NCBI GenBank assembly: GCA_028820655.1
Contig: JAPPIK010000004.1
Location: 124,001-188,000 of the forward strand
Reading direction: 5' to 3'
DNA: 64,000 nucleotides
From: Candidatus Poribacteria bacterium
GTDB lineage: Bacteria > Poribacteria > WGA-4E > JAJDTR01
Shown: positions 1-64,000 of the stretch, piece by piece
Position numbering within the stretch: the stretch's first letter is position 1
Layout: every line of letters begins with the position of its first letter
Program-made: the position numbers and the translations under genes
The notes under the pieces: model-generated
The model's database searches: none
Told to the model about the DNA's origin: nothing
Seen by the model: only the letters and a program-made list of their open reading frames with translations

Positions 1-723
1 CCGCGCGCGGCCTCTTCCGCATTACGCCGTATCTCGTGCGAGATCAGCGAAGGTGAAATAATTGCCGTGATGGGGGCAAATGGAGCGGGGAAAACGACGT
101 TACTCTTGTCAATTCTAGGGTTACTTCGTCCCACGATAGGAAAGATTCTCATTAAAGGCGTGAACGGTACGCGTTTGAAACTTCACAATTTGGCTGGACA
201 AATCGGAATCGTCTTTCAAGATCCCGATCTCTTGCTGCAGGCGTCAACCGTACTCGATGAAGTCGCTTACGGACCCGGAAACCTTAAGCTATCTCATCGC
301 GAAATTCATGAGCGAACCACGGAAGTTTTGACGGCGCTCGATTTGGATAGTCTCCGCAATGAAGCTCCCTTTTCCCTGTCGCGGGGACAGCGGCAGCGCA
401 CGGCAACAGCCGCAGCCTACTCGCTTCTTCCAGATGTACTCCTCCTTGACGAACCTACTGCGGGACAGGATTTCAGCCATCTCCAACAGTTGATGACCGC
501 ACTTTGCGCTTCTGTCGAAGAGCAAAACAAAACGTTAATCTTTTGTACCCATGACGCCCAACTCACCTTACAGTACGCGAAACGGATTCTGTTACTGCGT
601 AAAGGCGAATTGATCTTCGATGGGCAACCAATGGACGCCTTTTCAAATCCGGAATTGCTGGAAGACGCGTCGCTTGTTGCCCCATTAAGAACTCAATTGA
701 GTTGGCGGTTGGCGAACAATTAA
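1..723 (+). CDS. ECF transporter ATP-binding subunit (EcfA/CbiO type), 5' end outside window
   Basis: ATPase of an energy-coupling factor importer, which powers uptake of a vitamin or metal ion together with the T subunit encoded next. The reading frame is open from base 1 (it begins PRAASSALRRISCEIS), so the true start lies upstream. Visible motifs are Walker A GANGAGKT right after the window edge, a Q-loop in VFQDPD, the signature LSRGQ, Walker B VLLLDEPTAGQD and a switch histidine in FCTHD. The ATG at 67 is internal to the Walker A strand and is not the start. It overlaps the T-subunit gene by 22 bp, as expected for a translationally coupled pair. The substrate-specific S subunit is not in the window. 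Confidence 0.9.
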   Translation, partial: PRAASSALRRISCEISEGEIIAVMGANGAGKTTLLLSILGLLRPTIGKILIKGVNGTRLKLHNLAGQIGIVFQDPDLLLQASTVLDEVAYGPGNLKLSHREIHERTTEVLTALDLDSLRNEAPFSLSRGQRQRTATAAAYSLLPDVLLLDEPTAGQDFSHLQQLMTALCASVEEQNKTLIFCTHDAQLTLQYAKRILLLRKGELIFDGQPMDAFSNPELLEDASLVAPLRTQLSWRLANN

Positions 724-1595
724 CCCAATATGACATGCCGATATCACGACTCGATCCACGCACCAAAATTCTCATACTAATTTTCATTGGGATTCTCGTT
801 ATTACACTTGATAGCGTGACTTCGTTACTTTGCTGCTTTCTCGTTGGTATCGGATTGATAATACTTTCATTTCCGACTTGGCTCCAATACCGACTGCTGT
901 TTCTCTTCATATTATTTTCCACGTGGGGATTGATTTATAGTCAAGCCATATTCTACAATGCGTCACCGCGTACTGTACTCTTCACGCTCGTAGGGCGTGA
1001 TATTCCGATAATCGGCACTATGACCGGAGGCGTTCACGTGTATCGCGAAGGTTTACTGCACGGCGCAATTCAATCGTTAAGATTCAACACAACACTAACA
1101 ATCGGGTGCTTCATTGTTTGGTCAACTCAGCCGCGTGACCTTCTTTTGGCTTTTGTAAAGTTGCGTGTTCCCTACAGTCTAGCATTTATGGTTACCACTA
1201 GCTTACGCTACATTCCGCTGATCGCTACCGAATCGAGAAATGTGATTCTATCACAGCGGTTAAGGGGATTTCGGTACTTTCAAAGTAACCCGCGTCGAGT
1301 CATTCGCGATTTGCTCAACAGCTTACGTCCGATTTTGATCAACAATATCCGACGCGCGACACATCTCGGCGAAACCGTAGAAAGCCGCGCATTCTCACCC
1401 GAAATGGTCGGCAAACAACGAACGTCGTTGCGAACGCTGAACATGCAACCGCAGGACAAAGTTCTGTTAGCAGCCGGGATTTTTGCCGTTCTCGGTGTAA
1501 TTACGCTCAAGGCGTTGTATTTCTGTTACGCGAATGGAATCTATTACGCTCACTGGATGAGGGGAGTGTATACGTTCGTTCGCGAGATTCTATAG
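702..1595 (+). CDS. ECF transporter transmembrane subunit (EcfT/CbiQ type)
   Basis: Membrane T component of the ECF importer. About 297 residues with N-terminal hydrophobic segments and the family's cytoplasmic coupling region; the R-x-G-type coupling motif appears as SQRLRGF and as VESRAFSP. The frame opens with TTG at 702 inside the end of the ATPase gene; an ATG at 735 is the alternative and neither has a strong ribosome site. Overlap with the ATPase supports translation coupling. What is transported cannot be told, because the S component is missing here. Confidence 0.85.
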   Translation: MAVGEQLTQYDMPISRLDPRTKILILIFIGILVITLDSVTSLLCCFLVGIGLIILSFPTWLQYRLLFLFILFSTWGLIYSQAIFYNASPRTVLFTLVGRDIPIIGTMTGGVHVYREGLLHGAIQSLRFNTTLTIGCFIVWSTQPRDLLLAFVKLRVPYSLAFMVTTSLRYIPLIATESRNVILSQRLRGFRYFQSNPRRVIRDLLNSLRPILINNIRRATHLGETVESRAFSPEMVGKQRTSLRTLNMQPQDKVLLAAGIFAVLGVITLKALYFCYANGIYYAHWMRGVYTFVREIL

Positions 1596-1639
1596 TTGAG
1601 CATGGAAGAGTGATCGTGCGCGCACAGAGAAAGGCAGGT

Positions 1640-2692
1640 ATGACCAAAGAAAAATTTCGTGTTGGATTGGCTCCCGGCTTCTTGGATTCTGATGGCAAAT
1701 TGCGCTTTAAGGACATTGGGCTCGATTTACTTGAGGAGCAACCACATATCGAATATCACTTTATTAAGACCGATCAACCCTTCGTGCCTGCCGGGGAAAT
1801 GCGCGGACTTGACGCATTCATCGCGTTTGGCGGCGTTTACTCGGCGGAGACATTTGAAGGTGCGGACCGCCTTACCCTCGTAGCAAGACACGGAGTTGGT
1901 TACGATAATTTCGATCTCCAAGCGGCAACAGAAGCGAACGTAATGATCTCAATTACTCCGCGTGGTATACGGCACTCGGTTGCAGAGGGGATTATCGCTT
2001 TGATGTTCGCGCTGTCGAAGCACGTTGTGGCAAGGGATAGAGCCGTCAGGGCCGGAGAATGGCGCGATACCATACGGATGGGGGTGGAACTCGCCGGGCG
2101 TACTCTTGGATCTATCGGGATTGGCAACATCGGTGGAGAACTCTTTCGCCTGCTTGAACCGTTCGGCATGCGGTTTTTGGCGTATGATCCCTACGCTTCA
2201 ATCGAACTTGCCGAATCTCTGAGCGTAGAACTTACCGATTTACAGTCACTGCTCTCAGATTCAGATTACGTGTGCGTCTGCTGCCCACTCACCGATGAAA
2301 CCCGCGGATTGATCGGTGCTCGTGAATTCGGGCTTATGAAATCCAGTGTATTCCTTATCAATACGGCACGCGGACCCATCGTCGATCAGATAGCATTGAC
2401 CGAAGCATTGAAAACGAAACGCATTCTAGGGGCGGGAATTGACGTGTTTGAAGTCGAACCGGTTGAACCGGACGACCCGCTTCTGGCTCTTGACAATGTG
2501 ATTCTTACACCGCACGCCATCGCAATGACCGATGAATGCTACCAAAACATAGGGCGCACCAACTGTCAGCGAGTCATTCAGGTTTCGCGAGGTGAAATTC
2601 CGGATGATATTGTCAACAAAAAGGTCTTAGATCGGCAGGGGTTCCATGAAAAGCTGGCGAGGTACCGCAACTCGTTCCACGGATCTCGGTAA
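1640..2692 (+). CDS. D-isomer-specific 2-hydroxyacid dehydrogenase (phosphoglycerate dehydrogenase-like)
   Basis: NAD-dependent dehydrogenase of the D-2-hydroxyacid family. The Rossmann dinucleotide motif is GIGNIG (in TLGSIGIGNIGGE), followed by an acidic residue in AYDPY that favours NAD. The catalytic Arg/Glu/His set is compatible with INTARGPIVD, GIDVFEVEP and LTPHAIAMT. About 350 residues, shorter than SerA with its ACT domain, so a SerA role in serine synthesis is not implied. ATG 1640 is preferred because AAAGGCAGG lies just upstream; a GTG at 1610 in the same frame is weaker. Substrate unknown; it may act on a sugar-derived hydroxyacid like many family members in sugar-degrading bacteria. 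Confidence 0.85.
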   Translation: MTKEKFRVGLAPGFLDSDGKLRFKDIGLDLLEEQPHIEYHFIKTDQPFVPAGEMRGLDAFIAFGGVYSAETFEGADRLTLVARHGVGYDNFDLQAATEANVMISITPRGIRHSVAEGIIALMFALSKHVVARDRAVRAGEWRDTIRMGVELAGRTLGSIGIGNIGGELFRLLEPFGMRFLAYDPYASIELAESLSVELTDLQSLLSDSDYVCVCCPLTDETRGLIGAREFGLMKSSVFLINTARGPIVDQIALTEALKTKRILGAGIDVFEVEPVEPDDPLLALDNVILTPHAIAMTDECYQNIGRTNCQRVIQVSRGEIPDDIVNKKVLDRQGFHEKLARYRNSFHGSR

Positions 2693-2715
2693 ATATCTGC
2701 CCTCGTCTAATGTGA

Positions 2716-3213
2716 ATGATTGAATTCAAACCATTGGATCAATTTGAGAAAGGACTCATTTACAAACTGCTCAAAGATAGTTATGCGAGCTTGTTGGTAT
2801 TGGAACCTGATTTCACGCATGAATACGAGGCAAATTGGGAGAGGACAGACGACGATTTATGGGGTGCCTCAAGCTCAAGCGGGAGCGCAGTGATAAGTAC
2901 CCTTGGCAGCAAGCCGATTGGGTTTGTATCCTGGTACGAAGAAGGTGCGAATGTCGGATCAATTGGTCACAACTGCATTGTGCCGACTCACCGTCAGAAA
3001 GGCTACGGAAAGCGTCAAGTCCGAATGGCGTTGCGTGAATTGTCCCTTCAAGTAAATTGCATCAGAGTCGTAACCGCGAATCATCCATCTTTTATTCCTG
3101 CAAGGAAAACATATCTCTCGTGCGGCTTCATTGAAAAAGGGCGGAGTCGAACGGGCGCTTTCGGCGGGCTGGAACTCGTTTATTATGAACACGCACTAAA
3201 ACGGTACACTTGA
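2716..3213 (+). CDS. GNAT family N-acetyltransferase
   Basis: Small (165 residues) acetyl-CoA-dependent N-acetyltransferase. The acetyl-CoA loop is seen in IVPTHRQKGYGKRQVRMAL (Q/R-x-x-G-x-G/A form), preceded by the conserved beta strand IGHNCIV and followed by a C-terminal half with NHPSFIPARKTYLSCGF, which is the usual 'A.x.Y...GF' arrangement. No neighbours suggest a substrate. It converges on moaB with only about 40 bp between the two stops. Confidence 0.8.
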   Translation: MIEFKPLDQFEKGLIYKLLKDSYASLLVLEPDFTHEYEANWERTDDDLWGASSSSGSAVISTLGSKPIGFVSWYEEGANVGSIGHNCIVPTHRQKGYGKRQVRMALRELSLQVNCIRVVTANHPSFIPARKTYLSCGFIEKGRSRTGAFGGLELVYYEHALKRYT

Positions 3214-3255
3214 GGCTACGCTCTCTTCCCGCGGCGACCTCTAGGAATTCGTCTC

Positions 3256-3780
3256 CTAGCGTCCTACTTCCCACGCCAAATGCTGTAATTCCGGACCAAT
3301 AAGTTTTTCCCACGCCAGTTGCACTGCCGCGCTCGACCCGGGTGTAGAGATAATCACCTTTCCGCGATAGACTCCGGCTGTGGCGCGTGAGAGTATCGCC
3401 GCCGCACCAACCTGATCGTAACTAAACACTCGGAAGAGCTCGCCAAATCCGGGCAAGGTTTTCTCTAACTTGCGGCTAAGCACGTCGAACGTCGTGTCGC
3501 GGGGCGCGATTCCCGTACCGCCGTTAAACAGGACAACGCGTGCGTCCGTTTCAGCCATCTCATCTAACACCGCTTCTACCTGTACCGGTTCATCTTTAAT
3601 GATACGATAAGCGGTCACACTATTTCCGTCATTAGCCAACTGTTCGCGCAGAAAAACGGCATTTTTGTCTGTTTCCGGGGTACGCGTGTCGCTTACGGTT
3701 ACGATTGCTACTTTCACAGGCCCCTGTTCTGCGGCGGCTTCTCGATGCTGTTCTGTGCTCGCCGACGACTTTTCTGACAT
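3256..3780 (-). CDS. moaB: Molybdenum cofactor biosynthesis protein MoaB/MogA family
   Basis: MoaB/MogA-type protein of molybdopterin metabolism; family members bind molybdopterin and adenylate it or assist that step. Conserved features are [10 protein letters not shown] near the N terminus, FNGGTG followed by PRDTTFD, and the C-terminal [10 protein letters not shown] loop. Length 174 residues is normal for MoaB. The start is the ATG at 3780, which has AGGAGAAATTG directly upstream; a TTG one codon earlier is less likely. No other moa/moe genes are in the window, so it stands alone upstream of nothing obviously related. Confidence 0.85.
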
Positions 3781-3846
3781 CAATTTCTCCTGTATGATAA
3801 GATCTGAGTTACGGTTAGCGATGTTGGGAGTAAGACGTGCCCCAAA

Positions 3847-5874
3847 TCATTGGTATGGGTATCTCTTGCTAAGGTGATTCGACATTGAGAAGAGACGACC
3901 ACCGGTTCGCTCGGCAAGTGCAAGTTGAAATGCGTCCGTTGGGTGGCCAATCACGTACGCTTGTATAGATAGTGATTGACAGACTTCAATTGCCTCATCT
4001 TCTGTAAGACTACCGGTGCTTGGTTCATCGGTCAACACAAGAAGGACACGAGTTGCATTTGGGCGAAATTTTATTTTCGGCAGACCTTCCACAATAGCGT
4101 CTATCAAATGTTCGTCTCCGCCGAAAGGCGCTTCCAAAAATGCCTTGATTTGGGACTCGGAAAGAAAGCCTCTTGAAACCACCGTTCCGTCAACCGACTT
4201 GATTGCATCTTTGGCTTCGGCAAATCGAATGAGTTGAATCTTATAAGAAATCGGCAGAAGATCGAGCCTGCCAATCAGTGTGCTGATTCCAAGCATAACA
4301 GCATCGGACTTTCCTCCCATGCTGCGACTGTAATCCAACATGATTATGACATCAATCGCACTTGGAGTCGATCGGGACTCAACGTGGTGGCCAAGGTATA
4401 CATTGAGTTGGTCGTTTAATCGTCTGATCGTATAGGTACTTTGACCGTCGAGAATAATCCAGTCATGACCTTCCTTTTTCCTTTGAACAAATGCTCTCGC
4501 AGAAAGAGGTCTTCTATGTTTCTCGAACATGCGCAAAACGTCTTTCGAAATCGAATTACCCGTAGCATCCAATTCGTGTCCCAACTCCAAGTCCATACTA
4601 AACAAAGAGATTCGGCTGTTTCGCCGCATGTCCGTGACAATATCTCGAAAAACCTGTAAGAGTTTCTCATTGTGGATACGCGATGAAGGCAAAGACGCCG
4701 CCTGGTACAATCCGCCGGGGATTTCTTGCCAAAGTCCGTCAGTCTCCTCGGCAACCTGCTTCTGGAAAGCCTCGGTAAATCCGAGTACGTTCATGTGGAT
4801 TTCCTGCCTCAGACAATCTTGGATGATTCTCGATCGCATTTCGTCCGTCGCGCTGTCCAATGCCAAGCTGGTCGTGGCAGGTTCGTCCGTCACCAACACG
4901 AGGTGTTTGTCTGCGTCGTGATGAAATTCAATGTAGTTTAGAGTGTCGACAAGTGCATCCAGTGCGTGCTCATCTCCGCTTAGTCTCGCACGTTGCATAT
5001 TTCGGCGAATCAGTCCCACATCAGGTCTTAACGAGTTTGTTTTTAGGCGCTGACCATCGCGCCGAACGCTGAACTCGGTCATTCCAAGATAATATTCCAA
5101 TCTGATGGCATCAAACTCTTCCGTCATTAAGTTCAGGTGGTCGGCAACCTGTTGAATGTTGTCGCGCATACTTGCGCTCGTATCGACGACGAAGACGACG
5201 TTAACCTTGTCCGTTTCCCGTGTGCTTATAATGTGGTCGGCAATTCGCTTCAAGGCATGGGCAAAAGGGTTGTTCGCGTCAATCTTGCCTCCCGTACCGC
5301 CTCTGCCCGCACCCGGTTGATCTCCGACCGTGCCGACATCCGAAGCGCCGGTCGACTCGACGGAATGAAGCCCATTTTCGCCTTCGCCGCTCATTCGGCG
5401 GCGGTAACTCTTTACACCCTCACCGGCATTCTCTTGAAATTTGCTCGAGACAGACTCGGGAATTGGTACCTCACTACTGTATATTCGTCGTGTTTTTGTC
5501 ATGACATCCGGAAGTAAGTCTTGCGGAATTTCCTGATTCGTAGTCGCGTTCGGGGGCATTGCATCCGGTAATCGGCGCGTTGTTTCGTTAATGGGATTCG
5601 ACGATGCAAGCAACTTTAAGGTTCGTGGTTGATCTGAAGTCAAGGATTGAGATCTACGTTCTGTCAGAAGTTGCTTGGGCAGAGGGGGTTTGAGTAGTTC
5701 TCTTCGAGGTTTCTGAAGCTTTTCTTTGTCGAGAATCTCCACATCAAGTACGTCGTCAAATTCTCCGGGCTCGCCATCGTAGACCAGGAACGTCAACACA
5801 ATCACGAGGCAAAGATGGACAACTGCTGATATGAGAAGAGCTCTGATAGCACGGGTTGTCTTTGATAGACGCAT
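3847..5874 (-). CDS. Membrane-anchored protein with two von Willebrand factor A domains
   Basis: 675 residues. One N-terminal membrane segment (residues 11-31) is followed by a charged, proline-rich linker (about 45-200) reminiscent of TonB-like stalks. Two VWA domains follow: the first near 222-400 with MIDAS motif DTSAS at 231 and TDEP, the second near 505-665 with DYSRS and TDEPSTG. VWA domains bind metal through these serines and mediate protein contacts. The start has GAGG about 10 bases upstream. Role unknown; the orientation suggests a periplasmic or surface-exposed tandem VWA unit. It is followed by moaB after 66 bp, but no functional link is evident. Confidence 0.8.
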   Translation of the reverse strand: MRLSKTTRAIRALLISAVVHLCLVIVLTFLVYDGEPGEFDDVLDVEILDKEKLQKPRRELLKPPLPKQLLTERRSQSLTSDQPRTLKLLASSNPINETTRRLPDAMPPNATTNQEIPQDLLPDVMTKTRRIYSSEVPIPESVSSKFQENAGEGVKSYRRRMSGEGENGLHSVESTGASDVGTVGDQPGAGRGGTGGKIDANNPFAHALKRIADHIISTRETDKVNVVFVVDTSASMRDNIQQVADHLNLMTEEFDAIRLEYYLGMTEFSVRRDGQRLKTNSLRPDVGLIRRNMQRARLSGDEHALDALVDTLNYIEFHHDADKHLVLVTDEPATTSLALDSATDEMRSRIIQDCLRQEIHMNVLGFTEAFQKQVAEETDGLWQEIPGGLYQAASLPSSRIHNEKLLQVFRDIVTDMRRNSRISLFSMDLELGHELDATGNSISKDVLRMFEKHRRPLSARAFVQRKKEGHDWIILDGQSTYTIRRLNDQLNVYLGHHVESRSTPSAIDVIIMLDYSRSMGGKSDAVMLGISTLIGRLDLLPISYKIQLIRFAEAKDAIKSVDGTVVSRGFLSESQIKAFLEAPFGGDEHLIDAIVEGLPKIKFRPNATRVLLVLTDEPSTGSLTEDEAIEVCQSLSIQAYVIGHPTDAFQLALAERTGGRLFSMSNHLSKRYPYQ

Positions 5875-6719
5875 AATGGTAGAACCTCGAGCCGTTCCGC
5901 ACTCATGTTTCCAACAATCCGTTTACAGCGATCTGAGCAGGAGCGATGATTGTATCAGATCCGTCGTGGAATTTCAAGCAGAGCACGTAGGTAGACGTCT
6001 GACAGTTGTAACGAAACAAAAATCCATCTCTGACAATATGTTACCTGAATTCGATGAAGGCGAATCCACCAGAGGTAAATTGGCATGGGGAACCTGTCAA
6101 TTCGAAAACAACATAATCGAATTATCTAAAAGGCTACAGCTCACAGTAAGTTTGTCAATGACCTAATCACTGCCTCATTATTCAACCACTTGATTTGCGC
6201 GCAAATCTTATGCCAACCTTACCCATCGCGCAAGTAGGCGGATTTTGTTTGGGGTGTACCGGTTTCGCGTGGCATATGTGAAACAACTGAACGCATTTGT
6301 GCAAGATTTGTCCTTTGGATTTACGTCTTCGGGCAAAATATTCGAGACTGGTCGAAGAAACAACAAACGCAATTCTCGTTGAGCTGCCGAGATCTACAGC
6401 ATGTTCGACTCAAAGAGTTTTTCGGAAATTGTCAGCTATGATAAATTCGAATCCTGCACACACTTTGATTATACGCAAACTGGTGTTAAATGGTGAAAAC
6501 GATTCTTCGCTCCGTGAACTTTAGTGAATTTGATGAATCTAACCGATCTAAGTTTGTGATGAACAGTATTGGATCAAAGCGGCTATTTTGGTTCAAAGAT
6601 GCCGTGACGCGATGAGAAGAGATGGTTCCGTTCTCAGGTTGCCACCGGCAATATCGTTTATACTAAGATGACGACGACAGGGTCAAGCAAATGGGTATAC
6701 CCGGTCATTGTGGTAAAAG
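5875..6719. other. Intergenic, no gene supported
   Basis: 845 bp between the VWA gene (reading away to the left) and the end of the ABC exporter pair. Short frames exist, but none has a ribosome site together with a protein-like composition. No strong hairpin with a T tract and no repeat family seen elsewhere in the window was recognised. The VWA promoter presumably lies in the first 200 bp. Confidence 0.5.
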
Positions 6720-8522
6720 TCAACCAACCCCTTGTCCCTTATATTGAAGTTGATAAAGCCGATAATAAACGCCGCGTTTTCTCAGGAGCTCATTGTGCGT
6801 CCCCATTTCGCGGATTCGTCCCTTGTGCATCACAATAATCTTGTCGGCGTTCTGAATGGTCGAGAGTCGATGGGCAACTACAATCGAGGTTCGATTTCTC
6901 ATAAGGCGAGTTAGTGCATCTTGAATTAGAAGCTCCGTTTCGGTATCCACGCTTGATGTCGCCTCATCGAGAATCAGAATGTCGGGGTTGAAGGCTAATG
7001 CGCGCGCAAACGCCACCAACTGCTTTTGACCGACCGACAAGCCGCTCCCGCCTTCCTGAATCCTCGTGTCGTATCCATCTGCCATTCTCTGCACGAAGCT
7101 GTCGACGTGAACCTCTGTCGCTGCTGCGACCACCTGTTCCCGGGTAATATCTGCATTACCAAGTCGAATATTTTCCTCAACGCTGTCGGAAAACAGGAAG
7201 ATATTTTGCTGCACGATACTGATAGCACGCCGCAGATCTTTCAGAGGCAGCTTCTTTATGTCCACTCCGTCAATCAAGATGGAGCCCTCGTTGGGTTCAT
7301 AAAAACGGCATAAGAGATTGATGATCGTCGTTTTGCCCGAGCCCGTTTGTCCAACAATGGCAACCTTTTCCCCCGGTTCGACCTTCAATGACACATCACG
7401 CAGCACGTAGTTATCTCCTTGATACGCAAAGTGCACATTTCGGAGTTCAATCCGGCCGGAGAATTGGTTCATCTTCTTAGGTTCGTCGGCATCAACAATA
7501 GTAGGTTCCGTGTCCAAGAGTTCAAAGATTCTTTCAGATGATGCCATTGCGGTCTGAAAAATCGTATACTGTTCGCTCAAGTCGCGGATAGGCCAAAAGA
7601 AGCGTTGGGCGTATTGAATAAACATAACAAGCATTCCGAAACTGAGAGCATCGCGTAAAACTTGACCGCCGCCGTACCACACGATTATTGCTGTGGCGAG
7701 CGAACCAACTACCTCAATCAGCGGGAAAAACATTGAAAAGTAGATAACGGTCTTTAGGCTTGCGCGCAAATATTCCTGGTTACGATCATCAAATTTAAGA
7801 AAACTACGCCGCTCTTGCGCAAAGAGTTGCACCGTTGTCATACCGAGGATATTTTCGTTTAGGAAAGCGTTAATCCGGGCTAGGTGTTTGCGTTGATCAC
7901 GAAACGCTCGGCGGGAGTAAATTTGATAAAGTGTTGTTGCGGCGAAGATGATAGGCAGAACCGTGAAGGTAACCAGTGCGAGTTTCCAATTCCTTATTAG
8001 CATTACCACCATGATGCCAAAGATATTTAATAGATTCGCGAAAATAGTAATTATGCCTGATGTGAAGAGTTCGTTGAGAACCTGGACATCGCCCATCACG
8101 CGGGTCATCAATCGTCCAACCGGGTTTCGATCAAAGTATTTTACATCAAGTCGTTGCAGATGAGAAAAAATCTGATTCCGAATATCATGCATGATTTTTT
8201 GCCCAAGCATCTGCATCCTATACTCGTTCACATAACCGAACACGAGTTGCGCAATCATAGCCGTGATCATGAGTAAGGCGATAAACTCCAGTCCGTCCAA
8301 ATTGCGTGGTTGAATGTAATGATCAATGGCAATTTGAAGAAGAGTCGGTCCCGCCAACTCCCCTAACATTCCACCGACTACCAGAAACACCAGCAGTATA
8401 ACTTCAGAACGATAGGGTTTCATGTAGGAAACCAATCGCCTCATCAGTACCCGGTCATAAATCTTGCCAAGGTCCTGTTCCTCATCGCTATAATCGTGAA
8501 GCTGACCGCCCATACCGAACAC
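6720..8522 (-). CDS. ABC exporter half-transporter, canonical ATP site (MsbA/BmrD-like)
   Basis: Fused membrane domain plus ATPase, about 600 residues. Six membrane helices occupy roughly the first 330 residues; the ATPase has Walker A GQTGSGKTT, signature LSVGQKQ, Walker B ILILDEATSSVD with the catalytic glutamate, and the H-loop VAHRLST. The start is taken as GTG 8522 because GGAGG lies 8 bases before it. A longer frame back to 8639 would overlap the upstream gene and has no such site. It follows the other exporter gene after 64 bp, so the two probably form one heterodimeric exporter of drugs, lipids or peptides; substrate not inferable. Confidence 0.88.
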   Translation of the reverse strand: MFGMGGQLHDYSDEEQDLGKIYDRVLMRRLVSYMKPYRSEVILLVFLVVGGMLGELAGPTLLQIAIDHYIQPRNLDGLEFIALLMITAMIAQLVFGYVNEYRMQMLGQKIMHDIRNQIFSHLQRLDVKYFDRNPVGRLMTRVMGDVQVLNELFTSGIITIFANLLNIFGIMVVMLIRNWKLALVTFTVLPIIFAATTLYQIYSRRAFRDQRKHLARINAFLNENILGMTTVQLFAQERRSFLKFDDRNQEYLRASLKTVIYFSMFFPLIEVVGSLATAIIVWYGGGQVLRDALSFGMLVMFIQYAQRFFWPIRDLSEQYTIFQTAMASSERIFELLDTEPTIVDADEPKKMNQFSGRIELRNVHFAYQGDNYVLRDVSLKVEPGEKVAIVGQTGSGKTTIINLLCRFYEPNEGSILIDGVDIKKLPLKDLRRAISIVQQNIFLFSDSVEENIRLGNADITREQVVAAATEVHVDSFVQRMADGYDTRIQEGGSGLSVGQKQLVAFARALAFNPDILILDEATSSVDTETELLIQDALTRLMRNRTSIVVAHRLSTIQNADKIIVMHKGRIREMGTHNELLRKRGVYYRLYQLQYKGQGVG

Positions 8523-8586
8523 TAGCAAATCCTCCGTATGGAGACTATGGAAATTCGTCTCAAAAGAACCGTAGGTTTTGGACTTC

Positions 8587-10329
8587 TCAAAGCTCTTCCA
8601 GTTCCTCTTGCAGCAATTGCCTCTCATGCATTCCGGCATAAATGCCGTTATGTTTAATCAGTTTTTCGTGAGTTCCGCGCTCCACGATTTCCCCGTCTTT
8701 CAGAACCACGATGAGATCCGCTGCTTTGACCGTCGAAATTCGATGCGAAATGATGAGTGTCGTCCGATTAGCCATGACTCCCCTAAGACGGGCCAGAATA
8801 GTGTCTTCCGTGTGCGTATCGACGTTCGCGAATGCATCATCCAAAATGAGAATGCGCGGATTAACAAGAATCGCACGCGCCAATGCGGTGCGCTGTCTTT
8901 GTCCACCTGAGATTGTGATGCCTCGCTCGCCCAAGAAAGTGTCCAAGCCATCCGGAAACTCCTCAATCTGTGCCAACAAATCGGCGGCATGTGCCGCATC
9001 CTTGATCTTGAGTTCGTTCGCGTCTTCATCGCCAAACGCTATATTGTTTCGCAGAAAATCGGAGAAGAGATACGGTTCCTGTGCTACTACTCCGATGTGT
9101 GAACGAAGAACGTCAAGGGAAATGTCTTGAATGTCTGCGCCGTCAATGAAAATTGTTCCGCGGTCGGCTTGATAGATTCGCGGAATCAAGTTGACAAGCG
9201 TCGTCTTACCGCAACCTGTTGGTCCAACGACCGCGACCGTTTCCCCAGGTTGCACTTTGAGGTTTATGTCCTTGAGTACATGAACCCCGTCTTGATAGCT
9301 AAAATTGAGGTTTTTTAGTTCGATTGCACCTTTAATGGATTGGATTCTTGCGTTGACATTTTCGCCATCGTATATGTCGGGGTTTTCATCAAGAATCCTC
9401 GCAATTCGTTTCATGGAAGCAGCTCCACGTTCAAAGGAGTTGACGACAAACCCCAGCATAATCATTGGACGGATAAGCATCATCAGATAAGCACTAAAGG
9501 AGACAAAATCACCGAGAGAGATTAGTCCATCAACGACACGCATGCCGCCTAACCACATAAGGACAACCCCGCCAATCCCGGGTAGAAAACGAAAGATGGG
9601 AAAAAAGACAGCCGTTAGTCGTATCTCTGCCCGATTTCGGCGTACGAAATTCTGATTGAATTCTTGGAATCGCGTTTTCTGGGAATCTTCAAGCGTATAC
9701 GCTTTCACCACACGCACTCCCGATAGGTTCTCCTGCACCGCAGTGTTCATATCAGAGAACCCTTCTTGGATTTTCTCATGGGTCTTATGAATTCGCGTGC
9801 CGAGTTCTCGGATTAATATGGCAAGTACCGGGTAAGGGAGCAGTGCATACAATGTCAAGCTGACATCAATATCCAACATAATTACCAATGCAAAACCGAA
9901 GAACACAATTGCATCAAGCGTAAACGAAATTGATGTGCTTAACATCATCCGCACGGCATTCATGTCACTGGTCGCCCGTGCCATCAAATCTCCCGTTTGA
10001 ACGCGGTTGTAGTAACTTGGGGAGAGTTTTTGCAAGTGAGTAAAGAAGTCGCTGCGCAGGTAGTATTCGGTTTTTCGCGCTACGCTCTGGATCGTCTTCC
10101 GCTGTGCAAACCGAATTACGCCGCCGACCAGCGCAACTCCAAAGATTAGCAGTGCGTAAAACAAGAGTTTCCGAGGCGTGATTGACCTTTCCAGATCGTC
10201 GATGGTCCACTTTAAGATTTTAGGGCTGATTAACAGGATTGCGTTCGTGATGAGAACGGAAATCAGGCTGATAATGACTGCAAATTTATGGCGGGAAATG
10301 TATTTCTTGAGGCGTAGTAAACTGCGAAT
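8587..10329 (-). CDS. ABC exporter half-transporter with degenerate ATP site, probable ATT start
   Basis: Partner half of the exporter. Walker A GPTGCGKTT, signature ISGGQRQR and Walker B LILDDAFANVD, in which Asp replaces the catalytic Glu. That is the usual asymmetry of heterodimeric exporters (BmrC, TM287). The frame has no ATG ahead of the first membrane helix. The first standard-type codon (TTG at 10164) would delete helix 1, yet the frame upstream encodes a normal N terminus (RSLLRLKKYISRHK then a hydrophobic helix). An ATT at 10329 sits 9 bases after an almost perfect ribosome site (AAGGGGGTGA) and gives the usual 580-residue length. An in-frame TGA precedes it at 10336-10338. Confidence 0.85.
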   Translation of the reverse strand: MRSLLRLKKYISRHKFAVIISLISVLITNAILLISPKILKWTIDDLERSITPRKLLFYALLIFGVALVGGVIRFAQRKTIQSVARKTEYYLRSDFFTHLQKLSPSYYNRVQTGDLMARATSDMNAVRMMLSTSISFTLDAIVFFGFALVIMLDIDVSLTLYALLPYPVLAILIRELGTRIHKTHEKIQEGFSDMNTAVQENLSGVRVVKAYTLEDSQKTRFQEFNQNFVRRNRAEIRLTAVFFPIFRFLPGIGGVVLMWLGGMRVVDGLISLGDFVSFSAYLMMLIRPMIMLGFVVNSFERGAASMKRIARILDENPDIYDGENVNARIQSIKGAIELKNLNFSYQDGVHVLKDINLKVQPGETVAVVGPTGCGKTTLVNLIPRIYQADRGTIFIDGADIQDISLDVLRSHIGVVAQEPYLFSDFLRNNIAFGDEDANELKIKDAAHAADLLAQIEEFPDGLDTFLGERGITISGGQRQRTALARAILVNPRILILDDAFANVDTHTEDTILARLRGVMANRTTLIISHRISTVKAADLIVVLKDGEIVERGTHEKLIKHNGIYAGMHERQLLQEELEEL

Positions 10330-10453
10330 GAGAACTCACCCCCTTTCAAACACGGTGGGCGGAATCTTTCTATGGATGTTTAACATTGAACCAATATTCA
10401 GGCAATCACATAAAGAGGGCTAGTAATGCATTAATCTACTAATGATTAGATGA

Positions 10454-10645
10454 ATCGTAACTGTTTAGTCCACCGGTCTGGATTTGGCGATCCAGACCGA
10501 GCGGGCAGGGAACGCGCCCAAGTAGGGATGTACATTGGTAATTCCGACGAATCAGTGGCTTACATGGCCAGAGCGGACGTGCAATAAATTGCACTACTAC
10601 AAACCGACATCGTCTATATAGATTGATGGACTAATCAGTTACGAT
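10454..10645. repeat. MITE-like element with 19-bp terminal inverted repeats
   Basis: Left end 10454-10472 and right end 10627-10645 match as inverted repeats in 18 of 19 positions (ATCGTAACTG[T/A]TTAGTCCA). Inside are two perfect palindromes: a 10-bp stem with loop TTGGCG (10474-10499) and GTGCAAT/ATTGCAC (10579-10594). About 192 bp, with no coding potential. It fits a non-autonomous transposable element or a folded intergenic repeat. It lies between the start of the exporter operon and the end of the sugar transporter ATPase gene. Confidence 0.6.
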
Positions 10646-10752
10646 GAATCAAATTTCTGTTTTGTCTCTGGCGTCATCCGGTTTTGGTAAAATGGGATAT
10701 TTGTACATAGACCGAGGGTGTCCTACCGTGCGTGGGTATTGATTAAATTTCA

Positions 10753-11865
10753 TCAGATTGCCTCACCGGTCTCTTGGTTGAAGAAGTGAAGCCGGTCGGG
10801 TACAAATTTCATATTGAGCGTTTGTCCGATGTTGACATTGAGTGTGGCCGGTGCACTCGCTCGTAGAATGAGATTTGCACTCTTTTCATTTTTGCCGATA
10901 ATGAGTTCGACAATAGTTTCCGCACCCAAGGGTTCAAAACCGTACACTTCCAAGGCTATGGCGTCGGGCATCGCCTGTTGGCTCACAATCACATCTTCAG
11001 GCCGCACGCCAAATACAACGCGCCCATTCCCCGCCGATTCAGACAAGCCGTGAACGATTGCGGCATCGGTAATCCCAAATTGAACGTTTCTCGTGAGTCT
11101 ACCGGTGAGTCGATCTCTATCGGCAACGAGGTCACACGGAAGCAGATTCATGCTCGGGTTGCCGATAAAACCGGCGACAAACAGATTGACAGGCGAGTTG
11201 TAGATATCCATCGGCGTGCCAATCTGATGGATTCGTCCGGCCTCTAACACAGCCACCCGATCCGCCATCGACATGGCTTCAATCTGGTCATGTGTCACAT
11301 ATAACATCGTCGTGCCTAACTGCCGCTGCCTCCACTTGATTTCGGCACGCATCTCGCTGCGAAGTTTCGCATCCAAGTTGGAGATCGGTTCGTCCATCAG
11401 GAACAGTTTCGGACGGCGGACCATCGCTCTCCCGAGTCCGACACGCTGTGTTTCGCCGCCGCTCAGTTGACTGGGTTTTCGCCCCAAAAGAGGTTCGATG
11501 TGCAACATGGCGGCAATCTCCCTGACGCGCGCGTCGATTTCATCTGCCGACAGTTTGCGCGGGTGTAGTGGGAACGCCATATTCTCGTAGACAGTGAGAT
11601 GTGGATATAGAATGTGGGATTGAAACACGAAGGCGACATCGCGCTCCGCAGGTGTGTACTCGTCAACCTGTTGACCGTCGAAAAAGATTGCGCCTCCGTC
11701 GGCACGTTCAAGCCCGGCGACGCAACGTAAAGCCGTGGTTTTGCCCGCACCGGTCTGGCCAAGCAGCACGAAGAATTCATGATCGACGATGTCAAGATTA
11801 ATGCCGTCAAGCGCGATGACATCGTCGAAACGCTTTGTCAGGTTCTCCAGCTTCACGGATGCCAT
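10753..11865 (-). CDS. ugpC: Sugar ABC transporter ATP-binding protein (MalK/UgpC type)
   Basis: ATPase of a carbohydrate importer, 370 residues: Walker A GQTGAGKTT, signature LSGGETQR, Walker B LFLMDEPISNLD and the switch histidine in YVTHDQIEAM. A C-terminal regulatory (TOBE/OB) domain spans about residues 240-370, as in MalK and UgpC. It belongs with the binding protein and permeases at 12501-15962, but 635 bp of repeat DNA intervene. A MITE-like element begins 3 bp upstream of its ATG, so its leader and ribosome site fall within that element and no good Shine-Dalgarno is seen. Symbol is a family-level guess. Confidence 0.85.
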   Translation of the reverse strand: MASVKLENLTKRFDDVIALDGINLDIVDHEFFVLLGQTGAGKTTALRCVAGLERADGGAIFFDGQQVDEYTPAERDVAFVFQSHILYPHLTVYENMAFPLHPRKLSADEIDARVREIAAMLHIEPLLGRKPSQLSGGETQRVGLGRAMVRRPKLFLMDEPISNLDAKLRSEMRAEIKWRQRQLGTTMLYVTHDQIEAMSMADRVAVLEAGRIHQIGTPMDIYNSPVNLFVAGFIGNPSMNLLPCDLVADRDRLTGRLTRNVQFGITDAAIVHGLSESAGNGRVVFGVRPEDVIVSQQAMPDAIALEVYGFEPLGAETIVELIIGKNEKSANLILRASAPATLNVNIGQTLNMKFVPDRLHFFNQETGEAI

Positions 11866-11867
11866 GG

Positions 11868-12051
11868 TAATACCATTTTTCTAAAATGCTTGTGCATTAT
11901 TCACGCGAATCAGGTAAAGAAACTTGCGTGAAGCGGATCAGGAAGTCTTGTCTCCGTGCAAAGTCGGCGGGGCAAGATGCCCCGCCTACGGAGTAAGTGA
12001 ACGATATAGTTAAGACATCATATTCACTGTTATTCAAGCGAAATCGTATAA
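11868..12051. repeat. MITE-like element, copy 1, abutting the ATPase start codon
   Basis: Begins with TAATACCATTT and ends with AAATCGTATAA, an imperfect inverted pair. The core is a nested palindrome: CTCCGT (11953-11958) pairs with ACGGAG (11989-11994), enclosing a perfect 9-bp stem GGCGGGGCA/TGCCCCGCC (11967-11987) with loop AGA. It shares its organisation and much sequence with copy 2 at 12315-12491. Non-coding. Confidence 0.55.
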
Positions 12052-12314
12052 ATTCAACATATTCTCCGACATCACAACAGTTTGCCGATTGCCGAGTTGA
12101 TTTCTACGTGATTGTTTAGTTCAGTCCGGAACTTTCGCGCCAACAGGAAATCGCGGCCCGGAGAAGATTTCTATTGGATCTCTATCGCAGCCACTATTCA
12201 TTTCGTGATCCTTCCTTATTCAGTCAGTTGATCTCCTACATTACGGTCACGGAGTAGGAACGGGGATTAGACTACGGCACGGCGAACCAACATTGCCAAA
12301 ACTGATGGATAGAC

Positions 12315-12491
12315 TAATACCATTTAGCTAGGATGCAAGTGCATAAATTATTTGAATTAAGAAGAAAAACTTTCCTAGCAAGAAACCTTGGCTCCGCGCA
12401 AAGCCGGCGGGGCAAGATGCCCCTCCTACGATAAAGATGAATGACAAATTTAAGGCATTTTATGCACCAAAATTAGAGCGAAATGGTATAA
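12315..12491. repeat. MITE-like element, copy 2, downstream of the permease gene
   Basis: Its ends carry ATACCATTT (12317-12325) and AAATGGTAT (12481-12489), a perfect 9-bp inverted repeat. The similarity continues inward to GTGCATAAA on both sides, giving imperfect inverted repeats of about 32 bp. The centre has the same palindrome as copy 1 (12406-12426), with one mismatch. About 177 bp, non-coding. The 263 bp between the copies (12052-12314) show no gene. Confidence 0.6.
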
Positions 12492-12500
12492 ACAGTTACA

Positions 12501-13670
12501 TCACTTCTTTACTGCGCCAAAGGTGACACCGCGTAAGAGGTGCTTTCGCATCAAGAAGGTAAACACCGCAACGGGTAACAGGAATAGGAACGTCGCCGCC
12601 GCAATCTTGCCCCAGTCCACACCCCCGGATCCTGTTGCACTCGTGATAGATGGCGGCGCCGTTACAGCCTTTCCTCCCACCTCGGTCAAGACTAATGCAA
12701 ACGCAAACTCATTCCATGCCGTGATTAGGCAAAAGACTGCGGTCGCGGCGATTCCCGTCACGGCTTGAGGAAGAACGACTTTGATGAAGGTTTGGAAGCG
12801 GGTGTATCCGTCTACGAGAGCCGCATCTTCGTACTCTTTCGGAATTTCATCTATGAAACCCTTCATCAACCAGACGGCAAAGGATACGTTGAAGGTGGTA
12901 TACAGCAGGATAAGCCCGGCGTGCGTGTCGCGCAACCCGAGCGCGCTGTACATCAAGTAGATAGGGATTACCACAACCACGGGCGGCAGCATACGCGTAC
13001 TGAGAATGAAGAAGAGCCAATCCTCTTTCCCGACTATTTTGAACCGCGAAAATGCGTATGCGGCGAACGTCCCAAGGCCAACGGCGAGGATGGTGCTGCC
13101 AACGCCGACAATGAGACTGTTTAACAACTGGTGAAAGTACCTTGATCCGCCGTCAGCCAGAGTTATACAGATTGCAATCAGCGCGAATACCGAGGCATTG
13201 ACAAAACCGAAACTCAACTGACGTTCTTTTGTCACGGCTTTGAAGATTAACCAATACGCGGCTCCCACGTAGACTGCCAACAACAAGAAATGGTAGTCCA
13301 TCGAAAAAACGGCAATGCAGAGGCAAGTGAGAGCCAGTAGACCGTTCAGTAACAGCGCAGCGGGATGTCCGATAGTGGTGGTTTGGAATCTCGACCACAG
13401 TCGCTTCGGCAGCGCAAATAGCAAACCGCCCAGCAGTGCTTCGAGGAGGAACACATAGGTCTTCCCCGGGACTTCAGCCGGCATCAATTTTCGATAATTA
13501 TCCAACGTTATCCGAAACAGAAACTTGGGAACTTTCGTCGCAATGTCGCCCGGCGTCTTCAGGGATGTAGCCACAATCCAGTAGATGGGCATGAGATAGA
13601 CGATGAACGCGATCCCGATGACAGCGAGAATGATGTAGTGACTCAAATGTTTGCGTCCAGCGACTCTCAT
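12501..13670 (-). CDS. Carbohydrate ABC transporter permease (MalG/UgpE type) with inserted membrane segment
   Basis: Inner-membrane permease. The C-terminal two thirds are typical, with the EAA loop (EYEDAALVDG then a cluster ending LPQAVTG) that contacts the ATPase. At 389 residues it is about 100 longer than usual: an extra hydrophobic region (about residues 75-170, several helices) lies between the first helix and the conserved permease core. It starts 5 bp after the stop of the partner permease, so the two are co-translated. The insertion is unusual, but the frame is unbroken and the conserved core is intact. Confidence 0.85.
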   Translation of the reverse strand: MRVAGRKHLSHYIILAVIGIAFIVYLMPIYWIVATSLKTPGDIATKVPKFLFRITLDNYRKLMPAEVPGKTYVFLLEALLGGLLFALPKRLWSRFQTTTIGHPAALLLNGLLALTCLCIAVFSMDYHFLLLAVYVGAAYWLIFKAVTKERQLSFGFVNASVFALIAICITLADGGSRYFHQLLNSLIVGVGSTILAVGLGTFAAYAFSRFKIVGKEDWLFFILSTRMLPPVVVVIPIYLMYSALGLRDTHAGLILLYTTFNVSFAVWLMKGFIDEIPKEYEDAALVDGYTRFQTFIKVVLPQAVTGIAATAVFCLITAWNEFAFALVLTEVGGKAVTAPPSITSATGSGGVDWGKIAAATFLFLLPVAVFTFLMRKHLLRGVTFGAVKK

Positions 13671-13675
13671 AATCT

Positions 13676-14581
13676 TTACGTTTCTTCCTTGACCTTGTTC
13701 AGGTACTTCACGTAGATGTTACTTAACGCCACAATGATGATTAAGAGGATGTACGCCATGGCGCACGCCTTTCCCGTATTGTAGTTCCGGAACGCCAACT
13801 TGTAGAGATTCATGGACACCGTTTCCGTAGCCGTGCCGGGCCCGCCCTCTCTGGTCAGCACATACACGATATCAAACATCTTGAACGCGTCCATTGTCCG
13901 AAATAACAGCGCAATAAGCAATAGCGGTGAAACAAGCGGCAACGTTATCCACCGAAACTTGAACCAACTTGAGGCACGGTCAACATCCGCCGCTTCGTAA
14001 AGATACTTCGGGACCGCGGACAGACCGGCCAAGGCGATCAGCATCATGAACGGAGACCACATCCAAGTATCGACAATGACAACGGCAATCATTGCAATCT
14101 TGGGATTGGTTGTCCAACCGATAGGTAAACTTAAGAATGGGCTTAGAAAAAAGTTGAGTAGACCGGAACCGTCGGAAGCCAAGACAAAACGCCAGAACAG
14201 TCCGACGACAACGGGCGAGAGCATCATCGGCAGCAGCAGCAGCGTTGTGATGAGTCCCTTGTTGCGAAACTCACGATTCAGCAAAAGCGCCAACCCAAAG
14301 CCGATGAGGAATTGCGCGGCAACGGCGAGCAGGACGAAATAGGCGGTTGTCTGGAAATATCCCCAGATTTCCGGATCTGAAAGCAGGCGAGAGTAGTTCT
14401 TAACCCCAATAAAATCCGGCGGGCGACCGGGCATTGATGCTTTGTACCGGTGAAAACTTAGGTAAAGCGACCAGAGAAGTGGGAAGATATTCATCAAGAT
14501 GAGTAGGATCATCGTCGGCATGATGAACATCATCTTGATCTGGTAGTCGCTCAATCCGCGTGAAAAACGGGTGGATGGCAT
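13676..14581 (-). CDS. Carbohydrate ABC transporter permease (MalF/UgpA type)
   Basis: 301-residue permease with about six membrane helices. The EAA loop is seen as YLYEAADVDRASSW with a following ITLPLVSP. Standard length for UgpA-type proteins. It follows the binding-protein gene after 70 bp that contain a hairpin (14602-14627), and precedes the second permease by 5 bp, so it is the middle gene of the sugar import operon. Confidence 0.88.
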   Translation of the reverse strand: MPSTRFSRGLSDYQIKMMFIMPTMILLILMNIFPLLWSLYLSFHRYKASMPGRPPDFIGVKNYSRLLSDPEIWGYFQTTAYFVLLAVAAQFLIGFGLALLLNREFRNKGLITTLLLLPMMLSPVVVGLFWRFVLASDGSGLLNFFLSPFLSLPIGWTTNPKIAMIAVVIVDTWMWSPFMMLIALAGLSAVPKYLYEAADVDRASSWFKFRWITLPLVSPLLLIALLFRTMDAFKMFDIVYVLTREGGPGTATETVSMNLYKLAFRNYNTGKACAMAYILLIIIVALSNIYVKYLNKVKEET

Positions 14582-14601
14582 CTATGTCCCAGATAATAGA
14601 G

Positions 14602-14627
14602 AAGGGCAGAGGGGTGATTCTGCCCTT
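14602..14627 (-). terminator. Intercistronic hairpin between binding protein and permease genes
   Basis: AAGGGCAGA (14602-14610) and TCTGCCCTT (14619-14627) form a perfect 9-bp stem with an 8-base loop. There is no T tract, so it is more likely an RNA-stabilising or partial-attenuation hairpin than a full terminator. A hairpin here would let the binding protein be made in excess over the permeases, as known for malE-malF. Confidence 0.55.
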
Positions 14628-14651
14628 GACAGTTTGTCCATGGTTCTCAGT

Positions 14652-15962
14652 TTATTCGTCGTAATAGCCGGCATCCTCGAAGATGGCTTCATGCTTCCGT
14701 GCAATCTCGTCCAAGGCGTCCTTCGCCGATTTCAAGCCGACAATGGCAGCATTCCAGTTTGTCTGACACGCCTCCAATAGCTCGGCGTACTCCGGCACCG
14801 CCCAGAAATCGCGCAAATATGGGAAACTGGCTGCAAAAGCTCTATTGAACGGCGTGGCATCCAGGAATGTGTCGGATTGCAAAACCTCTTTGTGCGGCGT
14901 AAACCCGCCAATCATCGCCCATTTTTCCTGAACCGGTTTTTGCATGAACCATTTCATATACTTCTTGGCGGTATCTTTGTTTTCCGAATAGGACGAAATC
15001 GACATCCCTTGACCTCCGATACTGATGTAGTGTCCCTTGGGACCGGCGGGGGCAATAAAGAAGCCACTCTTGTCGTGGTAATGCGGATTCTGCCCGGGGT
15101 CCACCGCAGCGGGGAGGAATGCGTAATAGTCCATCGCCATCGCAACCTTGCCAGACTTATAGGCATCCAGTGTTTCTTGCCAGTAGTAGTTCGGGGCATC
15201 CGGAGGAGAGTATTTGGTGAGTTCAATATAGTATTCCAACGCCTTGACAGAGTCGTCGCTGTTGATATAACCATCAACTTTGTACGTCTTTGGATCACCG
15301 TACGATCCCCCGTACGACCACATCACCTGCTGAAATCCCATGGTAATTCCATCGTATTCTTTGCTGAAGTAGGTGGCTATTCCGTATAGATCCGGCGGTC
15401 TCGTAAAGAACTGAGCGACATCTCTCATCTCTTTGTAGGTTTTGGGAGGAGCCAGTTCGTAGCCGTATTTGGCTTTGAACGCTTTCATCTCCTGCGGGTC
15501 GTTAAACAGGTCTGTACGGTAGACGTAGCCGTTGGCATCCACTTCGGCGGGGAGCGCCCAATACTCCTTACTCCCCTTCGGATATTCGGCAAAGGCAGTC
15601 ATTGCCGGGCCGTAGATTTCGTCCACCGCAATATTTTCGTTAATCCAATCCGTCAACTCAATATAGTGTCCTCCGACTGAATTCCTTCCAAGCCACTGAC
15701 TGTCACCGATGACAATGTCGTAACGGTCGCTCTTTCCGACAAACGCCGTGAAAATCTGGTCTTGAAAACTGGGCCAGGGAATCTGCACGACGTCAACCGT
15801 TATTCCTGTTTCCTCCGTGAAATCTTTGGACAATTCCTGCAGATAATCCGCCGGCGGCCATTCCGCCCACGCCACGGTTAATGTCTGTTGTGCGTGCGCA
15901 GTTAAAGTCGGCATGCATAACGCAATAACTAAGTAAGGGATGACGAAACGTAATTTCCTCAC
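14652..15962 (-). CDS. Extracellular sugar-binding protein of ABC importer
   Basis: 436 residues with a signal peptide (MRKLRFVIPYLVIALCMPTL, cleavage likely after AHA-QQ) and a family 1 solute-binding fold beginning TLTVAWAEWPPADYLQ. The start is GTG 15962 with AAAGGAG 7 bases upstream. It captures a carbohydrate in the periplasm and delivers it to the two permeases encoded downstream. The sugar is unknown; aromatic residues typical of sugar stacking are plentiful. Confidence 0.88.
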   Translation of the reverse strand: MRKLRFVIPYLVIALCMPTLTAHAQQTLTVAWAEWPPADYLQELSKDFTEETGITVDVVQIPWPSFQDQIFTAFVGKSDRYDIVIGDSQWLGRNSVGGHYIELTDWINENIAVDEIYGPAMTAFAEYPKGSKEYWALPAEVDANGYVYRTDLFNDPQEMKAFKAKYGYELAPPKTYKEMRDVAQFFTRPPDLYGIATYFSKEYDGITMGFQQVMWSYGGSYGDPKTYKVDGYINSDDSVKALEYYIELTKYSPPDAPNYYWQETLDAYKSGKVAMAMDYYAFLPAAVDPGQNPHYHDKSGFFIAPAGPKGHYISIGGQGMSISSYSENKDTAKKYMKWFMQKPVQEKWAMIGGFTPHKEVLQSDTFLDATPFNRAFAASFPYLRDFWAVPEYAELLEACQTNWNAAIVGLKSAKDALDEIARKHEAIFEDAGYYDE

Positions 15963-16042
15963 GATATTACTCCTTTCGATCCTGTTTGATGGATATAGAC
16001 CTTGGACGATGTTACTGAAGGCGACTTGATTTGGGAGTTTCG

Positions 16043-16071
16043 ATTATAGCAAAGCATGAATAAATTGACAA
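16043..16071 (-). promoter_or_regulatory. Sigma70-type promoter of the sugar ABC operon
   Basis: On the minus strand TTGTCA (16071-16066), 17 bases, then a perfect TATAAT (16048-16043). It lies about 80 bases before the GTG start of the binding protein gene and points at it. Confidence 0.7.
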
Positions 16072-16081
16072 GCGAAATGCC

Positions 16082-16784
16082 TACGAAGTTCAAAGGAAAC
16101 AGCGGTAATTCCAGAGGAAATCGCATGATGGTAGAACGTGTCGGGTTTCGCTCAACCTTATTCAATCACTTAATCTCCTTCGGAGCGAGGAATCGCGAAC
16201 TGGGGATCGCTCCTGCAACTGTATAGGCAGGAAGCTATCTTGCCCGCCGTATGATTCACATTGCACTCCGCTGGAGTGCATACGCGGATGCCGTTTGTTG
16301 CTATTGACATTGCACTGCGCTGCAGTGCGGAGATTGGTTTATCGGAATTTTATCGGTGATCGCGCTTTATAGTAAAAAGCCCAAAGGCTGATGTGCAGAA
16401 GAGCTCTATGGGAGCTCTATCGTGGTCGCTAATCACCTCCTTGATCCCTCCCTATTCAGTCGGTTAATTCCACCCTACAACTGAAGCGGGGAGTCGCGAC
16501 TTGGAGAAGATTTCTATCGCAGTCATTATTCATTCGTTTGATTTCCTACAAAAGGCTGGTGGGCGGAAGATCTCTATCGTCTTCGCTAATCGCTCATTTG
16601 ATTCCACCCTACAAATGCTTAATCGCGACCGGGAGAAGATTTCTATCGCAGTCATTATTCATTCGTTTGATTTCCTACAGAAGTCGGTTAAGCTATCATT
16701 ATTCAGTCCTTTGATCACCTGCGATGGCTTCAGAAAATCAAATGCTGGTGGGCGGTGCCCACCCTACAGGGTTTCGAAGACCAA
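16082..16784. repeat. Repeat-rich intergenic region
   Basis: No gene is supported. The region contains two related hairpins with loop GCT (16263-16279 and 16312-16328). A perfectly repeated 48-bp unit occurs at 16503-16550 and 16632-16679 (period 129). The palindrome GGTGGGC/GCCCACC spans 16747-16763. Relatives of these units recur at 22872-23394, 34270-34345, 39063-39189, 40591-40686, 47330-47365 and 58902-58960. A unit at about 16129-16150 (TGGTAGAACGTGT) recurs near 47130. Confidence 0.7.
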
Positions 16785-18584
16785 CTACAGGCGCGCGACG
16801 GAGTTGCGGTGGAAGCGACGAGCGGCATCCAAGTTGGCGCGTTGCGGCGCGGTTGTGGTGATGCGTGATCGTACCGCGCCTTGGACGGCGTCGGGGGCGT
16901 CGTTGTGATCGGCGGTCGGGAATTGGCGAAACTGCGTCCAAAATTCCCCTGGCAAGTCTTTCTCGTTGAAGGCGAGCCAACCGTTCGCGATGGCGGGCTC
17001 AAGGGTGGCGATACGATCTTCTTTGTTCTGGTGCTGTTCGTGATACATGATGTGGCCTTGAAAACGATGGCGGTCTTTCATGACGCGGAATGCGTGGTCG
17101 GTGGACTGCCGAATTGTACCGTCGTTGTCGGGGCGCTGCTCGCAAACAAAGAGGGATTTCGGATGTGCGGGCGCCAAAACTGCCTCGGCACGCTGGGCAA
17201 GGAGGATGGCGTTCTCCATTTGCGGGGTCAGCGCCACGCGGTCTATCCATGCCAGAAGGATGTAGCCGTTGACGCCGGTGAGGGAGTCGGGGTTCAAGGA
17301 AGCGCCGCCGGGCAACGGTTCCCAGGCGACGACCACCGCGCAGGCGTAACTGTTTTCGGCCGCATCGCGTCCGCCCATGGTGTCGAGATAGGTGGTGAAT
17401 CCGCCGATATCGTGCCACGGAACGACACGCGCATCGCTGCGGCGAAAGCCTTCGTCGGTGACGGAGAATGTCAGCGCGTTATTCATTGCGAACAACGTCA
17501 TTGAAGGATCGCGGGGATCGTTTTGGAGTTCTCGCATCACGCTGTGATAGCCACGTTGGACGATTTCTTTGCGGACGGCGATGTACGGCAGTTTCTCGGG
17601 CCAGAGCATCGTCACGCCACCGGTCATCTCATCTTGATGTTTCGCGTAGAAGGCATTCGCGTTCTCCTCGCGTTCTTCGTCATAGAGAGTGGTGTCGCAG
17701 TAGAGGCGTTCCCACGCTTTCCAGAGGCGCTCGGCGGTGGGGTGGTAGATGTCGTGGGGATCGACGACGGCTTCGTATCGGAGGGTACGCCATCCCGGCA
17801 ACGTGCGGAGGTGCTCGGAGAGGGATTCAGGGTGTTTGACGGTGTCGACGATGATGGTGTTGGAGTGTTCGCTTCCCAGATCTCCAGCGTACATGAAGTC
17901 TGTCATGAACCAGTCCCTGTCTTCGACTCGCAAGTCGGGATTGAGGCAGCGTTTGGGGTCTTCGATGTCATCGCAGAGTTTGAGTGTGGGTCGGGCGGCG
18001 CCGACGAGAGCACCGCGGGGTGAGGAGCCGCGGCCGAGGGGTCTCAAGGCGATGCCGTTACGGGTGTCGGTCGCGGTTTTTGTCCAGGGGGAGCCGACGA
18101 GATCGCCGAAGTCACGTCTTATGAGGAGATTGGTTTCAAGCACTTCGCGAATTTCGGTTATGCGTTGGCGCGCCATGGTTGCGTTGCGACCAACGATGAG
18201 GATAAATTCTTCGGGTTTTCTGTCCATAGCGAGATCAAAGTCCTTGTAACATATCCGCCAAAGCGGGATTAGGCGGTTTACAAGCGTGGTCTTGCCGGTA
18301 CCACGCGGGGCTTGGATGTTTACCTGTTTCCCGTATTCGCCGGGTTTAATGGCATTGAGAATTTGGATATGAAAATCCTCAAATGGGAGGAGGTGATCGC
18401 TAAGTTTTCTGATGTAAAACCAGACAAACAACTCGGGCCACGGATACCCGGCGTGCGCCCTAATCATGGCGGCTTCGTCTTCTTGATTGGACTTCATCTT
18501 CGCGCGTACAGTGTTCAAGACTCTCCAGCGTTCGCAGTGCTGCATCGCTTGAATCATGTCCTTGTTCGGTATAATCTTCGTCAT
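16785..18584 (-). CDS. Phage terminase large subunit-like protein
   Basis: 599 residues. Packaging-type ATPase: Walker A APRGTGKTT at 92-100, a Walker B-like strand LKLCDDIED, then an RNase H-like nuclease region with conserved acidic residues, ending with NDAPDAVQGAV, the typical large-terminase C-terminal aspartate motif. In phages this enzyme cuts and pumps DNA into the capsid. No portal or capsid genes are adjacent, so it is probably a prophage remnant or part of a gene-transfer-like unit. The ATG at 18584 gives a 125-bp overlap with the upstream gene; an internal ATG at 18467 would give a tidy 8-bp overlap and is a real alternative. Codons are GC-richer than nearby accessory genes. Confidence 0.8.
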   Translation of the reverse strand: MTKIIPNKDMIQAMQHCERWRVLNTVRAKMKSNQEDEAAMIRAHAGYPWPELFVWFYIRKLSDHLLPFEDFHIQILNAIKPGEYGKQVNIQAPRGTGKTTLVNRLIPLWRICYKDFDLAMDRKPEEFILIVGRNATMARQRITEIREVLETNLLIRRDFGDLVGSPWTKTATDTRNGIALRPLGRGSSPRGALVGAARPTLKLCDDIEDPKRCLNPDLRVEDRDWFMTDFMYAGDLGSEHSNTIIVDTVKHPESLSEHLRTLPGWRTLRYEAVVDPHDIYHPTAERLWKAWERLYCDTTLYDEEREENANAFYAKHQDEMTGGVTMLWPEKLPYIAVRKEIVQRGYHSVMRELQNDPRDPSMTLFAMNNALTFSVTDEGFRRSDARVVPWHDIGGFTTYLDTMGGRDAAENSYACAVVVAWEPLPGGASLNPDSLTGVNGYILLAWIDRVALTPQMENAILLAQRAEAVLAPAHPKSLFVCEQRPDNDGTIRQSTDHAFRVMKDRHRFQGHIMYHEQHQNKEDRIATLEPAIANGWLAFNEKDLPGEFWTQFRQFPTADHNDAPDAVQGAVRSRITTTAPQRANLDAARRFHRNSVARL

Positions 18585-19008
18585 TCGAGTTGGCGCTGAG
18601 GCTCAGCGATAGGACTTTTCGAATCGGTGCAATACTTCGTGCAATTGACAGCACATCATTCGGGGTTCGTAATTCGACATTATCGATTTCTTCAAGCACT
18701 TTTTCTATTAGCTTAGAAATTGCCATTGAGGCGGGCAATGACGAGCCTTGGATGTGTCTTTCGCGCTCGGCTTGAAAGTGCTTGATTGTGCTTGCATAGA
18801 GCGGCTTCCACTTTTTAGCGAATTTGCCGTGGAACGGATTGCAGGTTCGCGTGGCGTCTTGGATTATCCTTCGAGGCACATCCTTCCATTCGGGATGCGC
18901 CGCAATAAGAGCGTCGACTATAGCGGTTGTGGTGGCGTTCTGCCAAACCCGCTTATAGATGGTGTCGGCGCGCTCTTCGTCCGTGAGTTTGATTTGAACT
19001 TTTGGCAT
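18460..19008 (-). CDS. Small DNA-binding-like protein, possible terminase small subunit
   Basis: 182 residues beginning MPKVQIKLTDEERAD. The N-terminal half is helical, with a possible helix-turn-helix (TTAIVDALIAAHPEWKDVP); the C-terminal part is charged and low-complexity. The start has GGAG 6 bases upstream. Its position directly before the terminase large subunit is that of a small terminase subunit, which recognises the packaging site; this is a positional inference, as the sequence itself was not recognised. Confidence 0.6.
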   Translation of the reverse strand: MPKVQIKLTDEERADTIYKRVWQNATTTAIVDALIAAHPEWKDVPRRIIQDATRTCNPFHGKFAKKWKPLYASTIKHFQAERERHIQGSSLPASMAISKLIEKVLEEIDNVELRTPNDVLSIARSIAPIRKVLSLSLSANSNDEDYTEQGHDSSDAALRTLESLEHCTREDEVQSRRRSRHD

Positions 19009-19173
19009 ACTTCAACTCCGTAAATCCAGTTGTGGAGGGAGAGTGACAACGGTAGGGGCTAGAGCTGAGAATGAAAACATGATCGTTTTTTCCTCCCATC
19101 GACTTGACACTCGATTGTGGGAACGATTAATCATTACGCTACACATTACAGTTATCCGTCGGTCAGAGGGCAT

Positions 19174-19234
19174 AAAAAAAAGCCCAATCACGGCTAGCTG
19201 TTGATCTACAACAGGTTTAGCCTCAATTGGGCTT
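19174..19234 (-). terminator. Long nested hairpin with U8 on the minus strand
   Basis: Three stacked perfect stems: AAGCCCAAT/ATTGGGCTT (19180-19188 with 19226-19234), GGCTA/TAGCC (19192-19196 with 19218-19222) and TGTTG/CAACA (19199-19203 with 19209-19213), loop ATCTA. On the minus strand it is followed by eight T residues (19181-19174), the form of an intrinsic terminator. It lies about 165 bp upstream of the terminase gene pair and has no gene feeding into it on that strand. Confidence 0.65.
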
Positions 19235-20362
19235 CATTATGAAACGTGGTTAGTTGACCGCGACATGTGTTGACTGAAAATTACGATGAGGGGATGCGCC
19301 TTATCGTATGTTCATCGTCCGCCATTGTGGTCTAATGCCACTCAATAGTCAACGTGATGTATTGCTGATTGTTAAGTATAACATGCTTTGTCGGACTTGT
19401 CAAGTGGTAATAATAATTTTAACGATTTAGTAGGGGAAAGCAGTGGAGAGAAGCAGTGGCCGGTGGCCGGTGTCCAGTGAGGAAGGGGGAAAAGCAGTGG
19501 AGAGTGATGAGAGGAGAGCAGGGAAGAGTGGACGGAGCGGGAAGGGAGACGATGGGGTGGAGGGATGGAGGAATTGTCTGAACTGTGATTTATGTGATTT
19601 TTGGATTGGCAGGATTAGGGGCGGGGGAGTGAGTGGGAAGGGGAGGGGATTGTCTGAATCACTGATTACGCGGATTAATGGATTTCACGGAAGGGTAGGG
19701 ATGGAAGGCGAGTTTCAATTTACTTGAGGCGTGGAAAATTGACCGGAAATGGTCGGATTTTGTTGGTTAAATCGAGCAAGAATCCTTTTTCTTATATTTT
19801 TTTGCGTCGATAAGTTGTGGAAAACATGTGGACACGCGGTGGAGAGTGGCTAACACGGGAGAGGGGGTTGTCTGAATCGCGGATTACCACGGATTAGGCG
19901 GATTACGCGGATTAGAGGCGGGCTGTTGAGCAGGTTGCCAGAATGGGAAAACGGGAAGGGGGAGAAGCAGTGGCCAGTGGCCGGTGACCAGTGGGGAAGG
20001 CAAAAGCAGTAGAGTGTGAACAGTGAATAGTGGTTAGTAAGGGGATAGTCTGAATTGCGGATTAACACGGATTAAGCGGATTTCGCTGATGGGGAGGGAT
20101 GGTAGGACGTGGGAAAGGAGACTGAGTTTGTGATGAATAGCCAATCGAGCGGGACAAGGGTGTGATTCTGGCTCCTAATGACGGTCAAGAAAGCTATGGG
20201 AGCACGGTCGCGAACCTAAGCCGGTTGATTTACTTTTAAAACAGGTTCGAAATCACCGGGTTTTGTGACCACATGATGAGGTAGGTTTAGCCCTTAGGAT
20301 TTTAGCATAGTTGGTATGAATGCAGCAAATAATTGAATACGCCGACAACTCGTATTTTTGCC
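19235..20362. repeat. Purine-rich, degenerate repeat region without genes
   Basis: Two repeat types dominate. One is GCAGTGGCC/GGAGAGTG-like purine-rich tracts (19440-19560, 19950-20030). The other is a TGTCTGAAT..GGATTA..CGGATT unit (19648-19690, 19867-19914, 20046-20090, with a relic at 21335-21350). At 19720-19800 the minus strand reads a peptide (ending NPTISGQFSTPQVN) also found near 36980. A bulged hairpin lies at 20222-20262. No open frame here looks real. Confidence 0.6.
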
Positions 20363-20391
20363 TTGACAAACCACCGGATCTGGCGGATTAT
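20363..20391 (+). promoter_or_regulatory. Promoter shared in design with the paralogue at 30670
   Basis: TTGACA (20363-20368), 17 bases, GATTAT (20386-20391). The paralogous gene at 30764 has the same hexamers at the same spacing. Both are followed by a leader with the words TTTTA(A)TCGCCAAC and a purine-rich ribosome site. Such conservation in otherwise diverged flanks supports function. Confidence 0.75.
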
Positions 20392-20459
20392 GCTTGATCC
20401 AATGTGGTGCATGGAAATGTTTTAATCGCCAACCGTAATTTTCATTAGGAGTATTTACA

Positions 20460-21020
20460 ATGACTTTCGGTGAGAAGTTGAAATATGCGGCGTTCGGTTG
20501 TCTTTTTACTTTGGTGGGTGTGTTATTTACTTCGTCTGTTTTAACATTGTTTGCGAAATCTGGTGAAGACGTTATTTATGATAGGGTATTCTGCAAATCA
20601 TTGACTATTGTTGGAGACAACGGCGGAGTGTTAGCAATATTGGGAGATTTAAGCAGATTATTGGGCGGAAATGAAGAACGCGGTGTATTAGTTTTGTCGC
20701 ACACAGATAGTAATTTACATGGAATATCTAGACTTACTAATACGGGTTTAGTTTTGTCGGACGTTAATCAAAAAAATGTTGTTACATTAACTAGTGCAGA
20801 CGGCAGTGGTAACTTGATGTTGGAAAGTAGCAAAGATGATGGAACAATAATGATTACTAAAACAGACGGGGAATTTGGAATTGGTATTTTTAGTTCTAAG
20901 GGGATTGGTAATGGCGGCGGGGCTTCTCTAGGGATAGAGGAGAACAAAGGACAAATTACACTTCTTGGCGAGAATGCAGAGATTGTGTTTGGTAGAGGAG
21001 AGCTTATTTATGGCGAATAG
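20460..21020 (+). CDS. Small membrane-anchored or secreted protein, paralogue of the gene at 30764
   Basis: 186 residues, not matched to a known family. An N-terminal hydrophobic helix (about residues 8-31) follows a short basic end, so it is anchored or exported. The rest is rich in short beta-like repeats built around N/D-G and S-S-K-D-D-G turns (GNLMLESSKDDG, GTIMITKTDG, GQITLLGENAEI), suggesting a beta-solenoid or beta-sheet stack. The paralogue is clearly similar from VIYD to the end (YGE in both). AGGAG lies 8 bases before the ATG. The gene is AT-rich compared with the metabolic genes, hinting at transfer. Confidence 0.75.
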   Translation: MTFGEKLKYAAFGCLFTLVGVLFTSSVLTLFAKSGEDVIYDRVFCKSLTIVGDNGGVLAILGDLSRLLGGNEERGVLVLSHTDSNLHGISRLTNTGLVLSDVNQKNVVTLTSADGSGNLMLESSKDDGTIMITKTDGEFGIGIFSSKGIGNGGGASLGIEENKGQITLLGENAEIVFGRGELIYGE

Positions 21021-21698
21021 TAAGATATTTGATTCAGGATTCCCTCATTTTAGTCAAAACGAAAATCTAAGGGTTTAAGGAGTATTGTAGGTTTTGTTTT
21101 GACGTACACGCATAACTTACCCCCATCCTTTAAACAGTAAATGACAAGATTTAAGTAATGGAATCCGACGGATTCTGGTCAAACTTAAACGCCGGAAGTT
21201 AGTGAAAATACAGTTCGTAGGGAGCTCTACAGCACTTGAAATCCGGTCGCTTGATGGCGGACGACCAGTGGATACGAACGAAGACAGGCAAAAGCACTAT
21301 GGAGAGTAGCGAGAGGCGCGCGGTCACCGAGGGGGATTGTCTGAATGACTAATGATGCGGAGCCCACGGGCTTGGAGGAATTTAGGGAGGCCGGGGGAAG
21401 ATATTGAGATGATAGCCAATTGCGCAGCCCCCGGGGCCATTGCATTCTGCTGCAGTGCAGATATTGAGGTGTCTGTTTGCCATTTACATGCCGCCCCGCA
21501 GCCGGGGCTGGAGGGCAGTACGGGCGGATCGTAACTCATACACTTTGGGTGTGAAAGATAATCTATGATATGCTTGATTGTTCGCTATTAATAGCGTATC
21601 ATCCAGTTGAATTTGGTGCGGCAAGTGGGTAACAGCCGACTTGCTGGTTCCAATCTATATTGAAGCCGCGCCGGGAAGGCGGAAAGGAGAAAAAACGA
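21021..21698. other. Intergenic with decayed repeats and one perfect palindrome
   Basis: No gene supported. A decayed member of the GCT-loop hairpin family lies at 21442-21458 and a TGTCTGAAT relic at 21335-21350. A perfect 14-bp palindrome CGCTATTAATAGCG (21583-21596) sits about 100 bp upstream of the small Arg-rich ORF and could be an operator. Confidence 0.5.
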
Positions 21699-21847
21699 TG
21701 GGAATCAGTCTGGGACAGGAACGCCGCCGCCGACGGCGCGTTAAGATTGAGGCCAAACTAAACCGTGAATTTAAAGCGCGGTTACGCGAGCAACGTGCAT
21801 TCGTTAAGGAATTCACGAAATGTGCAAGACATCTTAGAACGCATTAG
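21699..21847 (+). CDS. Short arginine-rich protein
   Basis: 49 residues (MGISLGQERRRRRRVKIEAK...) with a very basic N-terminal half and a helical, charged remainder. The ATG has AAAGGAG 8 bases upstream, the best argument that it is translated. Not recognised; a nucleic-acid-binding role is only a guess from charge. Its 3' end overlaps, on the other strand, a dockerin fragment. Confidence 0.4.
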
Positions 21848-22066
21848 CCACAGAAACGAGGTCGACAACGTTAACCACCTCGACAACGTTAACCACCTCG
21901 ACCCGGTCTCGTCAATTTCGCGCTTGGCGGTGCCGAATGCCTGCGCCACCAGCGTGAGATCAAGAATGCTGACCAGGCCATCTCCATTTACGTCAGCGGG
22001 GTATTCCGGTTGTATGCGTAGGTATATGTCGCCATCGAGGGTGAGTACAGCGGACGCAACCCGCAA
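21782..22066 (-). pseudogene. Fragment of a dockerin-containing secreted protein
   Basis: The minus strand encodes YPADVNGDGLVSILDLTLVAQ, one clear dockerin type I calcium-binding repeat (DxNxDGxVxxxD), flanked by ILRI-like sequence. No full gene surrounds it, and the frame runs into a tandem 18-bp repeat (CGACAACGTTAACCACCT twice, 21863-21898), so it is a remnant. Intact dockerin repeats occur in the large protein at 24953-29965. Confidence 0.55.
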
Positions 22067-22085
22067 AACGTACAGAGATTTTCAG

Positions 22086-22115
22086 TTGACACGAGCCGAG
22101 ACACCCGTATATTAT
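22086..22115 (+). promoter_or_regulatory. Promoter ahead of the structured leader
   Basis: TTGACA (22086-22091), 18 bases, TATTAT (22110-22115). It points into the hairpin-rich leader and the two short genes at 22346 and 22431. Confidence 0.5.
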
Positions 22116-22158
22116 ATTTATCGGCAGATTTGGCGATTGATGAAATGCCGTTCTTGCC

Positions 22159-22250
22159 TGTAGGTACTGGAATACCTACAAGCAGAGGAACGACATAGGC
22201 AACGCAAAGGTACGCGAGTGGGAGACTCGCTTGCGTCGCCCGTTGCTTTT
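22159..22250 (+). ncRNA. Candidate structured leader RNA with attenuator-like pairing
   Basis: Hairpin 1: TGTAGGTA/TACCTACA (22159-22180). Then ACGCAA (22202-22207) pairs with TTGCGT (22231-22236), flanking a GCGAGT/ACTCGC hairpin (22214-22230), with AGGTAC bulged. Alternatively GCAACG (22199-22204) pairs with CGTTGC (22241-22246), followed by TTTT. These two pairings share three bases and exclude each other, as in an attenuator. The bulge AGGTAC repeats the 5' arm of hairpin 1, so it could compete for TACCT. This is a structural reading by eye only. Confidence 0.35.
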
Positions 22251-22345
22251 ATATCATCCAACGAAATATCTGTCAATGATCCCGAATGAATATTCGGGGG
22301 GCGCAAAGGTACTGCGTCAACACAAAAACAAAGGGAGATCCTACC

Positions 22346-22528
22346 ATGAGCAATGCGTTTATGCCATGTAGGACTGCCCCAACAGAGGGGCAGCCTATGT
22401 GGGTTGCGCCTCTTTTCATGGAGGGGAAAAATGAGAATTTTGATGTTGTTCCTCGTAACTGCCGCGTTTCTTACTTGCCTTATCTTCATTTCAGATATCA
22501 CGTTTTCTCATTCCGGGAGAACGGATAG
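22346..22528 (+). CDS. Possible short leader ORF
   Basis: 60 codons starting MSNAFMPCRTAPTEG, with GGGAG about 9 bases before the ATG. It overlaps the following gene in another frame. An inverted repeat (CTGCCCC/GGGGCAG, 22374-22393) lies within it. The composition is not strongly protein-like, so this may be a leader peptide or chance. Confidence 0.25.
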   Translation: MSNAFMPCRTAPTEGQPMWVAPLFMEGKNENFDVVPRNCRVSYLPYLHFRYHVFSFRENG

Positions 22529-22751
22529 AGATGGGGGACACTTAGAAACGGCAACCGGTAAATATCACGATCATGATAAGTCTTTGATAGAGAAGGCGGA
22601 TAGACGATATTTGCTACTTGTCGAATCCGATCGCGTTGTGGCTGAAAATCGAATCAACCTACCAAGATACAAAGATTATGATCTTACTCACCTTTCGACA
22701 ACCATGGCGGAAGGGGAGATGATCTATACGATCGTAATGGTTAGGAAATAG
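22431..22751 (+). CDS. Small secreted protein with YHYH-like histidine motif
   Basis: 106 residues: signal peptide or anchor (MRILMLFLVTAAFLTCLIF), then SHSGRTDRDGGHLETATG followed by KYHDHD, resembling the 'SGGTD..GGHxxxxTGxYHxH' motif of YHYH-type small proteins. The remainder is charged, ending IVMVRK. GGAGGGG lies 5 bases before the ATG. Function unknown; the histidines suggest metal binding. It follows the structured leader described above. Confidence 0.55.
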   Translation: MRILMLFLVTAAFLTCLIFISDITFSHSGRTDRDGGHLETATGKYHDHDKSLIEKADRRYLLLVESDRVVAENRINLPRYKDYDLTHLSTTMAEGEMIYTIVMVRK

Positions 22752-23416
22752 ATTGGTGCGCGGTCGTTGTTCGTTCCGTTGAGGGCTCGCGATCTTCTCG
22801 CTCATGCCATCCCACCATTTGGAAACAGCAAGCGTTATCGGGATCCGATATCGCATCGTGTGATGCACATGGCACTCCGCTGGAGTGCATAGACGAATGC
22901 CGGCCGTTTCTATTGACATTGCACTGCGCTGCAGTGCGAAGACTGGCCTATCGGAATCGTGTCGGCATCGATGATTCGGTATCTCGCGAAGATGACTACG
23001 GGAACGCAATCGCGCTCGTTATTCACTTGCTCAATTTCATGCTGGAGCGGGGAATCGTGACCCGGAGGGCGAGGGATCTCTATCAGGATTGACTATGGGA
23101 TTAGCTATCGCGTGAAGATCTCTATGGGACCTCTATCGCACTCCTTATTCAGTCTTTTGATCCCTCGCTTTGCGCTTGGTTGATCTATCCGCTTCTTTGA
23201 TCCTTCGCTGTCCACTCAGTTGATCGCTCAATATCCAATCGCTTGATCTCCTACAAGGAGAAGAAGATTGTGTGCATTGCAGTTCTATTGACATTGCACT
23301 GCGCTGCAGTGCGGAGATTGGATTGTCGGAATGGGATCGGTGGAACACACCTAACAGCCAAAAAAGACGAAAAGGCTGGTGCGCAGTGCACACCCTACAT
23401 ATAGCTACGCCCCACC
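22752..23416. repeat. Repeat-rich intergenic region
   Basis: No gene. It contains GCT-loop hairpins at 22872-22888 (GCACTCC/GGAGTGC), 22921-22937 and 23296-23312 (GCACTGC/GCAGTGC). It also has 'CTCTATCGCACTCCTTATTCAGTC' type units around 23090-23160 and an imperfect GGTGCGC/GCACACC palindrome at 23378-23394. The arrangement of the first pair copies that at 16263-16328. Confidence 0.65.
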
Positions 23417-24334
23417 TTATTTTCCGTATTTGAAGCGTGCGATCGCGCCCTGCTCGGCTAACTCTGCGCGGGCGTAATGTGCGGGCATTTGGGGTGATTT
23501 CCAGCGCCCAGCGACCTGCATGTTTACGACAGACGCGCCTGCTTGAGCAAGCGAGACGGCAGATCCTACGCGAAGAGAGTGACCGGAGATATTGCCTTCC
23601 AAACCGGCTTGACACGCCCTGCGCTTGATGATCTTCCGGACACCGTCCACGGTTAACCTGTCTGCGGTAATGTGGCCACCGCGACGAACCCGACGAAAGA
23701 GGGCACCGTTCGTGATGCGCCCTGCTTCACAATACCGGCTTATTACTTCCCGCGTCGGGGGCCCGATGTACAACGTCACCCCCGGGGTGCCAGTCGCCGC
23801 CAGATCGGTCTTTGACGAGTGAATGGTCAACCCGCCGTCAATATCCTCCACATTTACCGCCACGACTTCACCGATACGTAACAGACAATCGCTCATCAGA
23901 CGAATCAGCGCCGAATCTCGCCATCCCGTGACGGTGCTCTCCGCTTGAACTCGTGTGCAGACTCTCTCCACATCCGCCCATGTCATGCCATCCACTTGGC
24001 CTCGTCCGCGATCCCTGCCTTTGCGCCGGATGCCAGCGAGCGTCCTTTCCGTGATCTCGAATATATAGTTCTTTGCCCCTGTGCAGTGATGATTTGCCGT
24101 CCACTTGACCGCGGCCACAATCTTGCTAATTGTCGCCGGCGACTTTCCGTCTTGATACAGCCCCGTGATGTAACTGGCGAGTAAGTTGTCGCTAAGCGAC
24201 CGCCCATCCAACCACCTCTCCAATTGGTCCATTGCTCGTCGATAGGTCTCGACGGTACTAGGTGCTGTGCTTGCTATGACCAGTTCCTCCGTTTCGTCGC
24301 TGATAGCGACCTGATTCCAAGTTAATACGTTCAT
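23417..24334 (-). CDS. Tyrosine recombinase / integrase
   Basis: 305 residues. An N-terminal SAM-like core-binding domain (about 20-110, with SPATISKIVAAVKW) is followed by the catalytic domain. The active-site set is visible: Arg in LLRIGEV, a Lys in the beta hairpin (SSKTD), HSLR (His-x-x-Arg), the AGRW Trp position and the nucleophile Tyr in AHYAR. Such enzymes cut and rejoin DNA at short inverted sites (integration, excision or inversion). Directly upstream are a promoter and perfect 16-bp inverted repeats (24378-24393 and 24676-24691). No tRNA or obvious att duplication was seen, which favours a local DNA-inversion role. Confidence 0.88.
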   Translation of the reverse strand: MNVLTWNQVAISDETEELVIASTAPSTVETYRRAMDQLERWLDGRSLSDNLLASYITGLYQDGKSPATISKIVAAVKWTANHHCTGAKNYIFEITERTLAGIRRKGRDRGRGQVDGMTWADVERVCTRVQAESTVTGWRDSALIRLMSDCLLRIGEVVAVNVEDIDGGLTIHSSKTDLAATGTPGVTLYIGPPTREVISRYCEAGRITNGALFRRVRRGGHITADRLTVDGVRKIIKRRACQAGLEGNISGHSLRVGSAVSLAQAGASVVNMQVAGRWKSPQMPAHYARAELAEQGAIARFKYGK

Positions 24335-24377
24335 GACCTTTCCTCCGCTCCCCGAGACTTAGCTCCCCATAACTATC

Positions 24378-24691
24378 TAGAAACACTATTCTATATAATT
24401 AAATGACAGTTTGTCAAAACTTTTTTCAAAAGATTTTTCTTTATGAAGGGAAGCGGAAATTGGCGCGCCATTATTCCTCAAGTGCCGATAAACATTGACT
24501 CTAATGTCGACCCGGGGCTCTTAGTTCTGAATTCACGACCATTATTTGCAGTAGTAAATGATACTAAGTCGCTGTTAATCAATTAACCACACACAAAATC
24601 GACCAACTTCTACAGTGTGGCTGAAACCCAAGCCACCACGAGTTTTCGACAAAATCTACTTATGAATCAAAACCCTAGAATAGTGTTTCTA
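24378..24691. promoter_or_regulatory. Candidate invertible promoter segment bounded by 16-bp inverted repeats
   Basis: TAGAAACACTATTCTA at 24378-24393 is repeated exactly in inverse orientation at 24676-24691. Within the left edge is a minus-strand promoter, TTGACA (24417-24412), 16 bases, TATAGA (24395-24390), whose -10 overlaps the repeat and which faces the recombinase gene. If the segment flipped, the same promoter would read rightward toward the giant secreted protein at 24953. A palindrome TGACAGTTTGTCA (24404-24416) overlaps the -35. The alternative is that the two repeats are recombinase or repressor binding sites without inversion. Confidence 0.5.
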
Positions 24692-24841
24692 AAGCGCGTT
24701 CGAGAACAGAACGCCAATCTGCTCTTACGAATACATGTAGTCGAGATAGTGACAGTGCCCATTGTGGGGCCGATGATTTCAACCACATACTAAACCCCAA
24801 ACGCGGCCGACAGGTTGCAACGCGAATAACCTGACACTGTT

Positions 24842-24910
24842 TTACGGGCAACCTACCGGTGTTGGCTATTCCCCGCGGAACGGCGACGCAAAGGTGAGGG
24901 GCGGCGTAGA
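24842..24910 (+). ncRNA. Possible structured leader with GACGCAAAGG motif
   Basis: Upstream of the giant protein the leader carries GGGCAACC (24846-24853) and GACGCAAAGG (24885-24894), words reminiscent of the GEMM (cyclic di-GMP I) riboswitch, followed by GGGGCGGCGT. The core CGCAAAGGT also occurs in the leader at 22203 and at about 22302. A full GEMM fold was not traced (the usual 3' GGGUUACC partner was not found), so this is a weak candidate. Confidence 0.2.
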
Positions 24911-24952
24911 AGCGGATAATCTCTACAACAGAATGGAAGGAAGAGACAAACT

Positions 24953-27900
24953 ATGAACCGATATTTCTCGTTATTTCTAATGCTACTCCTCTCGTTCACG
25001 TGCCGGATTGACGTTGCACACACGCAGGATAAGGTAGGAGATGAAGCGCGGGATGCCTCGACATGGATGCCGGATGGGAATCTGAGAAGTGCGGTTCGAG
25101 ATTCGCTGGGCGTAGCGAATGACGCGGGACTCACACAAGACGCGATGAAGGATCTCACGGAGCTTTTTGCAGGTAATGCATCTATTTCCAATATTAAGGG
25201 GCTGGAACACGCGACGAATCTGACGAAGTTAGATCTGAGAAGTAATAATATCAGCAGTATCACCCCGCTCGCAGGGCTTACGAATCTAACAGACCTGTGG
25301 CTGGCGTTTAATCAAATCACTGACATCAGTGCACTTGGTAATTTGACAAGCCTGACGCGATTGACGATTAGGGACAATCAGGTCGGCGAAATTGCTGATA
25401 TCAAAAATCTGACGAATCTGACAATTCTGTGGGTAAAGAATTGTGGTATCACCGATGTGTCACCGCTGCAGGGACTTACTAAGCTGGAGACGTTAAGGAT
25501 TGCGGAGAATTCGCTTACGAATGCTCATTTGCTTTCGAGTCTTACAAATCTGAACAGTGTAGATATTACGATACCGGATCCACCAGCATCCGACCCACCT
25601 CCAGATGAGGACCCACCGGGGGTGAGTATCTCTGTTCCATCAGGCGTGCAGAATGGGGCGTTTAACATAACCATAACCTTCTCAGAAACTGTATCGAACT
25701 TTGTGCAATCTGATGTTTCCTTAAGCGGCAGTGCGGCGAGTATCACTGCATGGAGTGCCAACACCGAAAACACCGTCTACACTGCAACGATAACACCGAC
25801 GGCGAGCGGTACGGTGTCAATTGGTGTTGCCGCCAGTGTCGCGACCGACGCGGCGAACAACCAAAATACAGCCGCAACATCGCAAACTGTGACCGTAGAT
25901 GTGGACAAACCGACGGTCACAATCAGTGTCCCGACGGGGACACAGAGCGCTGCGTTTAATGCAACCGTAACGTTCTCGGAGACGGTTTCGGGCTTTGCAC
26001 AATCCGATGTGTCTTTGACCGGCAGTGCGGCGAGCATCACAACGTGGAGTGCGAACAGCGATAATACCGTCTATACTGCAGCGATTACACCGACGGCAAG
26101 CGGCACAGTAACGGTTGGTGTCGCGGCCGATGTTGCTACCGATGCCGCAGGGAACAACAACACAGCAGCAACATCAAGAAATGTTGCGGTCAGCGTGGAT
26201 ACAATCGCACCGGGGGTAAGTATTTCTGTTCCGTCAGGTGTGCAGAACAGTGCGTTTAATGCCACGATCACCTTCACCGAAGCGGTATCGGGGTTTGCAC
26301 AATCAGATGTTTCTCTGAGCGGTAGCGCATCAAGTATCACGTCGTGGAGTGCGAATAGCGACAGCACCGTTTATACAGCGACAATTACGCCGACGGCAAG
26401 CGGTACGGTGACGATTGGCGTAGCAGCCAACGTGGCCACCGATGCGGCAAACAACCAAAATACGGCCGCGACATCACAAACGGTGAGTGTAGATGTGGAC
26501 GCACCGAGTGTAAGGATTTCAGTGCCATCAGGCGATCAAACAAGGGCATTTGATGTGTCGATTACGTTCACAGAGGCGGTATCTGGTTTTGAACAATCTG
26601 AACTTTTGCTCAGTGGTACAGCGACAGCGAGTATAACAGCGTGGTCAGCAAACACGGAGAGTAGCATCTACACGGCTACGATAACCCCGACGACGAGCGG
26701 CACAGTGATCTTGGATGTTGCTGCGAATGTAGCGACGGATGCTGCGAACAATCCAAACACCGCTGCGACGACACAAACGGTTACGATTCCCGATCCTGCG
26801 ACGTGGATGCCGGATGCCAACCTCAGAGCTGTCGTGCGAGGAGCACTCGGACTCACCTCAAACGCAGTCTTCAGCCAAGATGATATGAAAACCCTAACGA
26901 GTCTGCGTGCTGTGCAGAAACAGGTCACAGACCTCACCGGTTTGGAATACGCAACTGGACTAACGAAATTAGTCGCTTGGGGCAACCAAATCAGTAGTGT
27001 CACACCGCTCCAGAACTTAACGAGCCTCACGGATCTCCGTCTGGGTGGGAGTCAGATTAGCGATGCCACGCCACTTGAAGGCTTGACTTCGCTAACGCAT
27101 TTAGCACTGCAGCACAATGATATTAGCGATGTTACACCTCTCAGTAAATTAGTGAATCTGACGTGGTTGCGGTTAAAGGGGAATCCAGTAACAGATTTTT
27201 CGCCGCTATCGGGCCTTACAGGCATCACCGACGCGGATGTTGAGATACCAGAGCCCGATACTGATGCACCGGGTGTCAGTATTACTGTGCCTTCTGTTAC
27301 ACAGAATGGAGCGTTTGATGCGACGATCATATTCACAGAAGCGGTCTCAGATTTTGTGCAGACAGATGTGAGCATCTCTGGCACAGCGACTGCCTCAATC
27401 ACGGGATGGGATACGACAGATAACACAACTTTTACCGCTACGATTACCCCGACGACGAGTGGCACAGTGATCTTGGACGTTGCTGCGAGTGTAGCGACGG
27501 ATGCTGCGAACAACGCAAACACTGCTGCGACGACGCAAACCGCTTCTGTTGATATTGATGCGCCGGGGGTCAGCATTTCTGTGCCATCAGGCGATCAAAC
27601 GGGTGAATTTGATGCAACAATCACCTTTACCGAAGTGGTATCCGGTTTTGAACAAACGGATGTCTCTGTCTCCGGCACTGCTAATGCGAGTATCACCGCT
27701 TGGAATACGACAGACAATATGACCTATACTGCCACAATCACGCCGAGTACCAGTGGTAAGGTAACACTGAGTGTTCCGGCGAATGTCGCCACCGATGCTG
27801 CGAGCAACGCGAATACTGCGTCAACCACACAGACTGTCACTGCATTTGCTGTTCAGTTGTCTCAACTACAGGATCCTCAGTTCCAGGTTTTAGATACTGA

Positions 27901-29965
27901 CCCACCAAGTGTCAGTATTGAGGTGCCTGAAGGCGTCCAGAATGGTGCGTTTGATGCGACGATTACGTTCACGGAAGCGGTCTCAGGTTTTGAACAGTCC
28001 GACGTGTCGCTTACCGGGACGGCAACAGCAAGTATAACAGTTTGGTCAGCAAACACAGATGACACCGTCTTCACTGCGACGATTACCCCAACGACGAGTG
28101 GGACGGTAATTCTAGACATTGCGGCTAGCGTGGCGACGGATGCGGCGAACAACCCCAATACCGCCGCGACGACGCAAACGGTCAGTGTGGATATTGATGC
28201 GCCGGTCGTATCCCTTACCTTGCTTCCAGAGGTGGAAAGCAATAGGATAGATTTAAAAATTACCTTTACAGAGCCGGTTGAAGGTTTTGATTCCGCGGAT
28301 CTCTCGATTACGACCAGCGGTCTTACACAAGTAGACGACACTGTGCTTGGTGTAGAGGACAGTCTGGTTGGTGTCCAAGTGTTTGAGCATCCTATTACGT
28401 CTATAACCGGTTGGACGCCGAGTCCCGACAGGACAACATACACAGCCTATATTACAACCTACTCCAAAACCAAAGGGCAGGTGATATTCGATGTCCCCGC
28501 GGGGGTCGCGACTGATGTTGCCAGCAATTCGAATGTTGCTGGAGACACACTAACAGTTGACAAGGGTCCCGCAGGCGGTCTGGTTGGTTATACCGGTAGT
28601 GATGAATTTGGGTGGGTGGATGGTACTCCTAATGTTAATAGGAACTGTTATTATCTTAGGGAGCCTGCAGATTATCGTAATCGTCTTGATATCAATCAGG
28701 ATGACAGTATCGATGAAGAGGATGTCAAAATGGTCAGAGATGCTTTGGGGCAGTTCGGAGATGGTATCGTCATTCCTCGCACGGATATTAACTGTGACAA
28801 CACCGTCGATGCCGTCGATCTGGCGTTAGTGGATGATACGCAGAGTCCGACCGTTAGTATTTCTGTTCCCACGGATTCGCAATCAGGAGTGTTTCATGTC
28901 AAGATCACCTTCAGTGAATACATCTTCGATTTCGATCAGAGTGATGTTTCGCTTGAAGGCAGCACCGCAACGGCAGCTGCTACAATTATCAGTTCTGTCT
29001 ACGCTGGGGAAGGTAAAGTCACAACTGTTCAGTATTATGTTAGGATTACACCGACCTCAGTTGGAAACGTTGTCATCAGTATTCCGGCGGGTTCCGTTAC
29101 GGATGCCTTAGGTAACCTAAGCACCGCTTCTGACACGCAGACCGTCACGGTAGAAGAATTAAGTACTCCAACTGTTACCATCTCGGCTCCCCGTGAGGTA
29201 GAAGGTGCATTCGATATTACTATCATTTTCAGCGAGGAAGTCTCTGGTTTTGATCAGTCGGATGTCTCTCTAGGAGGTAATGAGTATGCCAACTCTGCAG
29301 CAGCGAGCATCACCGCATGGAATACGACGGACAACATCACATACACAGCTACGATTACGCCTACGCGGAGTGGACAGATTGATCTTAGGATTCCGACAGG
29401 TTTTACAATCGGTGCTGATAATACAATAATAATTCTTTACACTGACTTTATGTGGGGACGTATCGTTGTTACCCTCCCTGACGAAGTTGAAAATGCCGCT
29501 CCCGCTTTATTTAGTAAGGTAATGGAGCTGCTGGACGCGTCCACGGTTGAATCGCTTGGTCGAGATGTACTTGAAGCACAGTTACAGATACTGCTCGCTG
29601 AAAGTGATGGGTCTCTGAAATACTTGCAGGCGATTGCTTTATTAAGAAACGCTTTGGCAGTCTTGCGTCCAGACAAGACGCAGCTGCTTGCAAATTATCC
29701 CAACCCGTTCAATCCAGAGACATGGATCCCGTATCATCTCGCAAACGATACCGGTGTTCAGATATCAATCTACGGCATCAACGGAGCGCGGGTGCGCCAT
29801 TTGCAGCTGGGTCATCAGCGGGCAGGGTATTACACGGATCGGAGCCGAGCGGCGTATTGGGATGGACGCAGCAGCACCGGGGAGCGGGTTGCGAGCGGGG
29901 TGTACTTCTATACGTTGATTGCTGATGATTTTAGGTCAACGCGGAAGATGCTGATTGGGAAGTAG
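24953..29965 (+). CDS. Giant secreted protein: LRR, Ig-like repeats, dockerin, FlgD-like C-terminal tail
   Basis: 1670 residues. Signal peptide (1-25), then an internalin-type leucine-rich block (about 35-205). Ig-like repeats of about 100 residues follow (from about 222, 321, 420 and 520; each with a [AP]-x-V-x-ISVP start, SEA/TVS-F-QSDVSL, and ATITPT-SGTV). A second LRR block (614-765), more Ig-like repeats, a dockerin pair (DINQDDSIDEED at about 1243 and DINCDNTVDAVDL at about 1278), two more Ig-like units and a C-terminal NPFNPETWIPY...GVYFYTLIA...RKMLIGK domain (from about 1577) like FlgD-fold sorting tails. AAGGA lies upstream of the ATG. Likely a surface adhesin or matrix protein. DNA-level repeats make it prone to recombination. 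It lies 261 bp beyond the inverted-repeat segment. Confidence 0.88.
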   Translation: MNRYFSLFLMLLLSFTCRIDVAHTQDKVGDEARDASTWMPDGNLRSAVRDSLGVANDAGLTQDAMKDLTELFAGNASISNIKGLEHATNLTKLDLRSNNISSITPLAGLTNLTDLWLAFNQITDISALGNLTSLTRLTIRDNQVGEIADIKNLTNLTILWVKNCGITDVSPLQGLTKLETLRIAENSLTNAHLLSSLTNLNSVDITIPDPPASDPPPDEDPPGVSISVPSGVQNGAFNITITFSETVSNFVQSDVSLSGSAASITAWSANTENTVYTATITPTASGTVSIGVAASVATDAANNQNTAATSQTVTVDVDKPTVTISVPTGTQSAAFNATVTFSETVSGFAQSDVSLTGSAASITTWSANSDNTVYTAAITPTASGTVTVGVAADVATDAAGNNNTAATSRNVAVSVDTIAPGVSISVPSGVQNSAFNATITFTEAVSGFAQSDVSLSGSASSITSWSANSDSTVYTATITPTASGTVTIGVAANVATDAANNQNTAATSQTVSVDVDAPSVRISVPSGDQTRAFDVSITFTEAVSGFEQSELLLSGTATASITAWSANTESSIYTATITPTTSGTVILDVAANVATDAANNPNTAATTQTVTIPDPATWMPDANLRAVVRGALGLTSNAVFSQDDMKTLTSLRAVQKQVTDLTGLEYATGLTKLVAWGNQISSVTPLQNLTSLTDLRLGGSQISDATPLEGLTSLTHLALQHNDISDVTPLSKLVNLTWLRLKGNPVTDFSPLSGLTGITDADVEIPEPDTDAPGVSITVPSVTQNGAFDATIIFTEAVSDFVQTDVSISGTATASITGWDTTDNTTFTATITPTTSGTVILDVAASVATDAANNANTAATTQTASVDIDAPGVSISVPSGDQTGEFDATITFTEVVSGFEQTDVSVSGTANASITAWNTTDNMTYTATITPSTSGKVTLSVPANVATDAASNANTASTTQTVTAFAVQLSQLQDPQFQVLDTDPPSVSIEVPEGVQNGAFDATITFTEAVSGFEQSDVSLTGTATASITVWSANTDDTVFTATITPTTSGTVILDIAASVATDAANNPNTAATTQTVSVDIDAPVVSLTLLPEVESNRIDLKITFTEPVEGFDSADLSITTSGLTQVDDTVLGVEDSLVGVQVFEHPITSITGWTPSPDRTTYTAYITTYSKTKGQVIFDVPAGVATDVASNSNVAGDTLTVDKGPAGGLVGYTGSDEFGWVDGTPNVNRNCYYLREPADYRNRLDINQDDSIDEEDVKMVRDALGQFGDGIVIPRTDINCDNTVDAVDLALVDDTQSPTVSISVPTDSQSGVFHVKITFSEYIFDFDQSDVSLEGSTATAAATIISSVYAGEGKVTTVQYYVRITPTSVGNVVISIPAGSVTDALGNLSTASDTQTVTVEELSTPTVTISAPREVEGAFDITIIFSEEVSGFDQSDVSLGGNEYANSAAASITAWNTTDNITYTATITPTRSGQIDLRIPTGFTIGADNTIIILYTDFMWGRIVVTLPDEVENAAPALFSKVMELLDASTVESLGRDVLEAQLQILLAESDGSLKYLQAIALLRNALAVLRPDKTQLLANYPNPFNPETWIPYHLANDTGVQISIYGINGARVRHLQLGHQRAGYYTDRSRAAYWDGRSSTGERVASGVYFYTLIADDFRSTRKMLIGK

Positions 29966-29992
29966 GAGTGGTAGGATTTTCAATCTGGTCAT

Positions 29993-30024
29993 AGCGCGGG
30001 ATGGGATGTCCCGCGCTTTTTTTT
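29993..30024 (+). terminator. Intrinsic terminator of the giant protein gene
   Basis: AGCGCGGGA (29993-30001) and TCCCGCGCT (30009-30017), 7-base loop, followed by eight T (30017-30024), 28 bp past the stop codon. Confidence 0.92.
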
Positions 30025-30095
30025 CACAATCGTAGTTATTGACTTGCTATCATTTTGATTTGGCAGGTATGATTGCGACGTCTGTACAATAAAAA

Positions 30096-30130
30096 CCCCT
30101 CATCATTAACGAAGTGAGGGGCTTTTATTA
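30096..30130 (+). terminator. Second terminator-like hairpin
   Basis: CCCCTCA (30096-30102) and TGAGGGG (30115-30121) with A residues before and CTTTTATT after, so it can work in both directions. It backs up the first terminator or ends minus-strand transcription. Confidence 0.6.
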
Positions 30131-30490
30131 TGAATAGGCGGGGGTTGGCAAGAAAGAAACAGGGGAAAGCGTTATGGCGAAAACTATGGCATACACACCC
30201 CAACGCTAATGACAGGGTGGAAGGTTCCGTCTTGTGTCTTGTTACGTTAGGGAGTATTTTGCTCAATGGTAAAATCCGAGACTGTTGCGCGCCGATTTCT
30301 TTATGTCTTCGCCAGATATTCTATCTAAAAAGTATTGAGACAACGACGGACCAACCGGGGTAAAATCATCTGGTATTTCGGATGTTGATGTTGTATTTTT
30401 CGATTTTGGCTCTTACTTGTGTTGTCTACGTTGCAAAAAGGATAGAATCGAGTTTATAGACGACGACAGCAAGTTTAGAATTGATGTGAC

Positions 30491-30607
30491 TTCCATATAT
30501 ACCTCCATGTATGGAATAATGTCGGAAATTGTCGCCACAATTTCCGATAGGTTAGTTTAACATTGGAAAATACTAGGGTATTTTTTTTAGGAAAACACCC
30601 TAGTATT
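30491..30607. repeat. Three consecutive perfect hairpins
   Basis: I: TTCCATA/TATGGAA (30491-30497 with 30510-30516). II: TCGGAAATTGT/ACAATTTCCGA (30522-30532 with 30537-30547), loop CGCC. III: AATACTAGGGT/ACCCTAGTATT (30569-30579 with 30597-30607). They lie just upstream of the promoter at 30670. No gene lies in 30130-30669. Confidence 0.6.
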
Positions 30608-30669
30608 GTAGAATAATCAATCTCAATGCACCAGAAAAGTTGTATACTCCGAGAAGCCGTGTATTTGCC

Positions 30670-30698
30670 TTGACAAAAGTGTAAAACTGATTGATTAT
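30670..30698 (+). promoter_or_regulatory. Promoter of the second paralogue
   Basis: TTGACA (30670-30675), 17 bases, GATTAT (30693-30698), preceded by TTTGCC as at 20358. The leader carries TTTTATCGCCAAC (30721-30733), nearly identical to that of the gene at 20460. Confidence 0.75.
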
Positions 30699-30763
30699 TT
30701 TTGAGCCAGTGTAACCACAGTTTTATCGCCAACTTTAACTTTCTTTAAAGAGGAGAAGTTACC

Positions 30764-31318
30764 ATGGGATTTCGCAGTCAGTTCCAATGTGTGGCGTTTG
30801 GATGTTTCTGTACTTTGGCAGGCGTGGCACTTAGTCACTCTGTTTTACCGTTGTTTAGTGCACCTGGGGAAAACGTTATTTATGATGACATTAGGTGTAA
30901 AACATTATCGATTCTTGGTGAGAACGATAGTGTAATAGCCTTGTTAAGTGGAATGGGCGAGAGCGGAGAAATAGGTGGGGGGGATTATGGTGCATTGACG
31001 TTAATGGACAAAAATAAGAAACATACTTTTATGCTCAATAATTCGAGGTTACTTTTCGCTGACGGTATACAAGAAGTTGTAAAATTGGATATTGCCGAAG
31101 ATAGTGGCAACTTAGTTTTAAGAAGTAGTCAAAATGATGGCATGATAGTTGCGGGCAAAAAAGGCGGAGCATTTGCTGTTGGTATTTTTGGCAACAAAGG
31201 GGCCAGTATTAGTGGTAGCGCTTCATTGAGTATAGAAGATGATAAAGGACAATTAACTCTCTCTGGCACAAATTCAGATCCTCTTTTTTTAAGGGGAAAG
31301 GTTGATTACGGTGAGTAA
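30764..31318 (+). CDS. Small membrane-anchored or secreted protein, paralogue of the gene at 20460
   Basis: 184 residues, about the same length and layout as its paralogue: hydrophobic N-terminal helix (about 8-30), then ENVIYD, CKTLSILGEND, SGNLVLRSSQNDG, GAFAVGIFGNKGA, LSIEDDKGQLTLSG and a C-terminal VDYGE. Beta-rich repeats without cysteines. AGGAG lies 8 bases upstream of the ATG. Family not recognised. The HExxH gene follows after 40 bp and may be co-transcribed. Confidence 0.75.
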   Translation: MGFRSQFQCVAFGCFCTLAGVALSHSVLPLFSAPGENVIYDDIRCKTLSILGENDSVIALLSGMGESGEIGGGDYGALTLMDKNKKHTFMLNNSRLLFADGIQEVVKLDIAEDSGNLVLRSSQNDGMIVAGKKGGAFAVGIFGNKGASISGSASLSIEDDKGQLTLSGTNSDPLFLRGKVDYGE

Positions 31319-31358
31319 TGTTCATAATACGACAGTTTATCGACAAGAGGATTGACTA

Positions 31359-31997
31359 ATGGAGAAGACTCAAATTGAAAGCTTACCGGTAATAAATGCC
31401 AGCCATCTGAAAAGTGCTGATGCTGCAAAACTGCCTTTATTACTACAGCATATGCTTGACATGGCAGATAGAATGTTTGGCCGGAGGGATGAGTCTTTTT
31501 CAGTGACTGGTATAGCGTTTTGGGAACGCCGTCCAAAAATCCACTTTCCGAAGGGATATGAAGGCAAGGAAATCGAGATCAAACTCCAGATTGTCACTAG
31601 CGATGCAGAGGAAAAGTGTATGAGACGGGCGCGTTATCAGCTGGCACATGAAACGATACATTTACTATGCCCCGTATTGGTTTCGAAAGCGACCTTTCTG
31701 GAAGAAGGTGTGGCGTGCTACTTTGCGGAGTATTACGTAAAAAGGGAGTGGAATGACATTTGGTATCCGGGCGAAGCCAAGTACGATCTTGCGCTGTGTT
31801 TAGCAAAAACTCTGTTAAAAGAGGAAATTGAATACTACCCGGGAAGAAGATTTGGGATTAAGAATCTACGTAGCGGAGAAGGAGGGCCGCGAAAATTTGG
31901 AGATATTACGGATGAGGAACTAATTGACGCGTTTCCTCATCTGGCCGCGAAGGATGCACATCGTCTTACCACGCTATTCGAAAGCGATGAAGACTAA
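31359..31997 (+). CDS. Putative zinc metallopeptidase-like protein (HExxH)
   Basis: 212 residues, soluble. The central QLAHETIHLL is an HExxH zinc site, and EEGVACYFAEYY, about 25 residues on, offers the third-ligand glutamate of gluzincin-type enzymes. No signal peptide, so a cytoplasmic protein. The family was not recognised and peptidase activity is inferred from the motif only. The neighbours (a membrane-anchored protein before it, coiled-coil and LRR proteins after) point to a co-oriented accessory set. Confidence 0.6.
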   Translation: MEKTQIESLPVINASHLKSADAAKLPLLLQHMLDMADRMFGRRDESFSVTGIAFWERRPKIHFPKGYEGKEIEIKLQIVTSDAEEKCMRRARYQLAHETIHLLCPVLVSKATFLEEGVACYFAEYYVKREWNDIWYPGEAKYDLALCLAKTLLKEEIEYYPGRRFGIKNLRSGEGGPRKFGDITDEELIDAFPHLAAKDAHRLTTLFESDED

Positions 31998-32204
31998 TCA
32001 TTTTGCGGTAAGTATCGAGCCAAACATGTGGTTTTAGAATACGCGGGATTTGGCTGCGGCGATTGAGCGAATTGTGGATGTGAGTGTTGAATCGACGCAG
32101 AGTATTGAGAGGCGTCCAAGGGAGATGACGAGCCGTCTGCGGCAACGAGTTGGTTTGGAGGGTTGGCCGCGACATCCAGCCGAATTAGAAAGGTACACCT
32201 TAAA

Positions 32205-32576
32205 ATGACTAGTGGCGAGATAGGCATCATCCTAGCCATCGTAGGCGTAGGGATAGGTGTTTTAAGTTTGCTTGCGACCCGATTTAGTGGTCTCAACAAG
32301 CAGATTGAATCTGTCGAGAATAGGCTTCGTGGAGAACTTACGAGCATAAAGAGTCAAATTGACAGAGTTGAGACAAGGCTGAGTGGAGAACTCGCGCAAG
32401 TTAATAGTCTGACTAGAGACGCTGAAGCGAGGTTAAGAGGAGAATTGTCAGGAATACATAGTGAGATAGTTCGACTTCGCGAGCAAAACACCATGCGAGA
32501 CATTGACAGAATAAATAAATTAGAGGATGAGATGCATTCAATTCAGGGATTACCGAAATCAAGGAAAAGGGGATGA
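32205..32576 (+). CDS. Small membrane protein with coiled coil
   Basis: 123 residues: one membrane helix (about 5-24, GIILAIVGVGIGVLSLLA), then a heptad-rich coiled coil with three degenerate copies of [VDAE]xRLxGEL (ENRLRGEL, ETRLSGEL, EARLRGEL). It ends in a basic KSRKRG. ATG 32205 is chosen because translation from 32163 would start with a TTG and basic residues. The LRR gene starts 7 bp after its stop, so the two are very likely co-translated. Confidence 0.65.
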   Translation: MTSGEIGIILAIVGVGIGVLSLLATRFSGLNKQIESVENRLRGELTSIKSQIDRVETRLSGELAQVNSLTRDAEARLRGELSGIHSEIVRLREQNTMRDIDRINKLEDEMHSIQGLPKSRKRG

Positions 32577-32583
32577 TATAATA

Positions 32584-33387
32584 ATGAATAACGTCACTGT
32601 AACGGATTTGAACCTCCGTAGTGCGATTGAAAAAGCGCTTGGCAAGGCAACGAATGATCCAGCCAATGTTAATGAGATAGCGGAACTAAAGGATCTCGAA
32701 GCGCGAGAGTCTGGCTTACGCGATTTGAGAGGAATTGAGAGTGCGAAGGAACTGACGCGACTTAGTGCGGGCGGCAATTCCGTTTCAGTTCTCTCGCCTT
32801 TGCAGGAGTTGCGAAATCTGAAGTATTTGGACCTTTGGGGCAATGCGATAACAGATCTCTCGCCACTGCATGGATTAACCAATATGAGGGGGCTGTGGCT
32901 TCAGGGCAACCGGATAAATGATATCGCAGCGTTGACCGAACTGATTAACTTAGAAACACTTAATCTTGAGAACAATAACATCAGTGACCTTGCGCCTCTC
33001 AAGAGATTAACAAGCTTGAAGTGGCTGAGTCTTGCGGGTAATTCGATATCAGACATCTCACCGTTGTCAGACATGAGGAGATTGGAGGGCTTATGGATCC
33101 ACGGAAACTTAATCTCTGATATTTCGGTATTGGAGGAGTTGACCAACCTGAATGATATAGGGCTTCACAACAATCGTATATCTGACCTATCCGTGCTTGA
33201 AGGATTGACGCGACTAATAAGGCTGGAGGTTGACATAAACTCAATATCAGAATTCACGCATTTGAGTGGATTGAGGAGTCTAAACACCTTGAAGGTCGAG
33301 ATAGAAGGCCCACTGCCCCTGAGTTTCCTCGCTGATGACCAGAGAAGAGGGGGTGTGCTCAAGGTCTATATCAGTAAATTTGAGTAA
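32584..33387 (+). CDS. Leucine-rich repeat protein (internalin/SDS22-type)
   Basis: 267 residues, no signal peptide, so cytoplasmic unless exported otherwise. An N-terminal cap (VTDLNLRSAIEKAL) similar to that of the giant protein is followed by about eight 22-residue repeats (LxxLxxLxLxxNxIxDLxPLxxL) at about 65-245. Likely a binding scaffold. AAGGGGATGA lies before ATG 32584. It pairs with the coiled-coil membrane protein upstream. After its TAA the same frame stays open for 17 codons (33388-33438) with protein-like sequence, possibly a trimmed C terminus. Confidence 0.75.
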   Translation: MNNVTVTDLNLRSAIEKALGKATNDPANVNEIAELKDLEARESGLRDLRGIESAKELTRLSAGGNSVSVLSPLQELRNLKYLDLWGNAITDLSPLHGLTNMRGLWLQGNRINDIAALTELINLETLNLENNNISDLAPLKRLTSLKWLSLAGNSISDISPLSDMRRLEGLWIHGNLISDISVLEELTNLNDIGLHNNRISDLSVLEGLTRLIRLEVDINSISEFTHLSGLRSLNTLKVEIEGPLPLSFLADDQRRGGVLKVYISKFE

Positions 33388-33570
33388 GCAAGCGGCAGCA
33401 TCCAGATGGGTGGTGTGGGAAAAGGAGCAGATTCCCTTTCCGACTTCGGATAAGCTGGTGAAGGCATTTGTCCTAGAGGTGTATCCCGCGCGACAAAGAG
33501 GGAAGGCGGCATGGGCGTTGTGCGGGAGGCTGCGAATCGGCGGGTCGATTTGAGAAAGAGAATACAGGTT

Positions 33571-34227
33571 ATGGGTACGATGATAGATGGTATCTTGTAT
33601 TTTGACATAGAAACGAAGAAGTTGGCGCACGAGGTCGGGGGCTGGGAGAATATTGCGGGAATGGGGATTTCTGTCGCTACGTCGTATGATTCCGGGACGG
33701 GCGAGTTTAATAGTTTCGAGGAGTCGGAGATTTCGGGATTGGTCGAGCAGATTCTTGGTGCGGGGTTGGTGGTGGGATACAATCAATTGCGGTTCGATTA
33801 CCGGGTGCTTTCGGCGTATTCGAACGCGGATTTCTGGGCGCTACCTAATTTTGACATGCTGGCAGCGGTCAAGGCTACACTGGGGCACCGGCTAAAGTTG
33901 GACCATATTGTGAAAGCGACGCTGAGGACGAAGAAGACGGGTGACGGAACTCAGGCGGTGCAATGGTTTCGGAACGGGGAGATTGAGCGCGTGATTGAGT
34001 ATTGTATGAATGACACTAAGGTTACGCGTGAACTCTTCGCACACGGTTGCAAGAAGGGGTATATGGACTATTACGACACGCAGCACGCGCATTGGCCGAC
34101 GGTGAGAATTGATACGCGGCACTGGCGGGAGACGGTGGAGTATTTGGCTTCGAGCGCTAAGGGAGTGGAATCCGAGCCGATCGAGGGGACGAAGCGGTAT
34201 TTGGAGGTGGTGAGGGAGGGGGTTTGA
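33571..34227 (+). CDS. DEDD-type 3'-5' exonuclease-like protein (RNase H-like fold, YprB-like)
   Basis: 218 residues. Exonuclease motifs in order: ILYFDIETK (Exo I, D and E), VGYNQLRFDYRVL (Exo II, N..FD) and YCMNDTKVTRELF (Exo III-type YxxxD). The layout resembles YprB-like RNase_H_2 domains. It is probably a nucleic-acid exonuclease or repair protein. ATG 33571 (or 33580) follows AGG a few bases upstream; a longer frame from 33511 begins with basic, low-quality sequence. No helicase is next to it, unlike many YprB-type genes. Confidence 0.7.
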   Translation: MGTMIDGILYFDIETKKLAHEVGGWENIAGMGISVATSYDSGTGEFNSFEESEISGLVEQILGAGLVVGYNQLRFDYRVLSAYSNADFWALPNFDMLAAVKATLGHRLKLDHIVKATLRTKKTGDGTQAVQWFRNGEIERVIEYCMNDTKVTRELFAHGCKKGYMDYYDTQHAHWPTVRIDTRHWRETVEYLASSAKGVESEPIEGTKRYLEVVREGV

Positions 34228-34657
34228 GGAGCCGGGGATTGCATGAACTGGGATTCATTGGATTTTATAAGAATTCTATCGCGCTGGTTGTTCATTGGCT
34301 TAATGGCCGATGGAGTGCATACACGGATGCCACCCGCTTCTATTGACATGCCGCAGGATTTACTATCGCGCGCGCGATCCACATCTTGTGCACTGCCATG
34401 GGCAGAATTATGGGCAGTATGAGCCGATCAATGCCGAAAGGCGCTATGATCGGTGCTCACATCGAAGGGCCCTATACCAGACTCTTCAATTAGGTGAACG
34501 ATCGGTGTTGGATAATCGATGAGGGCGGTCATTGGAGAGCGTGAATGAAGCAGCGCGAATAAAGCGAGGAAGGGCTTCAAAGTTAATCACCTTTTGCTTG
34601 TTGTAGTTCCCCAAGCCATGTTCCGGCCTTGAACTGATTTTCCTTCGTACGTGCTGG
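34228..34657. repeat. Intergenic with partial repeat elements
   Basis: No gene. It carries a half copy of the GCT-loop repeat unit (TGGAGTGCATACACGGATGCC at about 34311-34330, then TTCTATTGACAT), lacking the second hairpin, and a TCTATCGCGCTGG relic at 34275. The rest shows nothing recognisable. Confidence 0.5.
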
Positions 34658-35083
34658 TTACAGATCAGCGTCCAGTGTATTTCTAGGATTGGGCCCGAAA
34701 CAATTTGGGCCGGTCGATCCTCGGAAAGAACCCAAAACTACGAGTACCGGTAACGTTCCGATGATTGGAATAATGAAAACGAACAGCCACCCGCCGGACT
34801 TGGTCAAATCATGACAACGGCGCACTGATGTAGCGAAGCAAAGCCATAGCGCGAAAAAAACCGCAATAGCAAATAGGACAGTGAACAACACTCCCACTTG
34901 AGGAAATGTCTTCGTAAGCGCCCCAAATAACGTGGCTATCACGTGTAACACAAATAACGATACCAATAGCGTCAACCACCACTCTATCCGATTAGCACGT
35001 CCTTTGCGGGAGAAACGGCGCTGGATTGATGTTATGTTTTCCTTATCGCGTTCACATTCGTGGCCGGTATCGTATACTCTCAT
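34658..35083 (-). CDS. DUF805 family membrane protein
   Basis: 141 residues. Characteristic DUF805 pattern: RRFSRKGRANRIEWW at the N terminus, two to three membrane helices, VRRCHDLTKSGGW, and a C-terminal GPNCFGPNP. Family members are small inner-membrane proteins of unknown function, often found beside phage or accessory genes. No close partner. Confidence 0.85.
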   Translation of the reverse strand: MRVYDTGHECERDKENITSIQRRFSRKGRANRIEWWLTLLVSLFVLHVIATLFGALTKTFPQVGVLFTVLFAIAVFFALWLCFATSVRRCHDLTKSGGWLFVFIIPIIGTLPVLVVLGSFRGSTGPNCFGPNPRNTLDADL

Positions 35084-35227
35084 ATTCGTGAACTTTTTCT
35101 CGATCCGCTTTTCATCGCGAAATGGACGACGGCCGCGAATGAGAACGGCGAGGTACTAGTATTTCTGCATTGTGGTATTTCGCACATACGCAGCATTTTG
35201 TCCCATTAACAATATGATCGCACGCTT

Positions 35228-35776
35228 TCAACAGTTGATAAACCAATGAACAAAGGAGTTTATGTGTGTCCACCACATGACATAAAATTCAGATGCGAGT
35301 GTCCACCCCCAGACATACGAAAAAACAACACCGTAAAACAGCAATGCAAACCACGCAAACCAAACCTTCAGTTGAAAGTCGCGCGGCGGATTCCCCAATC
35401 GCTCATAACGCGGATCGTCCATATATGACTTTAATGTTCGGTAAGCCGCGAACCATAGTTGGTACTCCATTAAGCGCAAGATGTCCCATATTGCGGATAA
35501 TCTTTTTCCACTTCGCCAATTTCGTAGCCTCCAAAAAACTATTAACGAGGCGCCACCGAGCAATACGAACGTTTTGTCCCAGTTGTTTTCAAATTCGCCT
35601 TTCAGTGGAATCAACACCCATAAAGCCGGAGCGAGCGACAAAGGAATCATCACGCGATCAGTACTTATGTGATCTTGAGACATCTGACACCCGTATTGAT
35701 TCAGTGCCTTGTACCCCTCAAGTTTCAACTGCTCCGTCCGAGTCAGAGAGTTGGTGTCATTTTCCCGGGTATTCAT
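35228..35776 (-). CDS. Uncharacterised small membrane protein
   Basis: 182 residues. Hydrophobic segments around 45-62, 72-85 and 130-150, with charged stretches between and a tryptophan-rich C-terminal end (FVHWFINC). ATG 35776 with GGAG 6 bases upstream is preferred over TTG 35788. Family not recognised. It lies in an AT-rich minus-strand set with the DUF805 and DUF5662-like genes. Confidence 0.6.
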   Translation of the reverse strand: MNTRENDTNSLTRTEQLKLEGYKALNQYGCQMSQDHISTDRVMIPLSLAPALWVLIPLKGEFENNWDKTFVLLGGASLIVFWRLRNWRSGKRLSAIWDILRLMEYQLWFAAYRTLKSYMDDPRYERLGNPPRDFQLKVWFAWFALLFYGVVFSYVWGWTLASEFYVMWWTHINSFVHWFINC

Positions 35777-35836
35777 AACGTTCTCCAAGTTGAGTTGCAG
35801 TTTTAGATCGCCTAGGTGTAACCTGCACTAGTGAAT

Positions 35837-36622
35837 CTATTCGCTCTTCGAGAAATTCAATTGCGTTGGAGTTCTAGCTGCTAACATAGCCGAGGTTTCC
35901 AACGTAGTATTATACAGTTGTTTTCTAGCAGTTAGGAATTGTGTAACGTCCCAATCAAGATGACTTAATACAGGGTCGGATTTTCGCACATCAGATTCAT
36001 CCTTGTCATAGCACTTACAGACTTCGCTAATCTGATTTATGATTTCAAATTCCCGCTTAGCCAAGAACCCATAAACCTTATCAATTACGAATCTTTGATA
36101 GTGATTAGGAAAGTTGCATTTATTCGTATCAAGACTCTCTTCAAACTTCGCCATATCGGGGCTTCCATCGTTATAACGCGCCGAAACACCGTACCAATCA
36201 CAAACCATCTCTATCAAGGGAAAAATCGTCATTTCAGTTTCTTCCTTGAAGTATTCGCGGTGATGGTCGTTTGAATGCACATGCCTTCTTGAGGAATTTA
36301 AACCTCTGTTTGCTCTGTCATTCCGAGGCTTCCACTCGTCAGTCCCGTATTCAAGATCGGGGCCTCCCAATTCCTCCCATCTTTTCGAACTATTTACATA
36401 ACCGGAAAACATATCCAAGTTGGCGAATTTGTCATTATCGTGAATTATTGCCCGTCTTATCAGTTCATCTTTGAACATGATTATGGATATACATACTTCA
36501 CCATACTTCTTCGTATGATGTTGTTCTATTGCATCTGCTATGCTATACAGAGCTTGTCTAACCGCGCCGATGTGATTGCGTTCCCAAGCGCAAAATGCGC
36601 CGTATCCATATTGATTACGCAT
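35837..36622 (-). CDS. DUF5662-like protein (HD-type histidine/aspartate motifs)
   Basis: 261 residues. IIHDNDKF with a following FSGYV, then SNDHHREYF and EMVCDWYGVSA match the order of conserved H-D, HH and DWxG blocks in DUF5662 proteins, which look like metal-dependent phosphohydrolases of the HD type. Start at ATG 36622 with AAGGA 7 bases before; a GTG at 36643 is possible. Function unknown; family members are common in phages. Confidence 0.6.
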   Translation of the reverse strand: MRNQYGYGAFCAWERNHIGAVRQALYSIADAIEQHHTKKYGEVCISIIMFKDELIRRAIIHDNDKFANLDMFSGYVNSSKRWEELGGPDLEYGTDEWKPRNDRANRGLNSSRRHVHSNDHHREYFKEETEMTIFPLIEMVCDWYGVSARYNDGSPDMAKFEESLDTNKCNFPNHYQRFVIDKVYGFLAKREFEIINQISEVCKCYDKDESDVRKSDPVLSHLDWDVTQFLTARKQLYNTTLETSAMLAARTPTQLNFSKSE

Positions 36623-36821
36623 TTCTTCGTCCTTACTTTTCACGTGACTTATCCATCATGAAGTTAGTTTCAATTCACAGGATCAGCTATTGGTAGCTAC
36701 GTATTTCGGTGTTCTCGCCGTACTTGATGGCTTAAACGAGAAGGTTGGTCATGAAATGGCGAACTTCAGGCGACGGCCTGGGTCGAAGCGTCGCCCGTCA
36801 ATCGACTTCTGCGGTCTCCAT

Positions 36822-36995
36822 TTAGCGTAAGTATTTGTTGCGAATATGCACGACGGTTAAGCTGTTCCCGGTCGAGATTCCTAGGCGGTGTTCGATGCCG
36901 TCGATTCGGTTAGCTTCTTTAGGTTGCCGCACACCGTACGAGGCATTTTTCTCACTGACTTCAGGCGTTGAAAATTGACCAGAATTAGTAGGGTT
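36822..36995 (-). pseudogene. Remnant of an unidentified coding sequence
   Basis: A stop-to-stop frame of about 57 codons without an ATG reads NPTNSGQFSTPEVSEK...GIEHRLGIST...HIRNKYLR. The NPTxSGQFSTPxV segment is also encoded near 19730-19775 on the minus strand, and both copies are broken. It is likely the tail of a decayed mobile or repeated gene. The rest of 36644-37145 shows no gene. Confidence 0.4.
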
Positions 36996-37145
36996 TTAGT
37001 TTTTAAATTCCGTTAGATTCGGTCTAGTGGATGGGGTAGGATCAGTTCAGTCTAACCTAAGTGTTAACAAGACAGTTGATTTCTTGATCGGATTTTAGTC
37101 CAACCGCTCTGGATTTCTGAGCGCGGAATCACAGCAGGTTTATCT

Positions 37146-38129
37146 TCAACTCACTGCCTTCGTGTAATGCTTATCAAACTCCTTAAGGATATCTGGATGA
37201 TAAAGTTCCTTTTTGGAACTCTTTTCATTGCGTGGGTCGAGGTATCGAATCTTGCATAGACCGTTGCTCTCATCTTGACTCAAAGATTTTTTAATCCCGT
37301 AATATTTCTTATCTTGCTTGAAGTCGGAGTATCGCGCTCGGCACTTGTCGGTCAATTTTTTGAAATCCCAAGGATATTTCTGAAGATCTTGCTCTTCTGT
37401 CATGCGGATAGGAATTGCGTCAGGTTTGGAAGTGACACGAACTTCAGGCGCATCTGTGTCGTTGGATCGGCTGAGCTTTATTTCGAAGTTGATCGTCACT
37501 GCGTACCGAGAATCTGATTGATCAGCCCCAGCCTCCAAGTGACGCAAATCTTCAAGAAAGTTTGCCTCCTCCATGTTGAAAAGTAGGGCTTCTGTCTTGG
37601 ATGGAAGCGTCATAAATGACAACGGCATTAAGTCAAAGTTGAATTCACTCATGTCATTGTCAAACCATTCCTTTACGAGCACCGCAAAGTTCCGAACGCT
37701 AGCAGCGCCGACTATTTGGAGTTTGTTAGCAACCTGCATTGTCGAATTGTAAAAGTGGATGGAATTATCACGGATCACAAGCAGAGCCTGGATGTTTGTC
37801 CATACATTTTTCGTTATGAGTTTTTTTTCGACGAGTTTTTCCGCAAGAAAACCAATGTCCCTTGTACGAGGATTCTTGGATCGATTGAGTAGAAATCTCG
37901 TGGCCTGGCTCTCTATATCATCGCTGTTCTTATCCTCAATATAAAGTGATTCTGGATTATCTTCATTGTCAACCAACCACTTTGCCTTTAGAAGGAGTTC
38001 CCACCCGTTGATCGCAAGAATGGAAAAGGTTTCTCCCCGATATCGAAATGCCGGTTTGTTGTAAATTTCGATTGCTGAAACCATTGCAGCGATTGCTTTT
38101 TCGAGCAACAATTGAGATCGTGATTTCAT
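37146..38129 (-). CDS. DUF3644 family protein with HEPN-like RxxxxH motif
   Basis: 327 residues. The N-terminal domain (QLLLEKAIAAMVSAIEIYNKP then ILAINGWELLLKAKWL) matches DUF3644. The motif VIRDNSIHFYN contains R-x4-H, the catalytic pattern of HEPN ribonucleases. The C-terminal half is charged and unassigned. Start chosen at ATG 38129, which has AGGA 8 bases upstream, because translation from 38276 would add an unlikely leader. It may be an RNA-cutting or binding factor of a defence or stress system; this is inference from the motif and the accessory context. No partner toxin or antitoxin is obvious, though a small gene lies 313 bp upstream. Confidence 0.7.
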   Translation of the reverse strand: MKSRSQLLLEKAIAAMVSAIEIYNKPAFRYRGETFSILAINGWELLLKAKWLVDNEDNPESLYIEDKNSDDIESQATRFLLNRSKNPRTRDIGFLAEKLVEKKLITKNVWTNIQALLVIRDNSIHFYNSTMQVANKLQIVGAASVRNFAVLVKEWFDNDMSEFNFDLMPLSFMTLPSKTEALLFNMEEANFLEDLRHLEAGADQSDSRYAVTINFEIKLSRSNDTDAPEVRVTSKPDAIPIRMTEEQDLQKYPWDFKKLTDKCRARYSDFKQDKKYYGIKKSLSQDESNGLCKIRYLDPRNEKSSKKELYHPDILKEFDKHYTKAVS

Positions 38130-38442
38130 TGATGGATTCCTATTTGGGTGCACGAAAAAGGCGCCTCTCGTGGGACGATTCTGCTCGCCAAGTAGCGACG
38201 GTTCCACAATTTGAACCTCGGATAAAGGATTTACGTCCACGTATAATGCCAAAAAAAATGTCTGTACCGTATTCAATCGCCGGTCCCTTTACTGTTCATT
38301 TCGTCCGTTACGCACACGATTACTGCGCCGCTCATTTCATGATTACTGTGGACGGATGGCTTTCACGTCAATAATTGAAGCATTTACGTTTACAGCATAG
38401 TACCGAAGTTTGATTGGTAGGTTGGCTTCGCTGCCTTTGTGT

Positions 38443-38802
38443 TCACATGCTGGGCGCTCTCGTTCTCCAACCTCCCATAGCCTCACGCTCTCTTCTAGGA
38501 CGATCGATTTCTTCTTTGATTGCCCTAACATCTGCCATAGTTGCCCCAGTTACGAAAGTCACCTCTTTTACATCCTTATGTTCGTTTAGCAACTTTCTAA
38601 TTTCTGAAGCAATACAGTTGAAATAGTCTTGAGGGGATCCGCCGTGGATATCTGCCATGGCAATCTCAAAATAGTCTTTCACATCTCCTTCTGTTGTTCC
38701 TGTTTCTGTTGCAATAGTTTTGGCAGTTCGAATCGTCCAACCATCGGGATTTTGATTAATCCACTCGCCTAGGACTTGACGGGTGTTCTTATTGGGATTC
38801 AT
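38443..38802 (-). CDS. Uncharacterised small protein
   Basis: 119 residues, soluble and helical, starting MNPNKNTRQVLGEWINQN. A strong ribosome site (AAGGAG, 7 bases before ATG) supports translation. The section TIATETGTTEGDVKDYFE could be a helix-turn-helix, suggesting DNA binding. Not recognised. It may belong with the DUF3644 gene downstream. Confidence 0.6.
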   Translation of the reverse strand: MNPNKNTRQVLGEWINQNPDGWTIRTAKTIATETGTTEGDVKDYFEIAMADIHGGSPQDYFNCIASEIRKLLNEHKDVKEVTFVTGATMADVRAIKEEIDRPRREREAMGGWRTRAPSM

Positions 38803-39258
38803 TTTGGTCTCCTTAATCGCACTTGTATTGTCTAGTCACTCATGATATGCGGAGTGCAACATCTCATTATACCATAAATTGGCTGTGATTGCAACGCAAC
38901 ACACAATATGCATGGTTTTCCGGACACTCCTGTGTTGCTATCTCTATGAAAAAACTAAAGATATTGAGAAGGGCTTTGACTGTGAGTCACGTTGAATCAA
39001 TAATTTTATCCTGTGAATTGATCACGCCTTTTCCAGTCACTTTATGTCAGATAGACCGAGAGTCGCGACTTGGAGATCGCTCCTACAGGTCAAAAGGCAG
39101 GTGGGCGGGGAATCTCTATCGCACTCACTATCCATTCGCTTGATTCCACCCTACAGCTGCTAAATCGCGACCTGGAGATCGCTCCTACAAACAGGGCAGG
39201 GAATCGTGACCGGAAATCACACCTAAAGATAGGTGCACCTTTCACGTTTTTTATGTGA
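38803..39258. repeat. Repeat-containing intergenic region
   Basis: Direct repeats TCGCGAC[T/C]TGGAGATCGCTCC(TACA) at 39063-39087 and 39165-39189, with CTCTATCGCACTCACTATCCATTCG-type sequence between. The same families occur near 16190, 16503 and 40591. No gene supported. Confidence 0.6.
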
Positions 39259-39287
39259 TTGACAGCGGTCCGCCACCGTGCTATACT
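39259..39287 (+). promoter_or_regulatory. Promoter of the Gfo/Idh/MocA gene
   Basis: TTGACA (39259-39264), 17 bases, TATACT (39282-39287): near-consensus sigma70-type hexamers with ideal spacing, about 100 bp before the start codon at 39395. Confidence 0.8.
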
Positions 39288-39394
39288 GCGTCGGCGTTTT
39301 AATGCAGTAATCTGCTAGATAGATATTCGGAACAGCCTCGAAATGATATGTCAATACGATTGTTGACATAAATAACAACGAAGGAGATACCAAA

Positions 39395-40567
39395 ATGGCA
39401 CTCGGAAGAAAAATACGTTACGGGATGGTAGGAGGTGGTCCCGACGCGTTTATTGGTGCCGTCCATCGACAAGCGGCGTCGCTCGACAGCGAGATTGAGC
39501 TAGTGGCGGGCGCGTTCTCTTCATCCCCTGACAAATCGCGCCAACAGGGAGAAGAGCTTCTGCTTGATGATAGCCGTGTGTACGGATCGTATCAGGAGAT
39601 GGCGGAGAAGGAAAGCGGACTGCCCGAAGGGGATCGAATTGACTTCGTGTCGATCGTCACGCCGAATAACGTTCATTTCGATGTGGCGAAGAATTTTCTC
39701 GAAGCGGGATTCCACGTCATTTGCGACAAACCAATGACGACAACTGTAGAGGACGCGGAGGAATTGTGCCGGCTGGTGAAGCAACATGACGCCGTATTCG
39801 CGCTCACACACAATTATACCGGCTACCCGATGGTCAAGCAGGCACGTGAATTAGTTCGCGGCGGACAACTTGGAAAAGTTCGGAAAATCGTAGTCGAATA
39901 TCCGCAGGGTTGGCTGGCAACACTCTTGGAAGGGGAGGGCGCCAAACAAGCCGTCTGGAGGACAGATCCGAATCGATCGGGTGTCTCCTCGTGTATCGGC
40001 GACATCGGTTCTCATGCGGAAAACTTAGCGCACTACATTACCGGTTTGGGAATCGAAGAAATCTGCGCCGACATGACGACGTTTGTACCCGGACGCCAAT
40101 TGGAAGACGATGGCAACGTCTTGGTGGGATACGAAGATGGCGCAAGAGGAATACTCTACGCATCGCAGGTGTCGGTGGGAGAGGAAAACAACCTTCGCAT
40201 TCGCATCTACGGATCAGACGCTTCTCTGGATTGGCATCAGGAAAACCCGAACTACCTCTACGTTCGTTTCCCGGATGGGCCCGAACAGGTCTACAAGCGG
40301 GGAAACGACTATGTCGCTGAAATCACTCAGCACAACTCCCGAATTCCATTCGGTCATCCCGAAGGATTCATAGAGGCGTTCGCGAATATATACGTCAATG
40401 CCACACGCACAATGGCGGCAAAGATTTCCGGCGAGGAACCGGGCGAATTCGACACCGACTTTCCGACGGTACAGGACGGAGCCCGCGGCGTTAATTTTAT
40501 TCATAAAGCGGTCGAAAGCGGTGCAAAACGTGCCTGGATCGACGCGAGTTATACGCCGCCCGCTTAG
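39395..40567 (+). CDS. Gfo/Idh/MocA family oxidoreductase
   Basis: 390 residues. NAD(P)-dependent dehydrogenase acting on sugars, inositols or related polyols. The N-terminal Rossmann fold starts RYGMVGGGPDAFIGAVHR, the EKP-type catalytic strand is CDKPMTTTVEDAEEL, and the family's C-terminal sheet domain carries D-x-x-x-H-like residues (GDIGSHAENL). AAGGAG lies 6 bases before the ATG. The sugar isomerase gene follows after 212 bp in the same direction, so both may act in one sugar-degradation route, a frequent pairing. Confidence 0.88.
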   Translation: MALGRKIRYGMVGGGPDAFIGAVHRQAASLDSEIELVAGAFSSSPDKSRQQGEELLLDDSRVYGSYQEMAEKESGLPEGDRIDFVSIVTPNNVHFDVAKNFLEAGFHVICDKPMTTTVEDAEELCRLVKQHDAVFALTHNYTGYPMVKQARELVRGGQLGKVRKIVVEYPQGWLATLLEGEGAKQAVWRTDPNRSGVSSCIGDIGSHAENLAHYITGLGIEEICADMTTFVPGRQLEDDGNVLVGYEDGARGILYASQVSVGEENNLRIRIYGSDASLDWHQENPNYLYVRFPDGPEQVYKRGNDYVAEITQHNSRIPFGHPEGFIEAFANIYVNATRTMAAKISGEEPGEFDTDFPTVQDGARGVNFIHKAVESGAKRAWIDASYTPPA

Positions 40568-40590
40568 TCCGAAAGTAAGTGACTAGTCAC

Positions 40591-40686
40591 CAGTGGATCT
40601 CTATCGCACTCCTTATTGAGTCGTTGATCGGTATTCACTCGGTTGATCGCACCGTACAAGGAATGGTGGGCAGTGCCCACCCTACA
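40591..40686. repeat. Intergenic repeat unit with GGTGGGC/GCCCACC palindrome
   Basis: CTCTATCGCACTCCTTATTGAGTCG type sequence followed by a perfect 7-bp palindrome with loop AGT at 40665-40681 and CCCTACA. The palindrome at 16747-16763 is the same with loop GGT. Confidence 0.65.
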
Positions 40687-40779
40687 AATGTACTGCCACG
40701 GATAGCGATGTACGTTCGATAATCCGAGGGCGATCTTTTCAAAACGACCACCACAAATCAGAATCGAGGAGGCAGGAAA

Positions 40780-41778
40780 ATGGCAAGACCTGTTACACTT
40801 TTCACTGGCCAGTGGGCCGATCTGTCGCTGGAAGACTTGGCACAGAAAGCGAGCGGATGGGGTTTCGATGGCTTGGAGTTGGCGTGTTGGGGCGATCATT
40901 TCGAGGTCGACAAAGCGCTTGAAGACTCCGACTACTGTCAAGGTAGGCATGACGTTTTAGCCAAATACGGACTAAAAGTCTGGTCGATTAGCAATCACCT
41001 TGTCGGTCAGGCGGTCTGCGACAATATCGACAGCCGCCACCAAGCAATCCTCGCTCCGAATATTTGGGGCGATGGCGAGCCGGAGGGTGTCCGTCAACGC
41101 GCCGCCGATGAAATGAAGGCAACCGCCCGCGCGGCTGCAAAGTTGGGCGTCAGCGTAGTGAACGGGTTCACAGGCAGCAGCATCTGGCACCTGTTATATT
41201 CCTTCCCGCCGAACGATCCCGCCCAGATCGATGCCGGATTTGAGGATTTCGCCAACCGCTGGAATCCGATTCTTGACGTATTCGATGAAGTGGGTGTCAG
41301 GTTCGGGCTCGAGGTTCATCCGACCGAAATCGCTTTCGACGTTGCGTCCGCAGAACGCGCCGTCGAAGCGCTTGACGGACGCGAAGCCTTCGGTTTCAAC
41401 TACGATCCAAGCCATCTCGGGTATCAAGGGGTTGATTACGTGGCGTTTATCGAGCGTCTCGCCAGCCGCATCTACCATGTCCACATGAAGGATGTTTGGT
41501 GGTCCTCCACACCGCGCCTTTCCGGCGTGTTCGGCGGACACCTCGATTTCGGAGACGGCCAACGATACTGGGATTTCCGGTCGATCGGCCGCGGGAATAT
41601 CAACTTTGAAGAGATTATCCGAGCGCTCAACCGCATCGGGCACGACGGCCCGTTGTCGATTGAGTGGGAGGATAGCGGCATGGATCGCGAACACGGTGCG
41701 CGAGAGGCATGCGCCGCAGTGAAAGCCTATGATTTTGAACCCTCGGATATCGCGTTCGATGCGGCGTTCGAAGATTGA
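40780..41778 (+). CDS. Sugar phosphate isomerase/epimerase (xylose isomerase-like TIM barrel)
   Basis: 332 residues. Metal-binding residues sit where the family has them: Glu in GLEVHPTE, Asp/His in [10 protein letters not shown], His in VHMKDV and Glu in SIEWEDSG. The ribosome site GAGGAGG is near the ATG. Family members act on keto-sugars, inositols and similar compounds. It follows the Gfo/Idh/MocA gene and ends before a strong terminator, so the pair is a likely catabolic unit. Confidence 0.88.
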
Positions 41779-41782
41779 TCTG

Positions 41783-41872
41783 AAAGGCTCATGTTGAGAA
41801 AGGGCATGCAAGAGATCCGGTCTTGGGCTAGACGTAGTCCCGTTGTAACCCCTCTTAACTTGAGCCTTTTTT
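41783..41872 (+). terminator. Terminator after the sugar isomerase
   Basis: AAAGGCTCA (41783-41791) pairs with TGAGCCTTT (41861-41869), extended inward by GTTGAGA/TCTTAAC-type pairing, and followed by TTTTTT (41867-41872). It lies just past the stop at 41778 and before the convergent argJ end. Confidence 0.75.
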
Positions 41873-41945
41873 GCGCAGTGATGGCGCGTTGTCACATAGA
41901 AATTGAAGAGTTCCTATTAAAGAACGCGACCAAATGCAGGCGGCG

Positions 41946-43151
41946 TTATGTCCGGTAATCCGCGTTGATCTTGATATAGTCGTACGAATAGTCGCACGTC
42001 CACATCGTCGCCTCCGCAGTCCCGGCGTTAAGATTCGCGGTGATTGTCACGGTGTCCTGAGAGAAGAGTTGAGTCGCCTTCTCCTCGTCAAAACCGGAAT
42101 TCATCCCGTTCTTCACCAGTTGGTAGTCCCCCAGCCAAACATCTACACGGTAGGGATCGAACCGAGCTTCAGATTTTCCGACCGCCATCATGATTCGCCC
42201 CCAGTTGGGGTCCTTCCCGAAAACGGCGGTCTTTACAAGGGGCGACTCCGCGATAGCTCGCGCCGCCGATCCGGCTTCGGCCTCGTTCTTAGCATTCACC
42301 ACCACCACTTCAACCAGTTTTGTCGCTCCCTCACCATCCCTCGCGATCTTTTTCGCCAACTCTGTGCAGACGAATTCAAGCGCTAGGCAGAAGGCGTTGA
42401 AATCTTTGCCCGACGCTCCGGTAATTTCAGGGTTGCGTGCCGATCCGCTAGCCAGGATCTGAACTGTATCGTTTGTACTTGTGTCCGTGTCAACTGTAAC
42501 CCGGTTGAATGATTGGTCGACCGATCTCCCTAGCGCTTTCTGCAACGGCGCACCCGCAATATTCGCATCTGTCGCCAGAAAGGCGAGCATCGTTGCCATG
42601 TTCGGAGCAATCATGCCGGCTCCCTTCGTCATGCCGCCGATCCGGACCGTGTGCCCGCCGACCTCAACTTCCACGGCAACCTCTTTCGGCACGGTGTCGG
42701 TGGTCATAATGGCTTGTGCCGCATCGTGCCCGCCATCTTCGCACAACGCATCGGCGGCAAGATCTATACCTCGCATGATTGCATGCATGGGCAATTGCAC
42801 ACCAATTACACCCGTCGAAGACACCAGCACGTTTTTTGGATCTACCTCGAGTTTCTCGGCGACCAAGTCTGCCATTTTCCGGGCATTATTTAACCCCTGT
42901 TCTCCGGTACAAGCATTCGCATTGCCGCTATTGACAACAATTGCTTGGGCAATCTGATTGTCGACGTGTTCGCGGGACAGGAGAACGGTTGCAGCACACA
43001 CTCGGTTGCGGGTAAATACACCGGCAGCCACCGCGGGCGAATCCGCCACAATCAACGCAACATCTTTCTGGTTATCCGACTTCAAACCCCCGTGCACCCC
43101 CGATGCACGAATACCGGGAACGGCGGTAATTCCACCGCTAATCTGTTTCAT
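41946..43151 (-). CDS. argJ: Bifunctional ornithine acetyltransferase / N-acetylglutamate synthase
   Basis: Arginine synthesis enzyme that transfers the acetyl group between ornithine and glutamate, and can acetylate glutamate from acetyl-CoA. 401 residues, typical length. The self-cleavage site is Ala186-Thr187 in GMIAPNMATML; the new N-terminal Thr is the nucleophile. Other conserved parts are VNSGNANACTG and SSTGVIG. GGAGG precedes the ATG. No other arg genes are in the window. It ends convergently with the sugar isomerase. Confidence 0.93.
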   Translation of the reverse strand: MKQISGGITAVPGIRASGVHGGLKSDNQKDVALIVADSPAVAAGVFTRNRVCAATVLLSREHVDNQIAQAIVVNSGNANACTGEQGLNNARKMADLVAEKLEVDPKNVLVSSTGVIGVQLPMHAIMRGIDLAADALCEDGGHDAAQAIMTTDTVPKEVAVEVEVGGHTVRIGGMTKGAGMIAPNMATMLAFLATDANIAGAPLQKALGRSVDQSFNRVTVDTDTSTNDTVQILASGSARNPEITGASGKDFNAFCLALEFVCTELAKKIARDGEGATKLVEVVVVNAKNEAEAGSAARAIAESPLVKTAVFGKDPNWGRIMMAVGKSEARFDPYRVDVWLGDYQLVKNGMNSGFDEEKATQLFSQDTVTITANLNAGTAEATMWTCDYSYDYIKINADYRT

Positions 43152-43178
43152 GATGCCTCCAATTTGACGTATTACAGT

Positions 43179-43667
43179 TCAATTAAAATTGGGCTGCTCT
43201 TGCGCCCAAGATATGAGTGCTTTGTCAGGAGATGAGATATCTGATATGGATGTGAAGTAATATCGCTCCCAGCCAAGATAGGGCAAACCCGTGAAGATCA
43301 TGAGGTTTAGAGGGTAATCATCGGAATCAGTCGCCCGCCGAAAGTCATCCCGGAATATGAATGTGGGTTTCCCGAGCGCGATTGCAATCCCCAATTCGAC
43401 CATCACCCCTTCGTCGGGCGGGACGCCGTTCACGACGGCAAATATCGCGTCCGCGTCCACGACATCGTCCTTGTCTCGTTGTCCGATTCGGTATGCCCAT
43501 CCGGGTACGCCACAGTCCTCATTGTTGTTGCGGGCAAACGGCTCCCACACTTCCAAGCCAATTGCTTCCAACGCTTCAATCAGGGCTGGCAACAGTGTGC
43601 CTCGCTGTTGTTCGGAAAAACCGTAGGGATTCGCCAGGTATACTGTTTTTCTTTTTTTTACGGTCAT
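43179..43667 (-). CDS. Nucleoside 2-deoxyribosyltransferase-like protein
   Basis: 162 residues. YLANPYGFSEQQRG (substrate-loop start), IGQRDKDDVVDADAIFAVVNG and the catalytic-type PPDEGVMVELGIAIALGKPTF match the family: Asp residues and Glu in the 'DxGxxxExG' motif. These enzymes move deoxyribose between bases in nucleotide salvage. It is 27 bp upstream of argJ in the same direction, probably through close packing rather than function. Confidence 0.82.
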   Translation of the reverse strand: MTVKKRKTVYLANPYGFSEQQRGTLLPALIEALEAIGLEVWEPFARNNNEDCGVPGWAYRIGQRDKDDVVDADAIFAVVNGVPPDEGVMVELGIAIALGKPTFIFRDDFRRATDSDDYPLNLMIFTGLPYLGWERYYFTSISDISSPDKALISWAQEQPNFN

Positions 43668-43688
43668 TTTCTCGAATTCCGGCTCACC

Positions 43689-44387
43689 TCAAGAAAGCAG
43701 AAATAAGTCCCAGAGAAGGAAAACACTAAACGCTATGACAGGAATTAAACTGAAAGAGGACCGCAGTTTTCCCTTTGCGAACGGTGCCTCTTGAACCAAC
43801 ATCAGAGCACCTACCGCAATCAAGACTATGTGCAAAACCGCGTAAGATATTTTTCCAAATCGGAAATCTCTGTAGGCGGACAATGCCAAAAGATTTATGG
43901 GCAGTAGCAACACAAACGGTCTGATCGATGCCGGCACACTCTCATAGAAGAAAAGCACGAAGAAGAAGCTAAACAGAATTCCCATTCGAACCGTGTCTTC
44001 AATGTTTCCGTCAATGGAATGCCGGTACGCGAATAAACCTCCCACATTCATCAAAAACATTGCCTTTATTGCCGCAAGCGGTTGGGATTGGAAAAATATG
44101 AGTGCGCCGCCCGCAATCACCGCTACTCCCACTATTGCAAAGGAAACATCGCCTTTACTGAAATCCCGATAAATCGATGTCCCTACGACAATCAAGGGTA
44201 GCGCTACGACGAAGGGTTTGATCCACGATTGTAAGTCGGTATAGAAGAAGGCAAGTATTGCAAATAGTGTAAATGATACGGCGGTCAGCACCGCGCGGTA
44301 CATATCTCCACCGAGGAATTCTTTATACGCAATCATCCCTCCGACGACGATGAAATATCCGACCGTGATTATACGATTGCGATTCAA
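43689..44387 (-). CDS. Membrane protein with internal duplication
   Basis: 232 residues, about eight membrane helices. The protein is a tandem repeat: KPFVVALPLIVVGTSIYRDF-type sequence in the first half and RPFVLLLPINLLALSAYRDF in the second, each with a following helix ending FFQ or LVQ. Start is a TTG at 44387 with GGAGG upstream. Function not recognised; halves of this type suggest a symmetric channel or transporter. Confidence 0.6.
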   Translation of the reverse strand: MNRNRIITVGYFIVVGGMIAYKEFLGGDMYRAVLTAVSFTLFAILAFFYTDLQSWIKPFVVALPLIVVGTSIYRDFSKGDVSFAIVGVAVIAGGALIFFQSQPLAAIKAMFLMNVGGLFAYRHSIDGNIEDTVRMGILFSFFFVLFFYESVPASIRPFVLLLPINLLALSAYRDFRFGKISYAVLHIVLIAVGALMLVQEAPFAKGKLRSSFSLIPVIAFSVFLLWDLFLLS

Positions 44388-44511
44388 ATCTTATGTTCCT
44401 CCATCGGTGGACAAGAACCCTTCAATTCTCCGTTTCTTGCCCAAATACACGACCTAAAGCCATTTGAATAGGGAGGTATCGCCCACTTTATCATCGTTAT
44501 ATCCTGCTTCA

Positions 44512-45231
44512 TCATGTTAGCAATGGGGAGTTGCCATCGGGATTGGAAGCACCCTCACCGAATAGATGGCGCGTCCGGTTTAGATAAAGAAACTGAGTAT
44601 CGTCGCGGGTTCTTCTGATTTTCGAGATTCCGGTATTGTTGTGCGGGAAACGGTTTAGAGATTTTTTTGCCTGCGGCGACTCAAGCAAGGTTCCGAGCAT
44701 TATCGATCCGGAACCTCCGTGCGTAATCGCGCCGATCTTCTCGTCTTCTCCAAGGTGGTGCTGATCCAGATGCGCAACAAATTCCAGACAATTCCTGTTT
44801 ACCAGACGCAGTATCCGGGCATCGTCTAACAATGGCGCCTGTTCGTCGGAATCACACTCTGGAAACCACCATCCTTCGTCCGTCGCGTCATTAGGCAAAA
44901 CCACTGAAGAACAAACTTCGCGTAATTGAGAGCGCGTCATACCGGGCAGTTGTGTTATGCCCCCATCAACACGGTCCTCCCATATGCCGCCCCACTCGTG
45001 GATGCCGACAAAAACATGAGGTGCAAGCTCGAGGTGTTTACTGACAAATGCGGCAGTCTGCACCGCACGGAGCATCGCGCTGCAATAAAGGCGTGTAATG
45101 CCCAGGTCCTTCAGCGCACGCCCCGCTCTGTCCGCTTGCTGCTTCCCGATCTCTGTCAGCGGTGGATCGGGAACGCGCGCATCTCCGCGGTTGTTGGTCG
45201 ACTGACCGTGACGAATCAGGTACAATTCCAT
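44512..45231 (-). CDS. Histidine phosphatase family protein (phosphoglycerate mutase-like)
   Basis: 239 residues. The catalytic RHG motif is at the start (LIRHGQSTNN), with PLTEIGKQQADRAG, YCSAMLRAVQTA and a second histidine in THGGSG. These enzymes form a phospho-histidine intermediate and act as mutases or phosphatases. The substrate is not evident. Downstream of the multi-pass membrane protein by 64 bp. Confidence 0.85.
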   Translation of the reverse strand: MELYLIRHGQSTNNRGDARVPDPPLTEIGKQQADRAGRALKDLGITRLYCSAMLRAVQTAAFVSKHLELAPHVFVGIHEWGGIWEDRVDGGITQLPGMTRSQLREVCSSVVLPNDATDEGWWFPECDSDEQAPLLDDARILRLVNRNCLEFVAHLDQHHLGEDEKIGAITHGGSGSIMLGTLLESPQAKKSLNRFPHNNTGISKIRRTRDDTQFLYLNRTRHLFGEGASNPDGNSPLLT

Positions 45232-45295
45232 AATCTGTTATTTCCTTCCGGTGCGGAGAATTTCGGCAAGCATGCGTTTTATTGCCGGTACCACA

Positions 45296-46354
45296 CTATA
45301 ACATCTGTTTCACGTACGGGTTCGATGCATTGTTCTTCCAAATAATTCCGTCGAGTATGTAATGTGTAATCTGCGGCAATGCCAAGAGTGCATACGCAAA
45401 TGCAACCGCAAGTGAACCCTCAAAGAGCCCGATAAAATAAGCCGGAAATAGTTCGCCTTTCTCTCTGAATAGCAGCATATCCCAGCCAAATTCCTCGATA
45501 TAAGCCAAAACAACTGCGCCAAATATAATGGTCGCGATCATCTGGATGACCGGCACCGATCGATTCAAACTCGTATTTTTCCGCAGCTTATACCAGACGA
45601 CCAGTACCATGTACGGCAGACCGTGCGCAACGACGTTGGTGATGGAAAAGACGATATCGGAGTTAAAGTAAACGATCCCGAAATACCAGTTGAACGCGGT
45701 AACCAATACCCAAGCTATCTTTCCGTAAGCGAGCTTGCCAACCTGTTTGACAGAGGCGACGCACTCCTCGATTAACCAACATGCCAAGATGCCCCAATAC
45801 AGTACATTCGTAACTATTAACTTTTGATGTGGTAGTTGAAAGTGTCTCAGGAATACGAAATCACCGGATACAAACCATTCGAATGCCCTATCTTGCGCTA
45901 CATGCCAGTAGACGACAGGATAGAGAACTGCAAGGTAGATTACGAGTTTGTCCGGAATGCGTTTGCTAATTCTCCCCTGTCTGACTCGGTACAGTGCCAG
46001 AAAGCCGAACTGTTGTTTCGCGAAATGGGAAACCGCGAGATAAGCCAGTAGACGCCAGAACAGTTGAACGGAGAAGAAACAAAGGACAAATACGGCGAGA
46101 AAGGAAATGAGCGGGATTGACCACGTCTTCCGCCCCAACCTTTCAGTCTCATCTTTGTCCGTATATGTTCGGAACAGCGTGCTCCAAACGTGGCTTACAT
46201 CAAATCCCAAGATGAAGACTGCCCATGCCCACAAGGGCAAATCGTGTTCGAGAAAGGAAGGTGGCAATAGGAAAATCACCGCCCAAATAACAACCAGTGG
46301 CAAGAAAAAGAAACTTACATCGGCACTTCGGGAAATTAACCACGAATTACTCAT
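45296..46354 (-). CDS. Multi-pass membrane protein with conserved histidines
   Basis: 352 residues, about ten membrane helices. Histidines lie near helix ends: DVSHVWST, SHFAKQQFG, RHFQLPHQK, VVAHGLPYM and THYILDGIIWK. That spacing is like di-iron or heme-type membrane oxygenases, but no family was recognised. It ends 64 bp before the histidine phosphatase gene and starts 16 bp after the GNAT gene, so it belongs to the same transcription unit. Confidence 0.6.
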   Translation of the reverse strand: MSNSWLISRSADVSFFFLPLVVIWAVIFLLPPSFLEHDLPLWAWAVFILGFDVSHVWSTLFRTYTDKDETERLGRKTWSIPLISFLAVFVLCFFSVQLFWRLLAYLAVSHFAKQQFGFLALYRVRQGRISKRIPDKLVIYLAVLYPVVYWHVAQDRAFEWFVSGDFVFLRHFQLPHQKLIVTNVLYWGILACWLIEECVASVKQVGKLAYGKIAWVLVTAFNWYFGIVYFNSDIVFSITNVVAHGLPYMVLVVWYKLRKNTSLNRSVPVIQMIATIIFGAVVLAYIEEFGWDMLLFREKGELFPAYFIGLFEGSLAVAFAYALLALPQITHYILDGIIWKNNASNPYVKQML

Positions 46355-46370
46355 TATCTTGCTGTGGGTG

Positions 46371-46865
46371 TTACGACTGTGCTGTCAGCTTGTCGATGTC
46401 CTCCCACTTAAAAAGGGAGTCATTCACAACTTTGGCACCGTGTTGTGCGTAAAATTCCTTATACGGGTTACACTCTGCCGCATTCACATAAACCGACGCG
46501 ACGCCCCGATTCTTGAACCATCTAGCCAGAATGCTAAGCAGCTTTACCTCCACCCCTTTTCCCCACTGAGGCTTCAATATGTTCATTGACTGAATTTCAC
46601 CTTGTGGATCCGGGTGAGAAGATAGATGTCCGGCGATATATCCGACAATATTCAACTTAATCATCGCAACGTATATCGCCCGATGGATACCAGTCGTTTC
46701 AGTGCTGGCGGTGCGATTAAAATAGTCGCACCACCAGTGGTAGCGAATGTCGAGGCAATTCTCGTACCTCTCTTGGCAAGAAGGATTGGATCCAACTCGC
46801 GATCGCAACTCGATTTCCGCGATTCGCTTCAGATCCCCGGCTTTCGCCATTCGGTATTGGTACAT
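46371..46865 (-). CDS. GNAT family N-acetyltransferase
   Basis: 164 residues. MYQYRMAKAGDLKRIAEIE start, acetyl-CoA loop in LKPQWGKGVEVKLLSIL (Q-x-x-G-x-G/A-type), and VNAAECNPYKEFYAQHGAKVV at the end, as in other family members. It has no clear ribosome site. First gene of the minus-strand set running to argJ. Confidence 0.78.
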   Translation of the reverse strand: MYQYRMAKAGDLKRIAEIELRSRVGSNPSCQERYENCLDIRYHWWCDYFNRTASTETTGIHRAIYVAMIKLNIVGYIAGHLSSHPDPQGEIQSMNILKPQWGKGVEVKLLSILARWFKNRGVASVYVNAAECNPYKEFYAQHGAKVVNDSLFKWEDIDKLTAQS

Positions 46866-47681
46866 ATCAAACTAGACAGCTAGTAGGTTTCCGCATTCTC
46901 GGGATGCTGCCTTGACCTTTGCTGTTTCTAACAACAATCGCTACTGGCAATTGCTGGGCCGGTAATCGAGCCAAGATCATCAAGAATGGAAGAGTAGACA
47001 GTGATAGGAATTAGCATGTTGGTACGGTGCGACAGCTTGTTTATTATATCTTGTGGGGAGTCAGCTTATCAAGAGGATTGGGTGGATACGACACGGGAAT
47101 CGCATCTAGTTTCAGAAGAGGGCTCATGGTGGTAGAACGTGTTGGGTTTCACGTAGGTTTTGGCTTGTTCAAGCGAAATAGGTGTTTGAGAACTGCAAAG
47201 AGGTTAGCGATTACAAACGGGTTCCCGTTCAACCCAACCTACGACTCCCAAAATAGTTTCACAAAATCAGTGGTTTCTTTTCCAAAAAAATGTGGTTAGT
47301 GTTGGGTGCCGGTGAGGTTAGAAGGGATCTCTATCGCACTCGCTGTTCACTCGCTTGATCACCTACCGGCACGGTTGAACAGTATTTTGTGCCAGTCTCG
47401 CAAGCATTGATTTCTTAGCGAATAGACCACTTGGTGCGATTTTCTGTTTTGTGATAAAAGATATTCCGATGCGTTTCCACTGGTGGGCACGGTGGTAACG
47501 GTCATTAGCGAGACAACAAGCAAAGATTCGGTCTGGAGGAGGGAGGAATCGCTACTCTAAACCGCGGCACTTTGAGCGATGGTCCGGCAAGTTGATTCCG
47601 AATTCATAGTGCCGGTTCTTCCAGCATTTCGAGGTAATACAGCGTGGGGTCTGCAATGACTTCGCGTACACTTCGGATGAA
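46866..47681. other. Intergenic, mostly featureless with repeats
   Basis: No gene supported. A copy of the TGGTAGAACGTGTTGGGTTTC unit (about 47130) and GATCTCTATCGCACTCGC (about 47330) belong to the dispersed repeat families. The rest shows nothing clear. Confidence 0.5.
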
Positions 47682-48776
47682 TCAATCCAGGTCGCGGAAG
47701 TTGGGAACCTCAACCGGAGCGCCGCCGTTGGCAATCGACTGCTCGGAGACCAAGCCGGGTACGGTGAAATCAAGGGCAGTATAGACACCTAACGGCGGTT
47801 CGCTATCGCGAATAATGCAATCTACAAAGTCTCGCAACTCAAAGTAATCGCCGAGTCCGCCGGTCAATTGAGCGGCTTCTTGCGGCGGGTTCTTCCATCT
47901 ATCCGGCAGGAATTCGTCCTCAAACGCCGCGAGCGGCATCCACTCATCACCTTGATCTGACAACCAAATCTTCGGCTGATCTCCAAACCCTCGACTACCC
48001 TCATAGCAACCCTTCGTGCCTTGAAGACTGTAATAGGAGGTCGGCGGACGGTTGGAAAGCATATCTATGCGAATTTTAATGAGCGCGCCACTCTCGGTTT
48101 TGCATAGCATCATCACCGTATCCTCCATCACGTATTGAGGGTCGGTGTGCACTCCTGTTCCCAAGCAACTTACGCTTACAACCCGATCACCGATCCACTG
48201 CAGTATCGGACCGAGGTGGTGTGTCGCGTAGTTGCACCGGTTGACGCCGACTTGCCAATGGAAACGCCACGTCGGATTGCCTTCGCTATCGTGATGAAGA
48301 GATTTGACATTATGAAGGTATTCACCCTCCCCAAAATATAATTCGCCAAACATCCCCCGCCGCACCATGCTGCCAATTAGCACATTGGATTTGAGGTAAC
48401 AGTAATTCTCCGCCATCATGTATTTCGTGCGACTCCTCCTGACGGCTCGAACCAATTCCGCGCACTGATCAAGCGATACCGCCGCCGTTACCTCGCTGAT
48501 CACATGCTTTCCTGCGTTTAACGCCGCAATAGTTTGCGGGACGTGAAGATTTTCGGGAGTCGCCAACACGACAATCTGGATGTCGTCGTCTTCGAGCAGT
48601 TTCTCATAATCCGTGAATTGTTTAGCTATGCCGTGCTTCGCCGCGACAGTGTACAGCGTTTCCTCGTTCAGATCGCAGAGTGCGGCTACTTCCGTTTCTG
48701 TGATTGTCTCAAACGGATGGATAAATCCTACGCCCCGACGGGCTCCGACAATTCCGACATTAAATTTCGTTGCCAT
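47682..48776 (-). CDS. Gfo/Idh/MocA family oxidoreductase
   Basis: 364 residues. Rossmann start VGIVGARRGVGFIHPF, sugar-dehydrogenase-type middle (KHVISEVTAAVSLDQCAE in place of the usual EKP, so the lysine is altered) and C-terminal sheet domain with HHLGPILQW. The start ATG 48776 has AGGAG 7 bases before it; a longer frame to 48833 lacks one. Substrate unknown. The strong promoter 48860-48833 lies just upstream, and a divergent enolase-superfamily gene starts 341 bp away, an arrangement often used for a sugar-acid pathway. Confidence 0.85.
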   Translation of the reverse strand: MATKFNVGIVGARRGVGFIHPFETITETEVAALCDLNEETLYTVAAKHGIAKQFTDYEKLLEDDDIQIVVLATPENLHVPQTIAALNAGKHVISEVTAAVSLDQCAELVRAVRRSRTKYMMAENYCYLKSNVLIGSMVRRGMFGELYFGEGEYLHNVKSLHHDSEGNPTWRFHWQVGVNRCNYATHHLGPILQWIGDRVVSVSCLGTGVHTDPQYVMEDTVMMLCKTESGALIKIRIDMLSNRPPTSYYSLQGTKGCYEGSRGFGDQPKIWLSDQGDEWMPLAAFEDEFLPDRWKNPPQEAAQLTGGLGDYFELRDFVDCIIRDSEPPLGVYTALDFTVPGLVSEQSIANGGAPVEVPNFRDLD

Positions 48777-48832
48777 TGGTCTGCTCCTGGTACCCAGCTC
48801 TGAACGATGGAAACCTGTAAAACTTGAATCCA

Positions 48833-48860
48833 ATTATACCAACTCGCCTGTTGGTGTCAA
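48833..48860 (-). promoter_or_regulatory. Promoter of the minus-strand dehydrogenase
   Basis: TTGACA (48860-48855), 16 bases, TATAAT (48838-48833): both hexamers perfect. It lies about 57 bp before the ATG at 48776. Confidence 0.85.
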
Positions 48861-48970
48861 TATCAAAACACGGTGCGGATGCTATTGTCATTCTACCTGA
48901 ACGGGATAGTACACTGTAGACTATTGCTTCACCGATTCGATGCGGCAATGCGGGACTAAACGAACCATGT

Positions 48971-48999
48971 TGGACACTTGCTGGTTGAAGTGATACAAT
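48971..48999 (+). promoter_or_regulatory. Likely promoter of the enolase-superfamily gene
   Basis: TGGACA (48971-48976), 17 bases, TACAAT (48994-48999), pointing at the GTG start 49118. Weaker than its divergent neighbour. Between the two promoters (48861-48970) nothing else is clear. Confidence 0.4.
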
Positions 49000-49117
49000 A
49001 ACTTAGGTGTGCCGGCTCAATTTGCACACATTAAGAGCATTAAACATCCGACGTCATCCGAGAGTTCCAGGCAGTTATTGTCCGCGCCCCATTTCCGCTT
49101 CAAAAGGAGCAACAGAA

Positions 49118-50296
49118 GTGAAGATTAAAGATATTCATGCCGTAGCAGTCAGTCTTACTCCCGAATCCAAGACGAAGCCTCGGGTTCCACGTGTTGAGAC
49201 GGATGGGTTCACCAGCCCGATGGCGCGCTATCCCGAATTCAAAAGAAGTGATTGGAACACCGAATGGACGCGCCTAGCCTGCGTCGTCACTGCCGAGGAC
49301 GGAACTTGGGGATTAGGATTGACGGTAAATAGCGGCCCCGTACTTAGCATCATCAACGACCATTTTGCTCCTCTGCTGATGGGCCAAAACTGCATTGCCA
49401 CCGAGAAACTCTGGGATGTGATGCGTCGGAGTTCCGCTCCCTACCATAGCGCGGGGTTGGGGAGCTATGCTATCAGCGCCGTGGACAACGCCCTATGGGA
49501 CTTGAAAGGTAAATTACTCGGACGCCCAGTCTACGAACTTCTCGGCGGGCCGCAGAAGGACAAAATCTTCTGCTACGCAAGCAACACCGACATATCATAC
49601 GGTACGGAGCATAGCATCGCGTGGTTTTTGGAATTGGGATTCAAGGCGGTCAAACTCTTCGCGCGGCACGGTCCCGAATCGGGAATCGAGGGAATCCGAG
49701 CGACGGAGGAGTTGGTTGCAAACACTCGGGGGCAAATAGGCGATGATGTTGAACTGATGCTGGACGCTTGGATGTCGTTGAATGTGGAGTATGTGGTGAG
49801 GCTGGTGGAGGCGCTAAAGCCGTACCGCTTGAAGTGGCTTGAAGATTATCTGCTGCCCGAGGATATGGACAGCTATTTCAAGGTGCGGGAACGAGTGCCG
49901 GCGCAGATTCTCGCGACCGGCGAGCATTGGTACACCATCCACCCGTTTGCATTGGCGGCCGGAAAGGGGTTGGTGGACATCTTGCAGCCGGATGTCCAGT
50001 GGGTGGGCGGCGTTACGGCGCTGGTGCGAATCTGCCACATCGCCGAAGCACACGGTCTGAGCGTCATTAGCCATGCCGGTATGAATTACCCATACGGGCA
50101 GCATGTTTCGTATGCGATGCCGGCAATTCAATGGGGTGAACGCTCGGAAGGTGTCTCCCCGCCCGGAGTACCGCTCGAAGAGATGGTTGTGCTGCCGGGA
50201 ACCCCCGTGATCAAAGACGGTTTTCTGATCCCCAGCGACGCCCCCGGATTCGGTATTGAGGTGACCAAGGACTGGCTTGAGAGCAAAGCGGTTTAG
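49118..50296 (+). CDS. Enolase-superfamily dehydratase (L-rhamnonate dehydratase-like)
   Basis: 392 residues. Mandelate racemase/muconate lactonising type: the N-terminal capping domain, then barrel residues Asp in LMLDAWMS, Glu in WLEDYL, Glu in ATGEHWY, Asp in LQPDVQW and His in VISHAGMNYPYG. The pattern ISAVDNALWDLKGKLLGRPVYELLGG fits rhamnonate-dehydratase relatives. It dehydrates a sugar acid through an enolate intermediate with Mg. The start is GTG 49118 with AAAGGAG upstream; a longer frame to 49007 is unlikely. Confidence 0.85.
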   Translation: MKIKDIHAVAVSLTPESKTKPRVPRVETDGFTSPMARYPEFKRSDWNTEWTRLACVVTAEDGTWGLGLTVNSGPVLSIINDHFAPLLMGQNCIATEKLWDVMRRSSAPYHSAGLGSYAISAVDNALWDLKGKLLGRPVYELLGGPQKDKIFCYASNTDISYGTEHSIAWFLELGFKAVKLFARHGPESGIEGIRATEELVANTRGQIGDDVELMLDAWMSLNVEYVVRLVEALKPYRLKWLEDYLLPEDMDSYFKVRERVPAQILATGEHWYTIHPFALAAGKGLVDILQPDVQWVGGVTALVRICHIAEAHGLSVISHAGMNYPYGQHVSYAMPAIQWGERSEGVSPPGVPLEEMVVLPGTPVIKDGFLIPSDAPGFGIEVTKDWLESKAV

Positions 50297-50434
50297 GAAT
50301 TTGGTCCGAGCGTGGGCTCATGTGCCCACCGCCGACGGTTCTTGACGATTCAATCAATTTCCGAATACGTCAACATTCACGATCAAAGGCGTGGTGCAAC
50401 GTAGAGTTTTTCGCCGGATTTCATTGAGTGGGTG

Positions 50435-51415
50435 TTACCGGAGGTCAGGAGCGAGGTTTTTCAACCTTCCCCAGATTGTGACTTGCTTGGGGTTTGGGAA
50501 AACCGGCAGCAATCCCGGATTCAACCAGTCCGGATCGACATCATTCTCAAAATGTAAGTCGCTGAGTTGTTTGAGGTATTCTCCATCGGCAGCCATCAAG
50601 TGGATTTGATCTCTAAACCCAGCATTCCTATCGGACACGAAGGCAATTAGTTGACCGTCCGGGGACCAAGAGGGGTAATAGTCGAGCGCGCCATTTTCGG
50701 TCAACCTCTCGAGTCTTCTTCCATCTGGCGACACGACGAAGATTTCCATATTCCCGTCAATCTTCCCGGAAAATGCGATGTTCTGTCCATCCGGAGACCA
50801 GGATGGTAGGCCCTTGAACGCCAAATCGTGTGTGAGTTTCACGACATTCGTCCCATCGGCGTTCATCGCGTAGATTTCAGTGCCCTCTTTTGACTTTGAA
50901 ACAAATGCTATCCTTTGACTGTCAGGCGACCACGAGAGCGTCGTTACCGGATTGTCTTTCAGTTTCCTGCGATTGCCGCCGTCGCTATCCATCACGTAGA
51001 TACCGGGCGTTTTATCGGCAATGACGAGCGACCAGTAGGCAATTTTTTGACCGTCGGGCGACCACGACGGCCAGTTGTCATGCCATCCATCTGTTAGTCT
51101 CTCTTGATTTAATCCATCGGAATCCATTACGTAGATTTGGATTTTCAAGGGCGTTCTCCCTGACACGAAGGCGATTTTCCGGCCGTCGGGAGACCAGGTT
51201 GGCCCCCAGTCCTTCACTTTGTTGCGCGTGAGTCTTTTCTGGTTCCCTCCGTCGGCGTCCATGACGTAGATTTCCCCGTTCCCATGTCTTGTGGTGGTGA
51301 ATGCAATTCGCGGGTTGCGCGCGGCGAATGCGTAAGCCGATAGCAGTTCTATGCTTAACAGATAGATGAACATCGCCGTAAACACATGACGTTTGTTAGT
51401 CGGTTTTAGCTGCAT
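50435..51415 (-). CDS. Secreted TolB-like PD40 beta-propeller protein, array member 1
   Basis: 326 residues. Signal peptide (HVFTAMFIYLLSIELLSAYA), then about six PD40 blades with the cycle IAFxS..., YVMDxDG, RLTxN and WSPDGxxI. It ends VTIWGRLKNLAPDLR, a tail shared by the array. Start ATG 51415, with AAAGGG upstream; a longer frame is not favoured. Last gene of an eight-gene same-strand array. PD40 propellers usually bind proteins or ligands in the periplasm. Confidence 0.8.
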   Translation of the reverse strand: MQLKPTNKRHVFTAMFIYLLSIELLSAYAFAARNPRIAFTTTRHGNGEIYVMDADGGNQKRLTRNKVKDWGPTWSPDGRKIAFVSGRTPLKIQIYVMDSDGLNQERLTDGWHDNWPSWSPDGQKIAYWSLVIADKTPGIYVMDSDGGNRRKLKDNPVTTLSWSPDSQRIAFVSKSKEGTEIYAMNADGTNVVKLTHDLAFKGLPSWSPDGQNIAFSGKIDGNMEIFVVSPDGRRLERLTENGALDYYPSWSPDGQLIAFVSDRNAGFRDQIHLMAADGEYLKQLSDLHFENDVDPDWLNPGLLPVFPNPKQVTIWGRLKNLAPDLR

Positions 51416-51456
51416 TTCTTCCCTTTCACGTTTCCAGATTGCGTTATATCCGCGGG

Positions 51457-52461
51457 TTATCGGTTCTGTTTGACACGTCCCCATTGGATTACCAACTTAC
51501 CTTTTGATGACACTGCCTGCGGTGCGGGACGCCAAGACGCCATTCTGTTCATCTCCCGTTCCGAACCGTGGGTAAGTTGAATGATATTCGTTCCATCAGG
51601 ATTCATTAGGAAGAGCTCCTCTCCCACCAAGGTTCGCAGGGACGTAAAGACGATGTGCCTTCCGTTGGGTGACCAAGCCGGATAAGCGTCCCACGCGAAG
51701 TGATGCGTGAGACGAACCACGTTGCTTCCATCGGCATCCATCACATAGATGTCGTGGTTACCTTCCTGCCAAGCTTGAAAGATGATCCGCTCCCCTTTCG
51801 GGGACCATGACGGGTTTTCATTGATCGACAGTGGATTTTGCGTGAGGTTGACTGGATTTGCCCCGTTAGCATTCATGACAAAAATGTCCGATTGCGCAAA
51901 CTGATTTCCTGAAGCAAAAGCAATCTTCATGCCGTCCGGTGACCAAACCGGCGTTTCTTCCTTCGCGATAGTGACGGTAAGCCGAACGATTTTCATACTG
52001 TTGACATGCATCACGTAAATCTCGCTATTCCCTTCTCGGTTTGAGGCAAACGCAATGCTCCTCCCGTCCGGCGACCAAGAAGGCGACTCGTCGTACGCGG
52101 GAACCTGTCGCCTGTTTGTTGTCAAACGGACCGGTCTTTTTCCATCCGCGTCCATGATATATATTTCATTAGTCACGCCGTTTCGACGATTCGACGTAAA
52201 GGCAATCTTCGTTCCGTCGGGCGACCAAGCGGGGTAAGAGTCAATAGCCGGGTGCTTAGTTAACCGCACGAGGCCCGTCCCGGCGGAATCCATCACGTAG
52301 ATTTCCTGGTTGCCGTCTCGCGTTGAAATGAAAGCGATTTTCGTCTCAATGGCGCACGCCGATTCAACAGACGCGATCAGTAAACATATCCCAAGAATGA
52401 ATAGATTTCGCTGAAAAGCCATTAAGCGTGCCGTTCGGTTCAACAACCTATAGAATCCCAA
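51457..52461 (-). CDS. Secreted TolB-like PD40 beta-propeller protein, array member 2
   Basis: 334 residues with a signal peptide (NLFILGICLLIASVESACA) and six blades (YVMDSAGTGLVRLT, YIMDADGKRPVRLT, VFVMNANG-type). Ends LVIQWGRVKQNR. The start is probably TTG 52461, because AAGGAGG sits 5 bases before it; the ATG at 52422 has none. It lies 41 bp before member 1's start. Confidence 0.8.
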   Translation of the reverse strand: MGFYRLLNRTARLMAFQRNLFILGICLLIASVESACAIETKIAFISTRDGNQEIYVMDSAGTGLVRLTKHPAIDSYPAWSPDGTKIAFTSNRRNGVTNEIYIMDADGKRPVRLTTNRRQVPAYDESPSWSPDGRSIAFASNREGNSEIYVMHVNSMKIVRLTVTIAKEETPVWSPDGMKIAFASGNQFAQSDIFVMNANGANPVNLTQNPLSINENPSWSPKGERIIFQAWQEGNHDIYVMDADGSNVVRLTHHFAWDAYPAWSPNGRHIVFTSLRTLVGEELFLMNPDGTNIIQLTHGSEREMNRMASWRPAPQAVSSKGKLVIQWGRVKQNR

Positions 52462-52495
52462 TTCGGCCTCCTTCCATCCTACCAGTCATCACGGT

Positions 52496-53485
52496 TTAGT
52501 GATCATGTTTTACCGCACCCCAGAAAGTAGGTACGCCCTCTAGCGGATACACCTGAAGCGACTCAGACAGCCAGCCGGGACGCCTGCTCTCGGTGCCGCG
52601 TGGAGTTCTCGTGAGCCTGAATGTTCGCCGCCCGTCGGAATCCATCACATAGATATCCCATCCGCCTCCACGGTCCGATACAAAAGCAATTCTTGCCCCA
52701 TCCGGCGAATAGGATGGCGAGATGTTATTCCCTTTCTCTGCAGTAAGACGCGTGAGTCTTTTTCCATTTGCCGTCATCACATAAATGTCGCCGCTATCAC
52801 GCCAGGCGTTGAAAGCGATCCAGCTTCCATCCGGCGACCACGAAGGATTGCGACAATTGGAAATCCCTTTGTTGCGAGTGAGGTTGCGCACACCTGTTCC
52901 ATCTGCCTCCATGACGAAAATATGGTGGGATCCAAATATTCCATCAGGATTGGAATCAAACGCTATTTTTCTTCCGTCCGGCGACCAACTCGGCGAGCCT
53001 TCCGACATTTGGTGCCGGGTCAACCTCACAAGGTTATTTCCATTGGTGTCAATGGTGTAAATCTCCCAGTTATCAACACGGAAAGATGTAAAGGCTATCT
53101 TCGTGCCATCCGGCGACCAAAACGGACCGTGTTCTAGAAAATTGCTATTGGTAAGTCTAACGACGTTACTGCCGTCACTGTCCATGACGTAGAGATCCGA
53201 AGGTCCGCGACGCATTGATTTGAAAGCAATCTTTCGTCCATCCGGCGAGCCGGCGGGATCGCGGTCATCTGCCGGGTCGTCCGTGAGTTGGACAATGTTG
53301 TTTCCCTTTGCGTCCATGGCGTAAATGTCCCAGTTGCCATTTCGGTTTGATTCAAAAACGATTCTCGGCTCGAATCTCTGCGCCGTGCTGTCCGACGCGA
53401 CCACCAACACCGACAGCAATAGTAGCAGTAGTGATAGGCATTTCCTGATAAATGGGCCGGATTTAATTGTTGTGTGGCCATGCAT
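52496..53485 (-). CDS. Secreted TolB-like PD40 beta-propeller protein, array member 3
   Basis: 329 residues; signal peptide (LSLLLLLLSVLVVASDSTAQ). The blades are clear, and the second carries GSPDG where the family has WSPDG. Very similar to member 4 (shared NRNGNWDIYAM, ADDRDPAGS, GPSDLYVMDSDGSN). The tail is TFWGAVKHDH. A recent duplication with member 4 is likely. Confidence 0.82.
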   Translation of the reverse strand: MHGHTTIKSGPFIRKCLSLLLLLLSVLVVASDSTAQRFEPRIVFESNRNGNWDIYAMDAKGNNIVQLTDDPADDRDPAGSPDGRKIAFKSMRRGPSDLYVMDSDGSNVVRLTNSNFLEHGPFWSPDGTKIAFTSFRVDNWEIYTIDTNGNNLVRLTRHQMSEGSPSWSPDGRKIAFDSNPDGIFGSHHIFVMEADGTGVRNLTRNKGISNCRNPSWSPDGSWIAFNAWRDSGDIYVMTANGKRLTRLTAEKGNNISPSYSPDGARIAFVSDRGGGWDIYVMDSDGRRTFRLTRTPRGTESRRPGWLSESLQVYPLEGVPTFWGAVKHDH

Positions 53486-53543
53486 TGATTCGTCTTCCTT
53501 TGACTCGCTGCTACGACAGCTTTATCGAGGTCAACAACCGGCC

Positions 53544-54524
53544 CTACTTCCGTTTGACCTCTCCCCATAATGTCGATAGCCTTCCGATCGGAGTGACCGC
53601 AAATGGGACGGGCAACCAGGAGGGATCTCTGTTTTCAACGCCTGCTCGAGTCTTTGTGAGTTGGACCACTCCCCGTCCGTCGGTCTCCATCAACTTGATG
53701 TTCCGGTTTCCTTCTCGGTCAGACGAAAAGGCGATTTTTGTCCCGTCGGGCGAATAGGATGGCGATCTGCTGTTTCCTTCCCCATTTGTAAGTTTCGCTA
53801 GCCTTTTTCCATCAGCAGTCATGGAGTAGATGTCACTGACCTTGTTGTGCCACACGTAGAAAGCAATCCTGCTTCCGTTTGGCGACCACGAAGGACTGAA
53901 ACACTTGGTTAGGTCCGTGTTGCCGGTAAGATTGCGAGTTCCATCCCCGTTTGCGTCCATGACGAAAATATGCCACGACACGGATCTTCCATCAGGATCG
54001 GAGTAAAACGCAATCTTCTTTCCGTCTGGTGACCAACTTGGACCACCGTCCAGCCTCTTGTTTTCTGTCAATCTTGTTAGGTTATTTCCATCGGTGTCAA
54101 TGGTGTAAATCTCCCAGTTGTGAACGCGGTATGATGCAAAAGCAGTCTTCGTGCCATCCGGCGACCATGAAGGGTTGAGTTCAAGAAAGTTGCTATTGGT
54201 AAGTCTAACGACGTTACTGCCGTCACTGTCCATCACGTAGAGATCCGAAGGTCCGTGGCGCATCGATGTGAAAGCGATCTTTTGCCCGTCGGTCGAGCCG
54301 GCGGGATCGCGGTCGTCTGCCGGATCGTCAGTGAGTTGGACAAGGTTGTTTCCGTCTGCGTTCATGGCGTAGATGTCCCAATTGCCATTGCGGTTCGATT
54401 CGAAGACGATTTTCGGTTCGAATCTCTGCGCCGTGCTGTCTGGCACAACCAACATCACCAATACCAATAGTGACAAGCATTCCCTAAAAAATGGGCTGGC
54501 AATAATTACTGGGTGGCCATGCAT
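53544..54524 (-). CDS. Secreted TolB-like PD40 beta-propeller protein, array member 4
   Basis: 326 residues; signal peptide (SLLVLVMLVVPDSTAQ). Six blades, the second with GSTDG. The tail is STLWGEVKRK. Closest to member 3 over the whole length and in its upstream DNA (both start codons sit in TGCATGGCCA). It lies 58 bp before member 3's start. Confidence 0.82.
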   Translation of the reverse strand: MHGHPVIIASPFFRECLSLLVLVMLVVPDSTAQRFEPKIVFESNRNGNWDIYAMNADGNNLVQLTDDPADDRDPAGSTDGQKIAFTSMRHGPSDLYVMDSDGSNVVRLTNSNFLELNPSWSPDGTKTAFASYRVHNWEIYTIDTDGNNLTRLTENKRLDGGPSWSPDGKKIAFYSDPDGRSVSWHIFVMDANGDGTRNLTGNTDLTKCFSPSWSPNGSRIAFYVWHNKVSDIYSMTADGKRLAKLTNGEGNSRSPSYSPDGTKIAFSSDREGNRNIKLMETDGRGVVQLTKTRAGVENRDPSWLPVPFAVTPIGRLSTLWGEVKRK

Positions 54525-54585
54525 TGATTCGTCCTCCCTTGCGTTCTTGCTGCGACAGCGTTATCGGAGTCAATCACCGGCACTA

Positions 54586-55596
54586 CTACCGTTTGACCTC
54601 TCCCCACGTGGTCGCCAATCTCTCACGCGTCGATATTTCTTCTGCTGCAGGATTCCAGGCAGGATTGATTTCCTCAATCTGAAGCGTTTCAGTAATGTTT
54701 AGGAGCCCGGTGCCATCGGCATTTATTATGAATATGTCATCTCTGCCGTCCGGCTCCCGTCGGTGAAAGGCAATTATCTCTCCGTCTGGCGACCATGTGG
54801 GGAGCCCCTCGGATGCAAATCGTCTCTCGTCGGTGAGCATAACGGGATGGCTCCCATCCGCATTCATGACGTGGATGTTGACCGGTGCAAACCAGCGGTT
54901 CGGGTTTGGAGATGCCTCGAACGCAATCCGTGTTCCATCGGGCGACCACGCCGGGAACTGATTCACCGCTTCAGGATTTTGGGTGAGGTTGGTTCGATTC
55001 GCGCCATCCGCATCCATCACATAGATGTCCGACATGTTCTGTTCTCCGCGCGGCACCTGCAATGCGCCAAAAGCAATTCTCGTTCCGTCGGGCGACCAGG
55101 TCGGCCTGTCTTCAATGTGCACGTCTTGAGTGATGTTAATAGGATTCGTACCGTCGGCATCCATCACATAGATGTCCGGTTGACCGTCGCGGTTTGACCA
55201 AAAGGCAATCTTCATTCCGTCGGGCGACCAGGCCGGAAATAGATTCCTTTTGTACTCGCCTTTGGTGAGATTCAATCGGTTTTCACCATTGACATCAATG
55301 ACGAAAACATCGACTTCATCGCCAAAAAACCCGTTGAATCCATATGAAAACGCAACTCTTGACCCGTTCGACGACCACGCAGGCGTGCCGCCGGACGCGA
55401 GTTGGAGGGACTCGGAACCGTCCGCGTTCATGATGTGGATGTACCAATCCCACTCACCCTCTTTGTTTGAATAATATGCAATCTCGCCACCAACACCGTG
55501 TTCGGCACCGGTTAACCCGATGATGAAACTCATTACGAGCGTTGCCGCGAATTTTCGTAGCAATCCTAGACTCCCCTTCAATAATCGAAAGCGCAT
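54586..55596 (-). CDS. Secreted TolB-like PD40 beta-propeller protein, array member 5
   Basis: 336 residues; signal peptide (FAATLVMSFIIGLTGAEHG). Blades with WYIHIMNADG, VFVIDVNGEN, YVMDADGTNPINIT, IYVMDADGANRTNLT and IHVMNADGSHPV. Tail ATTWGEVKR. Start ATG 55596 with AAGGAAA 7 bases upstream. Confidence 0.82.
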   Translation of the reverse strand: MRFRLLKGSLGLLRKFAATLVMSFIIGLTGAEHGVGGEIAYYSNKEGEWDWYIHIMNADGSESLQLASGGTPAWSSNGSRVAFSYGFNGFFGDEVDVFVIDVNGENRLNLTKGEYKRNLFPAWSPDGMKIAFWSNRDGQPDIYVMDADGTNPINITQDVHIEDRPTWSPDGTRIAFGALQVPRGEQNMSDIYVMDADGANRTNLTQNPEAVNQFPAWSPDGTRIAFEASPNPNRWFAPVNIHVMNADGSHPVMLTDERRFASEGLPTWSPDGEIIAFHRREPDGRDDIFIINADGTGLLNITETLQIEEINPAWNPAAEEISTRERLATTWGEVKR

Positions 55597-55687
55597 TTTG
55601 AGTTTCCTTCCATGCAATGATCTCGTGTGCATCGTGCAATGTAACTAGCGACCATCGTTTTCGATGCCATAGTAGCAGGATCCGTTA

Positions 55688-56689
55688 CTATCGGAGGTTG
55701 GATGCGAGATTCTTGAGTTTACCCCAGATGGTAAGTTGGTTGCCCGCCGGTGACACCGCAAGTCCGGGGGCTGCATACCAATCGGGATCGAAGTCTCCTC
55801 CCTTGTGCACATTGCTCAAGCGCTTCAAGTGCTCTCCGTCAGAGGTCATCAGATATATTTTTCCTTCATTGAGACCTAATGTCACGGAGCCATAGGCAAT
55901 CCACCGACCATCCGGAGACCATGCGGGAGACGAGTCCCGTACGGAAAACCCTTCCCGAATCCCCTCCGTTAGGTTTTTTCGGTTCTCGCCGTCCGCGCCT
56001 ATTACCGAGATGACGGTTCCTTCGCCATCCCATGACGCAAATGCAATCTCGCTCCCATCCGGAGACCACGACAACTCTCTCTCGTTGACGAGATTGTGTG
56101 TGAGCCTCGTCTGGTTCTCCCCGTCCGCGTCCATTACGTAGATTTCAGAGCGCCCTCCCAACCAAGACGCATATGCAATCCTGCGAGCGTCCGGAGACCA
56201 TGCGGGCATTGCGTTCGACCTCGGCGCACCGGTTAGTCTTGTCCGATGTCGTCCGTCCGTGCCAATCACGTAGATATCAAGATTAGACTCTCCTGCGGTC
56301 GACTCGAAAGCAATTTGGCGCCCGTTTGGAGACCATGCCGGATTCTGGTTCCACGCTCCATCCGTTAACCGCATTAGATTTCTTCCGTTGCTATCCATTA
56401 GGTAAATTTGAATATTCCCGCCGTTTCGATTGGAGACGAATGCAATCTTTCGCCCATTCGGCGACCATGAGGGTTGAATGTCGATAGCCGGATGGTGGGT
56501 TAGCCGTACCTGATTATGCCCATCGGAAGCCATCACATAGATCTCCGCATTCCCGTCTCTCGTAGACGCGAATGCAATTTGCGGCAAATGGTGGGAGGAG
56601 AGGACAGTTTTCGCAGACATCGGGCCAATCAACAAAAAGATTAAAACTCGTGTGAATATCCGAAGATCCCAGTTCGGTATCGATGTCAT
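55688..56689 (-). CDS. Secreted TolB-like PD40 beta-propeller protein, array member 6
   Basis: 333 residues; signal peptide (FTRVLIFLLIGPMSAKTVLS). Six blades with IYVMASDG, IYLMDSNG, IYVIGTDG, IYVMDADGEN and a less regular VISVIGADGEN. Tail LTIWGKLKNLASNLR, very similar to member 1. GAGG lies 5 bases before the ATG. Confidence 0.82.
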   Translation of the reverse strand: MTSIPNWDLRIFTRVLIFLLIGPMSAKTVLSSHHLPQIAFASTRDGNAEIYVMASDGHNQVRLTHHPAIDIQPSWSPNGRKIAFVSNRNGGNIQIYLMDSNGRNLMRLTDGAWNQNPAWSPNGRQIAFESTAGESNLDIYVIGTDGRHRTRLTGAPRSNAMPAWSPDARRIAYASWLGGRSEIYVMDADGENQTRLTHNLVNERELSWSPDGSEIAFASWDGEGTVISVIGADGENRKNLTEGIREGFSVRDSSPAWSPDGRWIAYGSVTLGLNEGKIYLMTSDGEHLKRLSNVHKGGDFDPDWYAAPGLAVSPAGNQLTIWGKLKNLASNLR

Positions 56690-56745
56690 GATGCCTCGTG
56701 AATGCCTATTCGAAATATCGGAATGAATCCGAGAAACAGCGATAA

Positions 56746-57756
56746 TCAGCGCAGTCTTGCCCCAAATTCCTTCAGTTCTCCCAAAATCTTAGGTTGACTT
56801 CCCGCTGATGACACAGAAAGTCCCACCGGTGCAAACCAGTCGGGATGGCCGTCTCCGCCTTTGTGCAGGTTGCCCAAACGGCCAAGGTGCTCTCCATCCG
56901 CGGTCATCAGGTGGATTTCTCCTTCGTTGAGACCAATTGTGTGGGAGCGATACGCAATTATTCGACCATCGGGAGACCAAACTGGATCCGTGTTCCACAC
57001 AGCGAATCCGTCCCACACTTCATTGAAAAGTTCCTTTCGGTTAGCGCCATCAGCATCCATCACTGCGATGATCGTGTCTTCATTCTTCGATGTCCAAAAG
57101 GCAATCCTGCTCCCGTCGGGGGACCATGAAGGTCCGCGTTCATTTTCCGAATTGTGTGTCAATCTCTTCCGATTCTTGCCGTTAGCGTTCATCACGTAAA
57201 TCTCCGGGCCCTCGCCACCCCGCCAAGACACAAATGCAATCCGTTGGCTGTCGGGGGACCACGTTGGATGTCTGTCGATCGACGGAACGCCCGCCTCCAA
57301 TCTTTGCAAGTTCGTTCCATCGGGGGAAACCACATGGATTTTAGAGCTCCATTCTTCATCTCCACCACTTTCGAAAGCGATCGTTTGACCGTCAGGAGAC
57401 CAAGCAGGAAACCAATCGCGAGGTCCTTGTGTGAGTCTTCGCGGGTTTATTCCGTTACTATCCATCACGTAGATTTGGTAATTGCCGCCATTTCTATTGG
57501 AGATAAACGCGATTCTTCTTCCGTCAGGCGACCATGAAGGATGAGAATCTGCTGCAGGATGGTGTGTTAGTCGTATCGCGTTAACCCCGTCGGCATCCAT
57601 CACGTAGATTTCTTTGTTTCCGTCTCTTCCGGAACTGAATGCAATCTGAGTTTTGTGGTCAGAGGCAAGCACAATTTTCGCGATGATTACCCCGTACATC
57701 AGACAGGCAATAAGCGCCACAGATATTATGAACTTGCAGTTCAGTTTCATTGGCAT
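56746..57756 (-). CDS. Secreted TolB-like PD40 beta-propeller protein, array member 7
   Basis: 336 residues; signal peptide (ISVALIACLMYGVIIAKIVL). Six blades (IYVMDADGVNAIRLT, IYVMDSNGINPRRLT, IHVVSPDG, IYVMNANGKN). Tail PKILGELKEFGARLR, in which the tail Trp is replaced by Leu. Closest to member 8. AAGGA lies 5 bases before the ATG. Confidence 0.82.
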   Translation of the reverse strand: MPMKLNCKFIISVALIACLMYGVIIAKIVLASDHKTQIAFSSGRDGNKEIYVMDADGVNAIRLTHHPAADSHPSWSPDGRRIAFISNRNGGNYQIYVMDSNGINPRRLTQGPRDWFPAWSPDGQTIAFESGGDEEWSSKIHVVSPDGTNLQRLEAGVPSIDRHPTWSPDSQRIAFVSWRGGEGPEIYVMNANGKNRKRLTHNSENERGPSWSPDGSRIAFWTSKNEDTIIAVMDADGANRKELFNEVWDGFAVWNTDPVWSPDGRIIAYRSHTIGLNEGEIHLMTADGEHLGRLGNLHKGGDGHPDWFAPVGLSVSSAGSQPKILGELKEFGARLR

Positions 57757-57814
57757 GATTCCTTCTAGCTTGCTGTCTGTTCAAGCCTTTCGAATAACCG
57801 AGGCATTTTGTGAA

Positions 57815-58825
57815 TCAGCGCAGCCCTGCCCCAAATTCCTTTAGTTCTCCCCAAATCGTAGGTTGACTGCCCACTGATGACACAGAAAGTCCCGCAGGAC
57901 CAAACCAGTCCGGGGCATAATCTGTTCCCCTGTGTGAGTCGCTCAGTGGCGTAAGATATAAACCATCGGCGGTCATCAAATGAAGTTCGCTCTTGAGGCT
58001 GACTTTTCGCCAATGTTCAAATGCAATCGTATTGCCGTCGGGCGACCAGGCTGGATGCCAGTCCTCCCTTTCATTGTCGGTCAACCGTTTGCGGTTTTTG
58101 CCGTCTGCATCCATGACAAAAATATCGAAATCGCTGGATTCAGGGTCTTCGATGCCCGTTGAACAGAACGCGATTTTTTCGCCGCTAGGAGACCACGCGG
58201 GTTGGCGTTCACTGACGTCTGTGAATGTCAACCTCGACAGATGTCGTCCGCCGGCATCCATCACGTAAATATCAGCTCTCTCACCGTCTCGCCAAGACTC
58301 ATATGCAATCCGACGGCTGTCAGGAGACCACGTCGGATGGCTGTCGCTCGATGAGATGTCCGCTCCCAACCTCCGCCAATTCGTTCCATCGGGGGCAACC
58401 GCATGAATTTTAAGGTACGGCTCTACATCACCAAAGCCTTCGAAAGCAATCGTTTGACCATCCGGAGACCAAGCCGGAAACCAATCGCGCGGTCCCTGTG
58501 TGAGTCTTCGCAGGTTCTTCCCATTACTATCCATCACGTAGATTTGGTAACTGCCGCCGTTTCTATTGGATATAAACGCGATTCTTCCTCCGTCGGGCGA
58601 CCAAGAAGGGTGAGCGTCATCGGCGGCATGGTGTGTGAGTCGTATCCGGTTAACCCCATCCGGATCCGCCACATAAATTTCATGATTTCCAGCTCTCTTG
58701 GAGGTGTATGCTATCTGCCCCTTGTGGTGGGAGGCGAGAATGTTGCTCGCGGGCATTACCCCGATCAACAGGAATATGAAAAACCTCGTGAAAAGCAGTC
58801 GTTTGCGATAAGCATCATGCAACAT
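57815..58825 (-). CDS. Secreted TolB-like PD40 beta-propeller protein, array member 8 (first gene)
   Basis: 336 residues; signal peptide (FTRFFIFLLIGVMPASNILA). Six blades. Tail PTIWGELKEFGAGLR. ATG 58825 has AGGAGG 5 bases upstream. As the first gene it should carry the array promoter, but no clear promoter was found in the 200 bp before it. Confidence 0.82.
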   Translation of the reverse strand: MLHDAYRKRLLFTRFFIFLLIGVMPASNILASHHKGQIAYTSKRAGNHEIYVADPDGVNRIRLTHHAADDAHPSWSPDGGRIAFISNRNGGSYQIYVMDSNGKNLRRLTQGPRDWFPAWSPDGQTIAFEGFGDVEPYLKIHAVAPDGTNWRRLGADISSSDSHPTWSPDSRRIAYESWRDGERADIYVMDAGGRHLSRLTFTDVSERQPAWSPSGEKIAFCSTGIEDPESSDFDIFVMDADGKNRKRLTDNEREDWHPAWSPDGNTIAFEHWRKVSLKSELHLMTADGLYLTPLSDSHRGTDYAPDWFGPAGLSVSSVGSQPTIWGELKEFGAGLR

Positions 58826-59657
58826 GATTCCTCCTAACACCACTTCTTAAAATGTCGGCGCCTAAACGACGAAAATTAAGCTACCCCAATGCGAGGCGAG
58901 GAGATCTCTATCATACTCGCTATCCGCTCGCTGATCTTTATTCGGCCGCTTGAATCCAGTCCGCGGAAAATTAGAACGATATGAATTTAGGATTTAAACT
59001 CGCCGGAGGCGAATTAATTCCACCTCAGACACAGGAAGATCGATTCAAAGCGGCGGCGCGTCACTGCTAAGCACCTTATTTTGTTGACTCTTGAGCGGAG
59101 GAGAATCGGCGACGGATGTCGAATCGGCTGCTTACAAACAAAATGCGACTAAAATCGCCTGCGATGGAGGGTCAAATCGTCGTCCGGTTTGAAGCGTTAC
59201 GATTCGTCACGAATCCAAGTAGATGATTTAACCACATCCACCCTTCGCGGCCACTACGGATTGCGATCGTGAATAGTAGTGGACAGGACTCACCGGTTGC
59301 TCTGCGCCATGGTTAACGATTGAAAGACACAATTCTATGCGGGAGATGTTAATATTTTACCACAGTTAATGATGTTCGTCTACAGGAAACCGCGTGACAT
59401 CCCGGCGCGTCGAGTCCCGCAAGACATTTTTGAATTCCCTAATACTGAATCGAAAACGGCCGTTCACCCGCTAAAGGATCTCTCCATACTCCAGTCGCAC
59501 TTTTCCCATCGGTACAACTGGAACAAGACTTGCTCCTCATGACGGCGCGGATTTTTGTATTGATTTTTCCACACCGTTCATATATAGTTGACACTTGGCT
59601 GTCGGGGGAGTTTCCGTGCCGTGGCAGTACCGTTAACGAGATTAATGATGAGACACG
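58826..59657. other. Intergenic, repeat relics
   Basis: GATCTCTATCATACTCGCTAT at 58905-58930 is a member of the dispersed repeat family. Otherwise no gene is supported in the 832 bp between the beta-propeller array and the TauD gene; short frames have no ribosome site. Confidence 0.5.
59560..59588 (+). promoter_or_regulatory. Possible promoter of the dioxygenase gene
   Basis: TTGATT (59560-59565), 17 bases, TATAGT (59583-59588), about 70 bp before the ATG 59658. Moderate match to consensus. Confidence 0.4.
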
Positions 59658-60518
59658 ATGAATTTCACGATTCGTAAGCTGACAGAACACATCGGCGCCG
59701 AAATTCGGGACATTGACCTTAACTCTCCGATTAGTCGAGAGACCTTCGCTGAACTTCGCATCACGCTTGCCGAATACGCGGTTCTGGTCTTCCATGATCA
59801 ACAGATCACGGATGAGCAACATGTGGCATTCACGGAAGGGTTGGGCAAGATAGAGATGACGATGCGAAATGACCCCATCGGTGATGGCGGCCCCGTCGGC
59901 GTCCTTACGAACCTTGATGAGAACGGCGAACTCATTTCACCTGACGACCCCCGGATGGTGTACCATCAAGGCAACGGACTTTGGCACTCGGACGGTTCGT
60001 TCAAGCGCGTGCCATTGAAAGGCTCACTGCTGGCGGCAAAGGTCGTGCCTCCTGAAGGCGGGGGGACCGAATTCGCCAGTCTCTGCGCCGCCTACGCCAC
60101 CTTGCCCGATGAGAAGAAAGCACGTCTTGAAGGGCTAGTCGCGGAACACAGCTTGGCGCACTCTCGCGATCAGATTGCGCCGAACCTGATGAGCGGCGCC
60201 TTTTTGGAGGAGACACCGTCGCAGAACCAAGCCTTGGTGCGCATAGTGCCGGAAACGGGAAAGAAGGCGCTTCTCGTCGGTTCTTATGCAACCCACATCA
60301 TCGGCTGGCCCATTGAGGAGGGCAAAGCGTTGCTGAAGGAACTGTTGGATTGGTCTACCCAACCGCAGTTTGTCTACCGCCACAAATGGCGCGCGAATGA
60401 CCTCGTCGTTTACGACAATCGCTGCTGTCTCCATCGCGCGCGGCCGTGGGATGGGCGCAAATACGCGCGTGTTTTGCACCGTACCACACTTGCTGGGGAC
60501 GGACCTACGACAGCTTAA
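59658..60518 (+). CDS. TauD/TfdA family 2-oxoglutarate-dependent dioxygenase
   Basis: 286 residues. The facial triad is visible: HxD in LWHSDGSF and a distal His in LHRARPW, with Arg residues in GRKYARVLHRTT that would bind 2-oxoglutarate. It starts MNFTIRKLTEHIGAEIRDID, as TauD does. These iron enzymes oxidise sulfonates, chlorophenoxy acids or other small molecules. Substrate unknown. The next gene starts 96 bp later in the same direction. Confidence 0.88.
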   Translation: MNFTIRKLTEHIGAEIRDIDLNSPISRETFAELRITLAEYAVLVFHDQQITDEQHVAFTEGLGKIEMTMRNDPIGDGGPVGVLTNLDENGELISPDDPRMVYHQGNGLWHSDGSFKRVPLKGSLLAAKVVPPEGGGTEFASLCAAYATLPDEKKARLEGLVAEHSLAHSRDQIAPNLMSGAFLEETPSQNQALVRIVPETGKKALLVGSYATHIIGWPIEEGKALLKELLDWSTQPQFVYRHKWRANDLVVYDNRCCLHRARPWDGRKYARVLHRTTLAGDGPTTA

Positions 60519-60614
60519 GATAGAACCGCAACGAGAAATCTCGGAATTAATCATGACCTCTACTATATCTCGTGCATCACAACGAAATAAAAATTGTGAC
60601 TGGAGAAAAACATC

Positions 60615-62615
60615 ATGAGTCTTGATCACCCGGCAAAACCGACCGCAGAAGAGATGGCAACGACGAAAGAGTGGATCGCTTCAAATCTCGGACGAGAGGC
60701 CACTTCTCACCCCTTCTCCTTCAAATTCGGAGACAGAACATCAGCCGATTTTTTCAAAGATTGCGAAATCGAAGACTCCTCCGAGGAGTTGGATGGCCAC
60801 CGCACTCGCCGGACACTCACATACATGGATCCGCAGACGGGCCTAGAAATGCGATGCATTGCAATTGAATACAGCGATTTTCGTGTCGTCGAATGGACGC
60901 TCTACTTTAAGAATACCGGCACCTCGGACACTCCTATTCTTTCAGACATTCGTACCTTGGAAATAGACCTGAATTTTGAGGCAGGGGAAAATGCGGACGA
61001 TGTCGTACTGCACCATTTCGCGGGCGGATTCGCCGAAGCAAGCGCTTACCAGCCTTTCCAGACGGTGATGGGCCCCGGTACAAGCAAGCGCTTTAGCGGC
61101 GCCGGAGGTCGTCCAACGAATTCGGACATGTCGTATTTCAACATCGAAGGTAGTAAAAATGAAGGTGTCATCATGGTTGTCGGGTGGCCCGGACAGTGGT
61201 CCGCCGACTTCGGTTGCAGTTCGGATGGGACATTGCACGTCACCGCCGGTCAGGAACTGACTCATTTTACTTTGCACCCCCAAGAAGAGGTTCGCACGCC
61301 GTTGATGGCGCTTCTGTTCTGGAAGGACCGTGATTGGATCGATTCGCAGAACGTTTGGCGGCGGTGGATGATGGAACATAGCATGCCCAAACCCTACGGT
61401 AAACTTCCCGAACCGCGCGTGCTCGGCTCAAGTTACCGCGTCTACGGCGAGATGGTAAACGCAACCGAAGAGAATCAAATCATGTTTATCGATCGCTATA
61501 TTGAAGAGAACATCAAGCTCGAATATTGGTGGATGGACGCGGGCTGGTATCCCTGCGATGGCGGTTGGGGAAACGTAGGCACATGGGAGGTGGATACGAA
61601 TCGTTTCCCGCGAGGATTGCGCGCCATCAGCGACTACGCTCATACCAAGGACATCAAGACGATGGTTTGGTTCGAGCCGGAGCGAGTTTCCGCGAACTCT
61701 TGGCTTGCCGATAATCATCCCGAATGGGTGTTGGGCGGCGCGGAGGGCGGACTGCTAAATCTCGGAAATCCGGACGCATGGAACTGGTTAACCAATCATG
61801 TCGATGAACTTTTGACCCAGCAGGGCATTGATGTCTACCGACAGGATTTCAACATGGATCCACTGGATTACTGGCGCGGGAATGACGCGGACGACAGACA
61901 AGGCATCACCGAAATTAAGCATGTGACCGGGTATTTGGCATATTGGGACGAGTTGATTCGCCGCCACCCAGATATGCTCATCGACACCTGCGCCTCAGGC
62001 GGACGGCGGAACGACCTGGAGACCCTACGCCGCGCCGTACCGCTTTGGCGCACCGACTATCAATATGAACCCGTGGGAGAGCAGTGCCAAACCTACGGCA
62101 TCTCTTTCTGGATACCCTACCACGGCGGGGGCAACGTCGCCGACGCGAGCGCCGACTACGGAGGAGAGGGCTACACGGCAGTCGAATCGTACGCATTCTG
62201 GAGCACCTGTTATCCGAGCATCAACAGCGCAATCGACATACGTGTCAAAGACATCGACTACGAAGGGCTGCGAAAGTTGCACCGGCAGCGGCGAGAGATG
62301 GTAGATTACTATTACGGTGATTTTCATCCACTCACCGACTACAGCTTGGAGACGGATGCCTGGATAGCTTGGCAGTTCAACCTGCCGGAGTCTGGCGAGG
62401 GAATGGTACAGGCGTTCCGCCGACCCGAGAGTGGGTCCGACACATGCATCTTCACCCTTCATGGATTGACACCGGAATCCAACTACAGACTAAGCACATT
62501 TGACCGCGACGGAGAGATCATAATGAGCGGGGCGAAACTGATGGAAAGCGGCTTGGAGATATCGATCACGGATAGCCCGGGCGCGGTGGTAACATCATAT
62601 AAAGAGGTAGACTAA
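60615..62615 (+). CDS. GH36-type alpha-galactosidase-like glycosidase
   Basis: 666 residues, no signal peptide, so cytoplasmic. Beta-sandwich N-terminal domain, then a TIM barrel with YWWMDAGWYPCDGG, WFEPERVSANSW, the nucleophile-region strand DVYRQDFNMDP (Asp in RQDF) and acid/base Asp in LWRTDYQYEP, plus IDTCASGGRRND. Length and order fit GH36. It cleaves alpha-galactosides or related alpha-linked sugars. It precedes a second, diverged family member, and follows a dioxygenase. Confidence 0.88.
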   Translation: MSLDHPAKPTAEEMATTKEWIASNLGREATSHPFSFKFGDRTSADFFKDCEIEDSSEELDGHRTRRTLTYMDPQTGLEMRCIAIEYSDFRVVEWTLYFKNTGTSDTPILSDIRTLEIDLNFEAGENADDVVLHHFAGGFAEASAYQPFQTVMGPGTSKRFSGAGGRPTNSDMSYFNIEGSKNEGVIMVVGWPGQWSADFGCSSDGTLHVTAGQELTHFTLHPQEEVRTPLMALLFWKDRDWIDSQNVWRRWMMEHSMPKPYGKLPEPRVLGSSYRVYGEMVNATEENQIMFIDRYIEENIKLEYWWMDAGWYPCDGGWGNVGTWEVDTNRFPRGLRAISDYAHTKDIKTMVWFEPERVSANSWLADNHPEWVLGGAEGGLLNLGNPDAWNWLTNHVDELLTQQGIDVYRQDFNMDPLDYWRGNDADDRQGITEIKHVTGYLAYWDELIRRHPDMLIDTCASGGRRNDLETLRRAVPLWRTDYQYEPVGEQCQTYGISFWIPYHGGGNVADASADYGGEGYTAVESYAFWSTCYPSINSAIDIRVKDIDYEGLRKLHRQRREMVDYYYGDFHPLTDYSLETDAWIAWQFNLPESGEGMVQAFRRPESGSDTCIFTLHGLTPESNYRLSTFDRDGEIIMSGAKLMESGLEISITDSPGAVVTSYKEVD

Positions 62616-62665
62616 CACGTCACGTTACCAACCCTAGAACCGAGTTCTGCATCAAGCGAGGAGTT

Positions 62666-64000
62666 ATGTCCCTGAAGCCCACATCGGAAGAAATGACGGC
62701 GGTAGATTCATGGATTGCAGCACATTTCAGTTCCGAGCCGATGCAACGCGCATTTTCTTTTGTTTACGATGGACATGATTCCGAGGATTTCATCAAGAGA
62801 TGGGAGACTACATTTAGCCAAGAGGCGCTTGATGAAGAACGTACCGCACACGCTCTCACCTTCACAGATCCCGATACACGCCTCGAAGTAAGGGTCGAAG
62901 CGATTAGTTATCACAACTTTCCCGCCGTCGAATGGGTTCTGAACTTCAAGAACGGAGGCGAAACCGACACACCAATCTTGGAGCAAATCCTTCCGTTAGA
63001 CACGAGCCATCCTCTCGCCAAAGGATCAGCCGTCTTGCACTATTCCAAAGGCGCCCTCTGCTGCATCGACGATTTCGCGCCGGTAGAAAAACCGCTTGAA
63101 ATAGAGGAACAAGTACATCTCCAACCCGGCGGGGGCAGATCGTCGAGCGAAATTCTTCCATTTTTTAACGTTGAGTCGGGATCGAACGGAATCGTTACGG
63201 GAATTGGCTGGACGGGTGAATGGAAAGCGAGTTTCTGCCGGGAAGAAGAAAACGCCGTGCGGCTTGGTGCGGGCATGGCGCTAACGCACCTGAAGTTGCA
63301 TCCGGGAGAAACAATCCGAACACCGCGGATTCTGATGTTGTTTTGGCACGGCGCACGCATCAGAGGAAATAACATGCTCCGTCGATTTATTCTTGCCCAC
63401 CACCGCCCTCGACCAAACGGCGAACCTCTCAAGCCTCCCGTTATTCTCGCGGACTGGGGAGGCAAATCAGCCGCCGAACATCTCACGAACATCCAACGAG
63501 TCATCGATCACGCACTACCCATCAACTGCTACTGGATCGATGCGGAATGGTTCGGCACGGGGTCATGGTGGAGTATGCCCGGGAACTGGGAGGTGAAGAG
63601 AGATCTCTATCCCCAAGGATTCCGACCAATCTCCGACACGTTGCATCGATCCGGGAGGCAATTCCTGCTTTGGTTTGAACCGCACCGGGTGTGTAAAGAT
63701 ACGCCGTGGTCTTCGCTCAAAGAGCGTCCCGATTGGCTGCTGGAACTTGGTAATGGCGAGGACAATTACAAACAATGGAAAACGGGTGGCTGGCCCTTCC
63801 TGCACGACGATCCCAAATGGATAATCTGTGAGAGCCGGCGCAGCCAAATGAGCCCTGACGAATTGATGTTCAACGTGGGCGAACCCGAAGCGCGAGCGTT
63901 CTTGACCGATTTCATTTCTGATCGGATTGTTGAGTTTGGGCTGGATTGGTATCGCGAAGATGCCAACATCGCGCCGCTGGAGTACTGGCGGCATGCCGAC
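62666..64000 (+). CDS. Second GH36-like protein, 3' end outside window
   Basis: The frame is open from ATG 62666 to the window end (445 codons), with GAGGAG just before the ATG. It reads MSLKPTSEEMTAVDSWIAAH, aligned to the preceding gene's MSLDHPAKPTAEEMATTKEW. Barrel motifs include CYWIDAEWFG, WFEPHRVC and DWYREDANIAPLEYWR, where Glu-Asp replaces the Gln-Asp of the first gene. It is a tandem paralogue; its active site may differ, and a full assignment needs the C-terminal part beyond 64000. Confidence 0.85.
   Translation, partial: MSLKPTSEEMTAVDSWIAAHFSSEPMQRAFSFVYDGHDSEDFIKRWETTFSQEALDEERTAHALTFTDPDTRLEVRVEAISYHNFPAVEWVLNFKNGGETDTPILEQILPLDTSHPLAKGSAVLHYSKGALCCIDDFAPVEKPLEIEEQVHLQPGGGRSSSEILPFFNVESGSNGIVTGIGWTGEWKASFCREEENAVRLGAGMALTHLKLHPGETIRTPRILMLFWHGARIRGNNMLRRFILAHHRPRPNGEPLKPPVILADWGGKSAAEHLTNIQRVIDHALPINCYWIDAEWFGTGSWWSMPGNWEVKRDLYPQGFRPISDTLHRSGRQFLLWFEPHRVCKDTPWSSLKERPDWLLELGNGEDNYKQWKTGGWPFLHDDPKWIICESRRSQMSPDELMFNVGEPEARAFLTDFISDRIVEFGLDWYREDANIAPLEYWRHAD

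Follow-up and report, generated by a model that had tools for sequence, protein, structure and literature searches.

The locus studied here raises the question of what the two repeated elements are that stand in the middle of an ABC transporter operon, how they came to be there, and whether they have altered the expression of the neighbouring genes. The window, i.e. the whole stretch of 64,000 nucleotides of DNA from Candidatus Poribacteria (bacteria of a sponge-associated type) that we analysed, carries on its minus strand a sugar-type ABC operon with genes for a solute-binding protein (14652..15962; Pfam SBP_bac_1 2.7e-34), two ABC transporter permeases (13676..14581, BPD_transp_1 3.2e-14, and 12501..13670, BPD_transp_1 1e-20) and a MalK-type ABC transporter ATPase (10753..11865; ABC_tran 1.8e-29, OB_MalK 8.5e-08, TOBE_2 3.9e-05). 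The preliminary description had placed two MITE-like elements in a 635-bp gap that separates the ATPase from the permeases, and the coordinates agreed with both the size of the gap and the position of the elements within it. The elements take up 349 bp of the gap, and about 280 bp remains without them. Further along the window, a 599-aa open frame (16785-18584) resembles the large subunit of a phage terminase, by look only.

Both elements were found where they had been described, at 11868..12051 (copy 1) and 12315..12491 (copy 2), each in plus orientation, and these limits include the target duplications exactly. The element proper spans 11871-12048 in copy 1 (178 bp, with the right end mutated to CGTA) and 12318-12488 in copy 2 (171 bp), and both copies are flanked by TAA/TAA. 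The duplication of copy 1 stops 2 bp before the ATG of the ATPase (11863-11865), and that of copy 2 stops, in window coordinates, 9 bp before the stop codon of the permease. The terminal inverted words and the central palindrome that the copies were said to share were borne out by repeat and palindrome counts: AAATGGTAT was found at three places in the window, where 100 shuffles gave 0.56 on average and never more than 2, and the palindrome occupies 11966-11986 and, in a form with a single mismatch, 12406-12426, where 0.00 were expected. Two direct-repeat blocks, 75% and 71% identical and spaced 440 and 447 nucleotides apart, also lay at the places described. A known RNA was rejected as an explanation, since no Rfam family reached its gathering threshold in the window; the best weak match in the gap was snoZ196 (E 0.12, 26.5 bits against a gathering threshold of 55).

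The window elements belong to one MITE family, as shown by the inverted ends, the target duplications, the dispersed copies and the empty sites, and thus the term MITE-like was appropriate. The family has at least 45 matches at E <= 1e-3 in the genome of the window (G000), a count based on the 40 candidates that were scored out of 86. For the comparison of copies we used a set of 47 distinct copies, 23 from G000 and 24 from a sister species of the same genus (G001). The inverted ends are about 27 bp long, imperfect, and begin with TACCATTTC in the consensus of the 47 copies, where the left end TACCATTTCTCTAAAATGCTAGTGCAT and the right end TACCATTTCGCTTGAATAATAGTGCAT (reverse complement) agree at 15 of 20 of the first bases. 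The copies are 136-247 bp in length, which leaves no room for a transposase, and 43 of 47 are intergenic according to a rough ORF call. The 23 copies from G000 are diverged, with a mean identity of 72%. Identical 3-bp flanks were present in 39 of the 47 copies, as TAA/TAA (26) or TTA/TTA (13); in six of the eight remaining copies the flanks differed at a single position. With the element read in one intrinsic orientation, both classes are found, and therefore the middle base is that of the target.

Paralogous empty sites, in which the joined flanks aligned without gaps within six bases of the junction, were found for L009 (paralog in the same locus), L066 (L152, L159 and L274) and L071 (L073). 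L014 and L059 aligned less well to their paralogs (70-74%), and their junctions showed gaps or mismatches. At these two loci (L014 in G000:C52, L059 in G001:C93) MITEs of opposite orientation and visibly different sequence occupy the same TTA site, which suggests either independent insertion at one site or replacement.

The two copies in the window are 72% identical to each other, and each is nearer to its own ortholog in G001 (96% for copy 1 and 87% for copy 2, the ortholog of which has a 37-nt unit in its hairpin loop); they are therefore independent insertions, and one duplicated element was ruled out on the same grounds. Since the gap holds both MITEs in G000 and in G001, both insertions probably predate the split of these two species. 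In more distant relatives the picture was mixed. A match to the permease was found in 56 of 58 genomes and 30 loci were read (the genome of the window being included in both counts), with the ATPase in the flank examined at seven of the 30. No ATPase was found in the flank examined, of at most 1.5 kb, at three further f4 loci or at 20 f2 loci. At two f3 loci (L216 and L217) only 3 bp separate the permease stop from the ATPase start and no element is present, which is in line with the earlier proposal that the MITEs split the operon. However, removal of both MITEs from the window would still leave the remaining 280 bp or so, and the gaps in three f4 relatives measure 191, 1270 and 1109 bp, and MITE arms were not found in any of them; the two longer gaps contain what looks, by eye, like another open frame. 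Comparison with relatives thus supplied a tight junction without the element as well as loose ones without it, and loosening of the operon therefore need not be due to the MITE.

The centre of the element is a GTAG-type REP: on the minus strand the palindrome consists of GTAG followed by a GC-rich hairpin, and it is dispersed. In copy 1 the REP lies at 11966..11989 (minus strand), where it reads GTAGGCGGGGCATCTTGCCCCGCC on that strand, and in copy 2 at 12406..12429 (minus strand), where the stem has one mismatch. The segment 11960-11995 folds at -21.0 kcal/mol (z -4.57). In a related genome (G007, locus L036) the REP is present in plus orientation at 899-921 and in minus orientation at 1504-1526, i.e. 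inverted around a Y1_Tnp ORF of 180 aa (954-1496; PF01797 2.3e-11), 33 bp before it and 8 bp after it, with a third copy inside the ORF at 1269-1291. This is the arrangement in which GTAG REPs flank RAYT genes, as described in PMC3733652. In G004 (L278) a variant of the REP accompanies a Y1 domain, there in a single orientation only. The central REP was found at none of the seven Y1 loci of G000; around two of these (L269 and L270) lies another GTAG repeat in inverted arrangement. The REP centre may have been acquired or spread through a RAYT. In Anabaena variabilis, according to the same source, GTAG-15 REPs have inserted into long palindromes, and a REP within a palindromic element therefore has a precedent.

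Several arrangements of related repeats were observed at other loci. The RAYT-like ORF of L036 holds two translated REP-related copies (GQDAPPT peptide repeats), a tandem array of GTGG-tagged palindromes GGGGAATCCCTTCCCC lies upstream of a RAYT-like gene in G000 (L268 900-1200), and in G004 the central REP occurs in a run with a spacing of about 40 bp (L280, G004:C10:239500-243500).

The loop of the REP is exchangeable. In some MITE copies the loop bases GCAT are replaced by a 37-nt hairpin unit, here called SR, and two ortholog pairs differ in this respect in opposite directions: copy 2 has SR in its loop in G001 and the plain REP in G000, and at an orthologous site with flanks 89-90% identical (L021 in G000, L065 in G001) SR is present in G000 and the plain form in G001. 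Among the 47 copies, 32 hairpin tips were REP, 14 were SR and one was of another type, in a sample that is biased, since the G001 copies fetched were mainly those most like copy 1. An older, dispersed SR unit, with GTAG before it, lies between the two MITEs of the window (12160..12239, minus strand). It is interrupted in G000 by a second, nested SR (approximately 12175..12210, minus strand), which is absent from G001, where the unit is uninterrupted; the net difference is 33 nt more in G000. Elsewhere in the window, an SR-like cluster of direct repeats with 61-nt and 43-nt blocks (16155-16720) creates a repetitive open frame at 16501-16908.

At no more than one mismatch, SR was counted 482 times in G000, 369 in G001, 66 in G004, 10 in G014 and once in G010, and it was found in none of the other 53 of the 58 genomes; the reversed control gave 0. 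Covariation was examined in 146 SR units, 133 of them distinct. The share of distinct units with a standard pair was 86.5, 88.7, 94.0 and 91.7% at the four stem positions, where the shuffles averaged 60.1, 58.6, 53.0 and 81.2%, and none of 2000 shuffles reached any of these values, in a statistic that ignores the kinship of the copies. Three slid controls came near or above the true value for single pairs (0.83 and 0.81 against 0.887; 0.96 against 0.917). Pairs of the G-U type outnumbered A-C by 72 to 15, so that the constraint on SR acts on one strand. The search pattern fixed the GA steps and the loop at up to three mismatches and left the stem bases free, and hence the conservation of the GA steps and loop is partly ascertainment. 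The three SR-containing stretches that were folded had no unusual stability (z -0.43 to -0.87). In at least 54 of the 146 units a GTAG begins 4-9 nt ahead of the unit, and in 28 of these it is 9 nt away, as in the REP loop; 85 units have no GTAG in the preceding 30 nt. A RAYT-specific link of SR was rejected, since SR units numbered 0.47 per kb across 13 Y1 loci and 0.35 per kb across 13 DDE loci; the figure for the window was 0.09 per kb. Tentatively, and at less than even odds, SR could be a new class of mobile hairpin with a conserved tandem G-A step and a G-R-A-N-A loop, compensating stem changes and one-strand wobbles, which has spread by insertion into hairpin loops, be they those of REPs, of MITE centres or of other SR units.

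Matches to the MITE were present in nine of 39 genomes searched, G000 included. Among the matches listed, those of near full length and high identity came only from G001 of the same genus, and the remaining matching genomes had mostly the short central palindrome. A shorter copy of 156 bp with TAA/TAA flanks was found in an f4 genome (G014, L040). The end pattern, at up to two mismatches, occurred in 22 of the 39 genomes (0 in the reversed control), and a scan of genome contigs for the exact pattern returned 18 stretches, of which 14 were from a Candidatus Poribacteria MAG (JAJDTR), one from a second poribacterial MAG, two from cyanobacteria and one from Sulfurihydrogenibium. The last of these (L150) was set aside as a chance match without a partner end. 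An element in another member of the Poribacteria (JAJECK, L151 5748-5932) has the same ends and TAA/TAA flanks with a different central palindrome, GGCGAGGTTAGGAAACCTCGCC. The viral contigs scanned gave one stretch, without a partner end, and a plasmid search with the cyanobacterial MITE gave four places at E of about 1, including a 26-base match in a cyanobacterial plasmid. Among the literature matches listed for repeats in Poribacteria, in loose lists that are no proof of absence, there was no paper on these elements.

Through the end pattern we found an element of 1137 bp in Nostocales cyanobacterium HT-58-2, with nine copies that are 100% identical. In that scan the reversed control gave 21 matches, against 80 for the pattern itself, and the evidence is accordingly the nine paired copies rather than single matches. 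Read in one intrinsic orientation, they are flanked by TTA/TTA (3) or TAA/TAA (6). A 183-aa ORF of this element matches PF13358 (2.5e-17) and the NCBIfam IS630 model NF033545 (1.5e-35, 123.1 bits, cut-off 100), and a 172-aa ORF has HTH domains and matches the IS630 model under the cut-off (7.1e-19, 68.4 bits). Over the first 20 bases, the consensus left end of the MITE agrees with the left end of the insertion sequence at 17 positions and with its right end at 14, and the right end of the MITE agrees with the left end of the insertion sequence at 13. IS630-family elements are described, in PMC2170065, as duplicating 2-bp TA, whereas all nine copies of the HT-58-2 element have 3-bp TWA; this signature is therefore atypical. 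ISY100 (IS630/Tc1-mariner) of the same source is a relative in that the cyanobacterial element with the ends of the MITE encodes an IS630-family transposase, and differs in duplicating TA, where the MITE and the cyanobacterial element have TWA.

The preliminary description had suggested searching the genome for the ends and for an autonomous transposase with the same ends. The ends are dispersed in G000, but an autonomous partner was found in neither G000 nor G001, and the autonomous element found with matching ends is the cyanobacterial IS630. With the 183-aa ORF as the query, no IS630 relative was detected in G000 or G001 at E <= 1e-3; relatives were detected in four of the ten genomes queried. 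The 26 IS630 loci read in f2 contained five loose end pairs in three loci, but no pair combined equal flanks with TACCATTTC at each end, and G022 and G013 have the end pattern but no IS630 match. The one long G000 element found with both ends (2.09 kb; G000:C36:39655-41743) was rejected as an autonomous copy because of its nested repeats and the lack of a transposase ORF. The same locus (L132 1156-3244) can be described as a MITE swollen to about 2.09 kb by SR units and further GTAG-like repeats nested within it; part of the stretch is masked.

The three-base duplications could also be read as the mark of transposition of the PIF/Harbinger or IS5 type, for which TTA/TAA would be the expected target, and IS5-like fragments (PF13359) do occur in both f1 genomes (G000 and G001). 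However, the end of the IS5-like element is TAGACATCTTTCC in the copies inspected and not TACCATTTC, on which ground the IS5-type elements were rejected as partners, no matching DDE_Tnp_4 element was found, and the sole autonomous element found with matching ends is an IS630; we regard this origin as highly improbable. The transposase that mobilised the MITE would instead be of the IS630 type and would generate 3-bp TWA duplications, like that of the cyanobacterial element, which belongs to another phylum. We thus assign a probability of roughly 0.8 to the reading that the window holds two independent insertions of one MITE family with a GTAG REP centre and an IS630-type mobiliser making TWA duplications; both copies would have entered before G000 and G001 separated.

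As to expression, it had been proposed that the element may supply a promoter or a ribosome site to the ATPase, and so rewire the operon. The leader of the ATPase is indeed element up to 2 bp before the ATG. MITEs elsewhere offer parallels: PMC4596501 reports promoter elements in a MITE of P. gingivalis, and a Microcystis MITE in an sbp gene accompanies a more than 2-fold higher expression of the ABC cluster (PMC11448079). In the gap, however, sigma-70-like sites (sigma-70 consensus only) numbered none on the gene strand and one on the other strand, with 1.3 expected, and the anti-Shine-Dalgarno energy of the leader, -2.9 in both G000 and G001, is no better than the random median of -3.0 (the median of 31 long ORFs of the window is -5.0). 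Without copy 1 the leader would have -6.6 at a long spacing; it would seem that a possible ribosome site was displaced by copy 1, and that none came with it. The leaders of orthologs have -5.1 and -7.2 in f3 and -1.4, -10.2 and -2.1 in f4, and since two f4 orthologs lack the MITE and are weak too, weak leaders occur without it and a weak score does not rule out translation. Supply of a promoter or ribosome site is thus unlikely, and this part of the preliminary description found no support.

We consider it possible, at odds clearly under even, that the elements act through RNA structure. The minus-strand transcript of copy 1 has a predicted fold of -52.2 kcal/mol (z -3.66), with none of 200 shuffles as stable, and a single weak terminator-like site was found on the gene strand, in copy 2, where 0.6 were expected. 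In what is the least certain part of our reading, the elements, transcribed with the operon, would form strong hairpins that would protect the upstream messages and lower the expression of the ATPase, rather than supply a promoter; an effect on message stability is proposed because of the behaviour of REPs and MITEs reported in PMC3733652. That the elements are instead inert decay products in a loosened operon has a chance that approaches even, given that nearly all copies in the set lie between genes, that the G000 copies are diverged as described above, and that no partner transposase was found in G000 or G001. On the other side, the strong structures remain, and copy 1 is 96% identical between the two species while its flanks of 180 and 126 bp are 79% and 93% identical. 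In the hairpin reading, it is these structures that would matter to the operon.

The element is of a known kind; what is unusual is its swappable hairpin centre and its three-base insertion signature. It resembles BrickBuilt of P. gingivalis (PMC4596501) in being short, non-coding, intergenic and dispersed, with inverted ends and a central repeat, and differs in that its centre is a GTAG REP with a loop exchangeable for another structured unit and in its 3-bp TWA duplication. Nezha of cyanobacteria would be alike in general form, as a short, non-coding, dispersed MITE with inverted ends. The 187-nt Microcystis MITE is, like ours, in a transporter cluster (sbp-cysTWA), but it lies inside the sbp gene and is attributed, in PMC11448079, to an ISL3-type transposase with 8-nt repeats. 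Chunjie of Geobacter, going by its description, is a MITE said to change an operon. The centre itself shares with the GTAG REPs and RAYTs of PMC3733652 the GTAG tag, the GC-rich hairpin and the position beside a Y1 transposase gene. REP loops are reported there to vary in length, and the difference, as far as that source goes, is that the loop insert here itself belongs to a family of dispersed hairpins in which the stems covary and a tandem G-A step is present.

The locus thus shows, at orthologous positions in two species, how a pair of mobile insertions occupies the gap of a transporter operon whose genes lie close together in some relatives, and it connects a MITE of Poribacteria with a transposase of the IS630 type that has an unusual 3-bp target duplication. 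Its repeats are nested (MITE, REP and hairpin unit), and comparison of the sister species reveals the exchange of their loops directly. If the covariation of SR reflects function, SR would be a new structured repeat family, and if the proposed reading of SR is true, the MITEs would become carriers of structured RNA or single-stranded DNA.

Follow-up and report, generated by a model that had tools for sequence, protein, structure and literature searches.

A probable invertible promoter between a tyrosine recombinase gene and a giant surface-protein gene in Candidatus Poribacteria

Genes and features at the locus

The window, a stretch of 64,000 nucleotides, lies on contig C60 of a 5.88-Mb Poribacteria MAG (G000). 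MAGs of Candidatus Poribacteria are the closest named relatives of this genome. The original prediction had placed inverted repeats, a promoter, a recombinase gene and a large gene in one part of it, and all of these were found at their predicted positions (Table 1).

Table 1. Features of the recombinase-surface gene region, in window coordinates
Feature	Position	Strand	Remarks
Tyrosine recombinase, 305 aa	23417-24334	-	Phage_integrase PF00589, 50.5 bits
Inverted repeat, recombinase-proximal (putative crossover site), TAGAAACACTATTCTA	24378-24393		Outer arm TAGAA 24378-24382; spacer ACACTA 24383-24388; inner arm TTCTA 24389-24393
Promoter, TTGACA-N18-TAGAAT	24388-24417	-	Faces recombinase as assembled; kept in homologs
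Invertible interior (predicted)	24394-24675	none	282 bp; homologous in 11 two-repeat loci and 3 remnants
Conserved block in segment, GTCAATGTTTATCGGCACTTGAGGAATAATGG	24468-24499	-	Upstream of promoter in both orientations; from alignments
Inverted repeat, distal (putative crossover site), TAGAATAGTGTTTCTA	24676-24691		Inner arm TAGAA 24676-24680; spacer TAGTGT 24681-24686; outer arm TTCTA 24687-24691
Distal flank, 5' leader of surface gene	24692-24952	+	Flank family in homologs
Target gene, 1670-aa secreted or surface protein	24953-29965	+	LRR, 10 Big_12, weak dockerin, T9SS-type sorting domain

The two repeats proved to be as perfect as had been claimed, with arms of 16 nt that are 100% complementary and 282 nt apart. 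Each is nearly palindromic (TAGAA-N6-TTCTA) and is laid out as an outer arm, a 6-bp spacer and the inner arm TTCTA. Among inverted repeats with arms at least 100 nt apart, the longest in the 618-bp intergenic region was 16, versus 7-12 in 150 dinucleotide-preserving shuffles; the shuffles, together with conservation in homologs, ruled out a chance origin. The 16-mer occurred twice in the 5.88-Mb genome, both times at this locus, and one further site with 2 mismatches was present on contig C36, where no recombinase match was found.

The outward promoter expected at the left edge of the interior was present, with a TTGACA -35 element facing the recombinase. Its -10 element had been read as TATAGA at 16 nt, but the alignment of loci showed that homologs keep TAGAAT at 17-18 nt. 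On the minus strand of the window, TTGACA (24417-24412) is followed after 18 nt by TAGAAT (24393-24388), in agreement with the consensus at 11/12 positions. The flip had been expected to move the -35 and recreate the promoter on the right; since TAGAAT is made up of the inner arm and the first base of the spacer, both hexamers travel with the segment and the entire promoter would move. The consensus match is conserved across loci and marks a putative outward promoter able to face the target gene. The conserved block at 24468-24499 may be the site of an activator or accessory protein. No promoter above chance was detected in 24692-24952, where there was one 9/12 match, with 1.3 promoter-like sites expected in the scanned region.

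The gene beyond the distal repeat had been described as an LRR/Ig/dockerin giant. The LRR (LRR_4) and Ig-like parts (ten Big_12 stretches) of this description stood, but the dockerin was marginal at 21.7 bits, below its cut-off of 22.9. In addition, a T9SS-type sorting domain at the C-terminus of the protein scored 27.6 bits against a cut-off of 23.

The adjoining gene is a tyrosine recombinase, as predicted, by its Pfam match and a full catalytic set aligned to Cre. Cre was the closest solved structure (E 7e-10), with R, K, H-x-x-R, W and Y aligned over only ~200 aa of the catalytic region. The catalytic residues R153, K175, H252, R255, W278 and Y287 are complete, and all six are invariant in 10 homologs. 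Matches to XerA/XerD-like profiles fell under the cut-offs and no NCBIfam equivalog cut-off was reached. An integron/attI reading was rejected, as the integron-integrase profile TIGR02249 scored only 11.7 bits against a cut-off of 265 (E=0.12). A search of IMG/VR viral contigs returned no close relatives, and so no sign of a phage element. The AlphaFold2 model, built from 10 sequences, had a mean pLDDT of 40 and was unusable.

The window has other repeats too. Downstream of the recombinase, a 58-nt direct repeat (86%) occupies 22908-22965 and 23283-23340, 375 bp apart, and contains the palindrome GCACTGCGCTGCAGTGC; related copies are found near 21438 and 22868. Several 51-nt G-rich direct repeats of the TCTGAATCGCGGATTACCACGGATTA type occupy 19644-20090, in a gene-poor stretch.

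The segment in related genomes

Three other genomes (G007, G010 and G014) encode close homologs of the recombinase, with 65-75% identity. Ten further two-repeat loci, likewise in three other genomes, carry the promoter segment (n=11 with the window). In these relatives short inverted repeats enclose the segment and a tyrosine recombinase gene is its neighbour, apart from one solitary copy, L105, which has both repeats and a complete inverton with no recombinase within about 5 kb. At L041-L046, the recombinase start is preceded at distances of 50-60 and 350-360 bp by inverted repeats of 10-12 bp, with a homologous segment of 282-297 bp between the cores; L047, L055 and L058 carry a shorter, diverged version. 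The recombinases of the window and of L041-L046 form a supported clade (99/95, n=7), all with the module. Outer arms were poorly conserved among loci. The segment profile matched the window at 24687-24378 with E 3.6e-64. A search of 85 genomes of the phylum with a profile of the promoter half recovered all 11 loci and added only remnants or weak matches. Weak matches in other genomes (L132-L137, E 7e-7 to 5e-4) resemble the segment in their promoter box, but inverted repeats that match were not found there and they were left out of the counts.

More distant recombinase homologs lacked the segment, and a MAFFT alignment of their upstream regions showed none in common. Six of them (L048, L049, L051, L057, L064 and L065) have TATACAACGCTATC in common ~45 bp before the recombinase start codon. 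In some of these the left half of the site is GATAGCGTTATAT (13-8/10-13, loxP-like), and in others unrelated DNA lies on the left. This may be a site of another kind, for recombination or insertion, that belongs to the same family of recombinases.

In most loci, the gene beyond the distal site is divergent and encodes a secreted or surface protein. The target is an LRR/Big_12 protein cut by the contig end at L043, an Ig-like protein at L044, an LRR/WD40 giant about 1 kb away at L045, the start of a secreted gene at a contig end at L041, a secreted gene behind an IS at L047, and a small secreted or membrane protein at L042, L046, L055 and L058. Contig breaks at the surface genes of L041, L043 and L044 conceal their full length. 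The target of L105 is not a surface gene: the solitary inverton lies ~70 bp from a UvrD-PD-(D/E)XK helicase-nuclease gene, which is followed by a DNA methyltransferase (L105:4602-9687), and this is a possible phase-variable defence cluster. Small secreted cysteine-containing proteins are encoded beside the inverton sites at L046:5161-5415 (-) and L055:8806-9156 (+). Neither had a Pfam match, and they look bacteriocin-like at most.

The 6-bp spacer was the same at both ends in 11/11 loci, with 7 haplotypes (ACACTA, ATGCTA, ATACTA, GTGTTA, TTAGCA, ATAGCA and CATTAT). Full matching under random pairing has p=6e-7, uncorrected for phylogeny. L042, L043 and L045, which have the same downstream genes, differ in their spacers, and both ends changed together. 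In L041-L046, identity between the two ends ceases at the outer edge of the spacer.

Orientations were compared by locating two profiles at every locus, one of the segment and one of the target-gene-side flank. The results showed 11 loci in the normal orientation, with the promoter on the recombinase side and the target-gene flank abutting the non-promoter end, versus three flipped junctions (L106, L131 and L047). The window's own flank matched weakly (E 0.07), yet was located at its distal site. In L106, from a complete genome, it is the promoter end (5960) that adjoins the flank (5961), and in L131, on contig 41 of the window's own genome, the same junction lies at 7881/7887. In L047 only an inserted IS separates the flank from the promoter end; the recombinase is kept and faces the promoterless end, and a 12/12 promoter (TTGACA-17-TATAAT) points away from it. 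L148 is a decayed remnant in the normal orientation. As judged from the assemblies, both orientations exist between loci and species, joined at or beside the repeat core in different loci.

The flipped loci may be locked, because L106 and L131 are remnants without a recombinase and the outer arm of L047 carries the IS, so that the site is damaged. All recombinase loci except L047 were assembled with the recombinase ON. Since the flipped copies are all remnants or damaged and nearly all intact loci are recombinase-ON, the comparison does not establish frequent two-way switching. The predominance of the recombinase-facing state at intact loci fits a biased or slow switch, or one whose other state consensus assembly rarely captures. 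In the flipped remnant L131:7843-7967, which has no recombinase nearby, the promoter faces a TetR-type regulator gene ~370 bp away.

Interpretation of the segment

The segment at 24378-24691 is, with high probability, a promoter inverton whose 282-bp interior would be flipped by the adjacent recombinase, so that the promoter serves either the recombinase or the surface gene. This reading follows from the matched spacers and from the flipped junctions in relatives, and on the same two lines of evidence, co-varying spacers in 11 loci and three loci joined the other way at or beside the core, the predicted invertible promoter switch held. The neighbouring recombinase very probably flips the segment. 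The complete and invariant catalytic residues, the divergent secreted or surface genes at most loci and the supported clade of recombinases with the module also speak for an inverton. Against it count the near-uniform orientation of the recombinase loci, the poor conservation of outer arms, L105 with its missing recombinase and non-surface neighbour, and the lack of the segment in more distant recombinase homologs.

The -10 element overlaps the proximal repeat and each repeat is nearly palindromic, as would be seen if the recombinase or another protein bound both repeats, looped the DNA and repressed the recombinase promoter without strand exchange. An operator would keep its half-sites conserved, whereas here the matched and varying part is the centre. 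Tyrosine recombinases need spacer homology, so spacers that are matched yet variable between loci are expected of a strand-exchange spacer and are hard to explain by an operator. The three loci joined the other way at or beside the core also need strand exchange, and we consider repression by looping very unlikely. A switch frozen in this genome, with the repeats a relic and the promoter simply driving the recombinase, is improbable: the remnants L106, L131 and L148 and the IS-damaged L047 show that modules decay, and nearly all intact loci share one orientation, but the window has perfect repeats, an intact recombinase with its full catalytic set and a promoter that matches at 11/12 positions.

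Somewhat less unlikely, though still not favoured, is that the repeats serve as attachment sites in cassette exchange or a shufflon-like system, where the recombinase would mainly swap, delete or invert target genes with copies of the distal site and promoter inversion would be just one outcome. At L055 the distal site and its leader recur at 8688-8799, 4.54 kb from the first copy and before another secreted gene, with 81 bp of flank 100% identical and the core identical too; this is a possible shufflon. At L042 a lipoprotein gene is preceded by a second distal flank, but the site there has a different spacer. Loci with the same downstream genes (L042/L043/L045 and L041/L044) have different upstream genes, but this turnover could be ordinary recombination. 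Against cassette exchange, only two sites are present in the window, and two in most loci.

If the segment is a promoter inverton, the adjacent recombinase would bind both short inverted sites and exchange strands across the identical 6-bp spacers, which would invert the 282-bp interior with its one outward promoter (TTGACA-N17/18-TAGAAT) and the conserved upstream sequence. In the assembled orientation the promoter would drive the recombinase, and the LRR/Ig giant gene would be left without a recognisable promoter. After inversion a complete promoter would face the surface gene, ~270 bp from its ATG, and the recombinase would lose its promoter and its synthesis would stop. A recombinase-producing, surface-OFF majority would then yield surface-ON cells, and ON would be comparatively stable. 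As a single promoter is shared by recombinase and target, a self-silencing toggle is predicted from the anatomy. We infer the identity of the enzyme (the adjacent recombinase), the activity of the promoter, continued switching, the stability of ON and the biological role, which would be to vary a surface protein in the sponge. It is a tentative proposal, given slightly less than an even chance, that the loci form a conserved family of self-silencing toggles in this uncultured phylum, in which the flip to target-ON shuts off the flipper, ON is semi-permanent and, in some copies, spare distal sites ahead of further secreted genes allow a choice of target.

Relation to known systems

Poribacteria are uncultured and abundant sponge symbionts. 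In the literature searched there was no earlier report of inverting promoters or phase variation in this group, and one unrelated paper mentions both terms. A switch on an LRR/Ig giant surface protein would make their populations heterogeneous where they meet the host or phages.

The recombinase has the same catalytic set as Cre and XerC/XerD, and the sites of the window are weak-armed inverted pairs, not dif or loxP. The third site of L055, before a second secreted gene, is similar to those of shufflons and multi-gene inversion systems, whereas no more than two sites and a single target are present in the window.

The layout had been likened to known phase-variable switches. This was upheld for a promoter inverton, but the recombinase is itself one of the two genes served, unlike in most invertons. 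In E. coli, fimS is a promoter segment of about 300 bp with 9-bp inverted repeats, and its orientation affects FimE production through a terminator inside fimS (PMC9993118). The window resembles fim (FimB/FimE) in its ~300-bp promoter segment, adjoining tyrosine recombinase and surface-structure target. However, fim alters fimE via the terminator and not by giving it a promoter, whereas in the Poribacteria module one promoter would alternate between recombinase and target. A fim-type switch was rejected for the window, which has one adjacent recombinase and no FimB/FimE-like pair, and no terminator-like site was found within 24300-25000.

Promoter invertons of gut bacteria (Bacteroides and Akkermansia, the PhaseFinder class) likewise have short inverted repeats, an outward promoter, surface genes and often a nearby recombinase (PMC11892184). 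Recombinases near gut invertons are generally not placed for control by the inverton promoter, with group 145 a possible exception (PMC11892184), whereas a recombinase facing the inverton promoter is the conserved state of the Poribacteria module. Because gut inverton recombinases are generally not so placed and fimS uses a terminator, one promoter for either recombinase or target is an unusual inverton variant. Sharing a promoter in mutual exclusion is a simple wiring that departs from the usual inverton design, and the switch that it predicts would be directional and have heritable memory.
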